Positions 1 to 64,000 of a stretch of 64,000 nt of DNA are shown in pieces. The notes beneath the pieces were generated by a model, which searched no databases, had not been told where the DNA came from, and saw only the letters and a program-made list of their open reading frames with translations. The stretch spans positions 1-64,000 of the forward strand of contig CAJWAA010000009.1 in assembly GCA_913020295.1 (NCBI GenBank), given 5' to 3'. Position numbers and translations under genes: made by a program. This DNA is from an uncultured Flavobacteriaceae bacterium (GTDB lineage Bacteria > Bacteroidota > Bacteroidia > Flavobacteriales > Flavobacteriaceae). Position 1 is the stretch's first letter, and every line of letters begins with the position of its first letter.

Positions 1-1430
1 AGGGTGATGGGGAAGTAGATCATAAATTCACCCATTAGTCCAGGCCATGCTCCTAGGGGAACAAATGCGGCTATGGTGGTTGCTGTGGAAACAATAATTG
101 GATAGGCAATTTCTCCTATTCCCATTTTGGCCGCTTGAATTCGGCTCATACCCTCTTTTTCCATCAAACGATAGACATTTTCGACTACAACTATCCCATT
201 ATCTACCAACATTCCAAGTCCCATTACTAGTCCAAACAGAACCATTGTGTTCATGGTATAACCTAATAGGGATAAAATCATAAAAGACATGAACATGGAC
301 ATGGGAATCGCAAAACCTACGAAGAGGGAGTTCCTGAAGCCCAAAAAGAACATGAGTACCGTAACCACCAATAATATTCCAAAGATGATATTGTTAACCA
401 AATCACTAACTTGATTTAGAGTAATTGATGATTGGTCGTTGGAGATACTTAATTGAATTCCTTTAGGAAAGGTGTTTTTCTCAATCTCATTCACCATAGA
501 TTGAATTTTCTGCGAAGCTTCAATTAGATTTTTCCCCCCTCTTTTTTTTACATGAATTAAAACAACCTTTTCACCATATGATCTTGCGAACGAAGTGATT
601 TCTTTTTCTTTAAATCTAATTTTAGCAATATCATTCAAATATGTTACACCATTTTCACTTTTAACCACAAAGTTTTCTAACTCACTAGGATTAGAAATTT
701 CACCGATAATTCTTAAACTCCTTCTATTACCGTCGCTAATTATATTTCCTGCTGAAATAGTTGTATTATCACTTCCAATAGAACTAATAATGTCGTTAAA
801 ACTAATTTTCGCTGCAGTCATTTTATAGATGTCAACAGCGACTTCAACTTCAAAAGCCTGAATCCCTCTTACATCTGCTGATTTTACCTCAGGCAATTGC
901 TCAATTTTTTCCTCGAGATATCCCGCAAAATTTTTCATCTGTTCTATAGGATAATTACCCACCATGCTGATACTCAAAATGGGCATTAATTCAGAAAAAT
1001 CTAATTCTGCCACAGTGGGCTCAACTTTTGCATTATTAAAAGTGGGCCAATCGGCACCCGATACTACTCCATCGACCAGATCTTTTGTTTTTTGTTTGGC
1101 TAGATCTAGCGGAATATTTTCATCAAACTCTAATTGAATCACGGCAAAATCCTCTTCTGAGGTGGAGGTAATATCAACCAAGTTAGAAACCCCTTTGAGT
1201 GCATCTTCTAATGGATCAACAATCAGTCGTTCAATGTCTTCGGCGGTATTTCCTGGAAAAACCGCAGAGACAAAAACTCTAGTATCATTGATTTCTGGAA
1301 AGCTTTCTCGTGGCATTATTTTATAGGAACGGACACCCAAAAAGAAAAAGATAGCCATGATGACATAGATAACTGTTTTGTGGTCTATGGCCCAACTGGA
1401 TAGAGGAAATTCTTTAAGTATTTTTTTCAT
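1..1430 (-). CDS. RND efflux pump permease (AcrB/HAE family), partial
   Basis: Inner-membrane proton-driven exporter that should pair with the adaptor and outer-membrane channel encoded just upstream. The first 476 residues are present; the C-terminal half lies beyond the left edge. The ATG at 1428-1430 opens a protein with TM1 at about residues 19-38, a porter domain with the family phrase PGNTAEDIERLIVDPLED, and TM2-TM4 beginning near residue 345. The TM4 signature reads GMLVDNGIVVVEN. D410 matches the first aspartate of the AcrB proton relay, but the second position is N411 rather than Asp. It starts 14 bp after the adaptor gene and is last in the visible tetR-tolC-mfp-RND operon. Substrate cannot be told from sequence. 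Confidence 0.93.
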   Translation of the reverse strand, partial: MKKILKEFPLSSWAIDHKTVIYVIMAIFFFLGVRSYKIMPRESFPEINDTRVFVSAVFPGNTAEDIERLIVDPLEDALKGVSNLVDITSTSEEDFAVIQLEFDENIPLDLAKQKTKDLVDGVVSGADWPTFNNAKVEPTVAELDFSELMPILSISMVGNYPIEQMKNFAGYLEEKIEQLPEVKSADVRGIQAFEVEVAVDIYKMTAAKISFNDIISSIGSDNTTISAGNIISDGNRRSLRIIGEISNPSELENFVVKSENGVTYLNDIAKIRFKEKEITSFARSYGEKVVLIHVKKRGGKNLIEASQKIQSMVNEIEKNTFPKGIQLSISNDQSSITLNQVSDLVNNIIFGILLVVTVLMFFLGFRNSLFVGFAIPMSMFMSFMILSLLGYTMNTMVLFGLVMGLGMLVDNGIVVVENVYRLMEKEGMSRIQAAKMGIGEIAYPIIVSTATTIAAFVPLGAWPGLMGEFMIYFPIT

Positions 1431-1444
1431 TTTTTACATTCCAA

Positions 1445-2611
1445 TTATTGAATATTTTTAACCCTTTGGTTATTTTCAACGATAGTTGCGCCCTCATCTA
1501 CTAAAAGGTCACCGGACTGAATGCCCACCAATACTTCAACCTTGTCAATGCTGTATTTGCCTAATTGGATAAAAGTTTTTTCCGTGCGATAGACCTGATC
1601 TTTACCATCGGGATTTAATTTGAAAATGTATTTTTTGCCAACGGCATTTTCTTTGATAATTCGCAACGGAATCATCAGTGCTTCGGGATTACTGTAATCC
1701 TTGATTTTTAACTTACAACTCAGGTTGGGTTTGATCAATTCATCGGAGTTAGGAAGTGGAGTTTCCACCCTAAAACTACGGTTGTTGGGATTGATAAAGT
1801 TTCCGATTTGACGAATGGTAGTTGTATACTCTTTATTCAACATAGGAATTTTTACTATTGCTGTTGTGCCTTTTTTAATCTGACTGAGGTAACGCTCCGG
1901 AACGCTTGCCTCTGTGTACATCTTTTTTAGATTGACTATTCTTAGCACCGGGGTTTGACCGGGTAACAAGTTGGCGCCGGTATTTGCAACAATTTCGTCA
2001 ATGACTCCCGAGAAAGGAGCTAAAATCTGGGTGCGTTGTAACTGTTTTTTCAGCTGGGCTATGGTTTTTAATTGACTTTCATAGGCGGCTTTGGCTTGAA
2101 GTAACTGCATTTCAGCGCCTATGTTTTGATCCCACAGCCTTTGGGTGCGTTCGTAAGTTGTTTTTGATAGGGCTGTTTGAATCTGCAATTGCTCTAATTG
2201 ATTTTTGAGTCCTGCATCGTCGATTTGTGCCAGGAGTTTTCCTTTTTTGACCTCCTGCCCCTCCTCGACATAGATCTTTTTGAGTATACCGGTGTATTCG
2301 GGATAAAGCAGAACATTTTGTCGGGTTTTAATGTTGGCTTGTATTTCTATGTAATGATCAAAATTTTCCGGTTTTACCTCAAACATAGAAATCAGCGCCA
2401 GTTTTTCGGAGGGATCCAAATCCGAAATAGCGTCATTAATTTCATTCAATTCTGTCTTCAAGACATTGAGGATTTTTAACTTTTGCTCTTTTTGTGTCTT
2501 TAAACCATTGAGATCATTAGCTCTGATCAGATCTGAAGTGGTTACAGATTGATCTCCGGAACAGCCAATGGCAAAGGCAATAATGTAGAGGGGGTGTATA
2601 ATTTTTTTCAT
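1445..2611 (-). CDS. RND efflux periplasmic adaptor (HlyD/MFP family lipoprotein)
   Basis: Membrane fusion protein of 388 aa linking the RND pump to the TolC-like channel. A lipoprotein signal with lipobox AIGC at residues 14-17 should anchor it in a membrane. A predicted helical stretch follows (about 30-60). Next comes a biotinyl/lipoyl-type hairpin (YTGILKKIYVEEGQEVKKGK), then a coiled-coil hairpin (about 115-170), the second half-motif (APFSGVIDEIVANTGANLLPG) and a beta-barrel region. It lies 3 bp after tolC and 14 bp before the pump gene, so the three are almost certainly one transcript. Confidence 0.93.
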   Translation of the reverse strand: MKKIIHPLYIIAFAIGCSGDQSVTTSDLIRANDLNGLKTQKEQKLKILNVLKTELNEINDAISDLDPSEKLALISMFEVKPENFDHYIEIQANIKTRQNVLLYPEYTGILKKIYVEEGQEVKKGKLLAQIDDAGLKNQLEQLQIQTALSKTTYERTQRLWDQNIGAEMQLLQAKAAYESQLKTIAQLKKQLQRTQILAPFSGVIDEIVANTGANLLPGQTPVLRIVNLKKMYTEASVPERYLSQIKKGTTAIVKIPMLNKEYTTTIRQIGNFINPNNRSFRVETPLPNSDELIKPNLSCKLKIKDYSNPEALMIPLRIIKENAVGKKYIFKLNPDGKDQVYRTEKTFIQLGKYSIDKVEVLVGIQSGDLLVDEGATIVENNQRVKNIQ

Positions 2612-2614
2612 GGA

Positions 2615-3958
2615 TTAGTCAGTTTTAGATTGATTGAGTAGGGTTTCCAGTTCTATTTTATTGTTAATCACTTTTTGAATGGCATTAACAAAATTACTTT
2701 GAGCACTATAGAGCTGAAGCTGGACCATACGGAGTTCAAAACTTTGGATCATGCCCTCAAAGAATTTAGTTTGGTTTTTTTTCTCTATCCTCTCGGCCAG
2801 CCTCAGATTCTCTTTTTCAGTATAGTAATTGTCGATGGCCAGTTGGTATTCGTTCAAAGCCGCATTCGCATCAATTCTAATCTTGGATTGGGTTACCTCC
2901 AGTTGGGTTTTGGCCTGATCCAAGCTGATTTTTGCCTTTTGTGTGTTTGCACTTCTTCCCAAGGAACTGAATATGGGAATTTTCACGTTAAATCCCAGTA
3001 GCGAAGATCTATACCACTTTTGGTCACTGTTGGTGAAGGTGAATTCATTGCTGTTTCCTGTGTAGGTCTGGTTGATGAAAGCATTGACCTTGGGGAGTGC
3101 TTTGGATTGTTCAAGTTTTAATTTTAAAGCTTCAGATTTTACATTGTTATCAGCGATTCTGATGTCGATATTGTTATCAATATTGTCTGTGTTCGGCAGG
3201 GTTTCGAAGTAAAGATCTTCATTGAAAATATCGTCAAGTTCATTAGAGAGTTTTAAAGGGTTTTCAATGGGGTAGCCAATGACAAATTTCAGCATCTCTT
3301 GTTCGATCTTTAGTAGGTTTTTGGCATATTTCAATTGGCTGTTGGTTTGTGCCAATGACAGTTGAATTTGTTCTACGCTTTCCTCTTCTTCAAAGCCATT
3401 TCTAAACATTTGATGGATTTCTTGGAAATTGTTTTCCAAAGAAGATTTATTTTTTTCCAAAAACCGGATGTTGTATTTCGCCAATAGGACATTGGAATAG
3501 AGGTTGGTGACCATCTTTTTTACATCCAAATTTGTTTTTTCAAAGAGGTTTTCTGAAATGGCGAGGTAAACTTTAGTAGCCTGAAGCCCTACCATATAAG
3601 AACCGTCAAAAATGAGTTGCTCCATTTTTAACGTTCCGATCATATTTTGTTCTGTCCCAAAGGTGAGTTCCCTAAATTCTTCCGGGTTTCCTCCAAAAAA
3701 CTCGGCAGGAACCAGCGAAACTGGCATTTCCAAAAAGTTTTGATAATTGATCTCAGAGCTGATTTGTGGCAGTCCCGTAGCAATGGTTTTCCATTTTTCT
3801 TTTTTTGCTTTTTGAATTTCCCGATCGGCATTGATGATCGAACGGTTGTGGGTTAACCCGTAAGCAATGGCTTCTTCCAGCGAAAGTGACTCAGGCAGTT
3901 CTTGGGCTTGAGTCACTCCTGTGAGTAAAATTATAAACAAAAATAAATGAATCTTCAT
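2615..3958 (-). CDS. TolC-family outer membrane efflux channel
   Basis: Outer-membrane/periplasmic tunnel protein of 447 aa for the adjacent pump. It has a Sec signal peptide ending near TQAQ (residues 16-19), then the two-fold repeat of long amphipathic helices typical of OEP domains. The first half begins SLSLEEAIAYGLTHNRSI and the second half around residue 270. Its ATG overlaps the stop of tetR by 4 bp (positions 3955-3958), which implies translational coupling to the regulator. The family assignment is firm; the substrate is unknown. Confidence 0.93.
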   Translation of the reverse strand: MKIHLFLFIILLTGVTQAQELPESLSLEEAIAYGLTHNRSIINADREIQKAKKEKWKTIATGLPQISSEINYQNFLEMPVSLVPAEFFGGNPEEFRELTFGTEQNMIGTLKMEQLIFDGSYMVGLQATKVYLAISENLFEKTNLDVKKMVTNLYSNVLLAKYNIRFLEKNKSSLENNFQEIHQMFRNGFEEEESVEQIQLSLAQTNSQLKYAKNLLKIEQEMLKFVIGYPIENPLKLSNELDDIFNEDLYFETLPNTDNIDNNIDIRIADNNVKSEALKLKLEQSKALPKVNAFINQTYTGNSNEFTFTNSDQKWYRSSLLGFNVKIPIFSSLGRSANTQKAKISLDQAKTQLEVTQSKIRIDANAALNEYQLAIDNYYTEKENLRLAERIEKKNQTKFFEGMIQSFELRMVQLQLYSAQSNFVNAIQKVINNKIELETLLNQSKTD

Positions 3959-4560
3959 GGAGTATTCGTTTTATTGTATTTTTCTAAAAAATTCAATCCT
4001 TTTGGGGTAACAATTGCTCTGAGGTGATAGTCAATGTATTTTCCGATGATCAGATCAATATCATTATCCTTGGGGGGAAACAACTCAATATCTCGTAAAC
4101 CTCCAAAACCATTAAAGTAGATCCTTGTAATAAATTCGGTATCAATGGAAGTCCTAAAAAGGCCCAACTCCATTCCTTTTTTCAAACTCATTTTAAATGT
4201 TTCTCCAAAGGCCGAAAGTTCCTTCTTTCTAATTTCCGAGTAGATGGCAGGATAATATTTTTGCAATTGGTATTGGGGAGACTTTTCTTTTTTCCCCAAA
4301 ACTTCTACCGCTATTTTTTTGATTTCATATAAGGCTTTGATGGGATTTTCAATTGAAGATTGAACGGCAATGATTTTGTTTTTCACTTCCTCAAAAACAT
4401 GAAAAACTGCCGATCTGACTAAAGAAGTTTTATCATTAAAATGGACATAGATCGTTTTTTTGGAGATGTGCATATATTCAGCGATATCGTCCATCGTTAC
4501 CGCCTTATAGCCATATTGTAAGAACAATGATGAAGCCGATACAACGATTTCTTTTTCCAA
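3955..4560 (-). CDS. TetR-family transcriptional regulator, first gene of the efflux operon
   Basis: 201 aa repressor-type protein. The N-terminal helix-turn-helix (about residues 7-50) contains GYKAVTMDDIAEYMHISKKT followed by IYVHFNDKTSLV, the classic TetR_N pattern. The C-terminal ligand domain is divergent. Being the first gene of tetR-tolC-mfp-RND, with tolC overlapping its stop codon, it most likely represses its own operon by binding near the promoter at 4575-4605 and is released by a pump substrate; this is inferred from gene order. No obvious palindromic operator stood out by eye in the AT-rich leader. Confidence 0.92.
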   Translation of the reverse strand: MEKEIVVSASSLFLQYGYKAVTMDDIAEYMHISKKTIYVHFNDKTSLVRSAVFHVFEEVKNKIIAVQSSIENPIKALYEIKKIAVEVLGKKEKSPQYQLQKYYPAIYSEIRKKELSAFGETFKMSLKKGMELGLFRTSIDTEFITRIYFNGFGGLRDIELFPPKDNDIDLIIGKYIDYHLRAIVTPKGLNFLEKYNKTNTP

Positions 4561-4574
4561 AGCAATTTTTTTTG

Positions 4575-4605
4575 CAAAATTATTGTAGAAAACTTAAAAA
4601 ACAAA
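4575..4605 (-). promoter_or_regulatory. Bacteroidota-type promoter of the tetR efflux operon
   Basis: On the minus strand TTTG (4605-4602), a 19 bp spacer and TAATTTTG (4582-4575) match the Bacteroidota housekeeping promoter pattern (-33 TTTG, -7 TAnnTTTG, spacer about 17-23). It is the only promoter in this window where I could place both boxes at good spacing. The start codon at 4560 lies only about 14 bp past the -7 box, so the leader would be under 10 nt. Confidence 0.6.
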
Positions 4606-4680
4606 AAAAGTTTCCAAAGTTTATATCTTTTTTATCTTCCTTTAACTTTTGGCGGTGTATTTTTAACAAAATCAATTTTT

Positions 4681-5658
4681 ATGAATCTTTCCAAGGCCAA
4701 TCAACAAGCATTTGAGTCTGCACTTGAAGACTTCTATAAAGATCAATCTCCACAAAACCTTTACCTACCCATTCAATATCTTTTGGATTTGGGAGGAAAG
4801 AGAATACGTCCTTTTCTGACTTTGATGGCAGGCGAAGCTTATGGCGTTTCTGCAAAAGACGCAATGGGTGCGGCAATGGCAGTGGAGGTGTTCCACAATT
4901 TTACTTTGATGCATGACGATATCATGGACAAGGCGAGATTGCGAAGGGGCAAGCTTACAGTTCACGAAAAATGGGATGTGAATACCGCCATCTTATCCGG
5001 TGATGCCATGTTGATCAAAGCCTATCAATCTTTAGAAAGTTATCCTACCGATGTATTTCAAAAGCTCACACGTTTATTGAGCAAAACCGCCATTGAGGTG
5101 TGTGAAGGTCAGCAACACGATATAGATTTTGAAACCCGACCAAACACTTCTGAGGAAGAATACATCGAAATGATCCGACTGAAAACAGCAGTTTTGGTAG
5201 GGTGTGCGCTCCAAATGGGTGCCATCATTAGTAGAGCGAGCGAGGAGGATCAACAGGCAATTTATGATTTTGGCATTCAACTGGGATTGGCTTTTCAATT
5301 GCAAGACGACTATTTAGATACTTTTGGGGATCAAGATACCTTTGGAAAAAAAATAGGGGGGGACATTTTAGAGGGTAAAAAAACCATTCTTTATCATCTG
5401 GCCCTCAAAACCACAAATGAATCCCAGTGCGAAACATTGCAATACCTTTTGGGGGGAAATATCCAAATGGATGAGGAAGAAAAAATCCGTAAAGTCAAGG
5501 CCTTATTTGTGGCAACAGGAGCTCACTCTGCTACCGGGGATTTGATTCAACATCATTCTTATTTGGCGGACATCGAACTGGAGAAACTCACTATCAGCGA
5601 GGATCAAAAAAATCGCTTTAGGGACCTCAAAGATTGGTTGATGCAGCGCAGTTACTAA
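4681..5658 (+). CDS. Polyprenyl synthetase, probably geranylgeranyl diphosphate synthase
   Basis: 325 aa trans-prenyltransferase that condenses IPP onto allylic diphosphates in the cytoplasm. The first Asp-rich motif DDIMD (residues 79-83) and the second DDYLD (209-213) are intact. The conserved GGKRIRP IPP-binding segment is at 38-44. The first motif has the short DDxxD spacing with Phe five residues before it. That combination resembles archaeal type I GGPP synthases and argues for a C20 product (inference). A C20 product would feed carotenoid synthesis, which fits lycopene cyclase next door. The stop codon overlaps crtY tail to tail by 4 bp. Confidence 0.9.
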   Translation: MNLSKANQQAFESALEDFYKDQSPQNLYLPIQYLLDLGGKRIRPFLTLMAGEAYGVSAKDAMGAAMAVEVFHNFTLMHDDIMDKARLRRGKLTVHEKWDVNTAILSGDAMLIKAYQSLESYPTDVFQKLTRLLSKTAIEVCEGQQHDIDFETRPNTSEEEYIEMIRLKTAVLVGCALQMGAIISRASEEDQQAIYDFGIQLGLAFQLQDDYLDTFGDQDTFGKKIGGDILEGKKTILYHLALKTTNESQCETLQYLLGGNIQMDEEEKIRKVKALFVATGAHSATGDLIQHHSYLADIELEKLTISEDQKNRFRDLKDWLMQRSY

Positions 5659-6788
5659 AATATTCTTTTCCAAAGGGCATTCACAAATTGCCATACTTCA
5701 AAGGATCGCATGATCTGAAACTCCTGCAAAAATGAGCTTTTTTCGTCCAAGAAATTAAAAATTACTTCGGGGGAATTTTTTTCAAACATTCTTTTAAATA
5801 GCTTAGCCCCATTTTCATTATTTCTGGCCAGCACATCTATAAACAGCAAGTCGTAATACCAAAATCGATTTCTTCTACTAAATCTAGATAGGGGTTGTCC
5901 TTTTTTGAGGAAATCAATCAATTCTTTGGTCTTTTCGTTAATACGTTGGAAGGTATATCCAGTGCTGGGTTTGGTCCAACCTCCAGCAGTTCCAATATGT
6001 AAAATTTTTGCGCTGTTTTCTGAATCAAAACGATAACAAGTCATTGGGATTTTACCCTCCTCCTCTTCGATCACCTCATAGCCTCCAGTTGGCAATTGAC
6101 TAAGAAAAGCACCTATAGCATCCAAATACTCTTTTCTTTCCAAAACGTTTTTAGAAAAAAGTGTATATTCAATAAGGGCTGTATTAGCGTTCAAGGGTAA
6201 TACATACATGAAACGCGTATTTCCTTTTTGGGGAACGTTAAAATTCATAAAATCAATTTTTTTAGGTTCAAAACATGGCTTTTTGGTTTGAACCACTTGT
6301 CCCACAAAATGTTGTAGCAAAACAGGGTATTTTTTTTGTTGGTCTAATCTTTTGGGATCGTAAATACTGGAAAAAATTTTATCTCCATGAAAGGTTTGGA
6401 CCTCGGTGGTTACATGATCTTCATCAATCCTAATTACTTTTTCTCTGATCCGGGTAAGATGATCGAATTCTGACAGTTTCTTTTTCATTGATCGGTAAAA
6501 ATCAAGACTTCGTATCATTTTGTATTGAAAAGGTTCCATGGAAAAGTCCAGATCAAAGCCATCGGCGTTGAAATAGGCTCTATTCCAATTTTTGTGAACT
6601 ATTTCCTCCAAATCTCCCTCATCCGACTCCCAAAAGCACCAAGTACGGTCATTGATATTTTTGGTATCTTTTTCAATCAACAGTATGGATTGGTCTTTAA
6701 AATAGGGATCTTTACATAACCTGAATGCAAGAAGCAAACCCGATGCTCCACCTCCACATATAATATAATCGTAATGATTTTTACTCAT
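5655..6788 (-). CDS. crtY: Lycopene beta-cyclase
   Basis: 377 aa flavoprotein that turns the ends of lycopene into beta-rings, giving beta-carotene. It has an N-terminal dinucleotide-binding motif YDYIICGGGASGLLLAF (about residues 6-22), the CrtY-type phrase NDRTWCFWE (about 46-54), RFMYVLPL in the middle and GTAGGWTKPSTGYTF (about 268-282) in the family's C-terminal region. No crtB, crtI or crtZ is adjacent; crtI appears at the other end of the window. It points toward the prenyl synthase gene. A TAnnTTTG box lies just before its ATG. Confidence 0.92.
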   Translation of the reverse strand: MSKNHYDYIICGGGASGLLLAFRLCKDPYFKDQSILLIEKDTKNINDRTWCFWESDEGDLEEIVHKNWNRAYFNADGFDLDFSMEPFQYKMIRSLDFYRSMKKKLSEFDHLTRIREKVIRIDEDHVTTEVQTFHGDKIFSSIYDPKRLDQQKKYPVLLQHFVGQVVQTKKPCFEPKKIDFMNFNVPQKGNTRFMYVLPLNANTALIEYTLFSKNVLERKEYLDAIGAFLSQLPTGGYEVIEEEEGKIPMTCYRFDSENSAKILHIGTAGGWTKPSTGYTFQRINEKTKELIDFLKKGQPLSRFSRRNRFWYYDLLFIDVLARNNENGAKLFKRMFEKNSPEVIFNFLDEKSSFLQEFQIMRSFEVWQFVNALWKRIF

Positions 6789-6795
6789 CTTACTC

Positions 6796-6803
6796 CAAAA
6801 TTA
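6796..6803 (-). promoter_or_regulatory. Possible -7 box for crtY
   Basis: Minus-strand TAATTTTG fits TAnnTTTG and ends 7 bp before the crtY ATG (6788). I see no -33 TTG at the expected distance. If used, the transcript would be almost leaderless. In such AT-rich DNA this may be chance. Confidence 0.3.
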
Positions 6804-6844
6804 GTCAATCCCTGGAACAGTCATTAGAATTAGTTACTTTTATA

Positions 6845-6852
6845 TATATTTG
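6845..6852 (+). promoter_or_regulatory. Possible -7 box for the ZIP transporter gene
   Basis: TATATTTG matches TAnnTTTG and would start transcription about 15 nt before the ATG at 6874. No clear -33 TTG is seen at 17-23 bp upstream. Confidence 0.35.
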
Positions 6853-6873
6853 TCGGCGATTTAACCAGCTTCT

Positions 6874-7689
6874 ATGGGCGATATCATTGAGTTTTTTTCT
6901 AAAATAAGTCCCGTTGAGGGTGCATTTTATGCAACTGTTTTTACTTGGTTATTGACTGCATTTGGAGCCTCATTTGTTTTTTTATTCAAAACTATGCACC
7001 GTGGATTTTTAGATGGAATGCTTGGTTTTACTGGAGGTGTAATGGTGGCTGCAAGTTTTTGGAGCCTATTAGCACCTGGCATTGAAATGTCGCCTGGCGA
7101 GGGTTTTGTCAAGGTTATTCCCGCTGCCTTTGGATTTGGTTTGGGTGCTCTTTTCATTTTTGGTTTGGACAAAATTTTACCCCACATTCACATCAATTTC
7201 CAAGACTCTGAAGGAATCAAGACTCCGTGGCATAAAACAACGCTATTGGTCTTGGCCATTACCATGCACAATATTCCCGAGGGCTTGGCAGTAGGTGTAC
7301 TTTTTGGAGGTGTGGCCGCTGGAATACCTGAGGCCTCAATAGGAGGAGCAGTAGCATTGGCAATTGGAATTGGGATTCAAAACTTTCCAGAGGGAATTGC
7401 TGTTTCGATGCCATTGCGAAGGCAGGGGGTTAGCAAATTCAAAAGCTTTTGGTATGGTCAATTATCTGCCATTGTAGAACCCATATCTGCAGTATTAGGA
7501 GCCATAGCGGTAACTTTTTTCACTCCAATTTTACCCTATGCATTGGCTTTCGCTGCAGGAGCCATGATCTTTGTAGTCGTGGAGGAGGTCATTCCAGAGA
7601 CCCAGCTTGACAAGTATACTGATGTGGCTACAATGGGATTTATTGGAGGTTTTATTGTAATGATGGTCTTGGATGTGGCCTTAGGCTGA
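6874..7689 (+). CDS. ZIP-family divalent metal transporter (ZupT-like)
   Basis: 271 aa inner-membrane protein with about eight hydrophobic segments. The two metal-site helices are clear: HNIPEGLAVG in TM4 and QNFPEGIAVSMPLR in TM5, the paired (H/Q)NxPEG motifs of the ZIP family. Family members import Zn(II), Fe(II) or Mn(II) into the cytoplasm; which one is used here cannot be read from sequence. There is no obvious metal-regulated operator. The last 9 bp overlap the end of thiL on the other strand, so no separate terminator fits between them. Confidence 0.92.
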   Translation: MGDIIEFFSKISPVEGAFYATVFTWLLTAFGASFVFLFKTMHRGFLDGMLGFTGGVMVAASFWSLLAPGIEMSPGEGFVKVIPAAFGFGLGALFIFGLDKILPHIHINFQDSEGIKTPWHKTTLLVLAITMHNIPEGLAVGVLFGGVAAGIPEASIGGAVALAIGIGIQNFPEGIAVSMPLRRQGVSKFKSFWYGQLSAIVEPISAVLGAIAVTFFTPILPYALAFAAGAMIFVVVEEVIPETQLDKYTDVATMGFIGGFIVMMVLDVALG

Positions 7690-8733
7690 CTGCCCTTTAT
7701 TGAAATTTTTCCAGCCTTGTGCTTCTAACGAAATGGATTGTCCCAATCCCGTAATCATATTGCAAACTTCTTTTTTATCCGTAAAATGACCAATGGGTGT
7801 CAATAAAGGATGTCCTTTAATCTTATCATAATCTTCTGTTTTGATGGCCATCAATAATTCATAATCCTCTCCACCGTTCAGTAGGGCTGTGCTAGTGTTG
7901 ATTTTGAATTCCTCTGCGGTGCTTGAAGTCTGTGGATCAGCAGGAAGTTTTTCCTCGTATACATCACATCCCACCCCGGATGACTTGCAGAGATGAAAAA
8001 TTTCTGAAGAAAGGCCATCACTAAGATCTATCATGGCGTTGGGTATAATACCCACTTCCTCCAAAAGTTCTATTATGTCCTTTCTTGCTTCGGGTTTCAA
8101 TTGCCTTTCTACACAATATGAGTAAAGCGCCAAATCCGGTTGGTTGTTGGGATTCACCTTAAAAACATCTTTTTCGCGTTCCAGAACTTGCAAGCCCATG
8201 TAGGCTCCACCCAAATCACCACTCACCAATAAGAGGTCGTTAGGTTTTGCTCCTGAACGATAAGATATTTTTCCCTTTTCGGCTTGTCCCATTACTGTAA
8301 CCGAAATGATTAGTCCAGTGGTACTGCTTGATGTATCTCCCCCTACCAAATCTACCTTGTAATTTTTACAAGCCAGTTCTACACCTTTATACAACTCCTC
8401 CAAAGCCTCCAGAGTAAAACGATTGGATACTGCAATAGACATAGTTATTTGGGTAGGATGAGCATTCATTGCATATACATCTGAAAGATTAACCACCACA
8501 GACTTATAGCCCAAATGTTTTAATGGCATGTAAGACAAATCAAAATGAATACCCTCTATTAAAAGATCAGTACTCACCAACGTTTGCCCTTCTGTAAAGT
8601 TTATCACCGCAGCATCGTCTCCGATACCTTTGTGGGTTGTGGAATGAACAACAGAAAAATTTTTAGTCAAATGATCAATCAAGCCAAATTCTCCTATTTT
8701 ATTAAGGGAGGTGGTATTTTTAATTTTAGACAT
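7681..8733 (-). CDS. thiL: Thiamine-monophosphate kinase
   Basis: 350 aa enzyme that phosphorylates thiamine monophosphate to the active cofactor thiamine diphosphate with ATP. ThiL/PurM-fold signatures are complete: GIGDDAAVI (about residues 41-49), the glycine-rich VGGDTSSS (about 134-141) that helps bind ATP-magnesium, IDLSDGLSSEIFHLCKSSG (about 238-256) and NGGEDYELLMA (about 288-298). Length matches the Bacteroidota family. It stands alone on the minus strand and converges on the ZIP transporter gene. Confidence 0.94.
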   Translation of the reverse strand: MSKIKNTTSLNKIGEFGLIDHLTKNFSVVHSTTHKGIGDDAAVINFTEGQTLVSTDLLIEGIHFDLSYMPLKHLGYKSVVVNLSDVYAMNAHPTQITMSIAVSNRFTLEALEELYKGVELACKNYKVDLVGGDTSSSTTGLIISVTVMGQAEKGKISYRSGAKPNDLLLVSGDLGGAYMGLQVLEREKDVFKVNPNNQPDLALYSYCVERQLKPEARKDIIELLEEVGIIPNAMIDLSDGLSSEIFHLCKSSGVGCDVYEEKLPADPQTSSTAEEFKINTSTALLNGGEDYELLMAIKTEDYDKIKGHPLLTPIGHFTDKKEVCNMITGLGQSISLEAQGWKNFNKGQSA

Positions 8734-8819
8734 CTGTTAAAATTAGTATGTTTTTAGACAAACTCTCAATTTCTTCTTTAATTTAGACTTTCAAATTTTA
8801 ATCTCACCCAAATAACCAG

Positions 8820-10085
8820 ATGAAACTTGGATTTATATTTACACTATTAATATCATTTTTTATGTTAATTTCTTGCCAAAAAGAACGATTAATTGACAAT
8901 AATTATAAAACGGTCGATCTGAATGAAAATAATAATGGAAACCATGATTTAACAAATAACCAAGGAGTTGGAGCCCCGTGTGAGAACGGATATGCAGGTA
9001 AATATCCTTGCAAAGGTCTCGATCTATTAGCACACATCAACCTTTCTACATTTGAAAGTTATTCGGGTAACGATTCTTGGGGTTGGACTGATCCCGATAC
9101 TCAAAAAGAATATGTACTTATGGGTTTAGATGATGGTACGGCATTTGTAGACATAAGTGAGGCTATGGATCCCATTTTGTTAGGGAAATTGCCCACCACA
9201 ACAGAGAAAAGTGTTTGGAGAGATATCAAGGTATATAAAAATCATGCCTACATAGTGAGTGAGGCAACGGACCACGGCATCCAAGTTTTTGACCTCACCC
9301 GGTTAAGGGGGGCAAAACCTAAACAAAATTTTACCCCAGACAGGATATTACAAACCGTTCCTACTGCACATAATATGGTTATCAACCCAGAAAGTGGTTA
9401 CGGATATGTTGTTGGAACCAATAGAAACGATGAATATTCTGGAGGGGTACATTTCCTAGATCTCAATGAACCCAATAGTAACCGATTTGTCGGCGGATAT
9501 GGTGAAGCAGGATATAGCCACGACGCCCAAGTTGTCAAATACAATGGACCTGACCAGAACTACACGGGTAAGGAAATTTTCTTGGGATCCAATGAAACTA
9601 AATTGGTCATTGTTGATGTTTCAGATAAAGAGAACCCAAAGAAAATTGCTGAACAAAGCTACCCAAACGTTTTCTATACCCATCAAGGCTGGTTTACTGA
9701 AGATCAAAAGTACTTCATCCTGGGCGATGAATTGGACGAGTCAAGAATCGGTGGTAAAACCAGAACATTGGTTTTTGATCTCACTGATCTGGACAAGCCT
9801 CAGCTTTTTCATACTTATTTTGGCCCAACTGATGCCATAGACCACAACGGATATGTAAAAGGAGATGAATTTTATCTGGCCAATTACACTGCTGGCATTA
9901 GGTTAATATCTATAAATGACCTTAAAAATAAAAACATGAATGAAATAGGTTTCTTTGATACCTTTCCCGAGCACAATTCCACCACTTATAATGGCGTTTG
10001 GAATGTGTATCCTTTTTTTGATAGTGGAGTGATCGCAATCAGTGACTACGATAGGGGGCTATTCCTCGTCAAAAAATCAAAGTAA
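8820..10085 (+). CDS. LVIVD-repeat, choice-of-anchor-B type lipoprotein
   Basis: 421 aa surface or periplasmic lipoprotein: signal peptide with lipobox LISC at residues 16-19, then a short Asn-rich linker (about 28-50). The body has repeated units of the LVIVD type, for example GTAFVDISEAMDP, GIQVFDLTRLRG, GVHFLDLNEPNSN and KLVIVDVSDKENPK, which normally fold as a beta-propeller. The function of this family is not established. The GTG start of the next gene lies 2 bp after its stop, so both are probably one transcript. Confidence 0.82.
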   Translation: MKLGFIFTLLISFFMLISCQKERLIDNNYKTVDLNENNNGNHDLTNNQGVGAPCENGYAGKYPCKGLDLLAHINLSTFESYSGNDSWGWTDPDTQKEYVLMGLDDGTAFVDISEAMDPILLGKLPTTTEKSVWRDIKVYKNHAYIVSEATDHGIQVFDLTRLRGAKPKQNFTPDRILQTVPTAHNMVINPESGYGYVVGTNRNDEYSGGVHFLDLNEPNSNRFVGGYGEAGYSHDAQVVKYNGPDQNYTGKEIFLGSNETKLVIVDVSDKENPKKIAEQSYPNVFYTHQGWFTEDQKYFILGDELDESRIGGKTRTLVFDLTDLDKPQLFHTYFGPTDAIDHNGYVKGDEFYLANYTAGIRLISINDLKNKNMNEIGFFDTFPEHNSTTYNGVWNVYPFFDSGVIAISDYDRGLFLVKKSK

Positions 10086-10087
10086 AA

Positions 10088-11428
10088 GTGTACAAAAAAC
10101 TCCTACCTGTTTTTTCAATATTACTTTTTTGGTCATGTTTACCCGATCGTATTTTCAATACTACTCCGTCAATTCTATTTTCTGGAATCCTGACAGAGGT
10201 TAGACTTTTGGGGGGAAGTGATGAAGAAGTGGCAAGGGAAATGATAGAACTTCGAGAAGGAGGATTTGCTATGGTGGGGAGTACCAATAGTATCGATGGG
10301 GATTTTATTGACCGCTCTTCCAATGATTGGGATTTATTCTTAATAAAAATGGATGAGCAAGGGGAGGTGACTTGGAAAAAAACATACGGAGGTAGCGCTG
10401 ATGATTTTGGCTTTTCCTTGCTAGAAACACCGGAAGAAGGATTTGTTCTAATGGGTTACAGCAATAGTCAGGATGGGGATGTTCCTCCTACTATGGGATA
10501 CCACGACAATTGGATCATCAAAGTAGATGCGTCAGGAAGGGTAATATGGAAAAAATCCATGGGATATTCGGGTCACGACCACGCTTATAATGTAATTCCA
10601 ACTTCAGACGGAGGGTATTTTTTGAATGGGTTTTTGGATGTAACCGCTTCCAATGGAAAGGGAAATTCTGGTAAATTTTACCAACCCAACCGTCACGGAG
10701 TGGGGGAATTTTGGTGTCATAAAATTGATGCCGATGGAAATATACAGTGGCAAAGATATTTTGGAGGTAACAATAATGATCGGTCCTATGATGCGATTCA
10801 AACTCGGCAAGGTAATTTTTTGGTAGTGGGTACCTCAGAAAGTGAAGATGTAGATGTAAAAAATCCAAAGGGGGGTTATGATGTTTGGGTGGTTATGGTC
10901 TCTCCCTCAGGAGACTTAATTTGGGAGAATTCGTATGGAGGGAGTTTGGTTGACGAGGCATCAAAAGTAATAGAGGACTCTTATGGAAATTTTAGAATCA
11001 TTGGCAATACTCATAGCAAAGACATGGATGTAACCAACGCAAAAGGCTCATCGGACGTATGGCAAATCACGATTGATAAATCTGGAAAATTGATCAATAG
11101 TTATAATTTTGGAGGAAGCGACTTTGACCGAGGCACTGCTATCAGTGAAGGACAATGGGGCGAATTATTCATAACAGGTTATTCCCGGAGTATTAATGGG
11201 GATATGATCAGTAATCAGGGAGAAAACGATATTTTTTTGATTTATTCGCCCGACCCCAGTAGCAATTTTAAAACTATTAGTGTGGGAGGAGAGGGACAAG
11301 ACTTTGCTTATGATATTTTAATACAAAGCGACGGCGGGGTAACTGTTGTTGGCGAATCCTTCAGCAAAAATAAGCGCTTCCAAAATAATAAGGGAAAAAG
11401 CGACATTCTTGTTGTCAGATGGCACTAA
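10088..11428 (+). CDS. Lipoprotein with seven propeller-like repeats, GTG start
   Basis: 446 aa, unknown function. A GTG at 10088 is chosen because it alone gives a signal peptide with a lipobox-like WSC (Cys at residue 17); no ATG is close. About seven repeats of 50-65 residues follow, each opening with a GG-D phrase (LLGGSDEEVA, YGGSADDFG, MGYSGHDHA, FGGNNNDRS, YGGSLVDEA, FGGSDFDRG, VGGEGQDFA). Each unit runs through a DGG-hGhSxSxDGD segment to an aromatic/Lys-Asp-Gly-Trp end. Seven units suggest a seven-bladed beta-propeller. It probably shares a transcript with the LVIVD lipoprotein before it. Confidence 0.78.
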   Translation: MYKKLLPVFSILLFWSCLPDRIFNTTPSILFSGILTEVRLLGGSDEEVAREMIELREGGFAMVGSTNSIDGDFIDRSSNDWDLFLIKMDEQGEVTWKKTYGGSADDFGFSLLETPEEGFVLMGYSNSQDGDVPPTMGYHDNWIIKVDASGRVIWKKSMGYSGHDHAYNVIPTSDGGYFLNGFLDVTASNGKGNSGKFYQPNRHGVGEFWCHKIDADGNIQWQRYFGGNNNDRSYDAIQTRQGNFLVVGTSESEDVDVKNPKGGYDVWVVMVSPSGDLIWENSYGGSLVDEASKVIEDSYGNFRIIGNTHSKDMDVTNAKGSSDVWQITIDKSGKLINSYNFGGSDFDRGTAISEGQWGELFITGYSRSINGDMISNQGENDIFLIYSPDPSSNFKTISVGGEGQDFAYDILIQSDGGVTVVGESFSKNKRFQNNKGKSDILVVRWH

Positions 11429-11491
11429 GTATAATCGATTGTGTAATAGTCAGAATTGATTGCAAAAGCCGCTTCTTTAAGGGAAATACGC

Positions 11492-11499
11492 TATATTTG
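11492..11499 (+). promoter_or_regulatory. Possible -7 box of the suf operon promoter
   Basis: TATATTTG matches TAnnTTTG, 24 bp before the sufA ATG, in the only non-coding gap (95 bp) ahead of the operon. A good -33 TTG at 17-23 bp was not found. No IscR-like operator was recognised. Confidence 0.4.
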
Positions 11500-11523
11500 C
11501 ATTGATTAAATAACTATCAAAGT

Positions 11524-11853
11524 ATGATTAAGGTCTCAACCAACGCACAAAAAAAAGTGTCGCAATTGATGTGTGAGGAGGGATTCAACCCTGACCAAGA
11601 TTTCGTCCGAGTAGGGGTAAAAAGTGGGGGTTGCTCAGGCTTATCATATGATTTAAGTTTTGACCGATCTCAAACCAGCGAGGATCGGCTATTTGAAGAT
11701 AATAAGATAAAGATTTTGGTCGATAAAAAAAGCTTATTATACCTTTTGGGAACCACATTAGATTACTCTGGAGGATTGAATGGTAAAGGATTTATTTTTA
11801 ACAACCCTAATGCAGAGCGAACTTGCGGATGTGGGGAAAGTTTTTCATTGTAA
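11524..11853 (+). CDS. sufA: A-type iron-sulfur carrier (SufA/IscA family)
   Basis: 109 aa cytoplasmic carrier thought to pass Fe-S clusters from the SufBCD scaffold to target proteins. The three invariant cysteines are present: C37 in [10 protein letters not shown] and C101/C103 in [10 protein letters not shown] at the C-terminus. Length is normal for the HesB/IscA fold. It is the first gene of an eight-gene suf operon with tiny gaps; sufB follows after 11 bp. Confidence 0.92.
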
Positions 11854-11864
11854 CAAACCAAAAT

Positions 11865-13310
11865 ATGGCCTATACTGAAGAGGAATTAAAAAAGGAATTG
11901 GAAACCAAAGAATACGAATACGGTTTTTACACAGATATTGATTCAGAGACTTTTCCTGTTGGCTTAAATGAAGAAGTTGTACTTCGAATCTCTCAAAAAA
12001 AGAAGGAGCCTGAATGGATGACACAATGGCGGTTGAAAGCCTATCAAGCCTGGAAAGAGATGGATGAACCCGATTGGGCCAATGTACAATATTCCAAACC
12101 GGATTATCAGGCTATCTCTTATTACTCTGCCCCTAAGAAAAAAGACCAATACAAAAGCTTAGATGAGGTAGATCCCGAATTACTCAAAACTTTTGATAAA
12201 CTTGGTATTTCAATTGATGAGCAAAAGAAACTAACCGGAGTAGCCGTGGACATTGTTATGGACTCTGTTTCCGTCGCTACAACATTTAAGGATACCTTAG
12301 CTAAAAAAGGTATTATTTTCTGCTCCATTTCAGAAGCCATTCAAGAACATCCCGATTTGGTAAAAAAATATATTGGCACTGTAGTCCCAATTCAGGACAA
12401 TTATTTTTCGGCTCTCAATTCTGCGGTATTTTCGGACGGTTCTTTTTGTTATATCCCCAAGGGAGTTCGCTGTCCTATGGAACTTTCCACGTATTTCAGG
12501 ATCAATCAAGCGGGAACAGGTCAGTTTGAACGAACCCTTGTAATTGCTGACCAATCGAGTTATGTGAGTTATTTGGAAGGTTGTACAGCTCCCTCACGAG
12601 ACGAAAACCAGTTGCATGCTGCAGTAGTTGAACTTGTCGCTTTGGACGATGCCGAAATCAAATACTCTACCGTTCAAAACTGGTTTCCCGGAGACAAAAA
12701 TGGTAAAGGAGGCGTATACAATTTCGTGACTAAAAGAGGAATTTGCCATAAAAATTCCAAAATATCATGGACTCAAGTAGAGACGGGTTCTGCAGTTACT
12801 TGGAAATATCCCTCTTGTATCCTTAAAGGTGATAATTCTATAGGGGAATTTTATTCCATTGCATTGACCAATAATTATCAGCAAGCTGATACTGGAACCA
12901 AGATGATTCATTTGGGTAAAAACACTAAAAGTACTATTATTTCCAAGGGGATTTCTGCGGGCAAGTCACAGAATAGTTACCGTGGTCTGGTACAAGTACT
13001 CCCAAGAGCAACAAACGCCAGAAACTTTTCTCAATGCGATTCTTTATTAATGGGAAACCAATGTGGGGCCCATACCTTCCCATACATTGAGGCCAAAAAT
13101 AAAACGGCCCAAATCGAACATGAGGCCACTACCAGTAAGATTGGTGAGGATCAAATATTTTACTGCAACCAAAGGGGGATTGATCCTGAAAAAGCCATTG
13201 CGTTGGTCGTTAATGGTTTTAGTAAAGAAGTACTCAACAAGCTCCCTATGGAATTTGCAGTTGAAGCACAAAAATTATTAGAAATCTCACTTGAGGGATC
13301 TGTAGGATAA
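11865..13310 (+). CDS. sufB: Fe-S cluster assembly protein SufB
   Basis: 481 aa core scaffold of the SufBC2D complex, on which Fe-S clusters are built. Family signatures include [20 protein letters not shown], the C-terminal stretch [17 protein letters not shown] and [18 protein letters not shown]. The start is the ATG at 11865 ([10 protein letters not shown]); an in-frame ATG at 11823 lies inside sufA and would add residues unlike the family. It is followed after 9 bp by sufC. Confidence 0.95.
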
Positions 13311-13319
13311 AAAATAATT

Positions 13320-14066
13320 ATGTTAACGATAGAAAATCTTCATGCTCAAGTAGAGAACAAACAAATCCTCAACGGTATCGACTTGGATGTCAAAGCTGGA
13401 GAAGTACATGCCATAATGGGACCAAATGGGTCGGGAAAAAGTACCCTATCTTCTGTCATTGCTGGTCATCAAGATTATGAAGTCAATCATGGAACTATGC
13501 TATTGGAAGGGGAAGATTTGGTGGATTTGTCACCCGAAGAACGAGCACACAAAGGCATCTTCCTCTCTTTTCAATACCCTGTTGAAATTCCTGGAGTAAG
13601 CGTCACCAATTTCATTAAAACCGCTATCAATGCTTCTCGAAAGGCAAAAGGGCTAGAGGATATGCCTGCTAATGTAATGTTAAAAAAAATTAGGGAAAAA
13701 TCCTCTCTATTAGAAATTGATTCTCGTTTTCTTTCACGCTCTCTCAATGAAGGTTTTTCTGGTGGAGAAAAAAAACGTAATGAAATATTCCAAATGGCTA
13801 TGATGGAACCCAAACTTTCCATTCTCGATGAAACTGATTCGGGTTTGGATATAGATGCACTTAAGATTGTGGCCAATGGGGTCAATAGATTGAGATCCAA
13901 AGACAATGCTACCATTGTAATAACTCATTACCAAAGATTGTTGGAATACATTGTTCCTGATTTTGTCCACGTACTTTTAGACGGTAAAATTGTCAAATCT
14001 GGAACCAAGGACTTAGCCGTAGAATTGGAGGAGAAAGGATACGACTGGATCAAGGAAATGGCTTAA
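13320..14066 (+). CDS. sufC: Fe-S assembly ATPase SufC
   Basis: 248 aa ABC-type ATPase that powers the SufBCD scaffold. Walker A GPNGSGKST (residues 34-42), the SufC-type signature FSGGEKKRNE (about 147-156), Walker B plus catalytic Glu in LSILDETDSGLDIDAL (about 166-181) and the switch His in VITHYQRLLEY (about 200-210) are all intact. Gaps to sufB (9 bp) and sufD (5 bp) place it inside one transcript. Confidence 0.96.
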   Translation: MLTIENLHAQVENKQILNGIDLDVKAGEVHAIMGPNGSGKSTLSSVIAGHQDYEVNHGTMLLEGEDLVDLSPEERAHKGIFLSFQYPVEIPGVSVTNFIKTAINASRKAKGLEDMPANVMLKKIREKSSLLEIDSRFLSRSLNEGFSGGEKKRNEIFQMAMMEPKLSILDETDSGLDIDALKIVANGVNRLRSKDNATIVITHYQRLLEYIVPDFVHVLLDGKIVKSGTKDLAVELEEKGYDWIKEMA

Positions 14067-14071
14067 ATTTT

Positions 14072-15388
14072 ATGGATTTTAAAGAAAAATTATTGGCTTC
14101 CCATTTGGCATTTGAAGAAAGGATAGACCATTCCGATCCTGTTCATCAAATGCGATTAGATGCTCTTGAAATTTTTGAGAAAAAGGGATTCCCTTCCCGA
14201 AGTGATGAAGCTTGGAAATTTACTTCACTTGGTGCTACAATACGTCAAGATTATGCCCTATTCCCAGAGGCTGAAACCACAATTCAACTCAAAAAAGTAA
14301 AAAAGTATTTCTTATATGAAATTGACACCTACAAAGTGGTTTTTATCGATGGCGTTTACAGTCCTTTTCTATCAGACACCACCCACGACGGTTTGGATGT
14401 TTGTCTTATGTCTGCGGCATTATCCAAGGCAAAATATCGTAGTTTAATTGATACTTATTTCGATAAAATTACCAATAAAGAAGACAGTCTCACAGCCCTC
14501 AACACCTCCTACACACTAGAGGGAGCCTATGTTTACATTCCCAAAAGTGTAGTAGCAGAAAAACCTATTGAGATCATTCACTTTTCTTCTGGTCAGGAAA
14601 AAGCATTGTGGTTGCAACCCAGAAATTTGATAGTAGTTGAACAAAATGCGCAAGTTCAAATTCTCGAGCGACACCAAAGTCTCAAAGAACACGATGTAGT
14701 CACCAATTCTGTTACTGAAATTTATACCCATCAAGATGCATTTGTAGATTATTACAAAATTCAAAATGACCTGAGTACTGCTTCACTTATAGACAACACC
14801 TATATTTCCCAAGAAAAAAACAGTAATGCAAGGGTGCATACCTTCTCGTTAGGTGGAAAATTAATTCGGAATAATTTGAATTTTTACCTTAGAGGGCAAC
14901 ACAGTAATTCAACTCTTAAAGGTATTACCCTACTCAAGAATCAGCAACATGTAGACCATTACACTTTGGTAGATCATGTCTCTCCCAATTGCGAAAGTCA
15001 CCAAGATTATAAGGGAGTTTTTTCAGAAGGTTCCAAAGGCGTATTTAATGGTAAAATCCATGTAGACCAGCTGGCACAAAAGACCAATGCATTCCAACAA
15101 AACAATAATATATTACTCGACGATAAAGCTATGGTTAACACCAAACCACAATTAGAAATTTTTGCCGATGATGTCAAATGTTCCCATGGTTGTACTGTTG
15201 GTCAATTAGACGAAAACGTTCTCTTCTACCTGATGTCAAGGGGTATCCCCAAAAAAGAGGCTAAAGCATTGATGACCTATGCTTTTGCAAACAACGTTTT
15301 GGAAAGTGTTGAGCTACCCATTTTGAAAAAGCGTATTAACAAATTGATTGCCCAAAAATTGGGAGTCAATCTTGGATTTGATTTATAG
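14072..15388 (+). CDS. sufD: Fe-S cluster assembly protein SufD
   Basis: 438 aa partner of SufB in the SufBC2D scaffold. The N-terminal region has the typical GFPSRSDEAWKFTSL (about residues 35-50). The C-terminal beta-helix contains NCESHQDYKGVF and VKCSHGCTVGQLDENVLFYL, ending in the SufBD consensus RGIPKKEAKALMTYAFA. The Cys and His of CSHGC, important in scaffold function in studied homologues, are present. It ends 3 bp before sufS. Confidence 0.95.
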   Translation: MDFKEKLLASHLAFEERIDHSDPVHQMRLDALEIFEKKGFPSRSDEAWKFTSLGATIRQDYALFPEAETTIQLKKVKKYFLYEIDTYKVVFIDGVYSPFLSDTTHDGLDVCLMSAALSKAKYRSLIDTYFDKITNKEDSLTALNTSYTLEGAYVYIPKSVVAEKPIEIIHFSSGQEKALWLQPRNLIVVEQNAQVQILERHQSLKEHDVVTNSVTEIYTHQDAFVDYYKIQNDLSTASLIDNTYISQEKNSNARVHTFSLGGKLIRNNLNFYLRGQHSNSTLKGITLLKNQQHVDHYTLVDHVSPNCESHQDYKGVFSEGSKGVFNGKIHVDQLAQKTNAFQQNNNILLDDKAMVNTKPQLEIFADDVKCSHGCTVGQLDENVLFYLMSRGIPKKEAKALMTYAFANNVLESVELPILKKRINKLIAQKLGVNLGFDL

Positions 15389-15391
15389 CCC

Positions 15392-16603
15392 ATGGATGTT
15401 CAAAAAATCCGTAAAGATTTTCCCATTTTAAATCGGGAAGTAAACGGGAAACCTTTGGTTTATTTTGACAACGCCGCTACCTCCCAAACCCCAGTTAAAG
15501 TTATTGACACTATTTCTGATTACTACAAAAATTATAATGCAAATATCCATCGTGGGGTACATGCCTTAAGTCAGGAGGCTACAGATCTTTATGAAGCTGC
15601 AAGGCGTAAAATTCAAAAACATTTCAATGCTAGTCAGCCTCATGAAATCATTTTTACCTCCGGTACAACTCACAGTATAAATATTGTAAGTAGTGGATAT
15701 GGTCAATTATTGGCGCAGGGAGACGAACTCATCGTTTCTGCTTTGGAGCACCATTCAAATATTGTCCCATGGCAAATGCTTTGCGAAAAAACTGGAGCAG
15801 TACTAAAAGTCATTCCCATCGACCAAGACGGGGTTTTGATTATGGACGAGTACAAAAAACTACTCTCCGACAAAACAAAGTTGGTCTTCGTCAATCACGT
15901 CTCAAATGCTCTGGGAACGGTCAATCCAATAGTAGAAATTATCACCAAGGCACATGCTTTCGGGGCTGAAGTTTTGATCGATGGTGCACAAGCTTCTCCT
16001 CACATCCAAGCCGATTTTCAGGCTTTGGATGTAGACTACTACGTTACTTCTGCGCACAAACTATGCGGTCCTACAGGAATCGGGATCCTATACGGAAAAG
16101 AATCTGCCTTAAGGCGTTTACCTCCCTACCAAGGTGGAGGCGAAATGATTGCAGAGGTAACTTTTGAGAAAACCACCTATGCCGATTTACCCCACAAGTT
16201 TGAAGCTGGCACGCCCAATATTGCTGGAGGAATCGCTTTTGGTGCCGCTCTGGACTACATCAATGCTATTGGGATGCAGCAGATAGCCGCTTATGAGGAA
16301 GAACTCTTGCAATATGCCACAGAAAAGCTAAGTAAATTTCCAGGATTAAAAATTTATGGTACAGCTACAAAAAAAACAGCAGTCATTTCTTTCAATGTGC
16401 AAGGCATTCACCCCTACGACATTGGTAGTATTTTGGACAAGCTTGGCATTGCTGTAAGAACTGGACACCACTGTGCACAGCCTATTATGGACTTTTATAA
16501 AATCCCTGGAACGGTTAGGGTTTCCTTTTCTTTTTATAATACTTTCGAAGAGATTGACACAATGTTAGAAGCACTCAAAAAGGCTATCTCGATGTTACAA
16601 TAA
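15392..16603 (+). CDS. sufS: Cysteine desulfurase SufS
   Basis: 403 aa PLP enzyme (type II cysteine desulfurase) that takes sulfur from cysteine as a persulfide and hands it to SufE. The PLP-binding lysine is K223 in VTSAHKLCGPTGIG, and the persulfide-forming cysteine is C361 in RTGHHCAQP. The N-terminus matches SufS (YFDNAATSQTP at about 24-34). SufE follows 16 bp later, so the sulfur donor pair is encoded together. Confidence 0.96.
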   Translation: MDVQKIRKDFPILNREVNGKPLVYFDNAATSQTPVKVIDTISDYYKNYNANIHRGVHALSQEATDLYEAARRKIQKHFNASQPHEIIFTSGTTHSINIVSSGYGQLLAQGDELIVSALEHHSNIVPWQMLCEKTGAVLKVIPIDQDGVLIMDEYKKLLSDKTKLVFVNHVSNALGTVNPIVEIITKAHAFGAEVLIDGAQASPHIQADFQALDVDYYVTSAHKLCGPTGIGILYGKESALRRLPPYQGGGEMIAEVTFEKTTYADLPHKFEAGTPNIAGGIAFGAALDYINAIGMQQIAAYEEELLQYATEKLSKFPGLKIYGTATKKTAVISFNVQGIHPYDIGSILDKLGIAVRTGHHCAQPIMDFYKIPGTVRVSFSFYNTFEEIDTMLEALKKAISMLQ

Positions 16604-16619
16604 ATCATTAATTTTGGGT

Positions 16620-17045
16620 ATGGAAACTATAGAAGCCGCTCAGGATGAAATTGTAGAGGAGTTTTCAATGTTTGAAGACTGGATGCAACGCTATGAATAT
16701 ATGATAGAATTGGGAAAATCACTTCCTTTGATAGACCCACAATTCAAGATAGATGATTTCATCATTAAGGGATGCCAGAGTAAAGTCTGGGTTCATGCCG
16801 ATTTAGTTGATGATAAATTGATTTTTACGGCCGACAGCGACGCCATCATTACCAAGGGTATTATTGCCATTTTGATACGTGTATTTTCTAATCAACATCC
16901 CGATGCCATACTCGAGGCAAATACAGAATTTATTGACAAAATTGGCTTAAAGGAACATTTATCCCCGACCCGTGCCAATGGTTTGGTCTCTATGATTAAA
17001 CAACTGAAAATGTATGCCATTGCCTTTAAAACCCAATTGAACTGA
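16620..17045 (+). CDS. sufE: Sulfur acceptor SufE
   Basis: 141 aa cytoplasmic protein that stimulates SufS and carries persulfide sulfur to SufB. The active cysteine is C52 in FIIKGCQSKVW, in the standard SufE context. ATG at 16620 is preferred over an in-frame TTG two codons earlier (16614). The stop is followed by only 2 bp before the DUF59 gene. Length is normal for SufE. Confidence 0.94.
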   Translation: METIEAAQDEIVEEFSMFEDWMQRYEYMIELGKSLPLIDPQFKIDDFIIKGCQSKVWVHADLVDDKLIFTADSDAIITKGIIAILIRVFSNQHPDAILEANTEFIDKIGLKEHLSPTRANGLVSMIKQLKMYAIAFKTQLN

Positions 17046-17047
17046 TC

Positions 17048-17374
17048 ATGTCAGAGGAAATTATTGAAACGGCTGAATTAGGTGACAAAATTGTCGGAGT
17101 ACTCAAAACTATCTATGACCCCGAAATCCCGGTGGATATTTACGAGCTGGGATTGATCTATGACGTTTTTGTAAATGAAGATGCTGATGTTAAAATACTG
17201 ATGACCCTAACGACTCCCAACTGTCCGGTAGCGGAAACACTCCCACGTGAAGTGGAAGAAAAAGTAAAATCCTTGGACGAAGTCAAGGATGCAGAGGTGG
17301 AAATTACCTTCGACCCCCCTTGGTCTCAAGACCTGATGAGTGAAGAGGCCAAATTAGAATTAGGAATGTTATAA
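17048..17374 (+). CDS. DUF59/MIP18-family Fe-S maturation protein (SufT-like)
   Basis: 108 aa protein of the MIP18/PaaD/SufT family, which helps mature Fe-S proteins. Diagnostic segments are YDPEIPVDIYELGLIYDV (about residues 22-39), the TTPNCPVAETLP loop (about 57-68) with its conserved Cys, and FDPPWSQDLMSEEAK near the C-terminus. Its place after sufE is standard in Bacteroidota suf operons. The exact client proteins are unknown. The next gene begins directly after its stop. Confidence 0.9.
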   Translation: MSEEIIETAELGDKIVGVLKTIYDPEIPVDIYELGLIYDVFVNEDADVKILMTLTTPNCPVAETLPREVEEKVKSLDEVKDAEVEITFDPPWSQDLMSEEAKLELGML

Positions 17375-17884
17375 ATGGCAGATACCATTGTTAATCGTGT
17401 GGCAGCAAGTGACTTGATCACCTTCGATCTTGAAAAACTTTATAAAATCGGGACCCGACAGACCATTGATTTATCCCAATGGTTAGACCAAGGTCTACTT
17501 CTCAAAGAAAAGGAATTTAGAGCCCAACTCAAGGCCTATGACTGGAGTATCTACAAAGACCAATTTATCGCCTTAAACTGTTCTACAGAAGCCATTTTAC
17601 CCACATGGGCTCCCCTATTGATTACCACTTACCTAAAGCCTCATGCCCGTAAGGTAGTGCTGGGGAATTTAAAAGACTTAGAATTACAGCTGTTTCTTGA
17701 AGAAATTCAACTTTTGGATTTATCTCCATTAAAAGACAAACCAGTCATCATCAAAGGTTGTAGTGAAAAAATGGTCCCTCAGGATGCCTACATTCAATTA
17801 ATTGCGAAACTTCAGCCCGTTGTTAAAAGTCTTTTTTACGGTGAAGCATGTTCCACGGTCCCCTTATACAAAAAGAAGAAATAG
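17375..17884 (+). CDS. DUF2480-family protein, last gene of the suf operon
   Basis: 169 aa cytoplasmic protein of unknown function. Its sequence (for example TRQTIDLSQWLDQGLLLKEK) and place directly after sufE-DUF59 mark it as the DUF2480 family linked to suf operons of Bacteroidota. Cysteines in ALNCSTEA, IKGCSEKM and GEACSTVPLY are spaced through the second part and could bind metal or a cluster (inference). The ATG abuts the preceding stop, so translation is likely coupled. Confidence 0.82.
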   Translation: MADTIVNRVAASDLITFDLEKLYKIGTRQTIDLSQWLDQGLLLKEKEFRAQLKAYDWSIYKDQFIALNCSTEAILPTWAPLLITTYLKPHARKVVLGNLKDLELQLFLEEIQLLDLSPLKDKPVIIKGCSEKMVPQDAYIQLIAKLQPVVKSLFYGEACSTVPLYKKKK

Positions 17885-18312
17885 TTCCCTTGCAGGGGTA
17901 AATACAAATTTTAAATAACATTCTTTTAAGATTAATTTTCCCCCACAAATGAGGGGTTTGAATCACGAAAACAATTTAAGTATCAATACTTAGTTATACA
18001 GTGATATCATTTACTTTTATTGAATTAGGCTCTCTTTTCCGTTGAGCTATTAGATTACTCTTGAATTTAAACTCTCTATAAGTAAGTATAAAGGTTTTTT
18101 AATTTAATCCTATTTCAGCCATACGTAACTTTACAAACTCAATCAGTGAGGTTTTTTTACTGGATTGTGGCGTTCATAATAATATGCCATAAGGTCCGAC
18201 AATAGCCTGTGCTCCATTTAATCTATTACATTTTGATAATTTAAGTTACGCTTGTTACATTTTTTTTAAATGCTTATTTTGTATCAATTACATTTGAGGT
18301 AAGCAGTTTCAT
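17885..18312 (+). other. 428 bp gap after the suf operon, no gene seen
   Basis: No convincing gene. CCCT-TGC-AGGG (17887-17897) and CCCC...GGGG (17941-17956) can form small hairpins but lack a good T-run, so a terminator is not certain. On the minus strand at about 18120-18240 short open bits in different frames look faintly coding, but I could not match a family. A D-arm-like string at 18030-18049 is not a full tRNA. Confidence 0.5.
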
Positions 18313-19602
18313 TTGAAAGACGCCAAAAAAATATTGATTTTGACTTATTACTGGCCTCCATCTGGGGGTTCAGGTGTTCAACGTTGGATGTATTTTGCAA
18401 AATATCTCAAGCAGTTAGGGTGGACTCCTTATGTCATTACAGTTGATGAAAAACAAGCGTCCTATCCTGTTTTGGATTTCGAACTCTTGGATGAGGTAAA
18501 AGATATTCAAGTAATCAAAACCGACACTAAAGAACCCATAAGATTTTATTCTCTAGTAGTTTCCGGTAAACCCGACAAAGGCGTCCCACAAGGACAGGTT
18601 CCCAAAAAGAGCTTGTTTCGTAAATGTGCTGCTTTTGTTCGTGGCAATTTCTTTATTCCCGATGCCCGAAAAGGGTGGAATACCTATGCCAAAAGTGAAG
18701 CCGAAAAACTCATCCTTCAACGAGGCATCAAAAAAGTAATCACTACAGGACCACCCCATTCAACCCATCTGATTGGTTTGGAATTAAAAGTAAAATTCGG
18801 TGTACACTGGTGGGCCGATTTTCGCGATCCTTGGACGGATATATTTTACAACAAAGATTTGTACCGCACTGCTTGGGTCAAAAGTATTGATGCCCGATTG
18901 GAAGAAAAAGTATTAAAAACCGCAGAAGGTATTTTTACCACGGTGGGAGGAAATTTGGTTCGCAAACTCCAAATCAAAGCACCTGAACAGAGCATTCACA
19001 TATTACCCAATGGCTATGACGCTTCATTGATGTCTTCAATCCCCAAAGCAAGCCAAAAGCCCTTCCATGTTGTTTATACCGGATTATTGACTGAAAATCA
19101 AGACTATCTCCCTGTTATTAAAGTACTTGATGAATTGGCTGGCCCAAAGAATATTCGTCTATCCTTAGCAGGAAATATTCCTATCGATATAATTAAAAAA
19201 ATAAAAAATAACGCCCCAAATATAGAGGTTGTTTACAAGGGATACTTGGCCCACAAAGATGTCATTAGTTTGATGAAAAGCGGGGATTTATTGCTCAATT
19301 TTCTATTTAAAGGAGCTGATCAGGACATGATCTCAGGGAAATTATTGGAGTACTTGGCCTCCCAAGTCCCGATTTTATCAATAGGAAATCCCAAGTCAGA
19401 GGCTGGTAGACTATTAATTAAATCTTCCCTTGCTCGGATGATTGATGCCAACGATGTTGATGCCCAAAAAATATTTATTCAAAAAGTTTTTCGTCTAAAA
19501 GGTAAGGCCACTAATATCCTACCTGAGATTGACAAATGGAGCAGGAAAAATATTACATCTGTATTAAACAATATTTTGGCACAGGGAAAGTTTGCCCATT
19601 GA
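18313..19602 (+). CDS. Glycosyltransferase family 4-like protein
   Basis: 429 aa cytoplasmic or membrane-edge sugar transferase. The N-terminus ILILTYYWPPSGGSGVQRWM is the acceptor-side opening of GT4-like enzymes, and the C-terminal KLLEYLASQVPILSIG is the usual nucleotide-sugar binding segment. A TTG at 18313 is taken as start because the frame is closed by a stop 18 bp upstream and no ATG precedes the conserved opening. It stands alone, so donor and acceptor are unknown; surface polysaccharide synthesis is the likely setting. It ends 3 bp from a convergent cupin gene. Confidence 0.85.
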   Translation: MKDAKKILILTYYWPPSGGSGVQRWMYFAKYLKQLGWTPYVITVDEKQASYPVLDFELLDEVKDIQVIKTDTKEPIRFYSLVVSGKPDKGVPQGQVPKKSLFRKCAAFVRGNFFIPDARKGWNTYAKSEAEKLILQRGIKKVITTGPPHSTHLIGLELKVKFGVHWWADFRDPWTDIFYNKDLYRTAWVKSIDARLEEKVLKTAEGIFTTVGGNLVRKLQIKAPEQSIHILPNGYDASLMSSIPKASQKPFHVVYTGLLTENQDYLPVIKVLDELAGPKNIRLSLAGNIPIDIIKKIKNNAPNIEVVYKGYLAHKDVISLMKSGDLLLNFLFKGADQDMISGKLLEYLASQVPILSIGNPKSEAGRLLIKSSLARMIDANDVDAQKIFIQKVFRLKGKATNILPEIDKWSRKNITSVLNNILAQGKFAH

Positions 19603-19605
19603 TTT

Positions 19606-19953
19606 TCAACCAATAAAATCCTCTCTCATTGGACTAAAAGCATCGATAAGTTCCCCTTCTTCAATACATAACGCACTGTGAAGGGTATTTGGAGGTACGT
19701 AGAATGAATCTCCTTTTTTCAGTTTTTGGGTAACACCATCAACGGTGATTTCAAACACACCCGACCCGATAAGGGTTGACTGTGAGTGGTGATGCTGGTG
19801 TTCGGAACCTATACCTCCTTTTTCAAAATGAACTTGAACCAACATCAATTGATCGTCATAGCCCAATATTTTTCTTTTAATCTTTGGCTCTACCGCCTCC
19901 CAATCGGAAGAGGAGGTGTTTAAAAATGATTTACTCGATTTAACAGGTTTCAT
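19606..19953 (-). CDS. Small cupin-domain protein
   Basis: 115 aa single-domain cupin. Metal-binding motif 1 is seen in GSEHQHHHSQSTLIGSGVFE (about residues 50-69: three clustered His and the trailing Glu), and motif 2 in FYVPPNTLHSALC (His at about 94). Related small cupins include KdgF-type enzymes that act on uronate products and simple sugar isomerases, but no specific activity can be assigned. It is last in the long minus-strand run that begins with the Gfo/Idh/MocA gene, 12 bp after nadD. Confidence 0.85.
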   Translation of the reverse strand: MKPVKSSKSFLNTSSSDWEAVEPKIKRKILGYDDQLMLVQVHFEKGGIGSEHQHHHSQSTLIGSGVFEITVDGVTQKLKKGDSFYVPPNTLHSALCIEEGELIDAFSPMREDFIG

Positions 19954-19965
19954 ACTAAAGGGTAA

Positions 19966-20547
19966 TTAGTTATAGAAGTTGAATTTTAGAAGATAATCTT
20001 GAATTTTGGGGGGAAGAAAATCAACCAATAATTTTTTTTTAACAAGAGCATCTCGAATTTCGGTCGCTGAAATATTTAATAAAGGAGCTTTAAAATACAC
20101 AACTTTCGGATGATCTAAAAATGTTTCGGGGATTTTATTCGATTGGGAGCGGGGATAAACAAAAATCTGAAATTGTTCCAAAATCTGATGATATTCTTCC
20201 CATCGGTCGAAATGCTCCATATTGTCTTGACCCAAAATTAATGTAAATTGATTTTTGAGATATTTTTTTTTAAGATGATTTAGGGTTTGAATGGTATAAT
20301 TAGGAGTTGGTAAATCAAATTCTTCTGAACAGGCTTTGAGTTTCGATTTACCTACAATGGCCAATTCGATCATGGCCAATCGATGATGGTTTTCCATCAA
20401 GTCATTTTTTTTCTTGAATGGACTTTGAGGACTGATCACTAGCCAAACTTCATCCAAGTTTGTATTATCAGCAAAAAATTCTGCAACTGCCAAATGTCCT
20501 AAATGGATAGGATTGAAGGTTCCAAAGAGGAGGCCGATTCTTTTCAT
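19966..20547 (-). CDS. nadD: Nicotinate-nucleotide adenylyltransferase
   Basis: 193 aa enzyme of NAD synthesis joining ATP and nicotinate mononucleotide. The nucleotidyl-transferase signature GTFNPIHLGHL is at about residues 8-18, with the second motif SATEIRDAL near 160-168. Start: ATG at 20547 (MKRIGLLFG) gives the family N-terminus and sits 7 bp after gmk; a longer in-frame start at 20568 would overlap gmk and add residues with no match. Confidence 0.94.
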   Translation of the reverse strand: MKRIGLLFGTFNPIHLGHLAVAEFFADNTNLDEVWLVISPQSPFKKKNDLMENHHRLAMIELAIVGKSKLKACSEEFDLPTPNYTIQTLNHLKKKYLKNQFTLILGQDNMEHFDRWEEYHQILEQFQIFVYPRSQSNKIPETFLDHPKVVYFKAPLLNISATEIRDALVKKKLLVDFLPPKIQDYLLKFNFYN

Positions 20548-20554
20548 TACAACT

Positions 20555-21124
20555 TTATGAGTTGACAAATTCTTTTACCCCCTGGAACATCTCTTTTTTT
20601 GCTTTTTCTAGATCTTCGTTGACAATCACCAAATCAAATTCGGGAGCAGACTCTACTTCAATTTTTGCTTTGGCAACACGCTCAAGGAGTAAAGCTTCAT
20701 TTTCGGTTCCTCTAGCCCGTAATCGTTGTTTTAATATTTCAAAACTGGGAACTTGAATAAAAATCGATAAAGTTTGTTCTGGGTATTGAGATTTGATATT
20801 CAGCCCCCCAACTACATCGATATCAAAAACAATGTGGTGTCCGTCAGACCATTTACTTTCCAACTCCGAACGCAAGGTTCCATAAAATTTACCCGGATAA
20901 ACCTCTTCATATTCGACAAAAGCATTTTCTTCAATTTTTTTCTGGAAAGCTTCTGGGGTCAGGAAATGATAATCGATGCCGTCTTGTTCTTTACCACGTG
21001 GGGGGCGGCAGGTAGCCGAAATAGAAAAAACCAAGGGGAGATTTTGTTTCAACAAGGCATGAACCAAAGTGGATTTACCACTACCTGATGGTGCCGAAAT
21101 AACAATAAGTTTTCCTTCCTTCAA
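20555..21124 (-). CDS. gmk: Guanylate kinase, TTG start
   Basis: 189 aa kinase that converts GMP to GDP with ATP. The P-loop SAPSGSGKST is at residues 10-19; the GMP site follows (CRPPRGKEQDGIDYHFL, about 39-55; FVEYEEVYPGKFYGT, about 69-83). The start must be the TTG at 21124-21122: the codon just before it in the same frame is the yicC stop, and no ATG precedes the P-loop. Stop and start touching suggests coupled translation with yicC. Confidence 0.94.
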   Translation of the reverse strand: MKEGKLIVISAPSGSGKSTLVHALLKQNLPLVFSISATCRPPRGKEQDGIDYHFLTPEAFQKKIEENAFVEYEEVYPGKFYGTLRSELESKWSDGHHIVFDIDVVGGLNIKSQYPEQTLSIFIQVPSFEILKQRLRARGTENEALLLERVAKAKIEVESAPEFDLVIVNEDLEKAKKEMFQGVKEFVNS

Positions 21125-21982
21125 TTATAAAACATTAAGTAATTGCTCCTTTATTTTTTCAAGTTCATCTTTCATTTGTATGACCAGTTTTTGGAGGTTG
21201 GCATGATTGGCTTTCGATCCAATTGTATTTATCTCCCTACCGATTTCCTGAGCAATAAAACCTAGCTTTTTTCCATTTGAAGTATCATCGTCTAGGTTAT
21301 TTTTAAAATATTCGATATGATTTTTGAGTCGAACTTTCTCTTCAGTGATATCATATTTTTCCAAATAATAAATCAACTCCTGCTCGAAGCGATTTTGGTC
21401 AACTTCCACCTCTAAACTATCCAAAGCAGATTGTAATTTTTCTTTGATTTTAGTATTTCTTTCGGGATCGACAATTTCAACTTCCTCAGTGAGTTCCTCT
21501 AAATTTTTTAATCTTTTTTTGAATTCGCTTTCGAGAATCTTTCCCTCATCTGTTCTGAATCCAATAATTGCGTCGACTGCTTTTTTCAGAAGTGTCTCGA
21601 TCAATTCAATTTCGGCTTCTTCAAAACCCTCTACTTCAGTTTTGAATATATCGGGTAGCTTTAGGGCAATTTTGAGCAGCTCAAGACGGTTTCCATCTTC
21701 TATACTTTTCAATTGTTCCATGTAATGATTGACTGAAGCTACATTGATGATTTTGGCATTGGATTCACCCATATTATCAATGTTGAGGTTAATGTCAATT
21801 TTACCTCTTTTAAGAAACTCTCCAATACTTTTTTTTAGTTGAATTTCTATTTCCCTGAGGTGAACAGGCATTCGGGCATTGATTTCTAATCCTTTGCTAT
21901 TGAGCGATCGTAACTCAAGAACATAGTTTTTGTTTTCGAATTGTATCTCGGCTTTACCGTAGCCGGTCATCGATTGAATCAT
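21125..21982 (-). CDS. YicC-family endoribonuclease
   Basis: 285 aa protein of the YicC family, whose E. coli member is reported to cut RNA. The N-terminus MIQSMTGYGKAE and the C-terminus (GREINTIGSKANHANLQKLV with a terminal helix) are diagnostic. The middle is rich in charged helices. It is directly followed by gmk, a pairing common in bacteria, and lies 6 bp after the DUF1080 gene, so it may be read from the upstream sugar genes as well. Confidence 0.9.
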   Translation of the reverse strand: MIQSMTGYGKAEIQFENKNYVLELRSLNSKGLEINARMPVHLREIEIQLKKSIGEFLKRGKIDINLNIDNMGESNAKIINVASVNHYMEQLKSIEDGNRLELLKIALKLPDIFKTEVEGFEEAEIELIETLLKKAVDAIIGFRTDEGKILESEFKKRLKNLEELTEEVEIVDPERNTKIKEKLQSALDSLEVEVDQNRFEQELIYYLEKYDITEEKVRLKNHIEYFKNNLDDDTSNGKKLGFIAQEIGREINTIGSKANHANLQKLVIQMKDELEKIKEQLLNVL

Positions 21983-21988
21983 AGCTTG

Positions 21989-22714
21989 CTATAATTCCCG
22001 GATTTTGATATTACGATAGCTGACACCATCACCGTGATCTTGCAGTCCTATTTTTCCAGTTTTAAATTTGGCAAAATCTTTCCAGTCTTTAAATTTCGAA
22101 TTGACCACCAGATCATCCCATTCCGGCCCGCTCAATGGAAACTTTACAATTTCCACGTCATTTAGTTTAACAATGGCTTTATTGGTGGTGTAATTAATTG
22201 AAATAAAAACATGATTCCATTCTCCAGCGGGTTTGCATACATCCACTGAAGGCTGAACCATATCGTAAAGTGCACCTGCTTGATGAAAATTTGGTTTGAC
22301 AAAGGAATCTGGGTGACGTTCATTGTCAAGAACCTGAATTTCTGGACCTGTTTGATAGGGCTCTTTGAATCTCTCTCCTTCTTTTACACCCCAAAAAATT
22401 CCACTATTTCCTCCCTCTACAATTTTCCATTCCAACGAAAGCTCAAAGTCGGTAAACTCCCTATCAGTAACAATATTATTTCCTTTTCCACTTCCAGTTC
22501 CATCAGGTAAAACCATTGCTCCATCTTCAATAATCCACGCAGCACTCATTTCGGAGCTATTGAATTGATGCCATCCGTCGAAAGAGACCCCATTGAATAA
22601 GTCCACCCACTCTTTTTGTGGAGCGGGTGCTTCTGCAGTTGTTGTTTTTTTCTTAGGGATCTGTTTACAAGCTATTATAAGTGAGACTAGTCCAATAAAT
22701 AATAATTTTCTCAT
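21989..22714 (-). CDS. DUF1080 lipoprotein (3-keto-disaccharide hydrolase family)
   Basis: 241 aa lipoprotein: signal with lipobox IIAC (Cys at residue 16), a short Lys/Pro/Ala-rich linker, then one jelly-roll DUF1080 domain (about 35-241). Family-typical phrases are WVDLFNGVSFDGWHQF, LSLEWKIVEGGNSGIFWG, ETGPEIQVLDNERHPD-like (here YQTGPEIQVLDNERHPD) and GKIGLQDHGDGVSYRNIKIR. Studied members cleave glycosides whose sugar has been oxidised at C3. Position beside a TIM-barrel isomerase and Gfo/Idh/MocA genes, with a GMC dehydrogenase nearby, supports that role. It should act on the cell surface or in the periplasm. Confidence 0.88.
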   Translation of the reverse strand: MRKLLFIGLVSLIIACKQIPKKKTTTAEAPAPQKEWVDLFNGVSFDGWHQFNSSEMSAAWIIEDGAMVLPDGTGSGKGNNIVTDREFTDFELSLEWKIVEGGNSGIFWGVKEGERFKEPYQTGPEIQVLDNERHPDSFVKPNFHQAGALYDMVQPSVDVCKPAGEWNHVFISINYTTNKAIVKLNDVEIVKFPLSGPEWDDLVVNSKFKDWKDFAKFKTGKIGLQDHGDGVSYRNIKIREL

Positions 22715-22724
22715 TAATTGTGTT

Positions 22725-23777
22725 TTAAATATTAAGTAATTTTTTTAAACGATTTTCATCGATTTCAGTTCCGGCAAAATCATCGAAAGTTTTTTGAGTA
22801 GCCTCGATGATGTGTGATTGAATGAAATGAGCGCCCTCTCGAGCTCCTTGCTCTGGACTTTTAATACAGCATTCCCATTCCATAACGGCCCAGACATCAC
22901 AACCATATTCTGTTAGCTTAGTAAAAATAGTTTTAAAATCTATTTGTCCGTCACCGGGAGAACGATAACGGCCTGCGCGATCAATCCAATCACCATAACC
23001 TCCAAAGGCTCCTTTTTTTCCAGTGGGTTTAAACTCCGAATCTTTCACATGGAAAGACTTGATGAACTCGTGATAGTGATCGATGTATTCTATATAATCG
23101 AGCTGCTGCAACACAAAGTGACTGGGATCGTAAAGAATATTGGCTCTTTTGTGATTTCCAGTAGCTTTCAAAAAGCGCTCAAAGGTCACCCCATCGTGGA
23201 GGTCTTCTCCTGGGTGGATTTCATAACAGACATCAACACCGTTCTCATCAAAGGTGTTGAGTATAGGCAACCATCTGTTGGCCAATTCCTTAAACCCCAT
23301 TTCCACAAGACCCTCGGGACGTTGTGGCCAAGGATGCCAAGTGTGCCATAACAGAGCACCGGAGAAAGTGGCATGGGTATTAAGTCCAAGTCGGTTACTT
23401 GCTTTTGCTGCTTTTTTAAGAGTTTCAATAGCCCATTTGGTTCTCGCTTTGGGATTATTTTTATAAGCGTCAGGTGCAAAGTTGTCAAACATTAAATCAT
23501 AGGCTGGATGAACTGCTACCAGTTGACCCTGTAAGTGGGTTGAAAGTTCGGTAATCTCAAGATCGTAGGAATTAATTTTTCCTTTCAAATCATCGCAGTA
23601 AGTCTGACTTTCGGCAGCTTTGTCCAGATCTATCAAAAAGCTTTCCCATGTGGGAATTTGAACCCCTTTGTAACCCAAGTCGGCTGCCCACTTGCACATG
23701 CCGTCTAGAGAATTGAAAGGAGCCTGCTTGTCAACAAACTGCGCCAAAAAAATAGCAGGTCCTTTTATGGTTTTCAT
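22725..23777 (-). CDS. Sugar phosphate isomerase/epimerase-like TIM-barrel protein
   Basis: 350 aa protein of the xylose isomerase-like/AP endonuclease family 2 fold. Probable metal ligands are in CYEIHPGEDLHDG (about residues 187-199), ILYDPSHFVLQ, SFHVKDSEF and WAVMEWECC. The start is the ATG at 23777, which overlaps the TGA of the preceding oxidoreductase gene by 4 bp; an earlier in-frame start would lie within that gene. No signal peptide is seen, so it acts in the cytoplasm. Likely substrates are keto-sugars or inositol-like compounds (inference). Confidence 0.87.
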   Translation of the reverse strand: MKTIKGPAIFLAQFVDKQAPFNSLDGMCKWAADLGYKGVQIPTWESFLIDLDKAAESQTYCDDLKGKINSYDLEITELSTHLQGQLVAVHPAYDLMFDNFAPDAYKNNPKARTKWAIETLKKAAKASNRLGLNTHATFSGALLWHTWHPWPQRPEGLVEMGFKELANRWLPILNTFDENGVDVCYEIHPGEDLHDGVTFERFLKATGNHKRANILYDPSHFVLQQLDYIEYIDHYHEFIKSFHVKDSEFKPTGKKGAFGGYGDWIDRAGRYRSPGDGQIDFKTIFTKLTEYGCDVWAVMEWECCIKSPEQGAREGAHFIQSHIIEATQKTFDDFAGTEIDENRLKKLLNI

Positions 23778-24916
23778 TGATTTTCCATGCTTACCCATAC
23801 ATTTCCTTTTTGATTAGATTCAACAGTTTTTTCTATAAACAGCATCCCTCGAACTCCTTCATAAAGGGTAGGGAATTCTCCATTGTAAGATTTTTCCTCC
23901 CTAAGTGCCTTTGCTACTCCTTTGTAAATATTTCCCATAGCATCAAAAATACCTTCGGGATGTCCGGCTGGTAATTTGGTACCATCCAAGGATACGTCGG
24001 TATTGTATGAAGCATTGCCAGGTTTGATTAGTCTTCTGGGTTCATCGTCTTTGAGGTGATACAAATAATTGGGATTTTCTTGTTCCCATTTTAATGCTCC
24101 CTTTCTTCCGTATATAGCCACGGCTATGTTATTTTCATCTCCGGTTGCAATTTGGCTGGCACGAAGCAATCCTTTGGCTTTGTTTTCCATACGGATGAGA
24201 ATCGTACCGTCAATGTCAAGGGGATTGTCATCATAGAGGGTGTTTAAGTCCGAGAGTAATTCTCTAACTTCCATGCCTGTAACATATTCTAACATATTAA
24301 ATATATGGGTCCCTATGTCTCCGATACAGGAACTTATTCCTGCTTTTTTGGGGTCCAATCGCCATACTTTACTTCTTTTTTCTTTGTCATGAATCACAGG
24401 GTTTATCCAACCTTGGTAATACTGTAAATCTACTTTGTGAATATCTCCGATGACCCCATTGGCGATCATGTCTTTCATTTCTCTGACCATTGGATAACCG
24501 GTGTAAGTATAGGTTACTGCAAAAATTACTTGGTGCTTTTCTTGTAGTGACTGTAACACTTTAGCCTCTTGAAGTGTTGTGGTTAGTGGCTTTTCACAAA
24601 TAACGTGAAAACCGTTTTCCAACAGTTTTTTGGCCATGGGGTAATGCAAAAAGTTGGGGGTCAAAACAGAAACCACTTCAACTTTTTCACCCACGGGTTT
24701 AGCGGATTCTTCCGCAATAAATGCATTAAAATCAGTATAAACCCTTTCAGTGTTTACACCGATTTGATTGGCAAATTTGATATTTTCCTCATAATCAGGA
24801 TTAAAAACTCCACCCACAATCTCGTAGCGATCATACATATGGGAAGCCACTCTGTGCAACACACCGATCAGTGAGTCTCCTCCACCTCCCAATATGCCTA
24901 GTCGAATTTTACTCAT
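23774..24916 (-). CDS. Gfo/Idh/MocA-family oxidoreductase
   Basis: 380 aa NAD(P)-dependent sugar or inositol dehydrogenase type. The Rossmann opening LGILGGGGDSLIGVLHR is at about residues 6-22, and the conserved EKPLTTT (about 109-115) carries the active-region lysine. GISSCIGDIGTHIFNMLEY holds the C-terminal Asp-x-x-x-His pair. There is no signal peptide. It heads a minus-strand run with the isomerase (4 bp overlap) and DUF1080 genes, and is divergent from the GMC dehydrogenase across a 147 bp gap. A role in reducing or re-forming 3-keto sugars is inferred from that context. Confidence 0.9.
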   Translation of the reverse strand: MSKIRLGILGGGGDSLIGVLHRVASHMYDRYEIVGGVFNPDYEENIKFANQIGVNTERVYTDFNAFIAEESAKPVGEKVEVVSVLTPNFLHYPMAKKLLENGFHVICEKPLTTTLQEAKVLQSLQEKHQVIFAVTYTYTGYPMVREMKDMIANGVIGDIHKVDLQYYQGWINPVIHDKEKRSKVWRLDPKKAGISSCIGDIGTHIFNMLEYVTGMEVRELLSDLNTLYDDNPLDIDGTILIRMENKAKGLLRASQIATGDENNIAVAIYGRKGALKWEQENPNYLYHLKDDEPRRLIKPGNASYNTDVSLDGTKLPAGHPEGIFDAMGNIYKGVAKALREEKSYNGEFPTLYEGVRGMLFIEKTVESNQKGNVWVSMENQ

Positions 24917-25063
24917 TTTGATTTATTTTTACCGTTTTAGTAAAAATAGGATTAATTTTTCAAAACCAAAATGGATATTAATTCATAATTATTTTTTCGA
25001 AACAAGAGCTTTAATATTTTATAAGTCCTTATTTTTATTGAAAACTAAGTAATCTTTTTGTTT

Positions 25064-26758
25064 ATGAGTCAAGAATACGATGCGATTGTAATTGGAACTG
25101 GAATTAGTGGGGGCTGGGCTGCTAAAGAGTTATGTGAAAGTGGACTTAAAACATTGGTACTTGAAAGAGGAAGGATGATTAGGCATATAACTGATTATCA
25201 CACCGCAAATATGGATCCTTGGGATTTCAAAGGTGGAGATAAAACCACCCAAGAAATTGAAAAAAAACAATATAAGCAAATCAGATCTACTAGATATGCA
25301 GTTCATGAATCAACTTCTCATTTTTTTGTAGATGATAATGAGCATCCCTATAATGAGGATAAGCCTTTTGACTGGGTCCGGGGCTACCACGTAGGTGGAA
25401 AATCTTTAATGTGGGCAAGGCAAGTATATAGATTGAGCGAATTTGATTTTGAGGCTAATGCTAAGGAGGGTATTGCCATTGATTGGCCTATTAGATATAA
25501 AGACTTGGCTCCCTGGTATAGTTATGTAGAAAAGTATATCGGTGTTTCTGGAGAAAAGTTAGGTTTACCCCAGCTCCCTGACAGTGAGTTTTTAAAACCT
25601 ATGGAATTGACATGTGCTGAGGAAAAGTTTAAAAATGAAATAGCTAGTAAATACGATGACCGTCTAATAACAAACGCTAGAGTTGCTCATATTACTGAAG
25701 GAACTAAACCTGGATTAGGCCGTGTTACATGTCAATATAGGAATCGTTGTAGAAGAGGATGTCCTTATGGAGCATACTTTAGTAGTAATTCATCTACCTT
25801 ACCTGCAGCAGATGCTACAGGAAAAATGACACTCAGACCGAATTCAATTGTCACTCAAATCATTTATGATGAAAAAAATAACAGGGCAAGTGGTGTTCGA
25901 GTAATTGATTCTGAGACAAATGAAGTAACTGAATATAAAGCTAAAATTATCTTTCTGTGTGCTTCAACTATTGCTTCTACTTCAATTTTATTACAATCAG
26001 TATCTGATCGTTTCCCGAACGGACTTGGTAATGATTCAGGAGAACTAGGTCATAATTTGATGGATCATCATCTCAGATTAGGAGCAAGTGCTGAGATTGA
26101 GGGATTTGAGGATAGGTATTACACTGGAAGAAGGCCTGGAGGTATTTATATTCCAAGATTTGTAAATATCGGGGGTTCCACTAATGTAAGTGATTTTGTG
26201 AGAGGATATGGTTTTCAAGGAGGTGCAAAAAGAGGGCCAAATAATGGTAATGGTTCCAATGAAGCATATGGTACTAAATTTAAAGAAGTAATTCAGACGC
26301 CCGGACCATGGAAAATAAACCTTGGTGGTTTTGGTGAAATATTACCTTACCACGATAACAAAATGTATCTTAATTATAATAAAAAAGATAAGTGGGGACT
26401 TCCTACTGTCACTTTTGATGCTGAAATAAAAGAAAATGAATACAAAATGAGAAAGCACTTGCTTCAACAGATTGGAGAAATGCTTGAATCAGCAGGGTTT
26501 AAAAATGTTCAAACCAGAGATAGGGGATATTATTACGGTGCTGGAATACATGAAATGGGAACAGCTAGAATGGGACGTGATAAAAAAACTTCCGTTTTAA
26601 ATAAGTTCAATCAAATTCACTCTGTAAAAAATGTTTTTGTGACTGACGGATCCTGTATGACCTCCTCTGGGAATGTTAACCCCTCATTAACATATATGGC
26701 AATTACTGCAAGAGCTGCAAATTATGCAGTAAAAGAATTGAAAAAAATGAACCTTTAA
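25064..26758 (+). CDS. GMC-family sugar dehydrogenase, large flavin subunit
   Basis: 564 aa FAD oxidoreductase. The FAD motif VIGTGISGGWAAKEL starts at about residue 9. The C-terminal catalytic pair is His496 (GIHEMGTARMG) and Asn539 (NVNPSLT). A cysteine cluster at C223, C229 and C233 (CQYRNRCRRGC) resembles the Fe-S binding cluster of bacterial FAD glucose/glucoside dehydrogenases. Start: ATG 25064, not the TTG two codons upstream. No signal peptide, so export with the Tat-type small subunit encoded 15 bp downstream is likely. Sugar C1 or C3 oxidation are both possible; DUF1080 nearby favours C3. Confidence 0.92.
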   Translation: MSQEYDAIVIGTGISGGWAAKELCESGLKTLVLERGRMIRHITDYHTANMDPWDFKGGDKTTQEIEKKQYKQIRSTRYAVHESTSHFFVDDNEHPYNEDKPFDWVRGYHVGGKSLMWARQVYRLSEFDFEANAKEGIAIDWPIRYKDLAPWYSYVEKYIGVSGEKLGLPQLPDSEFLKPMELTCAEEKFKNEIASKYDDRLITNARVAHITEGTKPGLGRVTCQYRNRCRRGCPYGAYFSSNSSTLPAADATGKMTLRPNSIVTQIIYDEKNNRASGVRVIDSETNEVTEYKAKIIFLCASTIASTSILLQSVSDRFPNGLGNDSGELGHNLMDHHLRLGASAEIEGFEDRYYTGRRPGGIYIPRFVNIGGSTNVSDFVRGYGFQGGAKRGPNNGNGSNEAYGTKFKEVIQTPGPWKINLGGFGEILPYHDNKMYLNYNKKDKWGLPTVTFDAEIKENEYKMRKHLLQQIGEMLESAGFKNVQTRDRGYYYGAGIHEMGTARMGRDKKTSVLNKFNQIHSVKNVFVTDGSCMTSSGNVNPSLTYMAITARAANYAVKELKKMNL

Positions 26759-26773
26759 TTTAAATTACCGATA

Positions 26774-27421
26774 ATGGATAGAAGAAAAGTATTAAAAACA
26801 ATTGGTTACGGTTCAGGGGCAATTACTCTGACCCCAGCAGTAGTTGGACTTTTTCATAGCTGTCAAACCAACTCCTCTAATTTTTTTCCTGAGTACTTTA
26901 ATAAAAACCAGTTTTCTGTTGTATCTCAATTAATGGAGCTAATAATTCCTGAGACTGAAATTCCAGGTGCCATTAATCTTAAACTACCCGAATTTTTAGA
27001 TGGTTATATTAACATAATTTTTTCTGAGGTACGAAAAAAAAAGATATCAACAGGATTAGAAAGTTTTATTGAAGTTTCTCTTTTTGATTCTGAAAAAAGT
27101 AATGCAAATAGATTGACCAATGAAGATTTAGATTTTCAATTATCAAAATATCTCAAAGCAGATTTTAAGAAAAAAAACTCATGGAAAAAGCAAGAATCTG
27201 CTTATCAGAAAGCTTTACAAAATAAAAATAAGTCTACTAAACTTCCAAAAGAAGCATTAGCTTATGGATTTGCAAATCAATTACGCTCATTATCTATAAC
27301 TGCATTTAGAACTAATGAATACATAGGAGAAAATATATTAGCATATGCCCCGATTCCTGGGGAGCAAAGAGGATGTGTAGACCTTATGGAAACTACTGGA
27401 GGTAAGATTTGGTCATTATAA
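26774..27421 (+). CDS. Gluconate 2-dehydrogenase subunit 3-like small subunit, Tat-type signal
   Basis: 215 aa partner of the GMC dehydrogenase. The N-terminus DRRKVLKTIGYGSGAITLTP is a twin-arginine signal (RR at residues 3-4), followed by a lipobox-like FHSC (Cys30). The body fits the gluconate_2-dh3 family: FSVVSQLMELIIPETEIPGA (about 48-67) and the C-terminal EYIGENILAYAPIPGEQRGC. In known systems this subunit is needed for folding and export of the flavin subunit through the Tat pore. It ends 2 bp from the convergent azurin-like gene. Confidence 0.86.
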   Translation: MDRRKVLKTIGYGSGAITLTPAVVGLFHSCQTNSSNFFPEYFNKNQFSVVSQLMELIIPETEIPGAINLKLPEFLDGYINIIFSEVRKKKISTGLESFIEVSLFDSEKSNANRLTNEDLDFQLSKYLKADFKKKNSWKKQESAYQKALQNKNKSTKLPKEALAYGFANQLRSLSITAFRTNEYIGENILAYAPIPGEQRGCVDLMETTGGKIWSL

Positions 27422-27423
27422 AA

Positions 27424-27933
27424 TTAATTCACTATCAACTCTCCCCTCATAATCATGTAATGACCAGGAAAAGAACAAATATAAGTATATATCCCTGCCT
27501 CAGGAGCTGTAAAGTTTATGGTTGTTGATTCTCCCCCTCCAAGCATCCTAGTGAAAGCAATAGTTTCATCAGAGTTTGGAATATAATCTTTTGATTTAGC
27601 GAGAGTGGCTTTTTTTGCAAATTCATTGACATTAACACCTTTTTTCAGCAATACAAAATTGTGACCCATAAATTCTTTTGCAATTTTACCCTTGTGATTT
27701 AGTGTAAGCCTTACATTTTTACCAGATTTTACCTCAATTGTTTTTTTATCATACATCATATTATCAAATGAATTTAAAACAATTTTAATCTGATCCTCGT
27801 TATCATCTATGACATCATTTTTTTCTTCTACTTGAGTTCTTTTAAATTCAAATTTGTCTTTCTTTTTCTCTTTTTTTGGACCACAAGAAATAAATAATGC
27901 AAAAAAAATAATCATTGAAATTAATTTATTCAT
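27424..27933 (-). CDS. Azurin/plastocyanin-like copper lipoprotein
   Basis: 169 aa. Lipobox FISC (Cys17), a Lys/Glu/Asp-rich linker (about 19-48), then a cupredoxin domain. The full type 1 copper ligand set has azurin spacing: His91 in MGHNFVLLKKG, then Cys153, His158 and Met162 in CSFPGHYMIM. It should carry single electrons in the periplasm or at the cell surface. It ends 2 bp from the end of the dehydrogenase small-subunit gene. It could take electrons from that dehydrogenase, but as it is on the opposite strand this is only inference. Confidence 0.9.
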   Translation of the reverse strand: MNKLISMIIFFALFISCGPKKEKKKDKFEFKRTQVEEKNDVIDDNEDQIKIVLNSFDNMMYDKKTIEVKSGKNVRLTLNHKGKIAKEFMGHNFVLLKKGVNVNEFAKKATLAKSKDYIPNSDETIAFTRMLGGGESTTINFTAPEAGIYTYICSFPGHYMIMRGELIVN

Positions 27934-28005
27934 AACAGAATTTTCTTTAAATTTTTTTTAAAATTACTAAAGAAAGAATAAATTAAGCAATTGGCATTTT
28001 ATTTT

Positions 28006-28917
28006 TTAGCCAGAGGGTACTTTGGCTCTATACTTGGAGGGTTTTTTGGACACCAAATAAACCCCGAGCATTATAACTAAACAGGCAATTGCTTTTACTT
28101 CGTCAAGGGTATCATTTCCCGTATAAATAGCGTAGCTAATGGCAATGATGGGTTGTGCATAGGCAAAAGCGCCCACAGTTGATGCTTGTAGATTTCTCAA
28201 GGCATACAGATTGAGCAAATAGGTGGAAAAGGTTGTTCCTAAAACCACAAATGCCACCCTCAAAAGAACATCTAAAGGCATATTAGGCCAATCCACCTCA
28301 GTGTATTCACTAACCGTTATGGGAAAGGTCAGGATAAATCCAATCAAAAATAACCACTTCATAATCGTGACGGTATTGTATTTTTCTGAAAGGGGTTTTA
28401 CCACAATGATAAAGCCTGAAAAGAAAACAGAATTTATCATAAATAAGATATTTCCCATGAGCACATTTGGTGCATTACCTGTATTTTGGGTACCATAGAG
28501 AACAAGTATCAGAGCACCGGTAAATCCCAAGGTGATCCCCAAAAATTTTAGTATTCCGATTTTTTCACCTAAAAAAAGATAGGATAGTAAGAGGATAATG
28601 ATAGGATTAGTGGTAGCAAAAATCCCGCTATTGACAGGAGTAGAGAGTTCCAGTCCTTTGAAAAAAGAAAGCATATTGATGCACATTCCCATCAAGCAAG
28701 CCAAAAACAACCTCAAATAATCGCCACGGTCAATTTTTTCTTTGGGCAAAAACAAACTTAGCAACCAAAAGAGCAGGGCTGCTCCTGCGGTGCGGATAAA
28801 AATAAAACCAAAGGCACCGACATAATCCGGCATTACCACCTTAGCTACCGTATGGTTGAGTCCATAGATGGTAGTTGCACCGGCTGCAGCCAAAAGCGCC
28901 CAAACTCTAGTGTTCAT
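28006..28917 (-). CDS. EamA/DMT-family membrane transporter
   Basis: 303 aa inner-membrane protein with ten predicted membrane helices in two repeats of five. The conserved EamA region TTNPIIILLLSYLFLGEKI (about residues 102-120) and its second-half counterpart (FAYAQPIIAISYAIYTGND) are visible. Family members export amino acids or other metabolites; no substrate can be named. Its ATG overlaps the end of the ArsC-like gene by 11 bp, so the two are co-transcribed. Confidence 0.9.
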   Translation of the reverse strand: MNTRVWALLAAAGATTIYGLNHTVAKVVMPDYVGAFGFIFIRTAGAALLFWLLSLFLPKEKIDRGDYLRLFLACLMGMCINMLSFFKGLELSTPVNSGIFATTNPIIILLLSYLFLGEKIGILKFLGITLGFTGALILVLYGTQNTGNAPNVLMGNILFMINSVFFSGFIIVVKPLSEKYNTVTIMKWLFLIGFILTFPITVSEYTEVDWPNMPLDVLLRVAFVVLGTTFSTYLLNLYALRNLQASTVGAFAYAQPIIAISYAIYTGNDTLDEVKAIACLVIMLGVYLVSKKPSKYRAKVPSG

Positions 28918-29263
28918 CTAGCCATTTTTTGGCATCAGCCACTACTGATTTACTGTTACCAATAAAGATTCTCTCGTCATAGACAAGAACCGGGCGTTTT
29001 AAAAAAGTATAATGTTCCAATAAAAGCGATTTGTAACTCTCCTCTGAAAGTTGTCTTTCGTTTAAATTACGCTTTTTGTAAAGTTGCGCACGTTTACTAA
29101 ACAAAGCCTCGTAACTACCCGACAGCTTTTTCAATCTTTCCAATGTCTCAGCAGTAAACGGCTCTTCTTTTATATTAATAAACTCAACATGTGAAGGAAG
29201 ATCTAATTCTCTATGGATACGCTGGCAAGTATTACAGCTATTTAAAGAATAAAAGGTTCGCAT
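28907..29263 (-). CDS. ArsC/Spx-family thioredoxin-fold protein
   Basis: 118 aa protein with the ArsC/Spx fold. The N-terminal active site is FYSLNSCNTCQRIHREL, a CxxC at about residues 8-11, and ARPVLVYDE-like KRPVLVYDERIFIGN lies near the C-terminus. This CxxC form is nearer Spx/YffB than classical arsenate reductase. Start: ATG 29263; a TTG seven codons earlier is less likely. It may be a thiol-redox protein or regulator; arsenate reduction is unproven. Confidence 0.82.
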   Translation of the reverse strand: MRTFYSLNSCNTCQRIHRELDLPSHVEFINIKEEPFTAETLERLKKLSGSYEALFSKRAQLYKKRNLNERQLSEESYKSLLLEHYTFLKRPVLVYDERIFIGNSKSVVADAKKWLDEH

Positions 29264-29334
29264 AATATTTAAATCGAAGCACAAAATAAGTCAATAAAAG
29301 TCAAACATGTATGAATTTGTCTGTTATTAAATAA

Positions 29335-29535
29335 TTAATTTTTGATGATTAACCCAAATTGTACCCAAGATTTAGAACAAAATTTATTTTTATCAATAAA
29401 TCTTATTTCACCTTTTCCCGAAGCGCCTAATAGTATATTACCCTAAAGGAAATCAGCAATTTGGATAATTTTTGTATTACCAACATAAACAGCTTCTTTC
29501 CTTCGTGATAATTCCTTTTTCAAAAGCGATTGTTT
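29335..29535 (-). pseudogene. Possible decayed gene tail in the 399 bp gap
   Basis: Between 29264 and 29662 no intact gene is seen. On the minus strand a frame from 29535 to the TAA at 29335-29337 reads like real protein (KELSRRKEAVYVGNTKII, then GASGKGEIRFIDKNKF and SKSWVQFGLI), broken by one TAG at 29443-29445. I do not recognise the family. It may be the remnant of a lost gene or a chance frame. Confidence 0.3.
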
Positions 29536-29634
29536 TTAACTCCTATAGTTATTCTTTATAATTTATAGCTATTTTTAAATGTATGGATAGGACACTCTTA
29601 ATTTCAATACAAATAAGCATTCCTTAAAATCCAA

Positions 29635-29642
29635 TATCTTTG
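29635..29642 (+). promoter_or_regulatory. Possible -7 box of the PLP enzyme gene
   Basis: TATCTTTG matches TAnnTTTG and would start a leader of about 15 nt before the ATG at 29663. No TTG lies at the expected -33 spacing. The position, just ahead of a plus-strand run of three genes, fits. Confidence 0.4.
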
Positions 29643-29662
29643 CAGTGATATAAAACACTGTG

Positions 29663-30814
29663 ATGGACAAAAAACTTCGCTTTAATAGCCTCACCATTCA
29701 TGGAGGTCAGGAGCCTGACAAGGCATTCGGTGCGGTGATGCCACCCATTTACCAAACCTCTACTTATGCCCAGAGCACTCCTGGGAGGCATCAAGGATAT
29801 GAATATAGTCGAACACACAATCCGACTCGAACAGCTTTAGAGTGTTCGATAGCCAGCCTTGAAAAGGCAAAATATGGTTTGGCTTTTGCTTCCGGTATGG
29901 CAGCTATGGATACTGTTCTCAAACTTTTTCAACCAGGCGATGAAATCATCTCCACTGATGATCTTTATGGCGGATCCTATCGACTGCTGACTAAAGTCTT
30001 TGAAAAATACGGATTGAAAATACATTTTGTAAATATGGAAAAGGTCGAAAATATTAAGCCTTTCCTCAACATCAAAACTCGTTTGATATGGATTGAAACC
30101 CCTACCAATCCAATGATGAAGGTGGTGGATATTCACGCTATTGCTGCTCTTGGAAAAACCCACAACGCATTAGTAGCAGTTGACAATACATTTGCATCAC
30201 CCTATTTACAACAACCCCTTGATTTAGGTGCCGATATAGTTATGCATTCTGCTACTAAATACCTAGCCGGTCATAGCGATACTATTATTGGACTATTGGC
30301 AGTAAATGACGATGTCCTTCACGAACAACTTGCTTTTATCCAGAACTCGGGTGGAGGCGTTCCGGGACCTATGGACTGTTTTTTGGCTCTCAGAGGCATC
30401 AAAACACTTCACTTGAGGATGCAAAGACATTGCGAAAATGGCGCCGCTGTTGCTACTCACCTCCAAGACCACTCTAAAATAGAAAAAGTCTATTGGCCTG
30501 GTTTTGTCTATCATCCTAATCATGAGGTAGCTAAAAAACAAATGAAAGCTTTTGGAGGAATGCTATCTTTTGTTCCACAAGGTGGAGGTATAGCAAATGC
30601 TAAAAAAATCCTCGAAAAATTTCAAATTTTTACTTTGGCCGAATCCCTAGGAGGAGTCGAAAGTTTAGCTGGTCATCCTGCCTCCATGACCCATGCTTCA
30701 ATCCCTAAAGAAACTCGTGAAAAAAGTGGAGTCGTGGATGGGTTGATTCGACTCAGTATTGGCATTGAAGATGTTCAGGATCTGATCGAAGATCTGGATC
30801 AGGCCATTGCATAG
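29663..30814 (+). CDS. Cys/Met-metabolism PLP enzyme (cystathionine gamma-synthase or -lyase)
   Basis: 383 aa trans-sulfuration enzyme. The PLP lysine is K199 in HSATKYLAGHSDTIIG. Other family marks are YEYSRTHNPTR (about residues 43-53), the PLP-phosphate loop SGMAAMDTV (about 74-82), IETPTNPMM (about 145-153), and the C-terminal SLGGVESLAGHPASMTH. Start: ATG 29663 rather than the GTG one codon before. Sequence alone does not separate synthase (methionine synthesis) from lyase. LpxH and HflX follow on the same strand. Confidence 0.9.
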   Translation: MDKKLRFNSLTIHGGQEPDKAFGAVMPPIYQTSTYAQSTPGRHQGYEYSRTHNPTRTALECSIASLEKAKYGLAFASGMAAMDTVLKLFQPGDEIISTDDLYGGSYRLLTKVFEKYGLKIHFVNMEKVENIKPFLNIKTRLIWIETPTNPMMKVVDIHAIAALGKTHNALVAVDNTFASPYLQQPLDLGADIVMHSATKYLAGHSDTIIGLLAVNDDVLHEQLAFIQNSGGGVPGPMDCFLALRGIKTLHLRMQRHCENGAAVATHLQDHSKIEKVYWPGFVYHPNHEVAKKQMKAFGGMLSFVPQGGGIANAKKILEKFQIFTLAESLGGVESLAGHPASMTHASIPKETREKSGVVDGLIRLSIGIEDVQDLIEDLDQAIA

Positions 30815-30829
30815 AATAATTTTTTTTAA

Positions 30830-31585
30830 ATGGAACTTCCAGAAAATAAAAAAATATACTTTGCCTCCGACAATCATTTGGGTTTACCCCATTCAGAAGC
30901 GAGTCGAGTTCGGGAGAAGCATTTTGTATCATGGCTGGAAGAGGTGCGAAAGGATGCTGCAGCCATATATTTGTTGGGGGACCTATTTGATTTTTGGATT
31001 GAATACAAGACAGTTGTCCCAAAAGGCTTTGTCAGGGTATTGGGCAAATTAGCCGAGCTTTCTGACTCGGGTATTCCCATTACCTTTTTTACTGGCAATC
31101 ACGACTTGTGGATGGGGGATTATTTTCAAAAAGAATTGAACATAACCGTGTACCGTCAACCCATCACCCTCACTATTGGAACCACCCGTTTTTTAATTGG
31201 TCATGGTGACGGGTTGGGACCAGGAGACAAGGGCTACAAACTGATGAAAAAGTTATTTACCAACCCCTTTTTGCAGTGGCTCTTTCGCTGGCTGCATCCT
31301 GATTTGGGATTCCGATTGGGTCAATATCTATCCAAAAAGAATAAATTAATCTCTGGTGAGGAGGATGTCAAATTTTTGGGAGAGGACAAAGAATGGCTTG
31401 TGACTTATTCCCAAAAAAAATTAAAAGACGAACACTTCGATTATTTTGTTTTCGGCCACCGTCATTTGCCATTGGAAATTGAGTTGAATCAAAATTCCAA
31501 ATACATCAATTTAGGAGATTGGATTACTCACAACACCTATGCAGTTTTTGATGGAACTACTTTGAACTTAAAAACTTGGAAATAG
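30830..31585 (+). CDS. UDP-2,3-diacylglucosamine pyrophosphatase (LpxH-type)
   Basis: 251 aa calcineurin-like metallophosphoesterase of lipid A synthesis, which cuts UDP-2,3-diacylglucosamine to lipid X and UMP. The metal-binding set is complete: ASDNHLG (an SDxHLG-type motif, about residues 11-17), GDLFDFW (about 47-53), GNHDLWMGDYF (about 91-101), GHGDGLGPGDKGYK and the C-terminal FGHRHLP. Acidic/aromatic features match the Bacteroidota LpxH-like family. It lies 15 bp after the PLP enzyme gene and 9 bp before hflX. Confidence 0.88.
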   Translation: MELPENKKIYFASDNHLGLPHSEASRVREKHFVSWLEEVRKDAAAIYLLGDLFDFWIEYKTVVPKGFVRVLGKLAELSDSGIPITFFTGNHDLWMGDYFQKELNITVYRQPITLTIGTTRFLIGHGDGLGPGDKGYKLMKKLFTNPFLQWLFRWLHPDLGFRLGQYLSKKNKLISGEEDVKFLGEDKEWLVTYSQKKLKDEHFDYFVFGHRHLPLEIELNQNSKYINLGDWITHNTYAVFDGTTLNLKTWK

Positions 31586-31594
31586 CATTAGCTT

Positions 31595-32809
31595 ATGATC
31601 GAAGCCAAATCGCTTAAGCTCGAAAATAGTGTGATCGTTGGGATCATTAACAGTCGACAGGATTTAGCTCAATCCAATGAATATCTTAATGAATTGGCTT
31701 TTTTGGTTCATACAGCTGGGGGAATTGTACTAAAGCGGTTTGTTCAAAAAATACAAATTCCTAATCCTAAAACATTTATCGGTTTGGGAAAAATGGATGA
31801 AGTAGAACAATTTGTCATTAAAAATCAAGTAACTACGGTAGTTTTTGATGATGAGTTGACTCCAGCACAACAAGGGAATATTGAAAAAATTTTACGTTGT
31901 AAAATATTGGATCGAACAGGCTTGATCTTAGATATTTTTGCCCAACGCGCCCAAACCAGTTATGCTCGCACTCAAGTTGAGCTTGCGCAATATGAATATT
32001 TGTTACCCCGACTAAAAGGACTTTGGACACATTTAGAGCGTCAACGCGGGGGGATTGGCATGCGCGGGCCTGGAGAAACGGAAATAGAAACGGATCGTCG
32101 AATCGTCAGAGATAAAATCTCCCTTTTGAAGAAAAAGTTAGTCACAATCGATAAACAAATGGCTACCCAAAGGGGTAATCGTGGGGCTTTGGTCAGAGTA
32201 GCACTTGTGGGCTATACCAACGTGGGCAAATCGACTCTAATGAATGTAATTGCCAAAAGCGAAGTTTTTGCTGAAAATAAACTTTTTGCCACTTTAGACA
32301 CCACCGTAAGAAAAGTAGTAATTGGTAATTTGCCATTTCTAATGAGTGATACTGTTGGCTTTATACGCAAATTGCCTACCCAATTGATAGAGTCTTTTAA
32401 GAGTACTTTAGATGAGGTCCAACAAGCCGATTTGTTACTGCATGTGGTGGATATCTCCCATCCTAATTTCGAAGACCATATACAATCGGTAAATCAAATT
32501 CTTAGCGAAATCAAAAGCCTTGATAAACAAACCTTGATGGTTTTTAATAAAATAGATGCATACCAACCAGAACAATGGGATGAAACAGACTTGGTAACTG
32601 AAAGGACTTCAAAGCATTATAGCATTGAAGAATGGCAAAATACCTGGATGTATCGATTTAACGATAGAGCTCTATTTATCTCTGCTCTGAACAAAAAAAA
32701 TCTCAAGGGTTTTCGTGATAGAGTCTATGCTGAAGTAAGAAAAATTCACATTACTCGTTTTCCTTATAACCATTTCTTATATCCGGAGCAACTGGCCGAC
32801 GGCTTATAA
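31595..32809 (+). CDS. hflX: GTPase HflX
   Basis: 404 aa ribosome-associated GTPase thought to split or rescue stalled ribosomes under stress. The N-terminal HflX domain includes FDDELTPAQQGNIEK and the glycine-rich RGGIGMRGPGETEIETDRR (about residues 150-168). The G domain has G1 GYTNVGKST (about 208-216), G2/G3 (FATLDTTVRK, DTVGFIRKLP) and G4 FNKID. It ends 18 bp from the convergent SDR gene. Confidence 0.95.
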   Translation: MIEAKSLKLENSVIVGIINSRQDLAQSNEYLNELAFLVHTAGGIVLKRFVQKIQIPNPKTFIGLGKMDEVEQFVIKNQVTTVVFDDELTPAQQGNIEKILRCKILDRTGLILDIFAQRAQTSYARTQVELAQYEYLLPRLKGLWTHLERQRGGIGMRGPGETEIETDRRIVRDKISLLKKKLVTIDKQMATQRGNRGALVRVALVGYTNVGKSTLMNVIAKSEVFAENKLFATLDTTVRKVVIGNLPFLMSDTVGFIRKLPTQLIESFKSTLDEVQQADLLLHVVDISHPNFEDHIQSVNQILSEIKSLDKQTLMVFNKIDAYQPEQWDETDLVTERTSKHYSIEEWQNTWMYRFNDRALFISALNKKNLKGFRDRVYAEVRKIHITRFPYNHFLYPEQLADGL

Positions 32810-32827
32810 CTTTTTCAATGTTTTTGA

Positions 32828-33592
32828 TCAAGGCTTCCTGTGGGCCACGTAAGTATTAGCTTGAGCTTTAGGTAACAAAAGTACATCTGCTAGATTCACG
32901 TGTTCGGGAGCTTGGACCATATAGAGAATTACATTGGCAACATCTTTTGCTAGTAGTGGAATAAGTCCCTTGTAGACTTGGGTTGCTTTGTCTTTGTCTC
33001 CTTTAAAGCGTACATCCGAAAATTCAGTTTCGACCATACCAGGGTTTATCGCACTCACCTTGATGTTTAAAGAATTTAAATCCAGACGAAGCCCTTGGGT
33101 GAATGCATCTATGGCATATTTACTGCTGCAGTATACACTACCGTGGGGATAAACTTCTTTACCTGCAATGGAGCCAAGATTGACTATGTGTCCGGTTTTT
33201 CGGGAAACCATTGAAGGCAAAACCGCTTTTGTTACGTACATTAACCCTTTAACATTGCTATCTATCATAGCATCCCAATCCTCCAGATCGGCCTTGTGAA
33301 CGGGTTTAAGGCCGTGGGCATTTCCTGCATTGTTAATTAAAATATCAATGGATGAAAAAGCTTTTGGAAGGGAATTTATTTTTTCAAAAACAGCACTTTT
33401 ATCCCCTACATCAAAAACCAACAGGTGGGTGGGTGTATCTAATTTTGACTGTAGTTCTTTCAATCGGTCTTTTCTGCGGCCACACAAAATCAAGCTGGCA
33501 CCCTGAGTTCCTAAGACCTCTGCTGTTGCCCACCCGATACCACTACTGGCTCCTGTAATCATTGCCATTTTTCCTTTAAGAGCTTTTGTCAT
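32828..33592 (-). CDS. Short-chain dehydrogenase/reductase (YdfG-like)
   Basis: 254 aa cytoplasmic NAD(P)-dependent oxidoreductase. The cofactor motif TGASSGIG is at about residues 14-21, with NNAGNAHG near 87-94, the catalytic Ser in VNLGSIAGKE (about 138) and the YCSSKYA Tyr-x-x-x-Lys (about 153-159). R42/R43 after the second strand (CGRRKDR) favours NADP. The sequence resembles 3-hydroxy acid dehydrogenases of the YdfG type. No linked pathway is visible. Confidence 0.9.
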   Translation of the reverse strand: MTKALKGKMAMITGASSGIGWATAEVLGTQGASLILCGRRKDRLKELQSKLDTPTHLLVFDVGDKSAVFEKINSLPKAFSSIDILINNAGNAHGLKPVHKADLEDWDAMIDSNVKGLMYVTKAVLPSMVSRKTGHIVNLGSIAGKEVYPHGSVYCSSKYAIDAFTQGLRLDLNSLNIKVSAINPGMVETEFSDVRFKGDKDKATQVYKGLIPLLAKDVANVILYMVQAPEHVNLADVLLLPKAQANTYVAHRKP

Positions 33593-33750
33593 CTGTGTAA
33601 AATCTTTTAAATTCGAATTCCTAAATTAGGAAGTATTATGGGGGCGAAAAATCCTGAATCATTCTATTTTTAACCAATTATTAACAAGTCAAAAAAAAAA
33701 TTTTATACAATTTTGCACCCCATAATTAATGTTTTGATAGATACACTACA

Positions 33751-34758
33751 ATGGAAGAAACAATGAAAAAGCCCGTTGATATTAAAGCAATCAATGAAAA
33801 GATCGAAAAGGAAAGTGCCTTTATTGATCTACTGACCCTTGAAATCAATAAGGTGATCATAGGACAAAAAGATATGGTTGAGCGATTGCTAATTGGTTTA
33901 TTAGGTCGAGGCCATATATTGTTAGAAGGTGTTCCTGGTCTGGCCAAGACCCTTGCCATCAATACTTTGAGCCAAGCAGTAAAAGGTCAATTCAGCCGAA
34001 TACAGTTTACCCCCGATTTACTTCCTGCCGATGTGATCGGTACGATGATTTACAATGTAAAAGAGAATGATTTTACGATCAAAAAAGGCCCTGTATTTGC
34101 CAATTTTGTTTTGGCAGACGAGATCAATCGGGCCCCGGCCAAAGTGCAGTCTGCATTGTTAGAAGCCATGCAGGAAAAGCAAGTAACCATTGGAGATACT
34201 ACCTTTAAACTTCCTGCTCCCTTTTTGGTCATGGCTACCCAAAACCCGGTAGAACAAGAGGGGACTTATCCATTGCCGGAAGCTCAAGTGGATCGTTTTA
34301 TGCTCAAAACCATTATCGATTATCCCAAGTTGGAGGAGGAACAAATTATTGTTCGATCCAACTTAAACAATGTTAAAGATAAAATCAAATCCGTTGTAAC
34401 CACCAAACAGATTGAGGTTGCACAAGCCACTGTGAGGGAAATCTACATGGATGAAAAAATCGAGAAATACATTCTTGACCTTATTTTTGCAACCCGTTAT
34501 CCTGAGCGTTACAATCTTTCTTCTATAAAGCCATTGATTAGTTTTGGTGCTTCTCCCAGAGGGAGTATCAACTTGGCTACTGCTGCCAAATGTCATGCCT
34601 TTTTAAAGCACCGAGGCTATGTCATTCCCGAGGATGTTCGTGCTATCATATATGATGTATTGAGACACCGTATCGGATTGACTTATGAAGCCGAAGCAGA
34701 AAACGTGACTACTGAAGATTTGATCAGCCAAATCATCAATGAGGTAGAAGTCCCATAG
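33751..34758 (+). CDS. MoxR-family AAA ATPase, first gene of the Bat operon
   Basis: 335 aa AAA+ chaperone-like ATPase that works with VWA proteins. Walker A GVPGLAKT is at about residues 60-67, Walker B [12 protein letters not shown] near 116-127, sensor 1 [22 protein letters not shown] near 160-180. It opens a run of eight genes with short gaps (DUF58, a membrane protein, BatA to BatE), the aerotolerance operon order known from Bacteroides. Start ATG 33751 follows a 158 bp divergent gap shared with the SDR gene. Confidence 0.94.
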   Translation: [335 protein letters not shown]

Positions 34759-34790
34759 GACTTTCATTTTTAGGTTAAATTCCAGGACCT

Positions 34791-35657
34791 ATGGACACTA
34801 AGGAGCTCTTAAAAAAAGTTCGTAAGATTGAAATCAAAACCCGTCGCTTGAGCGATAATATCTTTGGTGGGGAGTACCATAGCACCTTCAAAGGAAGGGG
34901 AATGACTTTTAGTGAGGTGCGCCAATATCAATACGGGGATGATGTGAGAAGCATTGACTGGAATGTGACGGCCCGCTACAATGAACCTTTTGTAAAAGTC
35001 TTTGAAGAAGAAAGAGAATTGACCTTGATGTTGATGATCGATGTCAGTGGCTCAGAATTGTTTGGCACCCAAGGACAATTCAAGAGGGAGGAATTGACTG
35101 AAATAGCCGCAACATTGTCTTTTTCGGCCATGCAAAACAACGATAAAGTGGGTTTGATCCTCTTTTCGGATCAGATAGAATTGTTTATCCCACCCAAAAA
35201 AGGACGTTCTCATGTTTTGCGGATCATACGTGAACTTTTGGAATACAAACCCCAAAGTCAAAAAACGAATATCAGCAATGCCCTTGAATTTTTATCGGGA
35301 GTGATGAAAAAGAAAGCTATAGTCTTTGTGATGTCAGATTTTATGGATAGTGGCTATGAAAAGACCCTGAGAATCGTGGCCAAAAAACATGATCTAACAG
35401 GAATTAGAATCTATGACCGACATGAAGAAAATATGCCCAACATCGGTTTGGTTCCCATGTTGGACAACGAAACGGGGCAGACGGCTTGGGTCAATACCCA
35501 ATCCGCCAAGGTACGAAAAGCTTATGCAGATCAATATAATTCTGTGGTGCACGAATTTGAAAATCTTTTCCATAAAAATGGTGCAGGAACCTTACACAGC
35601 AGACTGGATCAAAGCTATGTAAAAAAGTTGTTGAACTATTTTAAATCCAGAGGCTAA
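34791..35657 (+). CDS. DUF58 / VWA-like protein of the Bat operon
   Basis: 288 aa, no signal peptide or membrane span. The DUF58 signature FSEVRQYQYGDDVRSIDWN (about residues 40-58) is followed by a VWA-type fold with DVSGSELFG (about 84-92), a MIDAS-like DxSGS. This family regularly pairs with MoxR, which may remodel it. Its stop codon is directly followed by the next gene's ATG (35658), implying coupled translation. Confidence 0.9.
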   Translation: MDTKELLKKVRKIEIKTRRLSDNIFGGEYHSTFKGRGMTFSEVRQYQYGDDVRSIDWNVTARYNEPFVKVFEEERELTLMLMIDVSGSELFGTQGQFKREELTEIAATLSFSAMQNNDKVGLILFSDQIELFIPPKKGRSHVLRIIRELLEYKPQSQKTNISNALEFLSGVMKKKAIVFVMSDFMDSGYEKTLRIVAKKHDLTGIRIYDRHEENMPNIGLVPMLDNETGQTAWVNTQSAKVRKAYADQYNSVVHEFENLFHKNGAGTLHSRLDQSYVKKLLNYFKSRG

Positions 35658-37292
35658 ATGAGGGGAAAGATTTTGCTTTTATGGGCCTATCTCTTTTATA
35701 TACCTTTGCTTTTTGCGCAAATGGGTTACGATTTGCAAGTGGCAGTAGATACCACCAAAATGCGGATAGGAGAACAAATAGAATATATCCTTCAAGTAAA
35801 GGCTGACTCTACCGCACAGATCACTTTTTCAGAGCAACCATTTTTTGCGCCTTTTGAAGTTTTGGAAGAAAGCCCCATTGATACCCTCAGAGCGAAAAGC
35901 CATTATCTTTTTACCAAAAAATATGCCCTGATACAGTTTGACACCGGGGCCTACTGGTTGCCTCCGCAAAAGATTATGGTCAACGGTTTTTCCAAAATAT
36001 CAGACTCCCTTTTGGTTCAGGTGTCTACGGTTCCCGTAGATACCTTAAAGCAAAAACTTTTTGACATCAAACCTGTTGCAGAAGTAGAGCAAAATTTTGA
36101 TGCCCTAACTCAAAGTATTATTTATGGGGTATTGTTGGTATTGTTGTTGGTAGGATTGATCTATGCTTTTTTCTTTGCCAAAAAAAGAAGGGAAGAACGC
36201 AAGAAAAAATTACCTCCCTTCGAACGTGCCTTAGAGGAACTAAAAGCTTTGGAAACCATTACTCCATCTTTACAAGAGGAATACAAACATTACTACTCTC
36301 GGCTGACTGACGTAGTAAGGCGCTATCTGGAGGAGGAAGCCAAAATCTCTGCCTTGGAAAGCACTACCAATGAGTTGATGATAAAATTAGAGTCATTAAA
36401 ACAATCTGGTCAATTGGAGCTAGAGAGGGAAACTATCAAGAATCTCAAAACAGTTCTTCAGACTGCCGACTTGGTCAAGTTTGCCCGATCTACTCCCGAG
36501 TTTGGCTCGACTTCTAAGGACAGAGAATTGGTAGAAGGTGTTGTGATTGAAACCAAAGAAGCCCTTCCGGAACCCACCCCAGAGGAGATTAGAGAAAGAG
36601 AGGAATACCGTATTTTATTGGCCAAAAAAAGAAGAAAAAAACAACTGCAGTGGGGCTTTGCCTCTGTTGGGATATTACTGATTTTAAGTCTGAGTGTGGC
36701 TATCTTCGTATATGGATTTTACCCAGTTAGGGATACTTTGGTTGGATATCCTACTATCAAATTAAAAAACAAGGAATGGATCACCAGTCAATATGGGACA
36801 CCCCCTGTTAAAATTTCTACTCCTGAAGTGTTAAGAAGAATAAAGTCGGAAAAAGGAGGTGCATTGCGTTTTTCCTCAGGTAATTTCGATGCTCCTTTCT
36901 ATATCGATCTGGTATTTACCAAAAAACCTCCGAACCAGCAGGGAGAAGAAGCTCCTTCAAAAGAAGATCAGCAGGCCCAACAGAAAGAAAAGATTCAAGA
37001 ATTGATCAATGCCATCATCAACGATTTTCAATCCAGAGGTGCGGTAAATATACTAATTAAGGAGGAAGAAATCACTACCCTATCAGGCCTCCCGGCTCTT
37101 AAAATTTTTGGGACACTGGATTACCCAAAAAAAGGAAAAAAAAAGAGGGTACGCTGTAATTATATCACTCATGTATTTGATTTTGAACAGGGGGGGATCA
37201 ACCTCACTTTGCTCTACGAAAAGGATGATCGATATGGAGAATCCATTGAAAAAAGGGTTATGGACAGTTTTGAATTGATAAAAGAATTATAG
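35658..37292 (+). CDS. Bat-operon membrane protein with two transmembrane segments
   Basis: 544 aa. A signal peptide (cleavage near residue 20, LFAQ) leads into a periplasmic beta-rich domain (about 22-150). TM1 (IYGVLLVLLLVGLIYAFFF, about 156-174) follows, then a charged cytoplasmic helical region (about 175-330), TM2 (about 335-357) and a C-terminal domain (about 360-544). The N-terminal part resembles BatD-like domains and the middle a DUF4381-like region. Its position between DUF58 and BatA is typical, but its function is unknown. It starts at the base after the DUF58 stop and ends 3 bp before batA. Confidence 0.8.
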   Translation: MRGKILLLWAYLFYIPLLFAQMGYDLQVAVDTTKMRIGEQIEYILQVKADSTAQITFSEQPFFAPFEVLEESPIDTLRAKSHYLFTKKYALIQFDTGAYWLPPQKIMVNGFSKISDSLLVQVSTVPVDTLKQKLFDIKPVAEVEQNFDALTQSIIYGVLLVLLLVGLIYAFFFAKKRREERKKKLPPFERALEELKALETITPSLQEEYKHYYSRLTDVVRRYLEEEAKISALESTTNELMIKLESLKQSGQLELERETIKNLKTVLQTADLVKFARSTPEFGSTSKDRELVEGVVIETKEALPEPTPEEIREREEYRILLAKKRRKKQLQWGFASVGILLILSLSVAIFVYGFYPVRDTLVGYPTIKLKNKEWITSQYGTPPVKISTPEVLRRIKSEKGGALRFSSGNFDAPFYIDLVFTKKPPNQQGEEAPSKEDQQAQQKEKIQELINAIINDFQSRGAVNILIKEEEITTLSGLPALKIFGTLDYPKKGKKKRVRCNYITHVFDFEQGGINLTLLYEKDDRYGESIEKRVMDSFELIKEL

Positions 37293-37295
37293 AAG

Positions 37296-38300
37296 ATGTT
37301 TGAAGGCATTTACTTTGCGAATCCCGATTACCTTTGGTTGCTGCTTGCGCTGCCGCTATTGGTTGGATGGTATGTCTTTACCCGAAAAAAATCACAAGCG
37401 GTTTTAAAAATATCTTCTCTAAATGGCTTTCGGGCAAAGTCCAGTTTTTTGGCCCAATTACAGCCTGCCTTGTTTGTTCTGAGAATTTTGTCTCTCGTTT
37501 TAATTGTTATGGCTTTGGCTCGCCCTCAAACCATGGATGTCTCTACCCGAACCAGGACCAATAAGGGGATTGATATTGTGATGGCCATAGATATTTCCTC
37601 CAGTATGTTGGCTCAGGATCTAAAACCCAATCGCTTGGCCGCCCTAAAAAGGGTGGCGGCGTCTTTTGTCGATGACCGTGTTAGTGACCGCCTAGGATTG
37701 GTGATTTATGCAGGAGAAAGTTATACCAAAACCCCTATCACCAGCGATCGTGCTATTGTAAAAAATGCCTTGGGAGAAATTCAATTTGAGGGATTGATCG
37801 AGGATGGAACTGCTATTGGAATGGGATTGGCTACTTCGGTAAACCGTCTTAAAGACAGCCGTGCCAAAAGCAAGGTCATCATCCTGTTGACAGACGGGGT
37901 GAATAATTCCGGGTTTATCGATCCAAAAATTGCCAGTGAGTTGGCCGTGGAATACCAAATCAAAACCTACACCATTGGATTGGGAAGTAACGGAACCGCA
38001 AGAGCCCCCGTAGGACTTTTGCCCAATGGGAAGTTTCAATACGGTATGACCAAGGTTGAAATTGATGAGGAATTGCTCAAGACTATTGCCAAAAATACAG
38101 GAGGTTTGTACTTCCGGGCAACTGATAATAAGAAGTTAGAGGAGATCTATGAGGAGATCAACAAGTTGGAAAAAACCGAAATAGAGGAGTTCAAGTATTA
38201 CAATTATGACGAAAAATTCAGGCCTTTGATATTGTTGGCATTGGCTTTGCTATTTATAGAGTGGTTGATGAGAAACACCCTTTTCAGAAGTTTTATATGA
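37296..38300 (+). CDS. batA: BatA, VWA-domain membrane protein
   Basis: 334 aa inner-membrane protein: two N-terminal membrane helices (about residues 9-26 and 60-75), a VWA domain and a C-terminal helix (about 305-325). The MIDAS residues are present as AIDISSSM (about 96-103) with the supporting TDGVNNSG (about 196-203). Bat proteins were linked to oxygen tolerance in Bacteroides fragilis; the molecular role is unclear. batB begins 1 bp after its stop. Confidence 0.92.
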   Translation: MFEGIYFANPDYLWLLLALPLLVGWYVFTRKKSQAVLKISSLNGFRAKSSFLAQLQPALFVLRILSLVLIVMALARPQTMDVSTRTRTNKGIDIVMAIDISSSMLAQDLKPNRLAALKRVAASFVDDRVSDRLGLVIYAGESYTKTPITSDRAIVKNALGEIQFEGLIEDGTAIGMGLATSVNRLKDSRAKSKVIILLTDGVNNSGFIDPKIASELAVEYQIKTYTIGLGSNGTARAPVGLLPNGKFQYGMTKVEIDEELLKTIAKNTGGLYFRATDNKKLEEIYEEINKLEKTEIEEFKYYNYDEKFRPLILLALALLFIEWLMRNTLFRSFI

Positions 38301-38301
38301 T

Positions 38302-39336
38302 ATGTATCAATTAGACGCACCTTTTTACTTTTATGGTTTGGGCATCTTGCCCATACTTTGGGTGGCCTATTTTTTGGTGATTGGATGGAAGCGTCGTGCC
38401 CAGAACAGATTTGCGCATTCTAACCTTATGGAAAAGTTAAGCCCCTATCGTTCTAAGTTTAAACCCGCTTTGAAATTGTTAATGTTTTCACTGGGAATTT
38501 CCTTTTTGATCTTGGGTTTGGTTAATCCCAAAATAGGAACCCAACTAGAGACTGTAAAAAGGGAGGGAGTAGATATAGTTTTTGCCATTGATGTGTCCAA
38601 AAGTATGCTGGCAGAAGATATTGCCCCCAACCGATTGGAGAAATCTAAACGCTTGGTTTCTGCCATTATTAATCAGTTGGCCAGTGACAGAATTGGCATC
38701 ATTGCCTATGCAGCTCAAGCCATTCCACAGTTGCCTATCACGACAGACTATGGAGCAGCCAAAATGTTTTTACAAGCCCTTAATACCAATATGCTGTCTT
38801 CTCAAGGAACAGCTTTGGATGCTGCCTTGGATCTCTCTGGAACTTATTTTGACGATGAGGATCAGACCAACAGAGTGGTTTTTTTGATTTCAGATGGTGA
38901 AGATCATTCCGAAGAAGGAGCCACTGCTGCCCGAAGAGCGGCAGATATGGGGATCAGAATTTTTACTTTTGGTGTAGGTACCGACGAAGGGGCTCCCATT
39001 CCCATCAAACGCAATGGGGTAATTGATTCTTACAAAAAAGACATGCAAGGTGAGACAGTGATCACCAAAAGAAACGCCATAATACTCCAAGAGATAGCCC
39101 AAGCTGCAGAAGGGGATTATGTGGATGGAAACGACACTCAAGCGGTGGTGGATTTTGTAGCGGAAACGTTAAAAAATATGGATAAAAAAGAGTTTGAGGC
39201 TAAGAAATTTGTGAGCTACAAAGACCAGTTTCAAGCTTTTATTTTTGCGGGATTCCTATTAATTTTGTTAGAGTTGTTTCTTTTTGAAACCAAAACAAAA
39301 TGGGTACAACGACTAAATTTGTTCAACGAGAAATGA
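38302..39336 (+). CDS. batB: BatB, VWA-domain membrane protein
   Basis: 344 aa paralogue of BatA with the same plan: two N-terminal membrane helices (about residues 8-28 and 55-75), a VWA domain with MIDAS AIDVSKSM (about 94-101) and ISDGEDHSEEG (about 195-205), and a C-terminal helix (about 312-332). BatA and BatB probably arose by duplication and may form a complex together. Its TGA overlaps the BatC start by 4 bp. Confidence 0.92.
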   Translation: MYQLDAPFYFYGLGILPILWVAYFLVIGWKRRAQNRFAHSNLMEKLSPYRSKFKPALKLLMFSLGISFLILGLVNPKIGTQLETVKREGVDIVFAIDVSKSMLAEDIAPNRLEKSKRLVSAIINQLASDRIGIIAYAAQAIPQLPITTDYGAAKMFLQALNTNMLSSQGTALDAALDLSGTYFDDEDQTNRVVFLISDGEDHSEEGATAARRAADMGIRIFTFGVGTDEGAPIPIKRNGVIDSYKKDMQGETVITKRNAIILQEIAQAAEGDYVDGNDTQAVVDFVAETLKNMDKKEFEAKKFVSYKDQFQAFIFAGFLLILLELFLFETKTKWVQRLNLFNEK

Positions 39337-40151
39337 TGCAAAAACTAATCTTTTTTTGGGGATTTCTTTTTTTGGGTATGACATTGATGGCCCAAGAGGG
39401 AGAAGTGATCAATCATATTTATGATGGAAATGAACAAGCCTCGGCCAAAGTTTTTGACGAGGCAGAAATTTCTTACCGCAAGGCACTGTCTAATGCTCCT
39501 GAAAGACCGGAGGCCCTTTATAATCTCGGAAATACCCATTTTAAAGAACAGGATTTTGAAGAGGCCAAACAACGCTATTTTCAAACCCAAAAATTTGCGG
39601 AAAACAAATCCAGCAAACAACATGCTTTTCACAATCTCGGAAATGTGTTCATGAAACAAAAAGATTATGCCAAAGCAGTAGAGGCATATAAAAATGCCTT
39701 GCGAAACAATCCCGAGGACGAAGAGACCCGATACAATTACGCTTTGGCCAAAGAGTTGTTGGAAAAGGAACAAGAGCAACAACAAAACCAAGATCAAAAC
39801 GACCAGCAGGATCAAAATGATCAAGAGGATCAGAAGGACCAGGACAATAAGGACGAGAATAAAGAAGGCGATAAAGATAAGGATTCCGGAAATGAAGATG
39901 AGGACAAGGAGGGAGATAAAAGAGAAAACGAAGAGGACAAAAAAGATGACGGGGATCAAGAAAAAGACAAACAACCTGAGCAAGGCGATTCAGAAAAAGA
40001 GCAACCCTCACCACCCCAACAAACCGAACTTTCTCCCGAACAGGTAAAAAGCCTGTTGGAAGCCATGAGCAATCAAGAAAAAAAAGTACAAGATAAGGTC
40101 AATGCCGATAAGGTACAGGGAACTCCCGTTAGAGGGCAAAAAGATTGGTAA
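39333..40151 (+). CDS. batC: BatC, TPR protein with a long acidic low-complexity tail
   Basis: 272 aa exported protein. The signal peptide ends near LMAQ (about residue 21), and TPR repeats occupy about 30-135 (PEALYNLGNTHFKEQDFEEA and following). Next is a roughly 75-residue stretch made almost only of Asp, Glu, Lys, Gln and Asn, probably disordered. The start is the ATG at 39333, overlapping batB's stop (a second ATG follows at 39336); an upstream in-frame ATG at 39300 would disrupt the signal peptide. Likely a periplasmic scaffold for BatA/BatB. Confidence 0.9.
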   Translation: MMQKLIFFWGFLFLGMTLMAQEGEVINHIYDGNEQASAKVFDEAEISYRKALSNAPERPEALYNLGNTHFKEQDFEEAKQRYFQTQKFAENKSSKQHAFHNLGNVFMKQKDYAKAVEAYKNALRNNPEDEETRYNYALAKELLEKEQEQQQNQDQNDQQDQNDQEDQKDQDNKDENKEGDKDKDSGNEDEDKEGDKRENEEDKKDDGDQEKDKQPEQGDSEKEQPSPPQQTELSPEQVKSLLEAMSNQEKKVQDKVNADKVQGTPVRGQKDW

Positions 40152-40161
40152 AGTTTTATTG

Positions 40162-41928
40162 ATGAAGAAAATTTTTGTTACCGTTTTAGTTTTGGTGATG
40201 GCCATCGGTCAGACGATGGCTCAAGGGGTGAGTTTTGAAGCAAAAGTTAGCAAAAGAACCTTGGGATTGAATGAACGTTTGCGCGTAGATTTTATAATGA
40301 ATGAAAACGGGGATGATTTTACCCCACCAAATTTTGATGGATTTAGAGTTGTTCTCGGTCCCAACCAGTCCATCAGTAATTCTTGGGTCAATGGAAAAAG
40401 AAGTTTTTCTAAAACCTATACCTATTTTTTAACCCCGACTCAAAAAGGAGCCTTAACCATAGCTCAAGCTACAATAAATATTGATGGAGAAACATATAAA
40501 ACTACTCCTTTAAAAATTACTATTACAGAGGCTGTCAAGGTTCCAAGAGATCCCAACAGTCCAGAGTATTTGATTGATGATAACCTTCATTTGGTGGCCG
40601 AAATATCTAATACCAGACCTTTCCTTAATGAAGCTATTACGGTGGTCTACAAATTGTATTTTAGGAGTCCATTACGAATCTCTGATGGAAGGGTGGTTGA
40701 GAATCCACAGTTTGCTGATTTTTGGAGCCATAACATTGACATCCCCCAACTCAAAGTAGAAGATGCTACCTACAAAGGTGAACCATATAGTGTCGTGGTC
40801 TGGAGAAAAAGTGTTTTATATCCTCAAAAAATCGGAAAACTCTCCTTAGAACCGCTTAGTTTGAGTTTGGTCATCGATTTACCCTCAAACCGTAGAGATT
40901 TCTTCGGTAATAGAATCCTTCAACAATCATCAAGAATCGTAACTGCTGGAAGAAGGAACATTAATGTTAAACCCCTGCCCGAAAAAGGTAAACCGGCTAA
41001 TTTCTTTGGAGCGGTAGGACAATTTGATTTTGATGCCCTGATCAATAAAAAAGCTTTAAAAGCCACTGAGTCCTTTGAAATTAAACTAAAGGTTACAGGT
41101 AAAGGTAACCTCAAGCTCTTTAATTTGCCGGAATTGATTTTGCCCAATACATTGGAAGTTTTTGAGCCGGAACACTCGGAAAATGTGAAAACCACTTTGT
41201 CCGGTATGCAGGGGAATATTGAGGACAACTACACCGTTGTACCCCGTTTTCAAGGAAAATACCCTGTCGCTTCAGTCTCCTTTTCTTATTTTGATCCCAA
41301 AAAAGAAAAGTATTTTACTTTGCGATCCAGTGAACACATCGTGGATGTATATGGCGGTCCTGTGGCCAAGAATTCGATTGATAATACAACACCTTCCGGG
41401 GTCAAGCAACTCCTCACCAATACTGATGAGTCTTTCCGATTCATCAAATTGAATCCCAATCTTGAACCCATTGTGAAAAAGGAGTTTTGGGATAGTAAAC
41501 TTTTTTATATATTATTGACTTCACCCCTATTTTTATTAGTTGCATTTGTTTTTTTGATGCGTCGTAATCAAAGACTTTCTGATGATGTGGAAGGATACAG
41601 ACTCCGATTGGCTAACCGTTTGTCCAAAAAATATTTGGGCGAAGCCAAAAAGAATTTGAAAAATAAAGTACTTTTTTACGATGCGCTGGAAAGGACGCTA
41701 TACAACTATTTGAAAGCCAAATTAAAAATCAAAATGGATGATTTTAGCAAGGAAAAAATAGTAGAGATCTTGACCATCAAAAAATTGGCTTTTGAGGAAG
41801 TTCAGTCCTTTATTGCCTTATTGGAAAACTGTGAAGTAGCACGTTACTCACCGGCTACCGATGCAAAGATGCAACAAGATTTTGACCAAGCACTCTCTGT
41901 GATTTCTAATATTGATAAAAAATTATGA
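40162..41928 (+). CDS. batD: BatD, beta-domain membrane protein of the Bat operon
   Basis: 588 aa. A signal peptide (MKKIFVTVLVLVMAIGQTMA) precedes tandem Ig-like beta domains (about 22-440), a single membrane helix (LFYILLTSPLFLLVAFVFL, about 452-470) and a cytoplasmic helical tail. The opening VSFEAKVSKRTLGLNERLRV is typical of BatD/oxygen-tolerance proteins. ATG 40162 is chosen because it begins the signal peptide; the frame is open 60 bp further back into batC. Its stop overlaps batE by 4 bp. Confidence 0.92.
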   Translation: MKKIFVTVLVLVMAIGQTMAQGVSFEAKVSKRTLGLNERLRVDFIMNENGDDFTPPNFDGFRVVLGPNQSISNSWVNGKRSFSKTYTYFLTPTQKGALTIAQATINIDGETYKTTPLKITITEAVKVPRDPNSPEYLIDDNLHLVAEISNTRPFLNEAITVVYKLYFRSPLRISDGRVVENPQFADFWSHNIDIPQLKVEDATYKGEPYSVVVWRKSVLYPQKIGKLSLEPLSLSLVIDLPSNRRDFFGNRILQQSSRIVTAGRRNINVKPLPEKGKPANFFGAVGQFDFDALINKKALKATESFEIKLKVTGKGNLKLFNLPELILPNTLEVFEPEHSENVKTTLSGMQGNIEDNYTVVPRFQGKYPVASVSFSYFDPKKEKYFTLRSSEHIVDVYGGPVAKNSIDNTTPSGVKQLLTNTDESFRFIKLNPNLEPIVKKEFWDSKLFYILLTSPLFLLVAFVFLMRRNQRLSDDVEGYRLRLANRLSKKYLGEAKKNLKNKVLFYDALERTLYNYLKAKLKIKMDDFSKEKIVEILTIKKLAFEEVQSFIALLENCEVARYSPATDAKMQQDFDQALSVISNIDKKL

Positions 41929-42695
41929 GAAAGTTTTTGATGTTACTTTCGGTTTTGTTTCTCTGCTGTTCAATGGCTTTGGGTCAAGAAAAAGAAACCA
42001 CTTTTGAAAATGCTAATTCAGCCTATAACGCCGGACAGTTTGAAAATGCGGTGATGCTTTATAAAGAGATTTTGGAGAGCGGCCACCACAGTGCTGAACT
42101 ATTTTTTAATTTGGCCAATTCTTATTATCGTTTGAACCAGGTTGGGGAGAGTATTTTTTATTTTGAAAAGGCGAAACAATTAAAGCCAACCGATGAAGAC
42201 ATCAATGTCAATATTAATTTTGCTCAAAACATGGCCATAGATGCCGTAGAGGTATTGCCCAAATCCCAGATCACCCAACTGAGGGAAAAGACCATTGGTC
42301 TATTTTCTCAAGACGGATGGGCTTTTTTTATTATTCTTTTGGCTTGGTTTTTGGTCTTTTTTTGGGGACTTTATTTGTGGAATAGGGTCCCGGTTATCAA
42401 AAGAACTTTCTTTATTTTTACACTTGTTCTGGGATCACTGCTCATGGGTTCTTTATCCATTGCGGTCATTAAATCCTCAAAGACTGCCGATACTACTTAC
42501 GGCATTTTGTTTAATAAAAAAATTGAGGTTTGGGCAGAGCCCAATTCCAGAGTAGAAGTCTTGTTTTTGTTACACGAGGGAACCAAAGTTCAAATGCTGG
42601 ATCAGTTGCAAGAATGGCAAAAAATCAGAATCGCTAATGGTTCAGAGGGTTGGATTAAAAACGGTAGGGTCAGAAGCCTAAAAGGATTCAAATAA
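41925..42695 (+). CDS. batE: BatE, TPR and SH3-domain membrane protein
   Basis: 256 aa, last gene of the Bat operon. Signal peptide ending near ALGQ (about residue 20), TPRs (about 25-95: NANSAYNAGQFENAVMLYKE and a second unit), two membrane helices (about 122-145 and 155-175), then an SH3-like C-terminal domain (about 195-256; KIEVWAEPNSRVEVLF and GSEGWIKNGRV). ATG overlaps the batD stop by 4 bp. The last 18 bp overlap cvpA on the other strand. Confidence 0.9.
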   Translation: MRKFLMLLSVLFLCCSMALGQEKETTFENANSAYNAGQFENAVMLYKEILESGHHSAELFFNLANSYYRLNQVGESIFYFEKAKQLKPTDEDINVNINFAQNMAIDAVEVLPKSQITQLREKTIGLFSQDGWAFFIILLAWFLVFFWGLYLWNRVPVIKRTFFIFTLVLGSLLMGSLSIAVIKSSKTADTTYGILFNKKIEVWAEPNSRVEVLFLLHEGTKVQMLDQLQEWQKIRIANGSEGWIKNGRVRSLKGFK

Positions 42696-43196
42696 GCTCC
42701 TTGGGGAGTCTTTGGATAACTCACTCCCCCAACTAAAGAGGTAATCCCCCAATTGAGTTATGGGTTTATAAAGGACGGAACTTTCCATCATTTCTGGATC
42801 GATGATCGTAACCCAAGTGTTGAGTTTTTCCAAAAAAAACAAGCCCACACTCATGAATATTGCCCATTTTAAAAAACCAAATAGAGATCCTAAAAATTTA
42901 TTAAACAGTCCTAAAGATGCTTTACTAATGATTCTAGTCAGAGTTTTCGCCAATACAGAGACTGCGTAAACAATGATAATGAATATAATCAAATATGATA
43001 CTGTTAGGGTAGCAACAGGATTCCAGTCAAAGTAATCGTTTAATAAATTGCTGACAAAACTGGAAAATTTTACCGCCCCCAGTAGCCCTGAGAACAGGGC
43101 ACCCAAGCTGGCTACTTCGACAATGAAACCTTTAAAAAAACCTTTAACAAATCCAAAACCCAATGCGACGGCCAGTATGATATCAATTACATTCAC
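42678..43196 (-). CDS. CvpA-family inner membrane protein
   Basis: 172 aa with four predicted membrane helices (about residues 1-18, 24-44, 62-84 and 100-120). The CvpA pattern is clear: the opening NVIDIILAVALGFGFVKGFFKGF and later FNKFLGSLFGFLKWAIF. In E. coli CvpA is needed for colicin V export and affects envelope stability; the precise role is unsettled. It is divergent from the small hypothetical gene and converges on batE with an 18 bp overlap. Confidence 0.9.
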   Translation of the reverse strand: MNVIDIILAVALGFGFVKGFFKGFIVEVASLGALFSGLLGAVKFSSFVSNLLNDYFDWNPVATLTVSYLIIFIIIVYAVSVLAKTLTRIISKASLGLFNKFLGSLFGFLKWAIFMSVGLFFLEKLNTWVTIIDPEMMESSVLYKPITQLGDYLFSWGSELSKDSPRSLFESF

Positions 43197-43264
43197 TATT
43201 ACGAATGTACTTTATTTTTAGGAATCTATTCCTTACCTTAATACTAAAGCCAGTATCTTTGGAT

Positions 43265-43633
43265 GTGTTTAAAAATCAAACGAGAGATAAAAAGTTAAAG
43301 GAGCGATGGGATCGCTTAATCTCTATTCTCAATGAGCGGTTTTCTGACGGAGAAACAATAGATGTTGAGGGAGTTTTGTATTTAGTTGGATTACAAGAGT
43401 TGGGCCAGCTTCATCAAAAAATGAAAAAAGATGATAATATCAATCTAATACACGTAGGGATTTGCACTGTACTGGAACCTTATGGATACTACCGATTCGA
43501 TTTTTATGATGAGGAAGGCTGGCCTCATTTTGAACTTTTGGAAGCCTTACCAAATCTTAAGCCTGGCGAACAGAGTATTTTGATTAAAGAGGCATTAGTT
43601 GGGTATTTTTTAAAACGTGAGCTAATTCAATAA
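43265..43633 (+). CDS. Conserved hypothetical protein, likely GTG start
   Basis: 122 aa cytoplasmic protein of unknown function that looks like a conserved flavobacterial family; characteristic parts are [31 protein letters not shown] and [20 protein letters not shown]. There is no signal or membrane span. The frame is open back to an ATG at 43205, but that leaves only 8 bp to cvpA and adds a stretch that looks non-coding and holds a TATCTTTG box (43254-43261). I therefore favour the GTG at 43265. It precedes pheS by 17 bp. Confidence 0.7.
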
Positions 43634-43650
43634 ATGTTTACTTTTATAGA

Positions 43651-44667
43651 ATGATTGATACAATTAACGAAAATCTGACCTTAGTTAAGGGTTTTAATGC
43701 CCAATCCAAAGAAGAAGTCGAGGCTTTTAGAATAAAATATTTAGGTAAAAAAGGGATTTTAAATGATTTTTTTGCGGTCTTTAAAGAATTACCTCCACAA
43801 CAAAAGAAAGATTATGGTCATGCACTAAATACCCTCAAAAAGGCAGTTGCCGATAAGGTAAAAGCCTTACAGGTTCAAAATGCTGATACCTCATCCCCAG
43901 GACTTAGTGGTGATTTATCCAGACCTGCTTTTGCGTCTGATTTGGGAGCTCGGCATCCACTTTCATTAGTCAAAAATAGAATCGTAAATATTTTTTCTCA
44001 GATAGGTTTCAATATTTCTGAAGGTCCTGAGATCGAGGACGATTGGCATAATTTCACCGCTTTAAACTTACCCGAGCATCATCCTGCCCGCGATATGCAG
44101 GACACTTTCTTCATACAAACCGATCCCGATATATTGCTTCGTACTCACACCTCATCGGTACAAGTTAGGTATATGGAAAATAATCAACCCCCTATCCGGA
44201 CCATATCACCGGGTAGGGTATTCCGAAATGAAGCCATCTCTGCCAGGGCTCATTGTATATTCCATCAGGTAGAGGGGTTATATATTGACAAGAATGTTTC
44301 CTTCGCTGACCTAAAACAAACATTATTCTACTTTATTAAAGCCCTTTTTGGTAAGTCAAAAATTCGTTTGCGACCTTCATATTTCCCTTTTACCGAGCCC
44401 AGTGCCGAAGTAGATATTTATTGGGGATTAGCGACAGAAACAGATTACCGTATCACCAAAGGAACAGGGTGGTTAGAGATCATGGGATGTGGTATGGTTG
44501 ATCCCAATGTCCTAAAAAATTGTAATATCAACCCTAAGGAATATTCGGGTTATGCATTTGGCATGGGGATTGAGAGAATTGCAATGTTGTTGTATCAAGT
44601 TGGAGACATTCGTCTTTTTTTTGAAAACGATATCCGTTTTCTCTCTCAATTCCAATCTGAAAATTAA
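43651..44667 (+). CDS. pheS: Phenylalanine-tRNA ligase alpha subunit
   Basis: 338 aa catalytic subunit of the heterotetrameric synthetase. The N-terminal coiled coil carries [13 protein letters not shown]. Class II motifs follow: [13 protein letters not shown] and [12 protein letters not shown] (motif 1/2 region), [17 protein letters not shown], and motif 3 [18 protein letters not shown] near the C-terminus. pheT is not in the window. Downstream lies the decay island. Confidence 0.96.
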
Positions 44668-44710
44668 TATAATTTTTTGACCAGTTTTTTAAAGACCTTT
44701 TTTGTTTTTT

Positions 44711-45634
44711 TTAAAGGTATAGAATGCTAAAAATAGCGTCTATGATTGGAATTCTCGTAGAATATTTTGATTGATCATCTTTGCTGATTTTGTCGCGAAA
44801 TAGCCCTCTGCTATCATTTTCATTTATATTTGAGCGGCTTTAACCGTATAACCTTTACCAATCATACTGCCAAACGTACGATTTCGACTGAAGACCGAAT
44901 AACCTGTTACCAAAAGGTCTCCCAAGTAGGCCGAGTTGTTAATGTTACGTTTCATTTTGTAAACATTTTTAATGAAGCATTTCATCTCCCTAATGGCATT
45001 ACTCATGAGTACACTTTGGAAGTTGTCACCATATCCAAGTGCATGACCAATCCCTGAGGCAATGGCGTAAATATTTTTAAGAATACTAGCATATTCTGTA
45101 CCAAAGATATCATTTGAAATAGTGGTTCGAATGTATTGGGTTTTAAGCATAGAGGCTATAGGTTTTGCAAGTTTTTTTCAATGCAGGCAACTGTTAGATA
45201 TGATAAACGTTCCATAGCGATTTCCTCAGCATGCGAAGGGCCTGAAATAACCCCAATTTTTTCTTTGGTAACATTGAAGATTCTGTTTAGATGTTCTCCC
45301 ACGATTAACATGCTTTCCAGGACTACACCTTTTACGGTAGAAAAAATTATTTTTTCATTAATTATCTGATTCAATTTTTCCAATTCACAAGAAAGAAACG
45401 CTGAGGGAATAGAGATAATCAGTACATCAGCTTCGGACACGATTTGGTTGATGTTAGAACTGATCTCAAGGCGTTTGGTTTTGAGGTTGGTAGCACTAAG
45501 ATAGTTGGGGTTGTGACAGTATTTTTTTATGAAATCAGCATTGACAGGATTTCTTATATACCATCACACATTTCTTTAATTTTCTGAAAGAATTTTAACC
45601 AAGGCAGTACCCCACCTCCCAAAACAGCTACATC
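44711..45634 (-). pseudogene. gpsA: Decayed glycerol-3-phosphate dehydrogenase gene
   Basis: Pieces of an NAD(P)-dependent glycerol-3-phosphate dehydrogenase are readable in order on the minus strand, but in several frames. They are: VAVLGGG (45631 down), TALVKILSEN, WYIRNPVNADFIKK, HNPNYLS, SEADVLIISIPSAFL (near 45440), GPSHAEEIAMERLSYLT, TQYIRTTISNDIFGTEYASI, KNIYAIASGIGHALGYGDNF, SAYLGDLLVTGYSVFSRNR, MIAEGYFATKSA and STRIPIIDAIF. In-frame stops lie at 45576-45578, 45564-45566 and 44824-44826. Frames shift after the GGG motif, in an A7 run near 45175, and near 44770. Too many lesions for sequencing error, so a true pseudogene. Confidence 0.92.
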
Positions 45635-45705
45635 AAGTTAACTTTTTAAAAACAAATGAGAAAATGTAGGCTTTTAGATCTGTCTCTCATAGATTTTTTA
45701 TTCTA

Positions 45706-46143
45706 TTACAGCCAAGATTCCCATGGGATTCTACTCAATAACAACAATAACCCAATACCATAGAATAGAGCGATCCGAAAAAACTTTTTTCCAGGGTCAC
45801 TCTGGCGTTTGTGAAGGGACCAGCCAATAGTAATGAGTATGATTGCTATTATATTGGTAAATGGATGCTCCACCAAATAAAGTCTCGCTTGAGCGGCTTT
45901 CATGACACCTCCCACCTCAAGACTGGACCATTGGTTGAACCAAGGAGAAACGAAATATAAAATCAATCCTATTAAAAGTTGTATGTGAGATAAGATCAAT
46001 CCATAAAGAGACATTCTTAGGTCTTTGGATTCAAAATCTTTACCTTTGATTCTTCCATTAAAGGCATTTAGAATGGTAAGAATTAAAACCAGTAAAACCA
46101 GATAAGCCAAATAGGAATGTAAATTATTGAGTAATGAATCCAT
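45706..46143 (-). CDS. Small four-helix membrane protein (often called cytochrome B-like)
   Basis: 145 aa with four predicted membrane helices (about residues 10-28, 45-65, 92-110 and 122-140). Histidines near helix ends (His9, about His53, His92, His110) could hold heme, which may explain the 'cytochrome B' name such proteins get in flavobacteria, but no heme site is proven. The C-terminus FYGIGLLLLLSRIPWESWL is characteristic. It is intact although flanked by two pseudogenes. Confidence 0.75.
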   Translation of the reverse strand: MDSLLNNLHSYLAYLVLLVLILTILNAFNGRIKGKDFESKDLRMSLYGLILSHIQLLIGLILYFVSPWFNQWSSLEVGGVMKAAQARLYLVEHPFTNIIAIILITIGWSLHKRQSDPGKKFFRIALFYGIGLLLLLSRIPWESWL

Positions 46144-46207
46144 GCTTTATTTTTTGAAAGTTACAATATTCTTTGGATCAAAAAATGAACTTTAAAAAAT
46201 TAAGGCA

Positions 46208-46652
46208 TCACATCATTGTATTGTAATAAGAAGGGTCTCCTGTTTCTTCTTTGCCCACCCACAGGGGTTTTTGAAAAGGAGTTTTTTCTCTAGGTAGTTC
46301 AATTTCGGTTAGAATCAAATTATTATTGGGGCTTAAAAACTCATCTACTTCAAAAGTAAGTTCTTTATAAGGGATGATTTATCTTATTTTTTCGATAGTC
46401 TTACCCAAGCCGAATTGAAGTAACACTTTTGTTCTTTATCAGGAATAGCTGTTTCCCATTCCAATGGGGTGGTTCCGTTTTCGTTGCTCACCCCTTTAAT
46501 GGTTAGGCTAGCTTTTTTATCTGAAATACCTATCCTAATCGTTCATGAGTATTGTCGCAAAGACAGCCTTGAATGATGTGATGATTAGATTTAGCTGGGT
46601 CTTTGAAAGCAGAGTCAATAACCAAAAAATTTCTTTCAATTTCTGTTTTCAT
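46208..46652 (-). pseudogene. Decayed CYTH-domain protein gene
   Basis: Three frames together give a CYTH (class IV adenylate cyclase/triphosphatase-like) protein. ATG at 46652 gives MKTEIERNFLVIDSAFKDP up to a TAG at 46530-46532. The next frame reads ISDKKASLTIKGVSNENGTT to a TAA at 46384-46386. The last frame reads IPYKELTFEVDEFL and LILTEIELPREKTPF, ending TGDPSYYNTMM before a TGA at 46208-46210. The ExExK metal motif is damaged (EIERN). Two frameshifts at least; clearly non-functional. Confidence 0.88.
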
Positions 46653-46740
46653 TTTCACAAATTTAGGTTAAATCAAGCCCGAGCAGTGATCACTTATATT
46701 GTTGTAAGTAATAAAGGAAATAACAATATTCAATTGAAGG

Positions 46741-48168
46741 TCATATGGTGGAAACTCTGAGGGTATTTACCATTCCTTTTTTTATAATGGGCATGGCAGT
46801 CAAGTTTACTAAAAGGTCTCCATTGTTTACATAGCCTGTATTCTTTGCGATTTCATTGATCTGTTCTACCGTTTTGTCAGTACTTTCAAAACTATTATAA
46901 AAGAAAGCCTTAACCCCCCAAACGAGATTCAGTTGGGTTAAAATTCTTTTGTTGGACGTAAAAACTAATATATGGGAATTGGGTCGCCAAGCAGATACTT
47001 GAAAGGCTGTGTATCCACTATTGGTGAGGGTACAAATGGCTTTGGCCTGAACATCATTGGCAATGTGTACTGCGTGATAGCAAATGGATTTAGTGATGAA
47101 CCTAACCGTTCTGATATTTGGCGGTTTTTGAGGAACTGATATCAGGTCAGAGTTTTCTACACTCAGAATGATGGAACTCATCGCCTTAATTACTTCAATG
47201 GGATATTTTCCAACAGATGTTTCTCCGGATAACATCACGGCATCTGCACCATCCATTACAGAATTGGCAACATCGTTTACCTCTGCACGAGTTGCAGTAA
47301 GGCTGTCGATCATACTTTCCATCATTTGCGTTGCAATAATAACGGGGATCCTAGCTTTTTTTGCACGTTTGACCAATTCCTTTTGAACCAGGGGAACTTC
47401 AGCAGGAGGAATTTCAACCCCTAGGTCTCCACGAGCCACCATCAGACCATCACAATAAGAGATGATTTTGTCAATGTTGTCTATCCCTTCAGGTTTTTCG
47501 ATTTTGGCAATGATTGGAATTTTGTGATCTGAGTGCTTTTCTATCAATTTTTTCAAATCCAAAATATCTTCACTATTTCTGACAAAAGATAGTGCGATCC
47601 AATCTACATTTTGTTTGATTGCAAATTCTGCATCGACTATATCTTTGGGGGTCAACGCAGGAAGTGATATTTTGGTATTGGGAAGGTTAACTCCCTTTTT
47701 AGATTTTAATTTTCCCCCTTGAATTACCTTAGCTTCAACTTTTTCATCTTTATCGGTTGAGATAACCTCAAAAATTAGCTTACCATCATCTAATAGGATT
47801 TTTTCTCCCGGTAGAACGTCTTTGGAGAAATTGTTGTAATTAATGTAGATTTTTTCTTTGTTCCCAACAAAAGGCTCACCATTTATAAAGCTTACATGGT
47901 CTCCGGGTATTACAAGTGTTCCTTCTTCGACTATTCCTACTCTCAATTTGGGTCCTTGCAGATCTGCCAAAATGGAAGTATTGCAACCTAGTTTTTCACT
48001 TAGTTCACGGATAATTTTGATCCTTTTTTCAACCTCTGCGTGTTCTGCATGTGAAAAATTAATTCGGAAGACATCAACCCCTGAGAGAATCATTTCTTCC
48101 ATAACATCAACCTTAGTAGATGCAGGACCCAGAGTGGCTACAATTTTGGTTTTTTTTCTGTTGCTCAT
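46741..48168 (-). CDS. pyk: Pyruvate kinase
   Basis: 475 aa glycolytic enzyme that makes pyruvate and ATP from phosphoenolpyruvate and ADP. The opening KKTKIVATLGPAS, GVDVFRINFSHA, DLQGPKLRVG, the active-site lysine in IIAKIEKPEGIDNID (about residues 219-233), metal ligands in MVARGDLGVEIP and the TRAEVNDVANSVMDGADAVM helix are all intact. The C-terminal regulatory domain is present. Its ATG overlaps the stop of the IPExxxVDY gene by one base; it is last in the acpP-fabF-rnc run. Confidence 0.96.
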   Translation of the reverse strand: MSNRKKTKIVATLGPASTKVDVMEEMILSGVDVFRINFSHAEHAEVEKRIKIIRELSEKLGCNTSILADLQGPKLRVGIVEEGTLVIPGDHVSFINGEPFVGNKEKIYINYNNFSKDVLPGEKILLDDGKLIFEVISTDKDEKVEAKVIQGGKLKSKKGVNLPNTKISLPALTPKDIVDAEFAIKQNVDWIALSFVRNSEDILDLKKLIEKHSDHKIPIIAKIEKPEGIDNIDKIISYCDGLMVARGDLGVEIPPAEVPLVQKELVKRAKKARIPVIIATQMMESMIDSLTATRAEVNDVANSVMDGADAVMLSGETSVGKYPIEVIKAMSSIILSVENSDLISVPQKPPNIRTVRFITKSICYHAVHIANDVQAKAICTLTNSGYTAFQVSAWRPNSHILVFTSNKRILTQLNLVWGVKAFFYNSFESTDKTVEQINEIAKNTGYVNNGDLLVNLTAMPIIKKGMVNTLRVSTI

Positions 48169-48638
48169 TAATATGTATTTAGATTTGGATCAATGCTCAA
48201 CCGACTTTGGTCAATTAAGTATAAGTATGAAATTTGGTCGATAGATTCTATTTTTTTTATCATGATATTGGCCTCGATACCTGAATCAATCTTCACGATG
48301 TAGTCTACCTCTTTTAAATCCTGTACCAAATATAATTCTTTTGTTTCAGGTACATCAAATAAGCTAATCCCCTTTTGTATTTCATTTTTAAAAATTAAGA
48401 TCCGATTTGAAAATAATCTGATTTCAATTCCATTGACCAGATCGATCCACTCGTAATCTTCAAAAGGAAAATCTTTTTGAGCAACTCCTTTTCTTTTAAT
48501 TGAACGAATAAACCTACAATTGCACTTTAAATTGAGTAAAAAGGCCATAAAATATGCCTCACAACTACTGTGAATTGCTATGAGAGAAAATTCATTCTCA
48601 TCGATTTCATCCAAAATATAACTTTTAACCTTAGGCAT
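48168..48638 (-). CDS. IPExxxVDY-type protein
   Basis: 156 aa cytoplasmic protein of unknown function. The segment FDVPETKELYLVQDLKEVDYIVKID (VPE at the start, VDY at the end, cited here as positions of about residues 95-118) marks the IPExxxVDY family found in Bacteroidota. Its location between rnc and pyk is characteristic. It overlaps the rnc end by 8 bp and pyk by 1 bp, indicating tight co-translation. No catalytic motif is visible. Confidence 0.85.
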   Translation of the reverse strand: MPKVKSYILDEIDENEFSLIAIHSSCEAYFMAFLLNLKCNCRFIRSIKRKGVAQKDFPFEDYEWIDLVNGIEIRLFSNRILIFKNEIQKGISLFDVPETKELYLVQDLKEVDYIVKIDSGIEANIMIKKIESIDQISYLYLIDQSRLSIDPNLNTY

Positions 48639-49368
48639 TAAACCTTGATTTGATGTTCATGGCGTGAAAAGCTCTTTTTGCTGCTTTTTCCTCAGACTTT
48701 TTCTTGGAGATTCCCCTTGCTTTGACAATTTGTTTTTCATTAAGATACACCTCAGTTGTGTAGTTAAAATCGGGGTCAAGTCCATCGTCTGAATTGGTTT
48801 TAAACTTTATATTCTTTTTTGTTTTTTGCCCCCACTCAATTAAAAATCCTTTATAGCTCAATACTGCATGCTGCAATTGATCAATATCAACATGATCCTC
48901 TAAGATTTTTTTTATTATAAATTCATTACATTTTTTGTATCCCTGATCTATAAAAATAGCTCCCACCAAAGCCTCAAGTAGATTACCGTGAATATTATTG
49001 CCAAAATTCACTTTACTTTCTTGGTCTAAGAAATTGATCAACCCTATTTTCTCACCAATTTGGTTAAGATTTTCACGACTTACAATTTTTGCACGGTATT
49101 TGGTCAATGTACCCTCTTTTGCAAAAGGAAATTTTTCGTACAAGAAGGAGGAGACTACAATACTTAGTATCGAATCACCAAGGAATTCAAGTCTTTCGAA
49201 ATTAATTAAATGTCCTTTATCGTCTTTTAAGTTTAGGGATCGATGGGTAAAAGCGGTATGATAAATGACTTTATTACGGGGCTTGATAGAGGTAATTTTT
49301 CGGAGCCTACTGAAAAACATCTTATCCTTTTTGGCTGATGGTCTCAGTAAGTGGGTAAAAAAATTCAC
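48631..49368 (-). CDS. rnc: Ribonuclease III
   Basis: 245 aa double-strand RNA endonuclease for rRNA and mRNA processing. The nuclease signature ERLEFLGDSILSIVVSSFLY is at about residues 59-78, and the second acidic site is ALVGAIFIDQGYKKC (about 134-148). The C-terminal double-strand RNA-binding domain covers about 170-240, with KKKSEEKAAKRAFHAM as its last helix. It lies 8 bp after fabF. Confidence 0.95.
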   Translation of the reverse strand: MNFFTHLLRPSAKKDKMFFSRLRKITSIKPRNKVIYHTAFTHRSLNLKDDKGHLINFERLEFLGDSILSIVVSSFLYEKFPFAKEGTLTKYRAKIVSRENLNQIGEKIGLINFLDQESKVNFGNNIHGNLLEALVGAIFIDQGYKKCNEFIIKKILEDHVDIDQLQHAVLSYKGFLIEWGQKTKKNIKFKTNSDDGLDPDFNYTTEVYLNEKQIVKARGISKKKSEEKAAKRAFHAMNIKSRFNA

Positions 49369-49376
49369 ATTCCAAT

Positions 49377-50627
49377 TTATGTAATTTTTTTGAAAATCAC
49401 GCAGGCATTGTGGCCTCCAAAACCAAATGTGTTTGACAATGCAACGTTAACCGTTCTTTTTTGGGCTTGACCCAAGGTGAAATTAATTTTTGGATCTAAT
49501 TGATCATCAGCTGTTTGATGGTTAATGGTGGGAGGGACAATATCGTTTTTTATGGCCATTATTGACGCTATGGCTTCTATTGCCCCTGCAGCACCAAGGA
49601 GATGACCTGTCATGGATTTGGTGGAGTTAATATTGATATTGTATGTATGATCTTTAAAAACAGCTTTCACAGCGTTAGTTTCAGCAATATCTCCTAATGG
49701 AGTAGAAGTTCCATGCATGTTAATGGTATCTACATCCTCGGGATTAACGTCTGCATCTTTCAGACAATTAACCATTACTTTTTTAGCTCCAACTCCTTCT
49801 GGATGGGGGGCGGTCATATGGTGAGCATCTGCAGAGAGCCCCCCTCCAGCCAATTCTGCATATATTTTAGCTCCTCTGGATATTGCATGCCCGTATTCCT
49901 CTAGTATGAGTGCACCAGCACCTTCTCCCAATACAAAACCATCTCGATCTTTATCAAAAGGTCGTGATGCCGTTTTGGGATCATCGTTTCTTGTGGACAA
50001 GGCATGCATGGCATTAAATCCACCAATACCTGCAATAGTAACTGCTGCTTCAGACCCCCCGGAAACAATAATATCTGCGAAGCCCATTCTAATATAATTT
50101 AAAGAATCAATCATAGCGTTCGAGGAGGAAGCACATGCTGATACAGTGGCAAAATTAGGTCCCCTCAATCCATGTTTCATTGAAATTAGTCCAGGTGCAA
50201 TATCCGATATCATTTTGGGGATAAAGAAAGGATTGAAACGTGGAGATCCATCACCACTTGCAAAATTCAATACTTCATTTTGAAATGTTTCAAGTCCTCC
50301 GATCCCTGCACCCCATATCACTCCTATTCTATCTTTGTCCTCTTTGTCAAAATCTAGATCTGCGTCTTGGATGGCCTCGTTGGCAGCGACCAATGCATAT
50401 TGTGCAAATCTATCGTACTTTCGGACTTCTTTTCTATCCATGAAATTGAGAGGATCAAATCCTTTTAACTCACAAGCAAATTTTGTTTTGAATTTTGAGG
50501 CATCAAAATGGGTGATTGGTGCAGCACCACTGACACCAGACAACAAACCCTCCCAATAATCAGGGAGGGTGTTTCCTATAGGAGTTAAGGCTCCCAATCC
50601 GGTAATAACTACACGTCTTGGTTTCAT
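49377..50627 (-). CDS. fabF: 3-oxoacyl-ACP synthase II
   Basis: 416 aa condensing enzyme of fatty acid elongation, using acyl-ACP and malonyl-ACP. The Cys-His-His triad is C165 (VSACASSSNAM), H305 (NMHGTSTPLGD) and H342 (SMTGHLLGAAG). The C-terminus has the usual SNTFGFGGHNACVIF. It follows acpP by 12 bp, so carrier and synthase are made together. Confidence 0.96.
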   Translation of the reverse strand: MKPRRVVITGLGALTPIGNTLPDYWEGLLSGVSGAAPITHFDASKFKTKFACELKGFDPLNFMDRKEVRKYDRFAQYALVAANEAIQDADLDFDKEDKDRIGVIWGAGIGGLETFQNEVLNFASGDGSPRFNPFFIPKMISDIAPGLISMKHGLRGPNFATVSACASSSNAMIDSLNYIRMGFADIIVSGGSEAAVTIAGIGGFNAMHALSTRNDDPKTASRPFDKDRDGFVLGEGAGALILEEYGHAISRGAKIYAELAGGGLSADAHHMTAPHPEGVGAKKVMVNCLKDADVNPEDVDTINMHGTSTPLGDIAETNAVKAVFKDHTYNININSTKSMTGHLLGAAGAIEAIASIMAIKNDIVPPTINHQTADDQLDPKINFTLGQAQKRTVNVALSNTFGFGGHNACVIFKKIT

Positions 50628-50639
50628 TTAAGCCAAAGT

Positions 50640-50873
50640 TTACTTCGCTTGCTCAATGAATTGAATGGCTTGACCCACTGTTGCAATGTTTTCAGCTTGG
50701 TCATCAGGAATCTGAATGTCAAATTCTTTCTCGAATTCCATGATGAGTTCCACAGTATCCAAGGAATCGGCACCTAAATCGTTTGTGAAATTTGCGTCGG
50801 CTACGACTTCATTTTCGTCTACTCCCAACTTGTCAACGATAATTGCTTTTACTCTTGATGAAATGTCAGACAT
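50640..50873 (-). CDS. acpP: Acyl carrier protein
   Basis: 77 aa acidic carrier of growing fatty acyl chains. The phosphopantetheine serine is S37 in [17 protein letters not shown]. The start is the ATG at 50873 ([10 protein letters not shown]); a TTG two codons earlier is less likely. First gene of the acpP-fabF-rnc-IPExxxVDY-pyk run. Confidence 0.96.
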
Positions 50874-50903
50874 AATCAAAATTTGTTTTTAAATTATTGT
50901 GGA

Positions 50904-50911
50904 CAAAAATA
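50904..50911 (-). promoter_or_regulatory. Possible -7 box of the acpP-fabF-rnc-pyk operon
   Basis: Minus-strand TATTTTTG fits TAnnTTTG about 30 bp before the acpP ATG. A TTTG lies only 13 bp further upstream, too close for a standard -33 box. The spot, in the 150 bp divergent gap with purN, is right for the operon promoter. Confidence 0.35.
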
Positions 50912-51023
50912 TAAAACTTTGAATCAAAACACTATTAAGGGAATAGAATATAACTTTTCTTTGTGATATGGATTGATAAATGTGATCCAAAAAACCTTTT
51001 ATTATTGATACTAAAGGAAATTC

Positions 51024-51602
51024 ATGGGAAATAAAAAAGTTAAAAAAATTATCCTATTTGCTTCCGGTTCGGGTACCAATGTAGAAAATATCATCAAATA
51101 CTTTCATGATAATGTTCATGTTGAGATCGTTGGTGTCTTCACCAACAATCCAAAAGGAGGAGTTATTGATCGTGTCGAGCAAATGAAAATACCTTTAAAT
51201 ATCTTTAATAAGCTTGAATTAAACAACGGAGAATTAGTTAAACAAATATGTCTTTTAACCCCTGATTTGATTGTATTGGCTGGTTTTTTACTAAAAATTC
51301 CTTTGGATTTTACCAAAATTTTTTTCAAAAAAATCATTAACATTCATCCTTCACTACTTCCCAAACACGGAGGGAAAGGGATGTATGGTGACAGGGTTCA
51401 CCAATCTGTCAAAAAAGCTAGAGATAAAGAAACCGGGATCAGCATTCACTATGTAAATGAACACTATGATGAAGGATCTATCATTTTTCAAGCTAAAGTT
51501 AGAGTTCTAGATCAAGACAGCATCCGTAAGATAGCCCGTAAGGTTCAGCGACTTGAGTACAAATACTATCCAGAAATAATTCAAAAACTTTTATTTCCAT
51601 AG
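51024..51602 (+). CDS. purN: Phosphoribosylglycinamide formyltransferase
   Basis: 192 aa enzyme for the third step of purine synthesis, using 10-formyl-THF. The substrate loop FASGSGTNVENII (about residues 12-24), the catalytic Asn and His in IINIHPSLLPKHGG (about 106-119) and the Asp in HYVNEHYDEGSIIFQ (about 139-153) are all present. rnhA begins 1 bp after it, and purF lies two genes further on. Confidence 0.94.
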   Translation: MGNKKVKKIILFASGSGTNVENIIKYFHDNVHVEIVGVFTNNPKGGVIDRVEQMKIPLNIFNKLELNNGELVKQICLLTPDLIVLAGFLLKIPLDFTKIFFKKIINIHPSLLPKHGGKGMYGDRVHQSVKKARDKETGISIHYVNEHYDEGSIIFQAKVRVLDQDSIRKIARKVQRLEYKYYPEIIQKLLFP

Positions 51603-51603
51603 A

Positions 51604-52074
51604 ATGTCTGACAAAATAAATATTTATACTGATGGTTCTTCTATTGGAAACCCTGGGCCTGGAGGTTACGGAGTTATTATGGAATGGGAAGGAAAGCAGT
51701 ATATAAAGGAATTTTCTGGTGGATATAGACTGACTACAAACAACCGTATGGAACTTATGGCTGTAATAGTCGCTTTAGAAAAATTAAAAAAACAGTCCAT
51801 GGAAGTCACTATTTACTCTGATTCGAAGTACGTTATCGATTCCGTTCAAAAAAAATGGGTATTAAACTGGGAGAAAAAAGCCTTCAAAGACAAAAAAAAT
51901 CCCGACCTATGGAAGCGCTATTTGAACATTCACAGAAAGCATCAGGTAAACTTTCAGTGGGTCAAAGGCCATAATGCCCATCCCCAAAATGAGCGATGTG
52001 ATCAATTGGCATTTAAAGCAGCCAAAGAGTCGCCATATAAAATAGATGATTTTTTTGAACAAAATCAAAAATGA
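51604..52074 (+). CDS. rnhA: Ribonuclease HI
   Basis: 156 aa enzyme removing RNA from RNA-DNA hybrids. The four acidic active-site residues are seen in IYTDGSSIGNPGPGGYG (Asp10), NNRMELMAVI (Glu), IYSDSKYVIDSVQ (Asp) and the C-terminal NERCDQLAFKAA (Asp); WVKGHNAHPQNERC carries the flexible-loop His. Length equals the bacterial type 1 enzyme. It is almost fused to purN (1 bp gap). Confidence 0.95.
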   Translation: MSDKINIYTDGSSIGNPGPGGYGVIMEWEGKQYIKEFSGGYRLTTNNRMELMAVIVALEKLKKQSMEVTIYSDSKYVIDSVQKKWVLNWEKKAFKDKKNPDLWKRYLNIHRKHQVNFQWVKGHNAHPQNERCDQLAFKAAKESPYKIDDFFEQNQK

Positions 52075-52150
52075 ATTTTATTAATTATAGACAATCGAAA
52101 ACTCTTCAATAAATCTTCAACTAAAAAATCAATAAGCTTATGAAGTTTAT

Positions 52151-52158
52151 TATTTTTG
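52151..52158 (+). promoter_or_regulatory. Possible -7 box directly before the pfkB-family gene
   Basis: TATTTTTG fits TAnnTTTG and ends 4 bp before the ATG at 52163, so a transcript from it would start about at the A of the start codon. No -33 TTG at 17-23 bp. The 88 bp gap after rnhA makes a separate promoter plausible. Confidence 0.3.
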
Positions 52159-52162
52159 TTTT

Positions 52163-53101
52163 ATGGGCAACAAATTATTGATTGTTGGCACTATGGCTTA
52201 TGATGCCATTTCAACCCCCTTTGGAAAAGCCGATAAAATTCTGGGTGGTGCTGCCACTTATATCGGCTTGTCTGCCTCACGGTTTTCATTGGACTGCGGA
52301 ATTGTATCGGTGGTAGGAGAGGATTTCGAAAAAGAACATTTACAATTACTGAAAGACCATGGGATCGACCTCTCAGGCGTTGAAATAGTTCCCGGAGGTG
52401 CTACTTTTTTTTGGAGCGGGGAATACCACAACGACCTGAATACCAGAACCACTTTGGACACTCAATTGAACGTCTTGGAAAATTTTAGACCAAAGATTCC
52501 CCAGCATCTCAAAAGCCCCGACATTGTAATGCTAGGAAACCTATCTCCCGATTTACAGTTACAAGCCTTGGAGCAATTAAAGACCAATCCAAAACTCATT
52601 GTGCTGGACACCATGAATTTTTGGATGGAACATTTTCGATTTGCACTGGATCAGGTCATTGCAAAAGTAGATGTTATTTCCATAAACGATGAAGAAGCCC
52701 GACAGATGACCGGGGAATACTCTTTGGTCAAAGCAGCCGATCAGATCCATCAAATGGGCCCCAAATACGTCATCATCAAAAAAGGAGAGCACGGAGCCTT
52801 ACTTTTCCATAAAAATCAAATTTTTTGTGCTCCGGCACTGCCTCTGGAGGAGGTTTTTGACCCCACCGGTGCCGGTGATAGCTTCGCCGGAGGATTTACC
52901 GGATATTTGACACAAACAGGAGATATTTCTTTCAACAATATGAAATTGGCTGTCATTTACGGGTCTGCTATGGCCTCCTTTACCGTTGAAAAATTTGGAA
53001 CGGAAAATTTGGTCAACTATACGCCTACTATGATGGCAGCTCGCCTTAAAGCTTTCAAGGAATTAACTACATTTGAAATAGAGATTGAAACGGGTAAATA
53101 A
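52163..53101 (+). CDS. PfkB-family carbohydrate kinase
   Basis: 312 aa ribokinase-fold sugar or nucleoside kinase. The N-terminal GGAATYIGLSASRF (about residues 32-45) is the pfkB signature 1 region, and the C-terminal DPTGAGDSFAGGFTGYL (about 233-249) holds the anion hole and catalytic Asp. Substrate cannot be set from sequence; its place 9 bp before purF hints at ribose or nucleoside metabolism (inference). Confidence 0.9.
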   Translation: MGNKLLIVGTMAYDAISTPFGKADKILGGAATYIGLSASRFSLDCGIVSVVGEDFEKEHLQLLKDHGIDLSGVEIVPGGATFFWSGEYHNDLNTRTTLDTQLNVLENFRPKIPQHLKSPDIVMLGNLSPDLQLQALEQLKTNPKLIVLDTMNFWMEHFRFALDQVIAKVDVISINDEEARQMTGEYSLVKAADQIHQMGPKYVIIKKGEHGALLFHKNQIFCAPALPLEEVFDPTGAGDSFAGGFTGYLTQTGDISFNNMKLAVIYGSAMASFTVEKFGTENLVNYTPTMMAARLKAFKELTTFEIEIETGK

Positions 53102-53110
53102 ACACATCAT

Positions 53111-55009
53111 ATGAGTGACGTTTTAAAGCACGAGTGCGGAATCGCAATGATCCATCTAAAAAAAGACCTCCATCATTTTAAAGATAAGTATGGGACTGCT
53201 ATGTATGGAATTAACAAGATGTATTTGATGATGGAGAAACAGCACAATCGAGGTCAAGATGGTGCAGGTTTGGCTTGTGTCAAATTAAATATGAGCCCCG
53301 GCCAACGTTACATTGCCAGGGTGCGCTCTAACAGTCCTCAACCCATTCAAGATATTTTCAAAAAAGTCAATAAGGGGTTACAGCAAGCCATCAATCAACA
53401 TACGGATCTATTGGAGAATATAGAACATTTCAAACAAGAAGTTCCTTTCGCCGGAGAGTTGCTGCTTGGTCATTTGCGTTATGGAACTTTTGGAAAGAAC
53501 AGTATTGAAAGTGTTCACCCTTTTCTGAGGCAGAACAATTGGATGCATCGTAATTTGATTGTTGCTGGAAATTTTAACCTTACCAATGTCACTGAACTCT
53601 TTGATACTTTGGTGGAGTTGGGACAGCACCCCAAAGAAAAAACCGATACCATCACTGTAATGGAAAAAATCGGACATTTTTTGGACGATGCTGTCGCTAA
53701 AATATACAAGAAACTCAAAAAAGAAGGTTTCACAAAGGCAGACGCTTCACCGCAGATTGCCGAGCTTCTTAGCATGAAAAAGGTACTGCGCAAAGCTTCC
53801 AAGAAATGGGACGGTGGTTATACTATAGCGGGCTTATTGGGTCATGGCGAATCTTTTGTCTTTAGAGACCCTGCAGGAATTCGTCCAGCTTATTATTACG
53901 ATAACGATGAAATACTGGTGGTTGCCTCAGAAAGACCTGCCATACAGACGGTTTTCAACGTTCCCTTTAAAGAAATTCATGAACTGCCTCCTGGTAGTGC
54001 CTTATTGACAAAAAAATCGGGTTCTGTAAAATTGAGCCAAATCCAAGAGCCTGTAACTCTAAAATCATGTTCTTTTGAGCGAATTTATTTCTCTAGAGGA
54101 AGTGATGCCGAAATCTATAAAGAACGTAAGAAACTAGGAAGACTACTGTTTCCCCAAATCCAAAAAGTCATTGACAATGATCTTGAAAATACGGTTTTCT
54201 CTTTTATTCCCAATACTGCCGAAACCTCTTTTTATGGTCTTTTGGGAGCAGTTCAGGACAACATTGTCCAGTCGCTAAAAAAAACCATACAAAACAAAAA
54301 CAATCTCGAAAATGGGGAGCTTGAAAAACTGTTTTCGTTGCGCCCCAGAATTGAAAAAATAGCCATTAAAGATGCTAAACTAAGAACTTTTATCACCGAG
54401 GATGCCAGTAGGGATGATCTCGTAGCCCATGTTTATGATGTGACCTATGGGGTTATCCAACCCTCAGACAATTTGGTCATTATAGACGACAGCATTGTTA
54501 GAGGTACCACTTTGGAAAAGAGTATATTGAAAATGTTGGATCGGCTCAAACCTAAGAGAATCATTATTGTTTCCAGTGCCCCTCAAATCCGTTATCCCGA
54601 TTGCTATGGAATAGACATGGCCAAAATTGACAACTTTATCGCTTTCAAGGCGACCCTTAAATTACATGAGGATCAAAATACTCTGGAACAAACTTTAGAG
54701 GATATTTACAATAATTGTAAGCTCAATCAAGATTATCCTTTGGAGGAGGTCGAAAATTGTGTAAAAGCTCTTTACGAACCTTTTTCCAATGAGCAAATTT
54801 CAGCCAAAATTGCACAAATACTTAAGGGTGACAGCATAAAGGCAGAGGTGGAAATTATATTTCAAACTATAGAAGATTTGCATCAAGCTTGTCCCAAAAA
54901 TCTCGGTGATTGGTATTTCTCAGGGGATTATCCAACCCCTGGTGGTAACAGGGTCGTTAACCGTGCTTTTATGAATTTTTATGAAGGAAAATCTGTAAGA
55001 GCCTATTAA
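53111..55009 (+). CDS. purF: Amidophosphoribosyltransferase, long Bacteroidota form
   Basis: 632 aa enzyme for the first committed step of purine synthesis (PRPP plus glutamine to phosphoribosylamine). The glutaminase nucleophile is C9 in KHECGIAMI, so an eight-residue propeptide should be removed. RGQDGAGLA and the PRPP loop VIIDDSIVRGTTL (about 456-468) are present. At 632 aa it is longer than the usual 470-510 aa; the extra sequence is spread through inserts, as in other Bacteroidota. The C-terminal CxxC-type Fe-S cysteines of Bacillus PurF were not evident. Confidence 0.9.
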   Translation: MSDVLKHECGIAMIHLKKDLHHFKDKYGTAMYGINKMYLMMEKQHNRGQDGAGLACVKLNMSPGQRYIARVRSNSPQPIQDIFKKVNKGLQQAINQHTDLLENIEHFKQEVPFAGELLLGHLRYGTFGKNSIESVHPFLRQNNWMHRNLIVAGNFNLTNVTELFDTLVELGQHPKEKTDTITVMEKIGHFLDDAVAKIYKKLKKEGFTKADASPQIAELLSMKKVLRKASKKWDGGYTIAGLLGHGESFVFRDPAGIRPAYYYDNDEILVVASERPAIQTVFNVPFKEIHELPPGSALLTKKSGSVKLSQIQEPVTLKSCSFERIYFSRGSDAEIYKERKKLGRLLFPQIQKVIDNDLENTVFSFIPNTAETSFYGLLGAVQDNIVQSLKKTIQNKNNLENGELEKLFSLRPRIEKIAIKDAKLRTFITEDASRDDLVAHVYDVTYGVIQPSDNLVIIDDSIVRGTTLEKSILKMLDRLKPKRIIIVSSAPQIRYPDCYGIDMAKIDNFIAFKATLKLHEDQNTLEQTLEDIYNNCKLNQDYPLEEVENCVKALYEPFSNEQISAKIAQILKGDSIKAEVEIIFQTIEDLHQACPKNLGDWYFSGDYPTPGGNRVVNRAFMNFYEGKSVRAY

Positions 55010-55075
55010 TGAAATGAATAATTTTAAAAAAAAGAAAAAAATTAATCAATTGTAAGAGTAAATTTTGTTAAAGAT

Positions 55076-55105
55076 TCATTTAACGAAAAAAAGTGTCATT
55101 TAACG
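55076..55105 (+). repeat. Two 10 bp direct repeats in the purF-sodA gap
   Basis: TCATTTAACG occurs at 55076-55085 and 55096-55105, exactly 20 bp apart (about two helical turns). The spacing would suit a protein dimer on one face of the DNA, but AT-rich chance repetition is possible. It lies 67 bp after purF. Confidence 0.4.
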
Positions 55106-55189
55106 TTTTATTATTTTCTAAATTGGGCTTTAATTTACTTTTATATAACCAGAACATAAGTAGGTTAAGTTCATGGTAAGATTTGGGGC

Positions 55190-55217
55190 AAAAAGGGAGA
55201 ATTTATTCTCCCTTTTT
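55190..55217 (+). terminator. Perfect intrinsic terminator between purF and sodA
   Basis: AAAAAGGGAGAA (55190-55201) pairs with TTCTCCCTTTTT (55206-55217) around a TTTA loop: a 12 bp perfect stem. On the plus strand it continues into ATTTTT, giving a strong T-tract, so it should end purF transcripts about 180 nt after the stop. On the minus strand it lies 31 bp after sodA and may act there too. Confidence 0.85.
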
Positions 55218-55247
55218 ATTTTTGACACCCATTTGATCATTAATATC

Positions 55248-55856
55248 TTAACTATTTTGATCATACAATTCACTCACTTTTTCCCAGTTAATCACATTAA
55301 AAAAAGCATTGATGTAGTCAGGTCTTCTGTTTTGGTAGTTCAGATAATATGCGTGTTCCCAAACATCTAGTCCAAGTATGGGTGTTCCTCCACATCCAAT
55401 ACCTGGCATCAAAGGATTGTCTTGGTTGGCAGAAGAACAAACTTCTACTTTGCCTCCTTTAAAAACACAAAGCCAAGCCCAGCCAGAACCAAATTGGGTT
55501 GCAGCGGCATTGGAAAAAGCCGTTTTAAAATCTTCAAAAGATCCATAAATTGCATTTATTGCCTGAGCTAAGGCACCCGAAGGGGCTCCGCCTCCATTTG
55601 GGCCTATCACTTCCCAAAATAAGCAGTGGTTGTAATAGCCCCCTCCGTTATTTCTTAGAGCAGCATTTTTCATGTCCATGTTTTCCATAATGGTCTCTAT
55701 AGTATCGAATTCCATTCCCGAGCCCTCAAGCGCGCTGTTGAGCTTGGTTGTGTAACCATTGTGGTGTTTTCCGTGGTGTATCTCCATGGTTCTTGCATCA
55801 ATGTGCGGTTCTAATGCGTCATTCGCATAAGTTAATTTTGGTAATTCAAAAGCCAT
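55248..55856 (-). CDS. sodA: Superoxide dismutase, Mn-type features
   Basis: 202 aa Fe/Mn-family dismutase. Metal ligands are His27 (MEIHHGKHH), His77 ([13 protein letters not shown]), Asp164 and His168 ([13 protein letters not shown]). The second-sphere residues Gly73 and Gln145 (SSANQDNPL) are the pattern of MnSODs; FeSODs carry the Gln at the first place. Metal preference is still inference, since many flavobacterial enzymes are cambialistic. There is no signal peptide. It is read alone, opposite to its neighbours. Confidence 0.94.
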
Positions 55857-55877
55857 AACATTTTATTTTATTTATAA

Positions 55878-55885
55878 CAAAAGTA
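55878..55885 (-). promoter_or_regulatory. Possible -7 box of sodA
   Basis: Minus-strand TACTTTTG fits TAnnTTTG, 21 bp before the sodA ATG, in the 97 bp divergent gap with the helicase gene. No -33 TTG at the right spacing was found. Confidence 0.4.
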
Positions 55886-55953
55886 AAATTTCTTTTATTC
55901 ATTCGGTAAGGGATAATGTCGAAATAACCTAATTTTAGAAATTATACCAGCAT

Positions 55954-58900
55954 ATGAAATCGAGTCCTTTTCAAATCATAAATGCATCTGCCGGCTCTGG
56001 AAAGACATATGCATTGGTGTATGCCTATCTCAACAAATTACTCTCAACTAACCGAGAGGATGGATATAGAAATATGTTGGCCCTTACCTTTACCAACAAG
56101 GCCGTCAACGAAATGAAGTTCAGAATTCTACACAATCTCTTCTTGGTTGCACACCATATACAGGATGATAAAATCAAGGAGATTCGCTCCAGCTTAATTA
56201 TTGATTTGAAAATCGACTTGCCATCACTTCAACAAAAAGCACACCGTGTACTCAACAAAATCCTTCACGAATATGCCGCTTTTGAAGTAATTACATTGGA
56301 CCGTTTTACCCATAAAATCATCAAGAGTTTTGCCAAAGATTTAAAAATACCTGCCAGCTTTGAAGTTACCCTTGACAGTGATCTATTGTTGGGAGAAATG
56401 ACAGAAAATATTTTAGACCAGGCAGGCATAGACAAACCCTTGACCGAAACCTTAGTCGCTTTCAGTATAAGTAAAATCGATGAACTTAAGAGTTGGGATA
56501 TTGGTCAAGACCTTTTCGATTTTTCAAAATTATTAATCAAAGAAAACGATCGACATCCACTGTCTGTCTTAAAAAAAATAGATCAAAAAGAATTCAAAGC
56601 CCAAAAAAAAATATTTGAAAAACACCTCAGTGACATCAAAAATGAGCTTAAAACCATTGGAACAGATACGCTTCAACTAATTATTAACCAGGGGTTGACC
56701 GAGGACGATTTTAACCGGAAAACCCTTTACAAACATTTTGAAAAAATAGCGAGCGGAACAATTGATGGACTTTATGAAAACCAATTGGAAAAAAACCTCA
56801 CGGAAGGACACCGTCTTTACACGCAATCTCTTTCTGAAGAAAAAAAAACAATTATCGATGCCTTGATCCCTCAACTTCTCACCAGTTTTAGCCAAGCTAA
56901 ATTGAAGGTAGGGAAACTGCTGCTCCTCAAGAGCATTATCAGCCAATGGACACCTTTATCGCTGATCGGTCGGATGGAAAAAGGTTTGGAAGAACTACAG
57001 CTTCCTCAAAATCGATTACTTCTTAGTCGATTTAATGATATGATTGACAATGAAATTTCAGATCTTGATGCTCCATACATATACGAGCGTCTGGGAGAAA
57101 AATACCGTTATTATTTTATCGACGAATTTCAGGACACCTCCCGCTTGCAATGGAAAAATCTCATCCCTCTAATCTCCAATGCCTTGCAAGGACTAGACGA
57201 TGATCATCAAATGGGATCCCTTCTTCTAGTGGGTGATCCCAAACAAGCGATATACAGATGGAGGGGAGGGGATAACGAGCAGTTTTTGAGCCTTTTAAAT
57301 AAAGAAAGTCCTTTTCCGAAATTGTTTCCCGAAATCACATTATTACCTAAAAATTACCGTAGTCGTGAGGCCATTGTAGATTTTAACAATCAGTTTTTTG
57401 CCTGGGTGGGTGTCAGATGTGAAGACTCTGAGCAAAAGCAAATTTTTGAGCAATATACCCATCAGGAGTTTAACTCCAAAAAAGGGGGGCAGGTAGTCGT
57501 GCATTTTATCGAAAAGAGTATGAAAAAAGAGAGCACCATACCACTCTATCAAGAAAAAACGGTTAGCTCTCTTAAGTCTGCTCGATCCAACGGTTTTTCT
57601 TGGAAAGACATGGCCGTATTGGTTCGAAAAAAAGAGCAGGCTGTACTTGTAGCCAATGCACTTCAGGCAGAAGACATTCCTTTGATCTCCTCAGAGTCGT
57701 TGTCATTAGGGAGTTCTATTAAAGTAAATTTTCTCATTGCCCTGATTCGTTTAGCAGCAGACCCAGAAGATGAAGTACAAAGAAAAAATATCATCGAATT
57801 TTTGTACCGTCAATTGGGTGCAAAAATGGATTTGGATCAAATACTGAGTACTATGGTTTTTTTACCCATTTATGCTCTTGAAGAGGAAATCAAAAAACAA
57901 TTTAATGTTTCATTTGATTTTCAGCTTTTTTCAAAAAAATCGCTCTACAATGCTGTTGAATATGCAATTGCCACCTTCCAATTGATTGAAAATATGGAAG
58001 CGCATTTGATCGCCTTTTTAGATGATATTTTTGAGTTCAGTAACCAAGATGAGGGAAGTTTTATGAGTTACTTACAATACTGGGATCAAAAAGGAAAGGA
58101 ACAAAAAATAATCATCCCCGGGGGAACCGATGCAGTAAATATCATGACCATTCACAAGGCTAAGGGACTTGAATTCCCAGTGGTGGTCCTTCCTTTTGCT
58201 TCCGAGGAATTAGTGTCTTCACGAAGCTCAAAAGTATGGTATCCAATCAAAAATCATTTTAACACTTCCTTTCGTTGGGGAAGAATTCATTTTTCAAGCA
58301 AATTAAAATATTTGGGCGTGGAGGCCAACGCATTTTATGAGCGAGGGATTTTGGCAGAAAGAGGGGATGCCCTCAATACTTTTTATGTGGCCTTGACCCG
58401 CGCTGTTTCACAAATGTATTTGATCTGCACCTTAGAGGGTGAAACCTCGCCCGTTGACAAAAGCTATGCCACCTTGCTTAACCATTTTGTAAGAGGTCAA
58501 AATCAAGACCCTCAAATAGAATCCCCTTTTGTATGGGGTAACACCGAAAGGAAAGAGAGCGATGATAAAGATCAAACTACGGTAAAAACACTCAAACCCG
58601 ATTTCAAAGTCCAGCCAAATTGGCAAAAAAGACTTTGGATACAATTGCAAGCAAAGCACGAAGATTCGAGTGTTGCCGCCCAAAAAGAAGGCTTATTGGT
58701 CCACAATTTGATGGCTGAAGTATCCTCTTTTAAAGACGTCTCTGCTGTCGTAACCGATGCCATTCATTCTGGAAGTATCAATAAAGAAGAATACGATCAC
58801 TATTTACAAATGCTTAATAATATAGTGTATCATCCACAACTATCTTTCTGCTTCAAAGAGGATGCAGAAGTCTATAATGAAAAGGATATTTTGATCCCCC

Positions 58901-59103
58901 AAAAATCTTTTGTCCGTCCCGATAGGATCGTAAAAAATAAAGACGGCTGGGTGATCATTGATTATAAAACCGGAAAAGTAAAGCCCCACCACTTATCTCA
59001 AATTACACACTATGCTGAATTGATGGAGGAGATGACCCATGAAAAATCAAAATGCTTTTTGGTTTACATAGGAAAAAAGGTCGTTGTAAAAAAAGTAGCA
59101 TGA
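55954..59103 (+). CDS. UvrD-type helicase-nuclease, AddA-like
   Basis: 1049 aa double-strand break repair helicase with a C-terminal nuclease. Helicase motifs in order: Walker A NASAGSGKT (residues 10-18), motif II YFIDEFQDTSRLQW (about 387-400), III LLVGDPKQAIYRWRGGD (about 425-441), IV NYRSREA, V MTIHKAKGLEFPVVVLP (about 731-747) and VI NTFYVALTRA. The PD-(D/E)xK nuclease near residues 988-1010 has VRPDRIVKNKDGWVIIDYKTGK-type residues (Asp, Asp, Lys) and a following Gln-Tyr helix. Its AddB-like partner starts 28 bp downstream. Confidence 0.92.
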   Translation: MKSSPFQIINASAGSGKTYALVYAYLNKLLSTNREDGYRNMLALTFTNKAVNEMKFRILHNLFLVAHHIQDDKIKEIRSSLIIDLKIDLPSLQQKAHRVLNKILHEYAAFEVITLDRFTHKIIKSFAKDLKIPASFEVTLDSDLLLGEMTENILDQAGIDKPLTETLVAFSISKIDELKSWDIGQDLFDFSKLLIKENDRHPLSVLKKIDQKEFKAQKKIFEKHLSDIKNELKTIGTDTLQLIINQGLTEDDFNRKTLYKHFEKIASGTIDGLYENQLEKNLTEGHRLYTQSLSEEKKTIIDALIPQLLTSFSQAKLKVGKLLLLKSIISQWTPLSLIGRMEKGLEELQLPQNRLLLSRFNDMIDNEISDLDAPYIYERLGEKYRYYFIDEFQDTSRLQWKNLIPLISNALQGLDDDHQMGSLLLVGDPKQAIYRWRGGDNEQFLSLLNKESPFPKLFPEITLLPKNYRSREAIVDFNNQFFAWVGVRCEDSEQKQIFEQYTHQEFNSKKGGQVVVHFIEKSMKKESTIPLYQEKTVSSLKSARSNGFSWKDMAVLVRKKEQAVLVANALQAEDIPLISSESLSLGSSIKVNFLIALIRLAADPEDEVQRKNIIEFLYRQLGAKMDLDQILSTMVFLPIYALEEEIKKQFNVSFDFQLFSKKSLYNAVEYAIATFQLIENMEAHLIAFLDDIFEFSNQDEGSFMSYLQYWDQKGKEQKIIIPGGTDAVNIMTIHKAKGLEFPVVVLPFASEELVSSRSSKVWYPIKNHFNTSFRWGRIHFSSKLKYLGVEANAFYERGILAERGDALNTFYVALTRAVSQMYLICTLEGETSPVDKSYATLLNHFVRGQNQDPQIESPFVWGNTERKESDDKDQTTVKTLKPDFKVQPNWQKRLWIQLQAKHEDSSVAAQKEGLLVHNLMAEVSSFKDVSAVVTDAIHSGSINKEEYDHYLQMLNNIVYHPQLSFCFKEDAEVYNEKDILIPQKSFVRPDRIVKNKDGWVIIDYKTGKVKPHHLSQITHYAELMEEMTHEKSKCFLVYIGKKVVVKKVA

Positions 59104-59131
59104 TATTAAACCCCAAGGTCTAAATACACAG

Positions 59132-61861
59132 ATGAAAAGCTTTCTGGATGAAATAGCAGAAGAAGTTATCAATTCAAAACACCCTTTTGAATCTATCAAA
59201 GTTATTGTCCCCAGTCGTCGGGCAAGTTTGTTTCTAAAAAATGCATTGGCCCGTCAAATTCAAAAACCGGCTTTTGCTCCCGATATCGTCAGTATTGAAA
59301 ATTTTGTAGAAGAACTTTCAACTTTAAAAAAGGTAGTTCCCGTAGATCTGATTTTTGAATTTTATGCTGCATACAAAGAGGTATCCGATGAAAAACACCG
59401 GGATTCGTTCGATCAATTTCTGGGCTGGGCCTCCGTTATTTTATCTGACTTCAACGAAATGGATGCTCATTTGGTAGACGTCAAAACTTTCTTTGATTTT
59501 CAATTCTCACTTCAGGAGATGACCCAATGGACCAAAAACAAAGATCAAAGTAATATCATCCAAAACCATTTGGAGTTTTGGAGGATAATGCCTTCGCTCT
59601 ATAAGGGACTAAATCAAAGACTGCAACAAAAACAGCAAGGTACCTTGGGATTGATTTTCAGGGAAGCGGTTGCCAATTTGGAATTTTATATAAGCCAGAC
59701 TGTCAAACACCACTATTTTGTGGGCTTTAATGCTCTCAATGAATCCGAAGCCCAAATCATTCAGGAGTTTATCTCGAGTAACAAGGGAACAGTACATTGG
59801 GACATCGATCAATATTTTTTTCAAGACAAGGTACACGCTGCGGGCAAATTTATCCGTAAATATCACCAAGATTGGAAATCTCTACGTTCTCAACCAAGTT
59901 CATTTCAAAACCATTACACTGACCCCAAAAAGATCGAGCTTATTGGCGTGAGTAAAAATGTTGCTCAAGCCAAATACGCTGCTCAATTGGCGGTACAACT
60001 GGCAACAGATTATCCCGATGAAAAAACAGCTGTTGTATTGGGTAACGAATCACTGTTGACCCCGGCACTTTCTGCTATCGATGGCACTGCATTGAGTTGG
60101 AATGTCACCATGGGCTATCCTCTGAAACAGACACCTACTTCCGATTTTTTTGAACTCTTTTTCCAATTACACCTCAATGCCAAGAAAGGACTTTTTTTAT
60201 ATAAGAACCTTAAAAGCTTATCTTCAACCCCATTGTTCCTCTCACTTCTCAAATTTAATGACTTGAATACTGAGGAACATTTGAAAGACATTGAGTCAAA
60301 AAATTTATATCGTTTTTCCCAAAATATACTCTATAGATCAAATAATGTTCAAGCCATCGACCATTGCCTTTTCGCTCCGGCCTTAGTCATTGTTGATTTT
60401 ATTCTCCGCCTAATTTATATTTGCGATTTTTTTATTGTGTTTTTAGAGCACTCTCAGGAAGCCGATGCTAATTTACATTTGGCCTATTTCCAAAAATTTA
60501 AAGCCCTTTTCAACCAGTTGGAAGCCATGCATCGAAAACACGCTTTTATAGAAAGCCTGCCTTTACTGCTTTTGGTTTTTAGAGCTCTTGTCAAGGGAGA
60601 AAAAATCGATTTTTTAGGGGAGCCATTGCAGGGCATACAATTTATGGGGCTATTGGAAACCCGTTTATTGGATTTCGAAAATTTGGTAATCACCAATCTA
60701 AACGAGGAAATTTTGCCCTCAGGAAAAAAGAACCATTCTTTTCTACCATTTGACCTGAGGAAAAAATTCAATCTACCTACTTTTTTAGAAAATGACGCCA
60801 TCTATACCTATCACTTCTACCGTCTCCTTCAAAGGGCTAAAAGGGTTTATTTACTTTACAATACCCACAGTGATGGACTGAATTCCGGTGAAATGAGCCG
60901 CTTTTTGTATCAATTAAAATACCAACGTCAGCCTGCTCACCAAGTCGAAGAAAAACATTTGGTCCTGAATTATCTTACTCCAAACGACTTCGATCATTTC
61001 ATTGAAAAAACCGAAAACATTCAGCAGCAGCTGCGTGCCATTGCTAAAAAGGGTTTTTCGCCCTCCTCTCTTTCACTTTATATGAGAAATCCTCTTGAAT
61101 TTTATTATCAAAGGGTGTTAAAGATCAAAGAAAAAAACACCATGCAATATACCATCAATCATATGGATAAAGGAAATCTGGTACATGAGGTGGTCGAGCA
61201 ACTCTATTTGCCCTATCAAGATCAAATACTTACCCCTGCTGATTTTAAACAAATGAAAGAACGCCTAATACCTCTAATGGAAGAACGCTATCAATCCATT
61301 TACCATGGAACCCAACACAGAACTGGTAGGAACCACATTATTTTTGAAGTACTGAAAAAGTCTATTTTAGATTTCATAGCCATCGAAAAAAAATATGTTG
61401 AGGAGGGTAATCGTATCAAGATAATTCATCTGGAACATCAATTTGAACAAAGCATTCAAGTGCCAGGAATTGATTTTCCTGTAAAATTAATCGGTGTGGT
61501 GGACCGTATTGATCTTTTCAACGATACATTGAGAATAATCGATTATAAAACAAGTAAGATTCAACCCAAACAACTGAAATTAACACATTGGGGTGCGTTT
61601 AATGAGCAGACAGACTATGCCTATTTGTTTCAGATTTTACTATATTCTTATGTTCAAAAACCCCTTTTATATAAATACCAAAAATCAACTGCCGGGATCA
61701 TTTCATTCAGAAATCTACCCCAATATTTTATGCCTTTTAATTACGAAAACACTCAAAAACAAGCGTTAAATAAAGAAAATTTAGATCGTTTTGAAACAAC
61801 TTTATATAATATTATCAGTGAAATTTTTGACCCTAATGTAAATTTTGAGGGCAAGGGATGA
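59132..61861 (+). CDS. PD-(D/E)xK nuclease protein, AddB-like partner
   Basis: 909 aa. The N-terminal part is an inactivated helicase fold: VIVPSRRASLFLKNALARQ stands where a Walker A loop would be, so ATP binding there is unlikely. The C-terminal RecB-type nuclease is complete: GNLVHEVVEQLY (His at about 693), GVVDRIDLFNDTLRIIDYKT (Asp, Asp, Lys at about 789-808) and a Gln/Tyr helix. The cysteines that bind an Fe-S cluster in AddB are not seen; the usual first Cys site reads SLYMRNPLEFYYQ. It likely pairs with the preceding helicase in end resection. Confidence 0.88.
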   Translation: MKSFLDEIAEEVINSKHPFESIKVIVPSRRASLFLKNALARQIQKPAFAPDIVSIENFVEELSTLKKVVPVDLIFEFYAAYKEVSDEKHRDSFDQFLGWASVILSDFNEMDAHLVDVKTFFDFQFSLQEMTQWTKNKDQSNIIQNHLEFWRIMPSLYKGLNQRLQQKQQGTLGLIFREAVANLEFYISQTVKHHYFVGFNALNESEAQIIQEFISSNKGTVHWDIDQYFFQDKVHAAGKFIRKYHQDWKSLRSQPSSFQNHYTDPKKIELIGVSKNVAQAKYAAQLAVQLATDYPDEKTAVVLGNESLLTPALSAIDGTALSWNVTMGYPLKQTPTSDFFELFFQLHLNAKKGLFLYKNLKSLSSTPLFLSLLKFNDLNTEEHLKDIESKNLYRFSQNILYRSNNVQAIDHCLFAPALVIVDFILRLIYICDFFIVFLEHSQEADANLHLAYFQKFKALFNQLEAMHRKHAFIESLPLLLLVFRALVKGEKIDFLGEPLQGIQFMGLLETRLLDFENLVITNLNEEILPSGKKNHSFLPFDLRKKFNLPTFLENDAIYTYHFYRLLQRAKRVYLLYNTHSDGLNSGEMSRFLYQLKYQRQPAHQVEEKHLVLNYLTPNDFDHFIEKTENIQQQLRAIAKKGFSPSSLSLYMRNPLEFYYQRVLKIKEKNTMQYTINHMDKGNLVHEVVEQLYLPYQDQILTPADFKQMKERLIPLMEERYQSIYHGTQHRTGRNHIIFEVLKKSILDFIAIEKKYVEEGNRIKIIHLEHQFEQSIQVPGIDFPVKLIGVVDRIDLFNDTLRIIDYKTSKIQPKQLKLTHWGAFNEQTDYAYLFQILLYSYVQKPLLYKYQKSTAGIISFRNLPQYFMPFNYENTQKQALNKENLDRFETTLYNIISEIFDPNVNFEGKG

Positions 61862-61913
61862 TTTATTTAAATATCAAATTTATATTCAATATATTTAGTG
61901 AAAATAAATACCC

Positions 61914-62768
61914 ATGAGTGAAGAGTCCAATAAAGATATAGGAGAAAAAGGGATAAAGCGGGAAAAGCTGAATTGGTTTTTACGAATTATCACGTTGGGA
62001 GACCGATTTTCTTTACAAGATTTTTACGATCGAATCAAAAAAGGTTTTGTGGAGTTCCTGATTGTATTTTTTGGTGTATTAGTCTCTTTTGGGGTAGAAA
62101 GACAAGGGGAAGAATTCGGAGATAGAGAGTCTAATATCGATAACTTAATTGGCCTGAGGGATGAAATGATCGATATCCGAGAATACACCCAAATATATAT
62201 GGAGGAAAATCAATGGATTAGGGAGTTATACAACGAATTATATGAACAATGGGAGGAGGATAGAGATAGTGTTTTTTTATTTATTGATGATTCTGATGGA
62301 TTGCCTTATTCCCCACTTTCATTTTATAACAACTACAATCCCTTCAATCCGCCAAGGGTTGTATACGAAGCCATTAAACTTGATGGAACCTTCAGATTTT
62401 TGGGATCAGAGGTAGGTCGATTTGTCAACAATACCTATGACGGAACTGATCTAAAATATTTAATGCTAAACACAGATCGTGAGGAAAAAGTCTATGTAGA
62501 CCAGTTCGAAGCTCAGGTGGCTAACAAATGGATTTATGAGTTAGAGAAAATAGATTTATATGACACTGACTTTTGGGTAAAACACCGTAAATATTTTCAA
62601 AAGGAGAAATATTTGAAATACAATCTATTTAAGCGCTTAGGATTATGGGAGCAAATATCTGAACAATTAGTTGAATACGAAGCAGAGGTTGGAGCTAATA
62701 TTAAAAAACTTGACAGCGTAATACAACTTAAAGAGGATGAGTTTGTATTTATCTATTGGTGGTTTTAG
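61914..62768 (+). CDS. Unknown membrane-anchored protein
   Basis: 284 aa, not recognised with certainty. A charged N-terminus (about residues 1-45) precedes one hydrophobic segment (FVEFLIVFFGVLVSFGVE, about 46-63), then a highly charged helical domain rich in Glu, Asp and Tyr. It loosely recalls DUF6090-like single-span proteins of Bacteroidota, whose helix is likewise followed by an acidic coiled region. It lies 52 bp after the AddB-like gene and overlaps the crtI end by 4 bp. Confidence 0.7.
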   Translation: MSEESNKDIGEKGIKREKLNWFLRIITLGDRFSLQDFYDRIKKGFVEFLIVFFGVLVSFGVERQGEEFGDRESNIDNLIGLRDEMIDIREYTQIYMEENQWIRELYNELYEQWEEDRDSVFLFIDDSDGLPYSPLSFYNNYNPFNPPRVVYEAIKLDGTFRFLGSEVGRFVNNTYDGTDLKYLMLNTDREEKVYVDQFEAQVANKWIYELEKIDLYDTDFWVKHRKYFQKEKYLKYNLFKRLGLWEQISEQLVEYEAEVGANIKKLDSVIQLKEDEFVFIYWWF

Positions 62769-64000
62769 ACTTTTTCAATTAGCCCCGCCACTAGTTTGCC
62801 GGAGATCAATGCAGGTGGTACCCCGGGACCCGGTACAGTCAATTGTCCTGTAAAATATAAATTTTTCACTTTTTTACTTTTCAATTTCGGTCTTAAAAAA
62901 GCTGTTTGTAAAAGAGTATTCGCCATACCATAGGCATTACCTTTGTATGAATTGTAAACTGAGATAAAATCATTTACGCAAAAAGACGATTTAAACAAAA
63001 TATCATCTTTTAAACTTTGATTGGTAAGTTTTTCTAGGCGGTCTAAAACTATTTCAAAATAGTGATTTCTTAACTCCCTAGTGTCATCTAATCCAGGCGC
63101 AATAGGGATTAAAATAAAACAAGCTTCTTTTCCCTTTGGAGCCATACTAGGATCAGTGATCGATGGAAAATTGGCGTAAAACAGAGGCTCATTTGGCCAT
63201 TCGTAAGTATTATAAATTGTCCTAGCATGGGCGTCAAAATCTACATCAAAAAACAATGTGTGATGAGATACATTTTTTACCTTTTTGTTCAATCCAACAT
63301 AAAACAGCAGTGAAGAAGGGGCAAATGTTTTTTTATCCCAGTAGGACTCACTGTAGGCTCTTAAATTTTTTGGGAGTAAAGTTTCAGTGTGGTGATAATC
63401 GGCACCGCTCAGCACAATATCTGAAAAGATGTTTTTCCTATCTATTTTGATTCCAACTGCTTTTCTGTTTTCCAATAATATTTCCCTCACTGGGGTATCA
63501 AGGTGAATTTTCACACCTAAACTTTCAGCCAGTCGAATCATTCCTTTTACGATGCTGTACATACCGTATTTGGGATGCCAAGTTCCCAAACCAAAATCAG
63601 CAAAATTCATAAAATTATAGAAAGCAGGTGTATCTTCAGGTTTAGCTCCCAAAAACAAGACTGGAAACTGAAGGATTTGAACCAGTTTAGGGTTTTTGAA
63701 TTCTCGAGTCACCTGTCTTTTTATGTTAGAAAAAAAGTAATTTAATTTCTTTAGGGTATCTGGGGTGACTAGTTCCAGAGGTGATAGTCCTGGGCGGTAA
63801 ACCAATTCGTCTATGGCAATTTTATAATTATCAGCAGCTTTGCCGATAAATTTTTTCAGTTTGTTTGCACTTCCCTTTTCCTCTGCCTCAAAAGCGGCAT
63901 AAATCTTTTCTAAAGAATCTCCAATCAGCATTGAATCATTCCTCCCAAAATAAACCTGATAGCCCGGATTCAAACGTTCTAACTCATAATAATCACTAAC
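62765..64000 (-). CDS. crtI: Phytoene desaturase, C-terminal part (N-terminus beyond the edge)
   Basis: 412 residues of a CrtI-type carotenoid desaturase, which converts phytoene to lycopene. The frame stays open to 64000 (reading SDYYELERLNPGYQVYFG at the edge), so about 75 N-terminal residues with the FAD-binding motif are missing. Family marks: the WHPKYGMYSIVKGMIRLAESLGV segment (about 152-174 of the visible part), SGADYHHTETLLP, and the C-terminal bacterial-desaturase signature LYFTGQLTVPGPGVPPALIS. With the lycopene cyclase gene near the left end, it supports carotenoid synthesis. Confidence 0.92.
   Translation of the reverse strand, partial: VSDYYELERLNPGYQVYFGRNDSMLIGDSLEKIYAAFEAEEKGSANKLKKFIGKAADNYKIAIDELVYRPGLSPLELVTPDTLKKLNYFFSNIKRQVTREFKNPKLVQILQFPVLFLGAKPEDTPAFYNFMNFADFGLGTWHPKYGMYSIVKGMIRLAESLGVKIHLDTPVREILLENRKAVGIKIDRKNIFSDIVLSGADYHHTETLLPKNLRAYSESYWDKKTFAPSSLLFYVGLNKKVKNVSHHTLFFDVDFDAHARTIYNTYEWPNEPLFYANFPSITDPSMAPKGKEACFILIPIAPGLDDTRELRNHYFEIVLDRLEKLTNQSLKDDILFKSSFCVNDFISVYNSYKGNAYGMANTLLQTAFLRPKLKSKKVKNLYFTGQLTVPGPGVPPALISGKLVAGLIEKV

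Follow-up and report, generated by a model that had tools for sequence, protein, structure and literature searches.

The window, the whole stretch of 64,000 nucleotides analysed here, comes from a genus that we take to be a marine group of Flavobacteriaceae. It includes, at 21989-27421, the five genes that a first-pass annotation had named as a GMC dehydrogenase with its gluconate_2-dh3 subunit, a DUF1080 protein, a Gfo/Idh/MocA oxidoreductase and a TIM barrel. This gene list was borne out: all five are open reading frames at the coordinates in Table 1, each with a Pfam match above the curated cut-off. The module is composed of two divergent units, 141 bases apart, rather than one operon; the leftward unit holds the Gfo, TIM barrel and DUF1080 genes, and the rightward unit the GMC and small-subunit genes. 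Just outside this span, and absent from the first-pass annotation, is an azurin gene that is convergent with the small-subunit gene and lies two bases past its end.

Table 1. Coordinates and Pfam support of the module genes and the adjoining carrier gene in the window
Feature	Position	Strand	Evidence
DUF1080 lipoprotein, probable 3-keto-glycoside eliminase	21989-22714	-	PF06439, 168 bits
TIM barrel, probable 2-hydroxy-3-keto-glucal hydratase	22725-23798	-	PF01261, 123 bits; 8ro4 match
Gfo/Idh/MocA oxidoreductase, probable 3-keto-sugar reductase	23774-24916	-	PF22725/PF01408, 78/77 bits
Intergenic stretch between divergent units	24917-25057	.	141 bases
GMC dehydrogenase large subunit, probable glycoside 3-dehydrogenase	25058 (TTG) or 25064 (ATG)-26758	+	PF05199/PF00732, 77/51 bits
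Gluconate_2-dh3 small subunit, Tat-type lipoprotein, probable GMC exporter and anchor	26774-27421	+	PF13618, 55 bits
Lipoprotein azurin in the carrier slot, probable electron acceptor	27424-27933	-	PF00127, 56 bits

The name azurin is used loosely for this last protein: its cupredoxin domain scored well over the PF00127 cut-off of 21 bits, and the NCBI azurin equivalog TIGR02695 was matched at 98.6 bits, just below its cut-off of 105.1. Type-1 copper is bound by His, Cys, His and Met, and these ligands are present by eye in MGHNF and YICSFPGHYMIM.

Against the solved glucose (C1) and fructose dehydrogenases (6a2u, 7w2j), the GMC protein scored 115-135 bits, whereas an Agrobacterium plasmid protein of the FAD glucose/fructose dehydrogenase group scored 432-511 bits. 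The GMC protein thus lacks high similarity to this group; the first-pass annotation had named in advance a close grouping with C1 or gluconate dehydrogenases as the result that would undo its reading, and a C1 or C5 identity was rejected on these scores. The likeness to the solved enzymes lies in the pairing of a GMC large subunit with a small subunit and in CQYRNRCRRGCPYGA, which lines up, three cysteines included, with the cysteine stretch in the large subunit of fructose dehydrogenase; their carrier is a separate haem protein, in contrast to the copper protein in the window. In the fructose dehydrogenase type this stretch is an iron-sulphur relay, and the aligned cysteines of the GMC protein are consistent with one. 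A GMC subunit with a Gluconate_2-dh3 subunit is also the combination that marks LacABC-type dehydrogenases. Two arginines stand close to the N-terminus of the small subunit, and its Cys30 has a lipobox-like position; R3, R4 and C30 were invariant in 20 of 20 aligned sequences, the window's included, and a TatC gene is present in the window's genome. Foldseek with the small-subunit model (mean pLDDT 77.5) returned 0 matches at E 0.001 or better, and phmmer returned a single match at chance level.

The DUF1080 protein matched 13 solved relatives (best E 3.9e-38), among them 8rr2, by name a 3-keto-disaccharide hydrolase domain protein. Its QDHG motif with His227 was kept in the five alignments to solved relatives shown, its sequence includes a lipobox-like IIAC, and it is the likely cleaving enzyme of the module. 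The TIM barrel aligned over residues 8-355 with PDB 8ro4, named 2-hydroxy-3-keto-glucal hydratase, at 545 bits, and with its second-best solved relative at 147 bits, a result that supports assignment as a hydratase on sequence grounds. This gene is single-copy in the window's genome, and no signal peptide was seen on its product. The label isomerase/epimerase is the usual annotation of such TIM barrels, and is not the best one here. For the Gfo/Idh/MocA protein, the best solved relative was 3v5n (310 bits, function unnamed), and its scores lay below all NCBIfam cut-offs, including those of the glycoside and disaccharide 3-dehydrogenase models, BT_2158_fam (45 bits, cut-off 750) and BT_2159_fam (23 bits, cut-off 650). 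The term reductase therefore reflects its place and analogy; the gene adjoins the hydratase in most relatives.

Linkage of these genes was examined in the best 80 of 588 hydratase loci, a set that is biased to close relatives and in which any locus truncated at a contig end was scored as a miss. Within about 10 kb of the hydratase, Gfo was present in 74 of the 80, DUF1080 in 63, GMC in 60 and a small-subunit match in 56, and all five genes occurred together in 53, leading us to reject a chance grouping. The suggestion in the first-pass annotation that the substrate may be unusual, argued from a missing SusCD pair, was abandoned: because all five genes cluster in so many loci, and the same set is common in Flavobacteriaceae and present in other groups, the substrate need not be unusual. 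Among 60 genomes, the window's own and 59 relatives, the hydratase was detected in 27 (E 1e-60) and the GMC protein in 31 (E 1e-30). Hydratase matches were also found in 352 plasmid records, where GMC proteins encoded near the hydratase were 43% and 56% identical to that of the window in Croceicoccus and Hymenobacter, and 33% identical in Pseudoalteromonas. According to PMC11501099, mutation of BT2157 or BT2158 left the growth of Bacteroides thetaiotaomicron on raffinose-family sugars normal, and such modules therefore need not be essential.

With a named hydratase as the nearest solved relative of the TIM barrel, the route would run through C3 oxidation, beta-elimination, hydration and reduction. 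After Tat export and lipoprotein anchoring, the GMC/small-subunit pair would oxidise the glycoside at C3 in the periplasm, and the DUF1080 lipoprotein would eliminate the aglycone, leaving 2-hydroxy-3-keto-glucal. Inside the cell, the TIM barrel would hydrate this intermediate to the 3-keto sugar, a step required if the 3-keto-glycoside is split by elimination, and the Gfo/Idh/MocA enzyme would then reduce the 3-keto sugar. A probable iron-sulphur site in the large subunit would relay electrons from the flavin to a lipoprotein carrier, whose gene adjoins the end of the small-subunit gene and codes for azurin in the window and for cytochrome c in sister species. We infer the C3 specificity of the GMC dehydrogenase from its linkage to hydratase loci; the reactions, substrate and uptake order given here for the module are putative. 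The module very probably encodes a non-hydrolytic route of glycoside cleavage, a new occurrence of a pathway already described. The earlier reading as a 3-keto-glycoside pathway was mostly right, but cleavage of the 3-keto-glycoside would be by elimination plus hydration without isomerisation; the match to 8ro4 points to a hydratase in place of an isomerase/epimerase.

A DUF1080 protein that itself hydrolyses the 3-keto-glycoside, with the TIM barrel as isomerase or epimerase of the product, would agree with the Pfam name of DUF1080, a hydrolase. A B. thetaiotaomicron lyase, which we take to be BT2157, bears on the same point. Hydrolase is also the wording of Price et al. in the portion available (PMC9007349), and that lyase is said, in the accessible part of PMC13273386, to hydrate its own product too. 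We nevertheless consider this version of the pathway improbable, the TIM barrel being far nearer the named hydratase than any other solved chain. It appears very improbable that the GMC pair belongs with the C1, C5 or gluconate-type dehydrogenases and merely adjoins the other three genes: although fructose and glucose dehydrogenases are the best solved relatives of the GMC protein, and the Pfam name of the small subunit is gluconate 2-dehydrogenase subunit 3, the GMC protein scores far below a member of that group and is matched in three quarters (60) of the 80 hydratase loci.

The module has counterparts in several known systems. Bacteroides BT2156-BT2160 likewise combines a TIM barrel, DUF1080 and Gfo/Idh/MocA proteins for 3-keto sugars, and there the oxidation is by Gfo/Idh/MocA proteins; the Gfo protein of the window is unlike BT_2158 and BT_2159, as its scores with those families indicate. 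In LacABC, the LacB component is a cytochrome. LacABC and DUF1080 are tied to lactose use in Caulobacter and others by Price et al. (2022, PMC9007349), and would resemble the module in having a three-part periplasmic dehydrogenase near DUF1080 and in serving lactose and glycoside use; the third part is LacB in that system, whereas azurin, on the other strand, is the nearest candidate in the module. The Agrobacterium tumefaciens operon described in the accessible portion of Bitter et al. (2023, PMC10628242) comprises GlycDH, a beta-eliminase, AtHYD and a Gfo oxidoreductase; a Tat-signal protein was expressed with GlycDH, and the evidence for 2-hydroxy-3-keto-glucal hydration by AtHYD is preliminary. 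This operon is like the module in its parts (a GMC-type dehydrogenase with a Tat-signal partner, a hydratase-type TIM barrel and Gfo) and in the proposed sequence of oxidation, elimination, hydration and reduction. The eliminase is the TIM barrel AtOGE in A. tumefaciens but probably a DUF1080 lipoprotein in the module, and the same portion of that paper makes no mention of a carrier protein with the operon, in contrast to the azurin beside the module. With the module, a marine lineage of small genomes would join the soil and gut bacteria in which the pathway is described.

The carrier slot, where the azurin gene lies, was compared across 22 genomes of the genus. Azurin was present in 11 of them (the window's own included), as one copy each and always in the slot, and a lipoprotein cytochrome c in 10, of which nine had it in the slot, that is, wherever the slot was assembled; the tenth (G004) had two copies, at contig ends. 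The remaining genome (G008, 65% complete) had neither. Intact azurin and intact cytochrome c occurred together in none of the 22, and no small cytochrome of the slot family was found elsewhere in the azurin genomes (65-91% complete). In one azurin genome, G013, the gap that separates the azurin and small-subunit genes holds a cytochrome remnant, which has four stops and Gln in place of the haem His. The third, carrier subunit that would accompany the GMC pair would be an adjoining azurin on the other strand here and a cytochrome c in nine sister genomes; these carriers, encoded on the opposite strand, are not co-transcribed with the dehydrogenase. Among 55 named loci with GMC and small subunit, four of which we take to be genus genomes (L085-L088 as G017, G015, G020 and G003), so that some genomes are counted twice, azurin was found within 1.6 kb in 11, cytochrome in six, both in one and neither in 37. 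The either-or carrier rule is a property of the window's genus and near relatives, because the slot is mixed outside the genus.

In a tree of six flanking proteins from 20 genomes (G004, its slot unassembled, and G008, for want of an orthologue, left out, as in the GMC tree), the azurin label needs four changes, and a single clade of the 10 azurin rows was rejected (AU p 0.002). An unlinked protein, compared across the 15 genus genomes returned by the search (G001 and G002 with partial protein), likewise rejected a single azurin clade; its gene lies about 32 kb away from the small-subunit gene in the window, and in many genomes the two are on different contigs. The GMC tree, in contrast, placed the 10 azurin rows in one clade (100/100) with the nine cytochrome rows on the other side, and G013, counted as a non-azurin row in the AU tests and as an azurin row in the outgroup tree, branched first on the azurin side. 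GMC protein identity was 0.89-0.99 among azurin genomes versus 0.73-0.78 between types, whereas the within-azurin and between-type ranges overlap for the 10 further proteins that were compared, one of them the small subunit. In a quick tree with an Aquimarina outgroup, from which L089 and L108 are missing for want of a GMC ORF paired with a small subunit, cytochrome rows came first within the genus and the label needs three changes over 28 rows. Azurin is the carrier in L090 and L104, which have the GMC rows nearest to the genus from outside it, and L119 has both carriers; the direction of the first carrier change is therefore not fully secure.

Two genomes, G002 and G006, are mosaics. Across the hydratase and the greater part of Gfo, the identity of G002 to the cytochrome genome G017 is 0.81-0.95; it falls to 0.55-0.73 across GMC and to 0.25-0.66 across the small subunit and azurin. 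In these last three genes the identity of G002 to the window's genome is 0.69-0.94. G017-like sequence (0.78-0.93) resumes at the carrier signal and continues into EamA, and further on G002 is G001- and G010-like. G002 is thus a mosaic in which a GMC-subunit-azurin block of about 3 kb replaced the resident block. The left end of the block lacks a sharp boundary. The other end lies inside the carrier signal/tether codons: the first 54 nt of the G002 azurin gene match the G017 cytochrome gene at 0.87 identity and none of the six other azurins at more than 0.59, while past the lipobox it follows the azurins. In G006 the same block stands out, since GMC and small subunit there have an identity of 0.85-0.92 to the window's genome, versus 0.65-0.74 to its species neighbour G005; its signal region (0.76 versus 0.63-0.65) is weaker evidence than that of G002, the only mosaic with a clear crossover in the tether.

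Both carriers share a charged tether with an FxYxR-like motif, found in 18 of 22 azurins, 14 of 16 cytochromes and 0 of 141 other lipobox ORFs, counts that include some genomes twice, refer to a motif picked after the sequences had been seen, and leave out of the azurins two rows (L031 and L086) that proved to be cytochromes found through the tether. Azurin tethers of the genus had a mean score of 62 with genus cytochrome tethers versus 46 with other-genus azurins elsewhere, in a comparison in which the tether was unparsed in 8 of 42 rows and the class of other-genus azurins in the slot consisted of two rows. The idea that azurin captured the tether of the cytochrome and left a tether-less cytochrome behind (G013, L119) was withdrawn after reading L119, where the frame upstream of the listed cytochrome ORF has a lipoprotein-like signal by eye, with no ATG, GTG or TTG at its head; the G013 remnant also has tether traces by eye.

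These observations suggest that azurin displaced the cytochrome in the slot, and that the GMC-small subunit-carrier block then moved between species by recombination. Co-segregation is no proof of function, because adjacency of GMC and slot alone explains their joint travel, one recombination event being enough to move both. The carrier swap might accordingly be a hitchhiker on selection for a GMC allele, for example for glycoside range, with the neighbouring azurin or cytochrome c serving general respiration. The 37 named loci with neither carrier near would be consistent with this, as would the occurrence of azurin apart from GMC in other genera, and the relative G028, which has azurin and no GMC match. 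We regard hitchhiking as unlikely, however, on evidence that goes further than adjacency: the single copy and fixed place of azurin in the genus together with the lack of a detected slot-family cytochrome elsewhere, the decay of the slot cytochrome beside azurin in G013, the block that ends at the carrier and not past it, and, in L114, the same-strand run of cytochrome, GMC and small-subunit genes. Azurin is the probable electron acceptor of the GMC dehydrogenase, as we infer from these features, and the pathway, the slot carrier as acceptor and block transfer between species form together what we think is probably the best explanation of the whole.

In marine phytoplankton, the copper protein plastocyanin replaces a small c-type cytochrome, cytochrome c6. 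That exchange is photosynthetic, whereas the present one concerns the sugar dehydrogenase of a heterotroph, with a carrier that moved together with its dehydrogenase. We offer as a tentative and somewhat doubtful extension that the sugar 3-dehydrogenase of marine Flavobacteriaceae is a transferable cassette with haem and copper forms, that the shared tether is its recombination joint, and that the copper form spread in answer to scarce iron, like plastocyanin. Among the titles and abstract openings listed by searches of an open-access library, none concerned an azurin/cytochrome exchange or azurin beside such a dehydrogenase, and as far as they show the carrier exchange is apparently undescribed. 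The slot would name the electron acceptor of flavobacterial GMC/Gluconate_2-dh3 dehydrogenases, and would present a copper-for-haem replacement caught at successive points (with both genes present, with one in decay, with one lost and with the block transferred), so that the exchange of carriers in a heterotroph could be tested both in metagenomes and in the laboratory.

A further difference in gene content was seen among the relatives. In six of seven loci read closely, one of which was run against Pfam and the seventh of which (L085) belongs to the window's genus, the space between GMC and Gfo is taken up by a Nuc_H_symport permease and a second TIM barrel that looks secreted. Among 19 loci of the genus, the permease is at the module in none and the second TIM barrel in G012 and G018 only; a single homologue of the permease is encoded in the window's genome, on contig C4.

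The lipobox-bearing carriers encoded after the small-subunit gene share a tether motif: the FxYxR-like pattern, chosen after the sequences had been seen, is common to the azurin and cytochrome lipoproteins of the fetched loci, two unrelated carriers, and was found in 0 of the 141 other lipobox ORFs of these loci. A docking site and a recombination joint are two candidate roles for this motif.

Among records L085-L104, those with the cytochrome bear coastal-looking isolate names (SI034, NorthSea, DEBay) and several with azurin bear open-sea-looking ones (ERR598978, TMED121, MED818, RS408), a tentative pattern drawn from names alone and few records. However, L153, with a Tara-like name, has the cytochrome.

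Several related loci carry extra TIM barrels (see table). In one set of relatives the additional barrel lies between GMC and the nucleoside-type permease, and the one examined by Pfam (L090) is AP_endonuc_2. The Croceicoccus pair adjoins a hydratase, Gfo and GMC set like that of the window and looks reminiscent of C-glycoside eliminases.

Additional genes of the window's genome and related loci
Feature	Location	Source
Second TIM barrel, secreted-looking	L090 6716-7675; same position in L089, L097, L104, L119, L153	relatives
TIM barrel + DUF6379 protein	L048 2978-4392	Croceicoccus plasmid
Additional GMC protein	L166 7615-9321	window's genome
Additional GMC protein	L165 6617-8311	window's genome
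DUF1080 loci	L167 (G000:C23:1-13890), L168, L169, L170	window's genome
Hydratase gene with TGA	L178 (G018:C6:51081-52146)	genus genome G018

The additional GMC proteins share 64% (L166) and 49% (L165) identity with that of the window, and the one on contig C1 is paired with its own small subunit. DUF1080 matches number seven in this genome, spread over six places, the module's own included. Because sulfatase-like proteins surround those on contigs C23 and C18 (ORF starts, judged by eye), their gene neighborhoods tentatively suggest sulfated sugars.

In genus genome G018, the hydratase gene is split by a TGA, and the module may therefore be decaying there, or else the interruption may be an assembly error.
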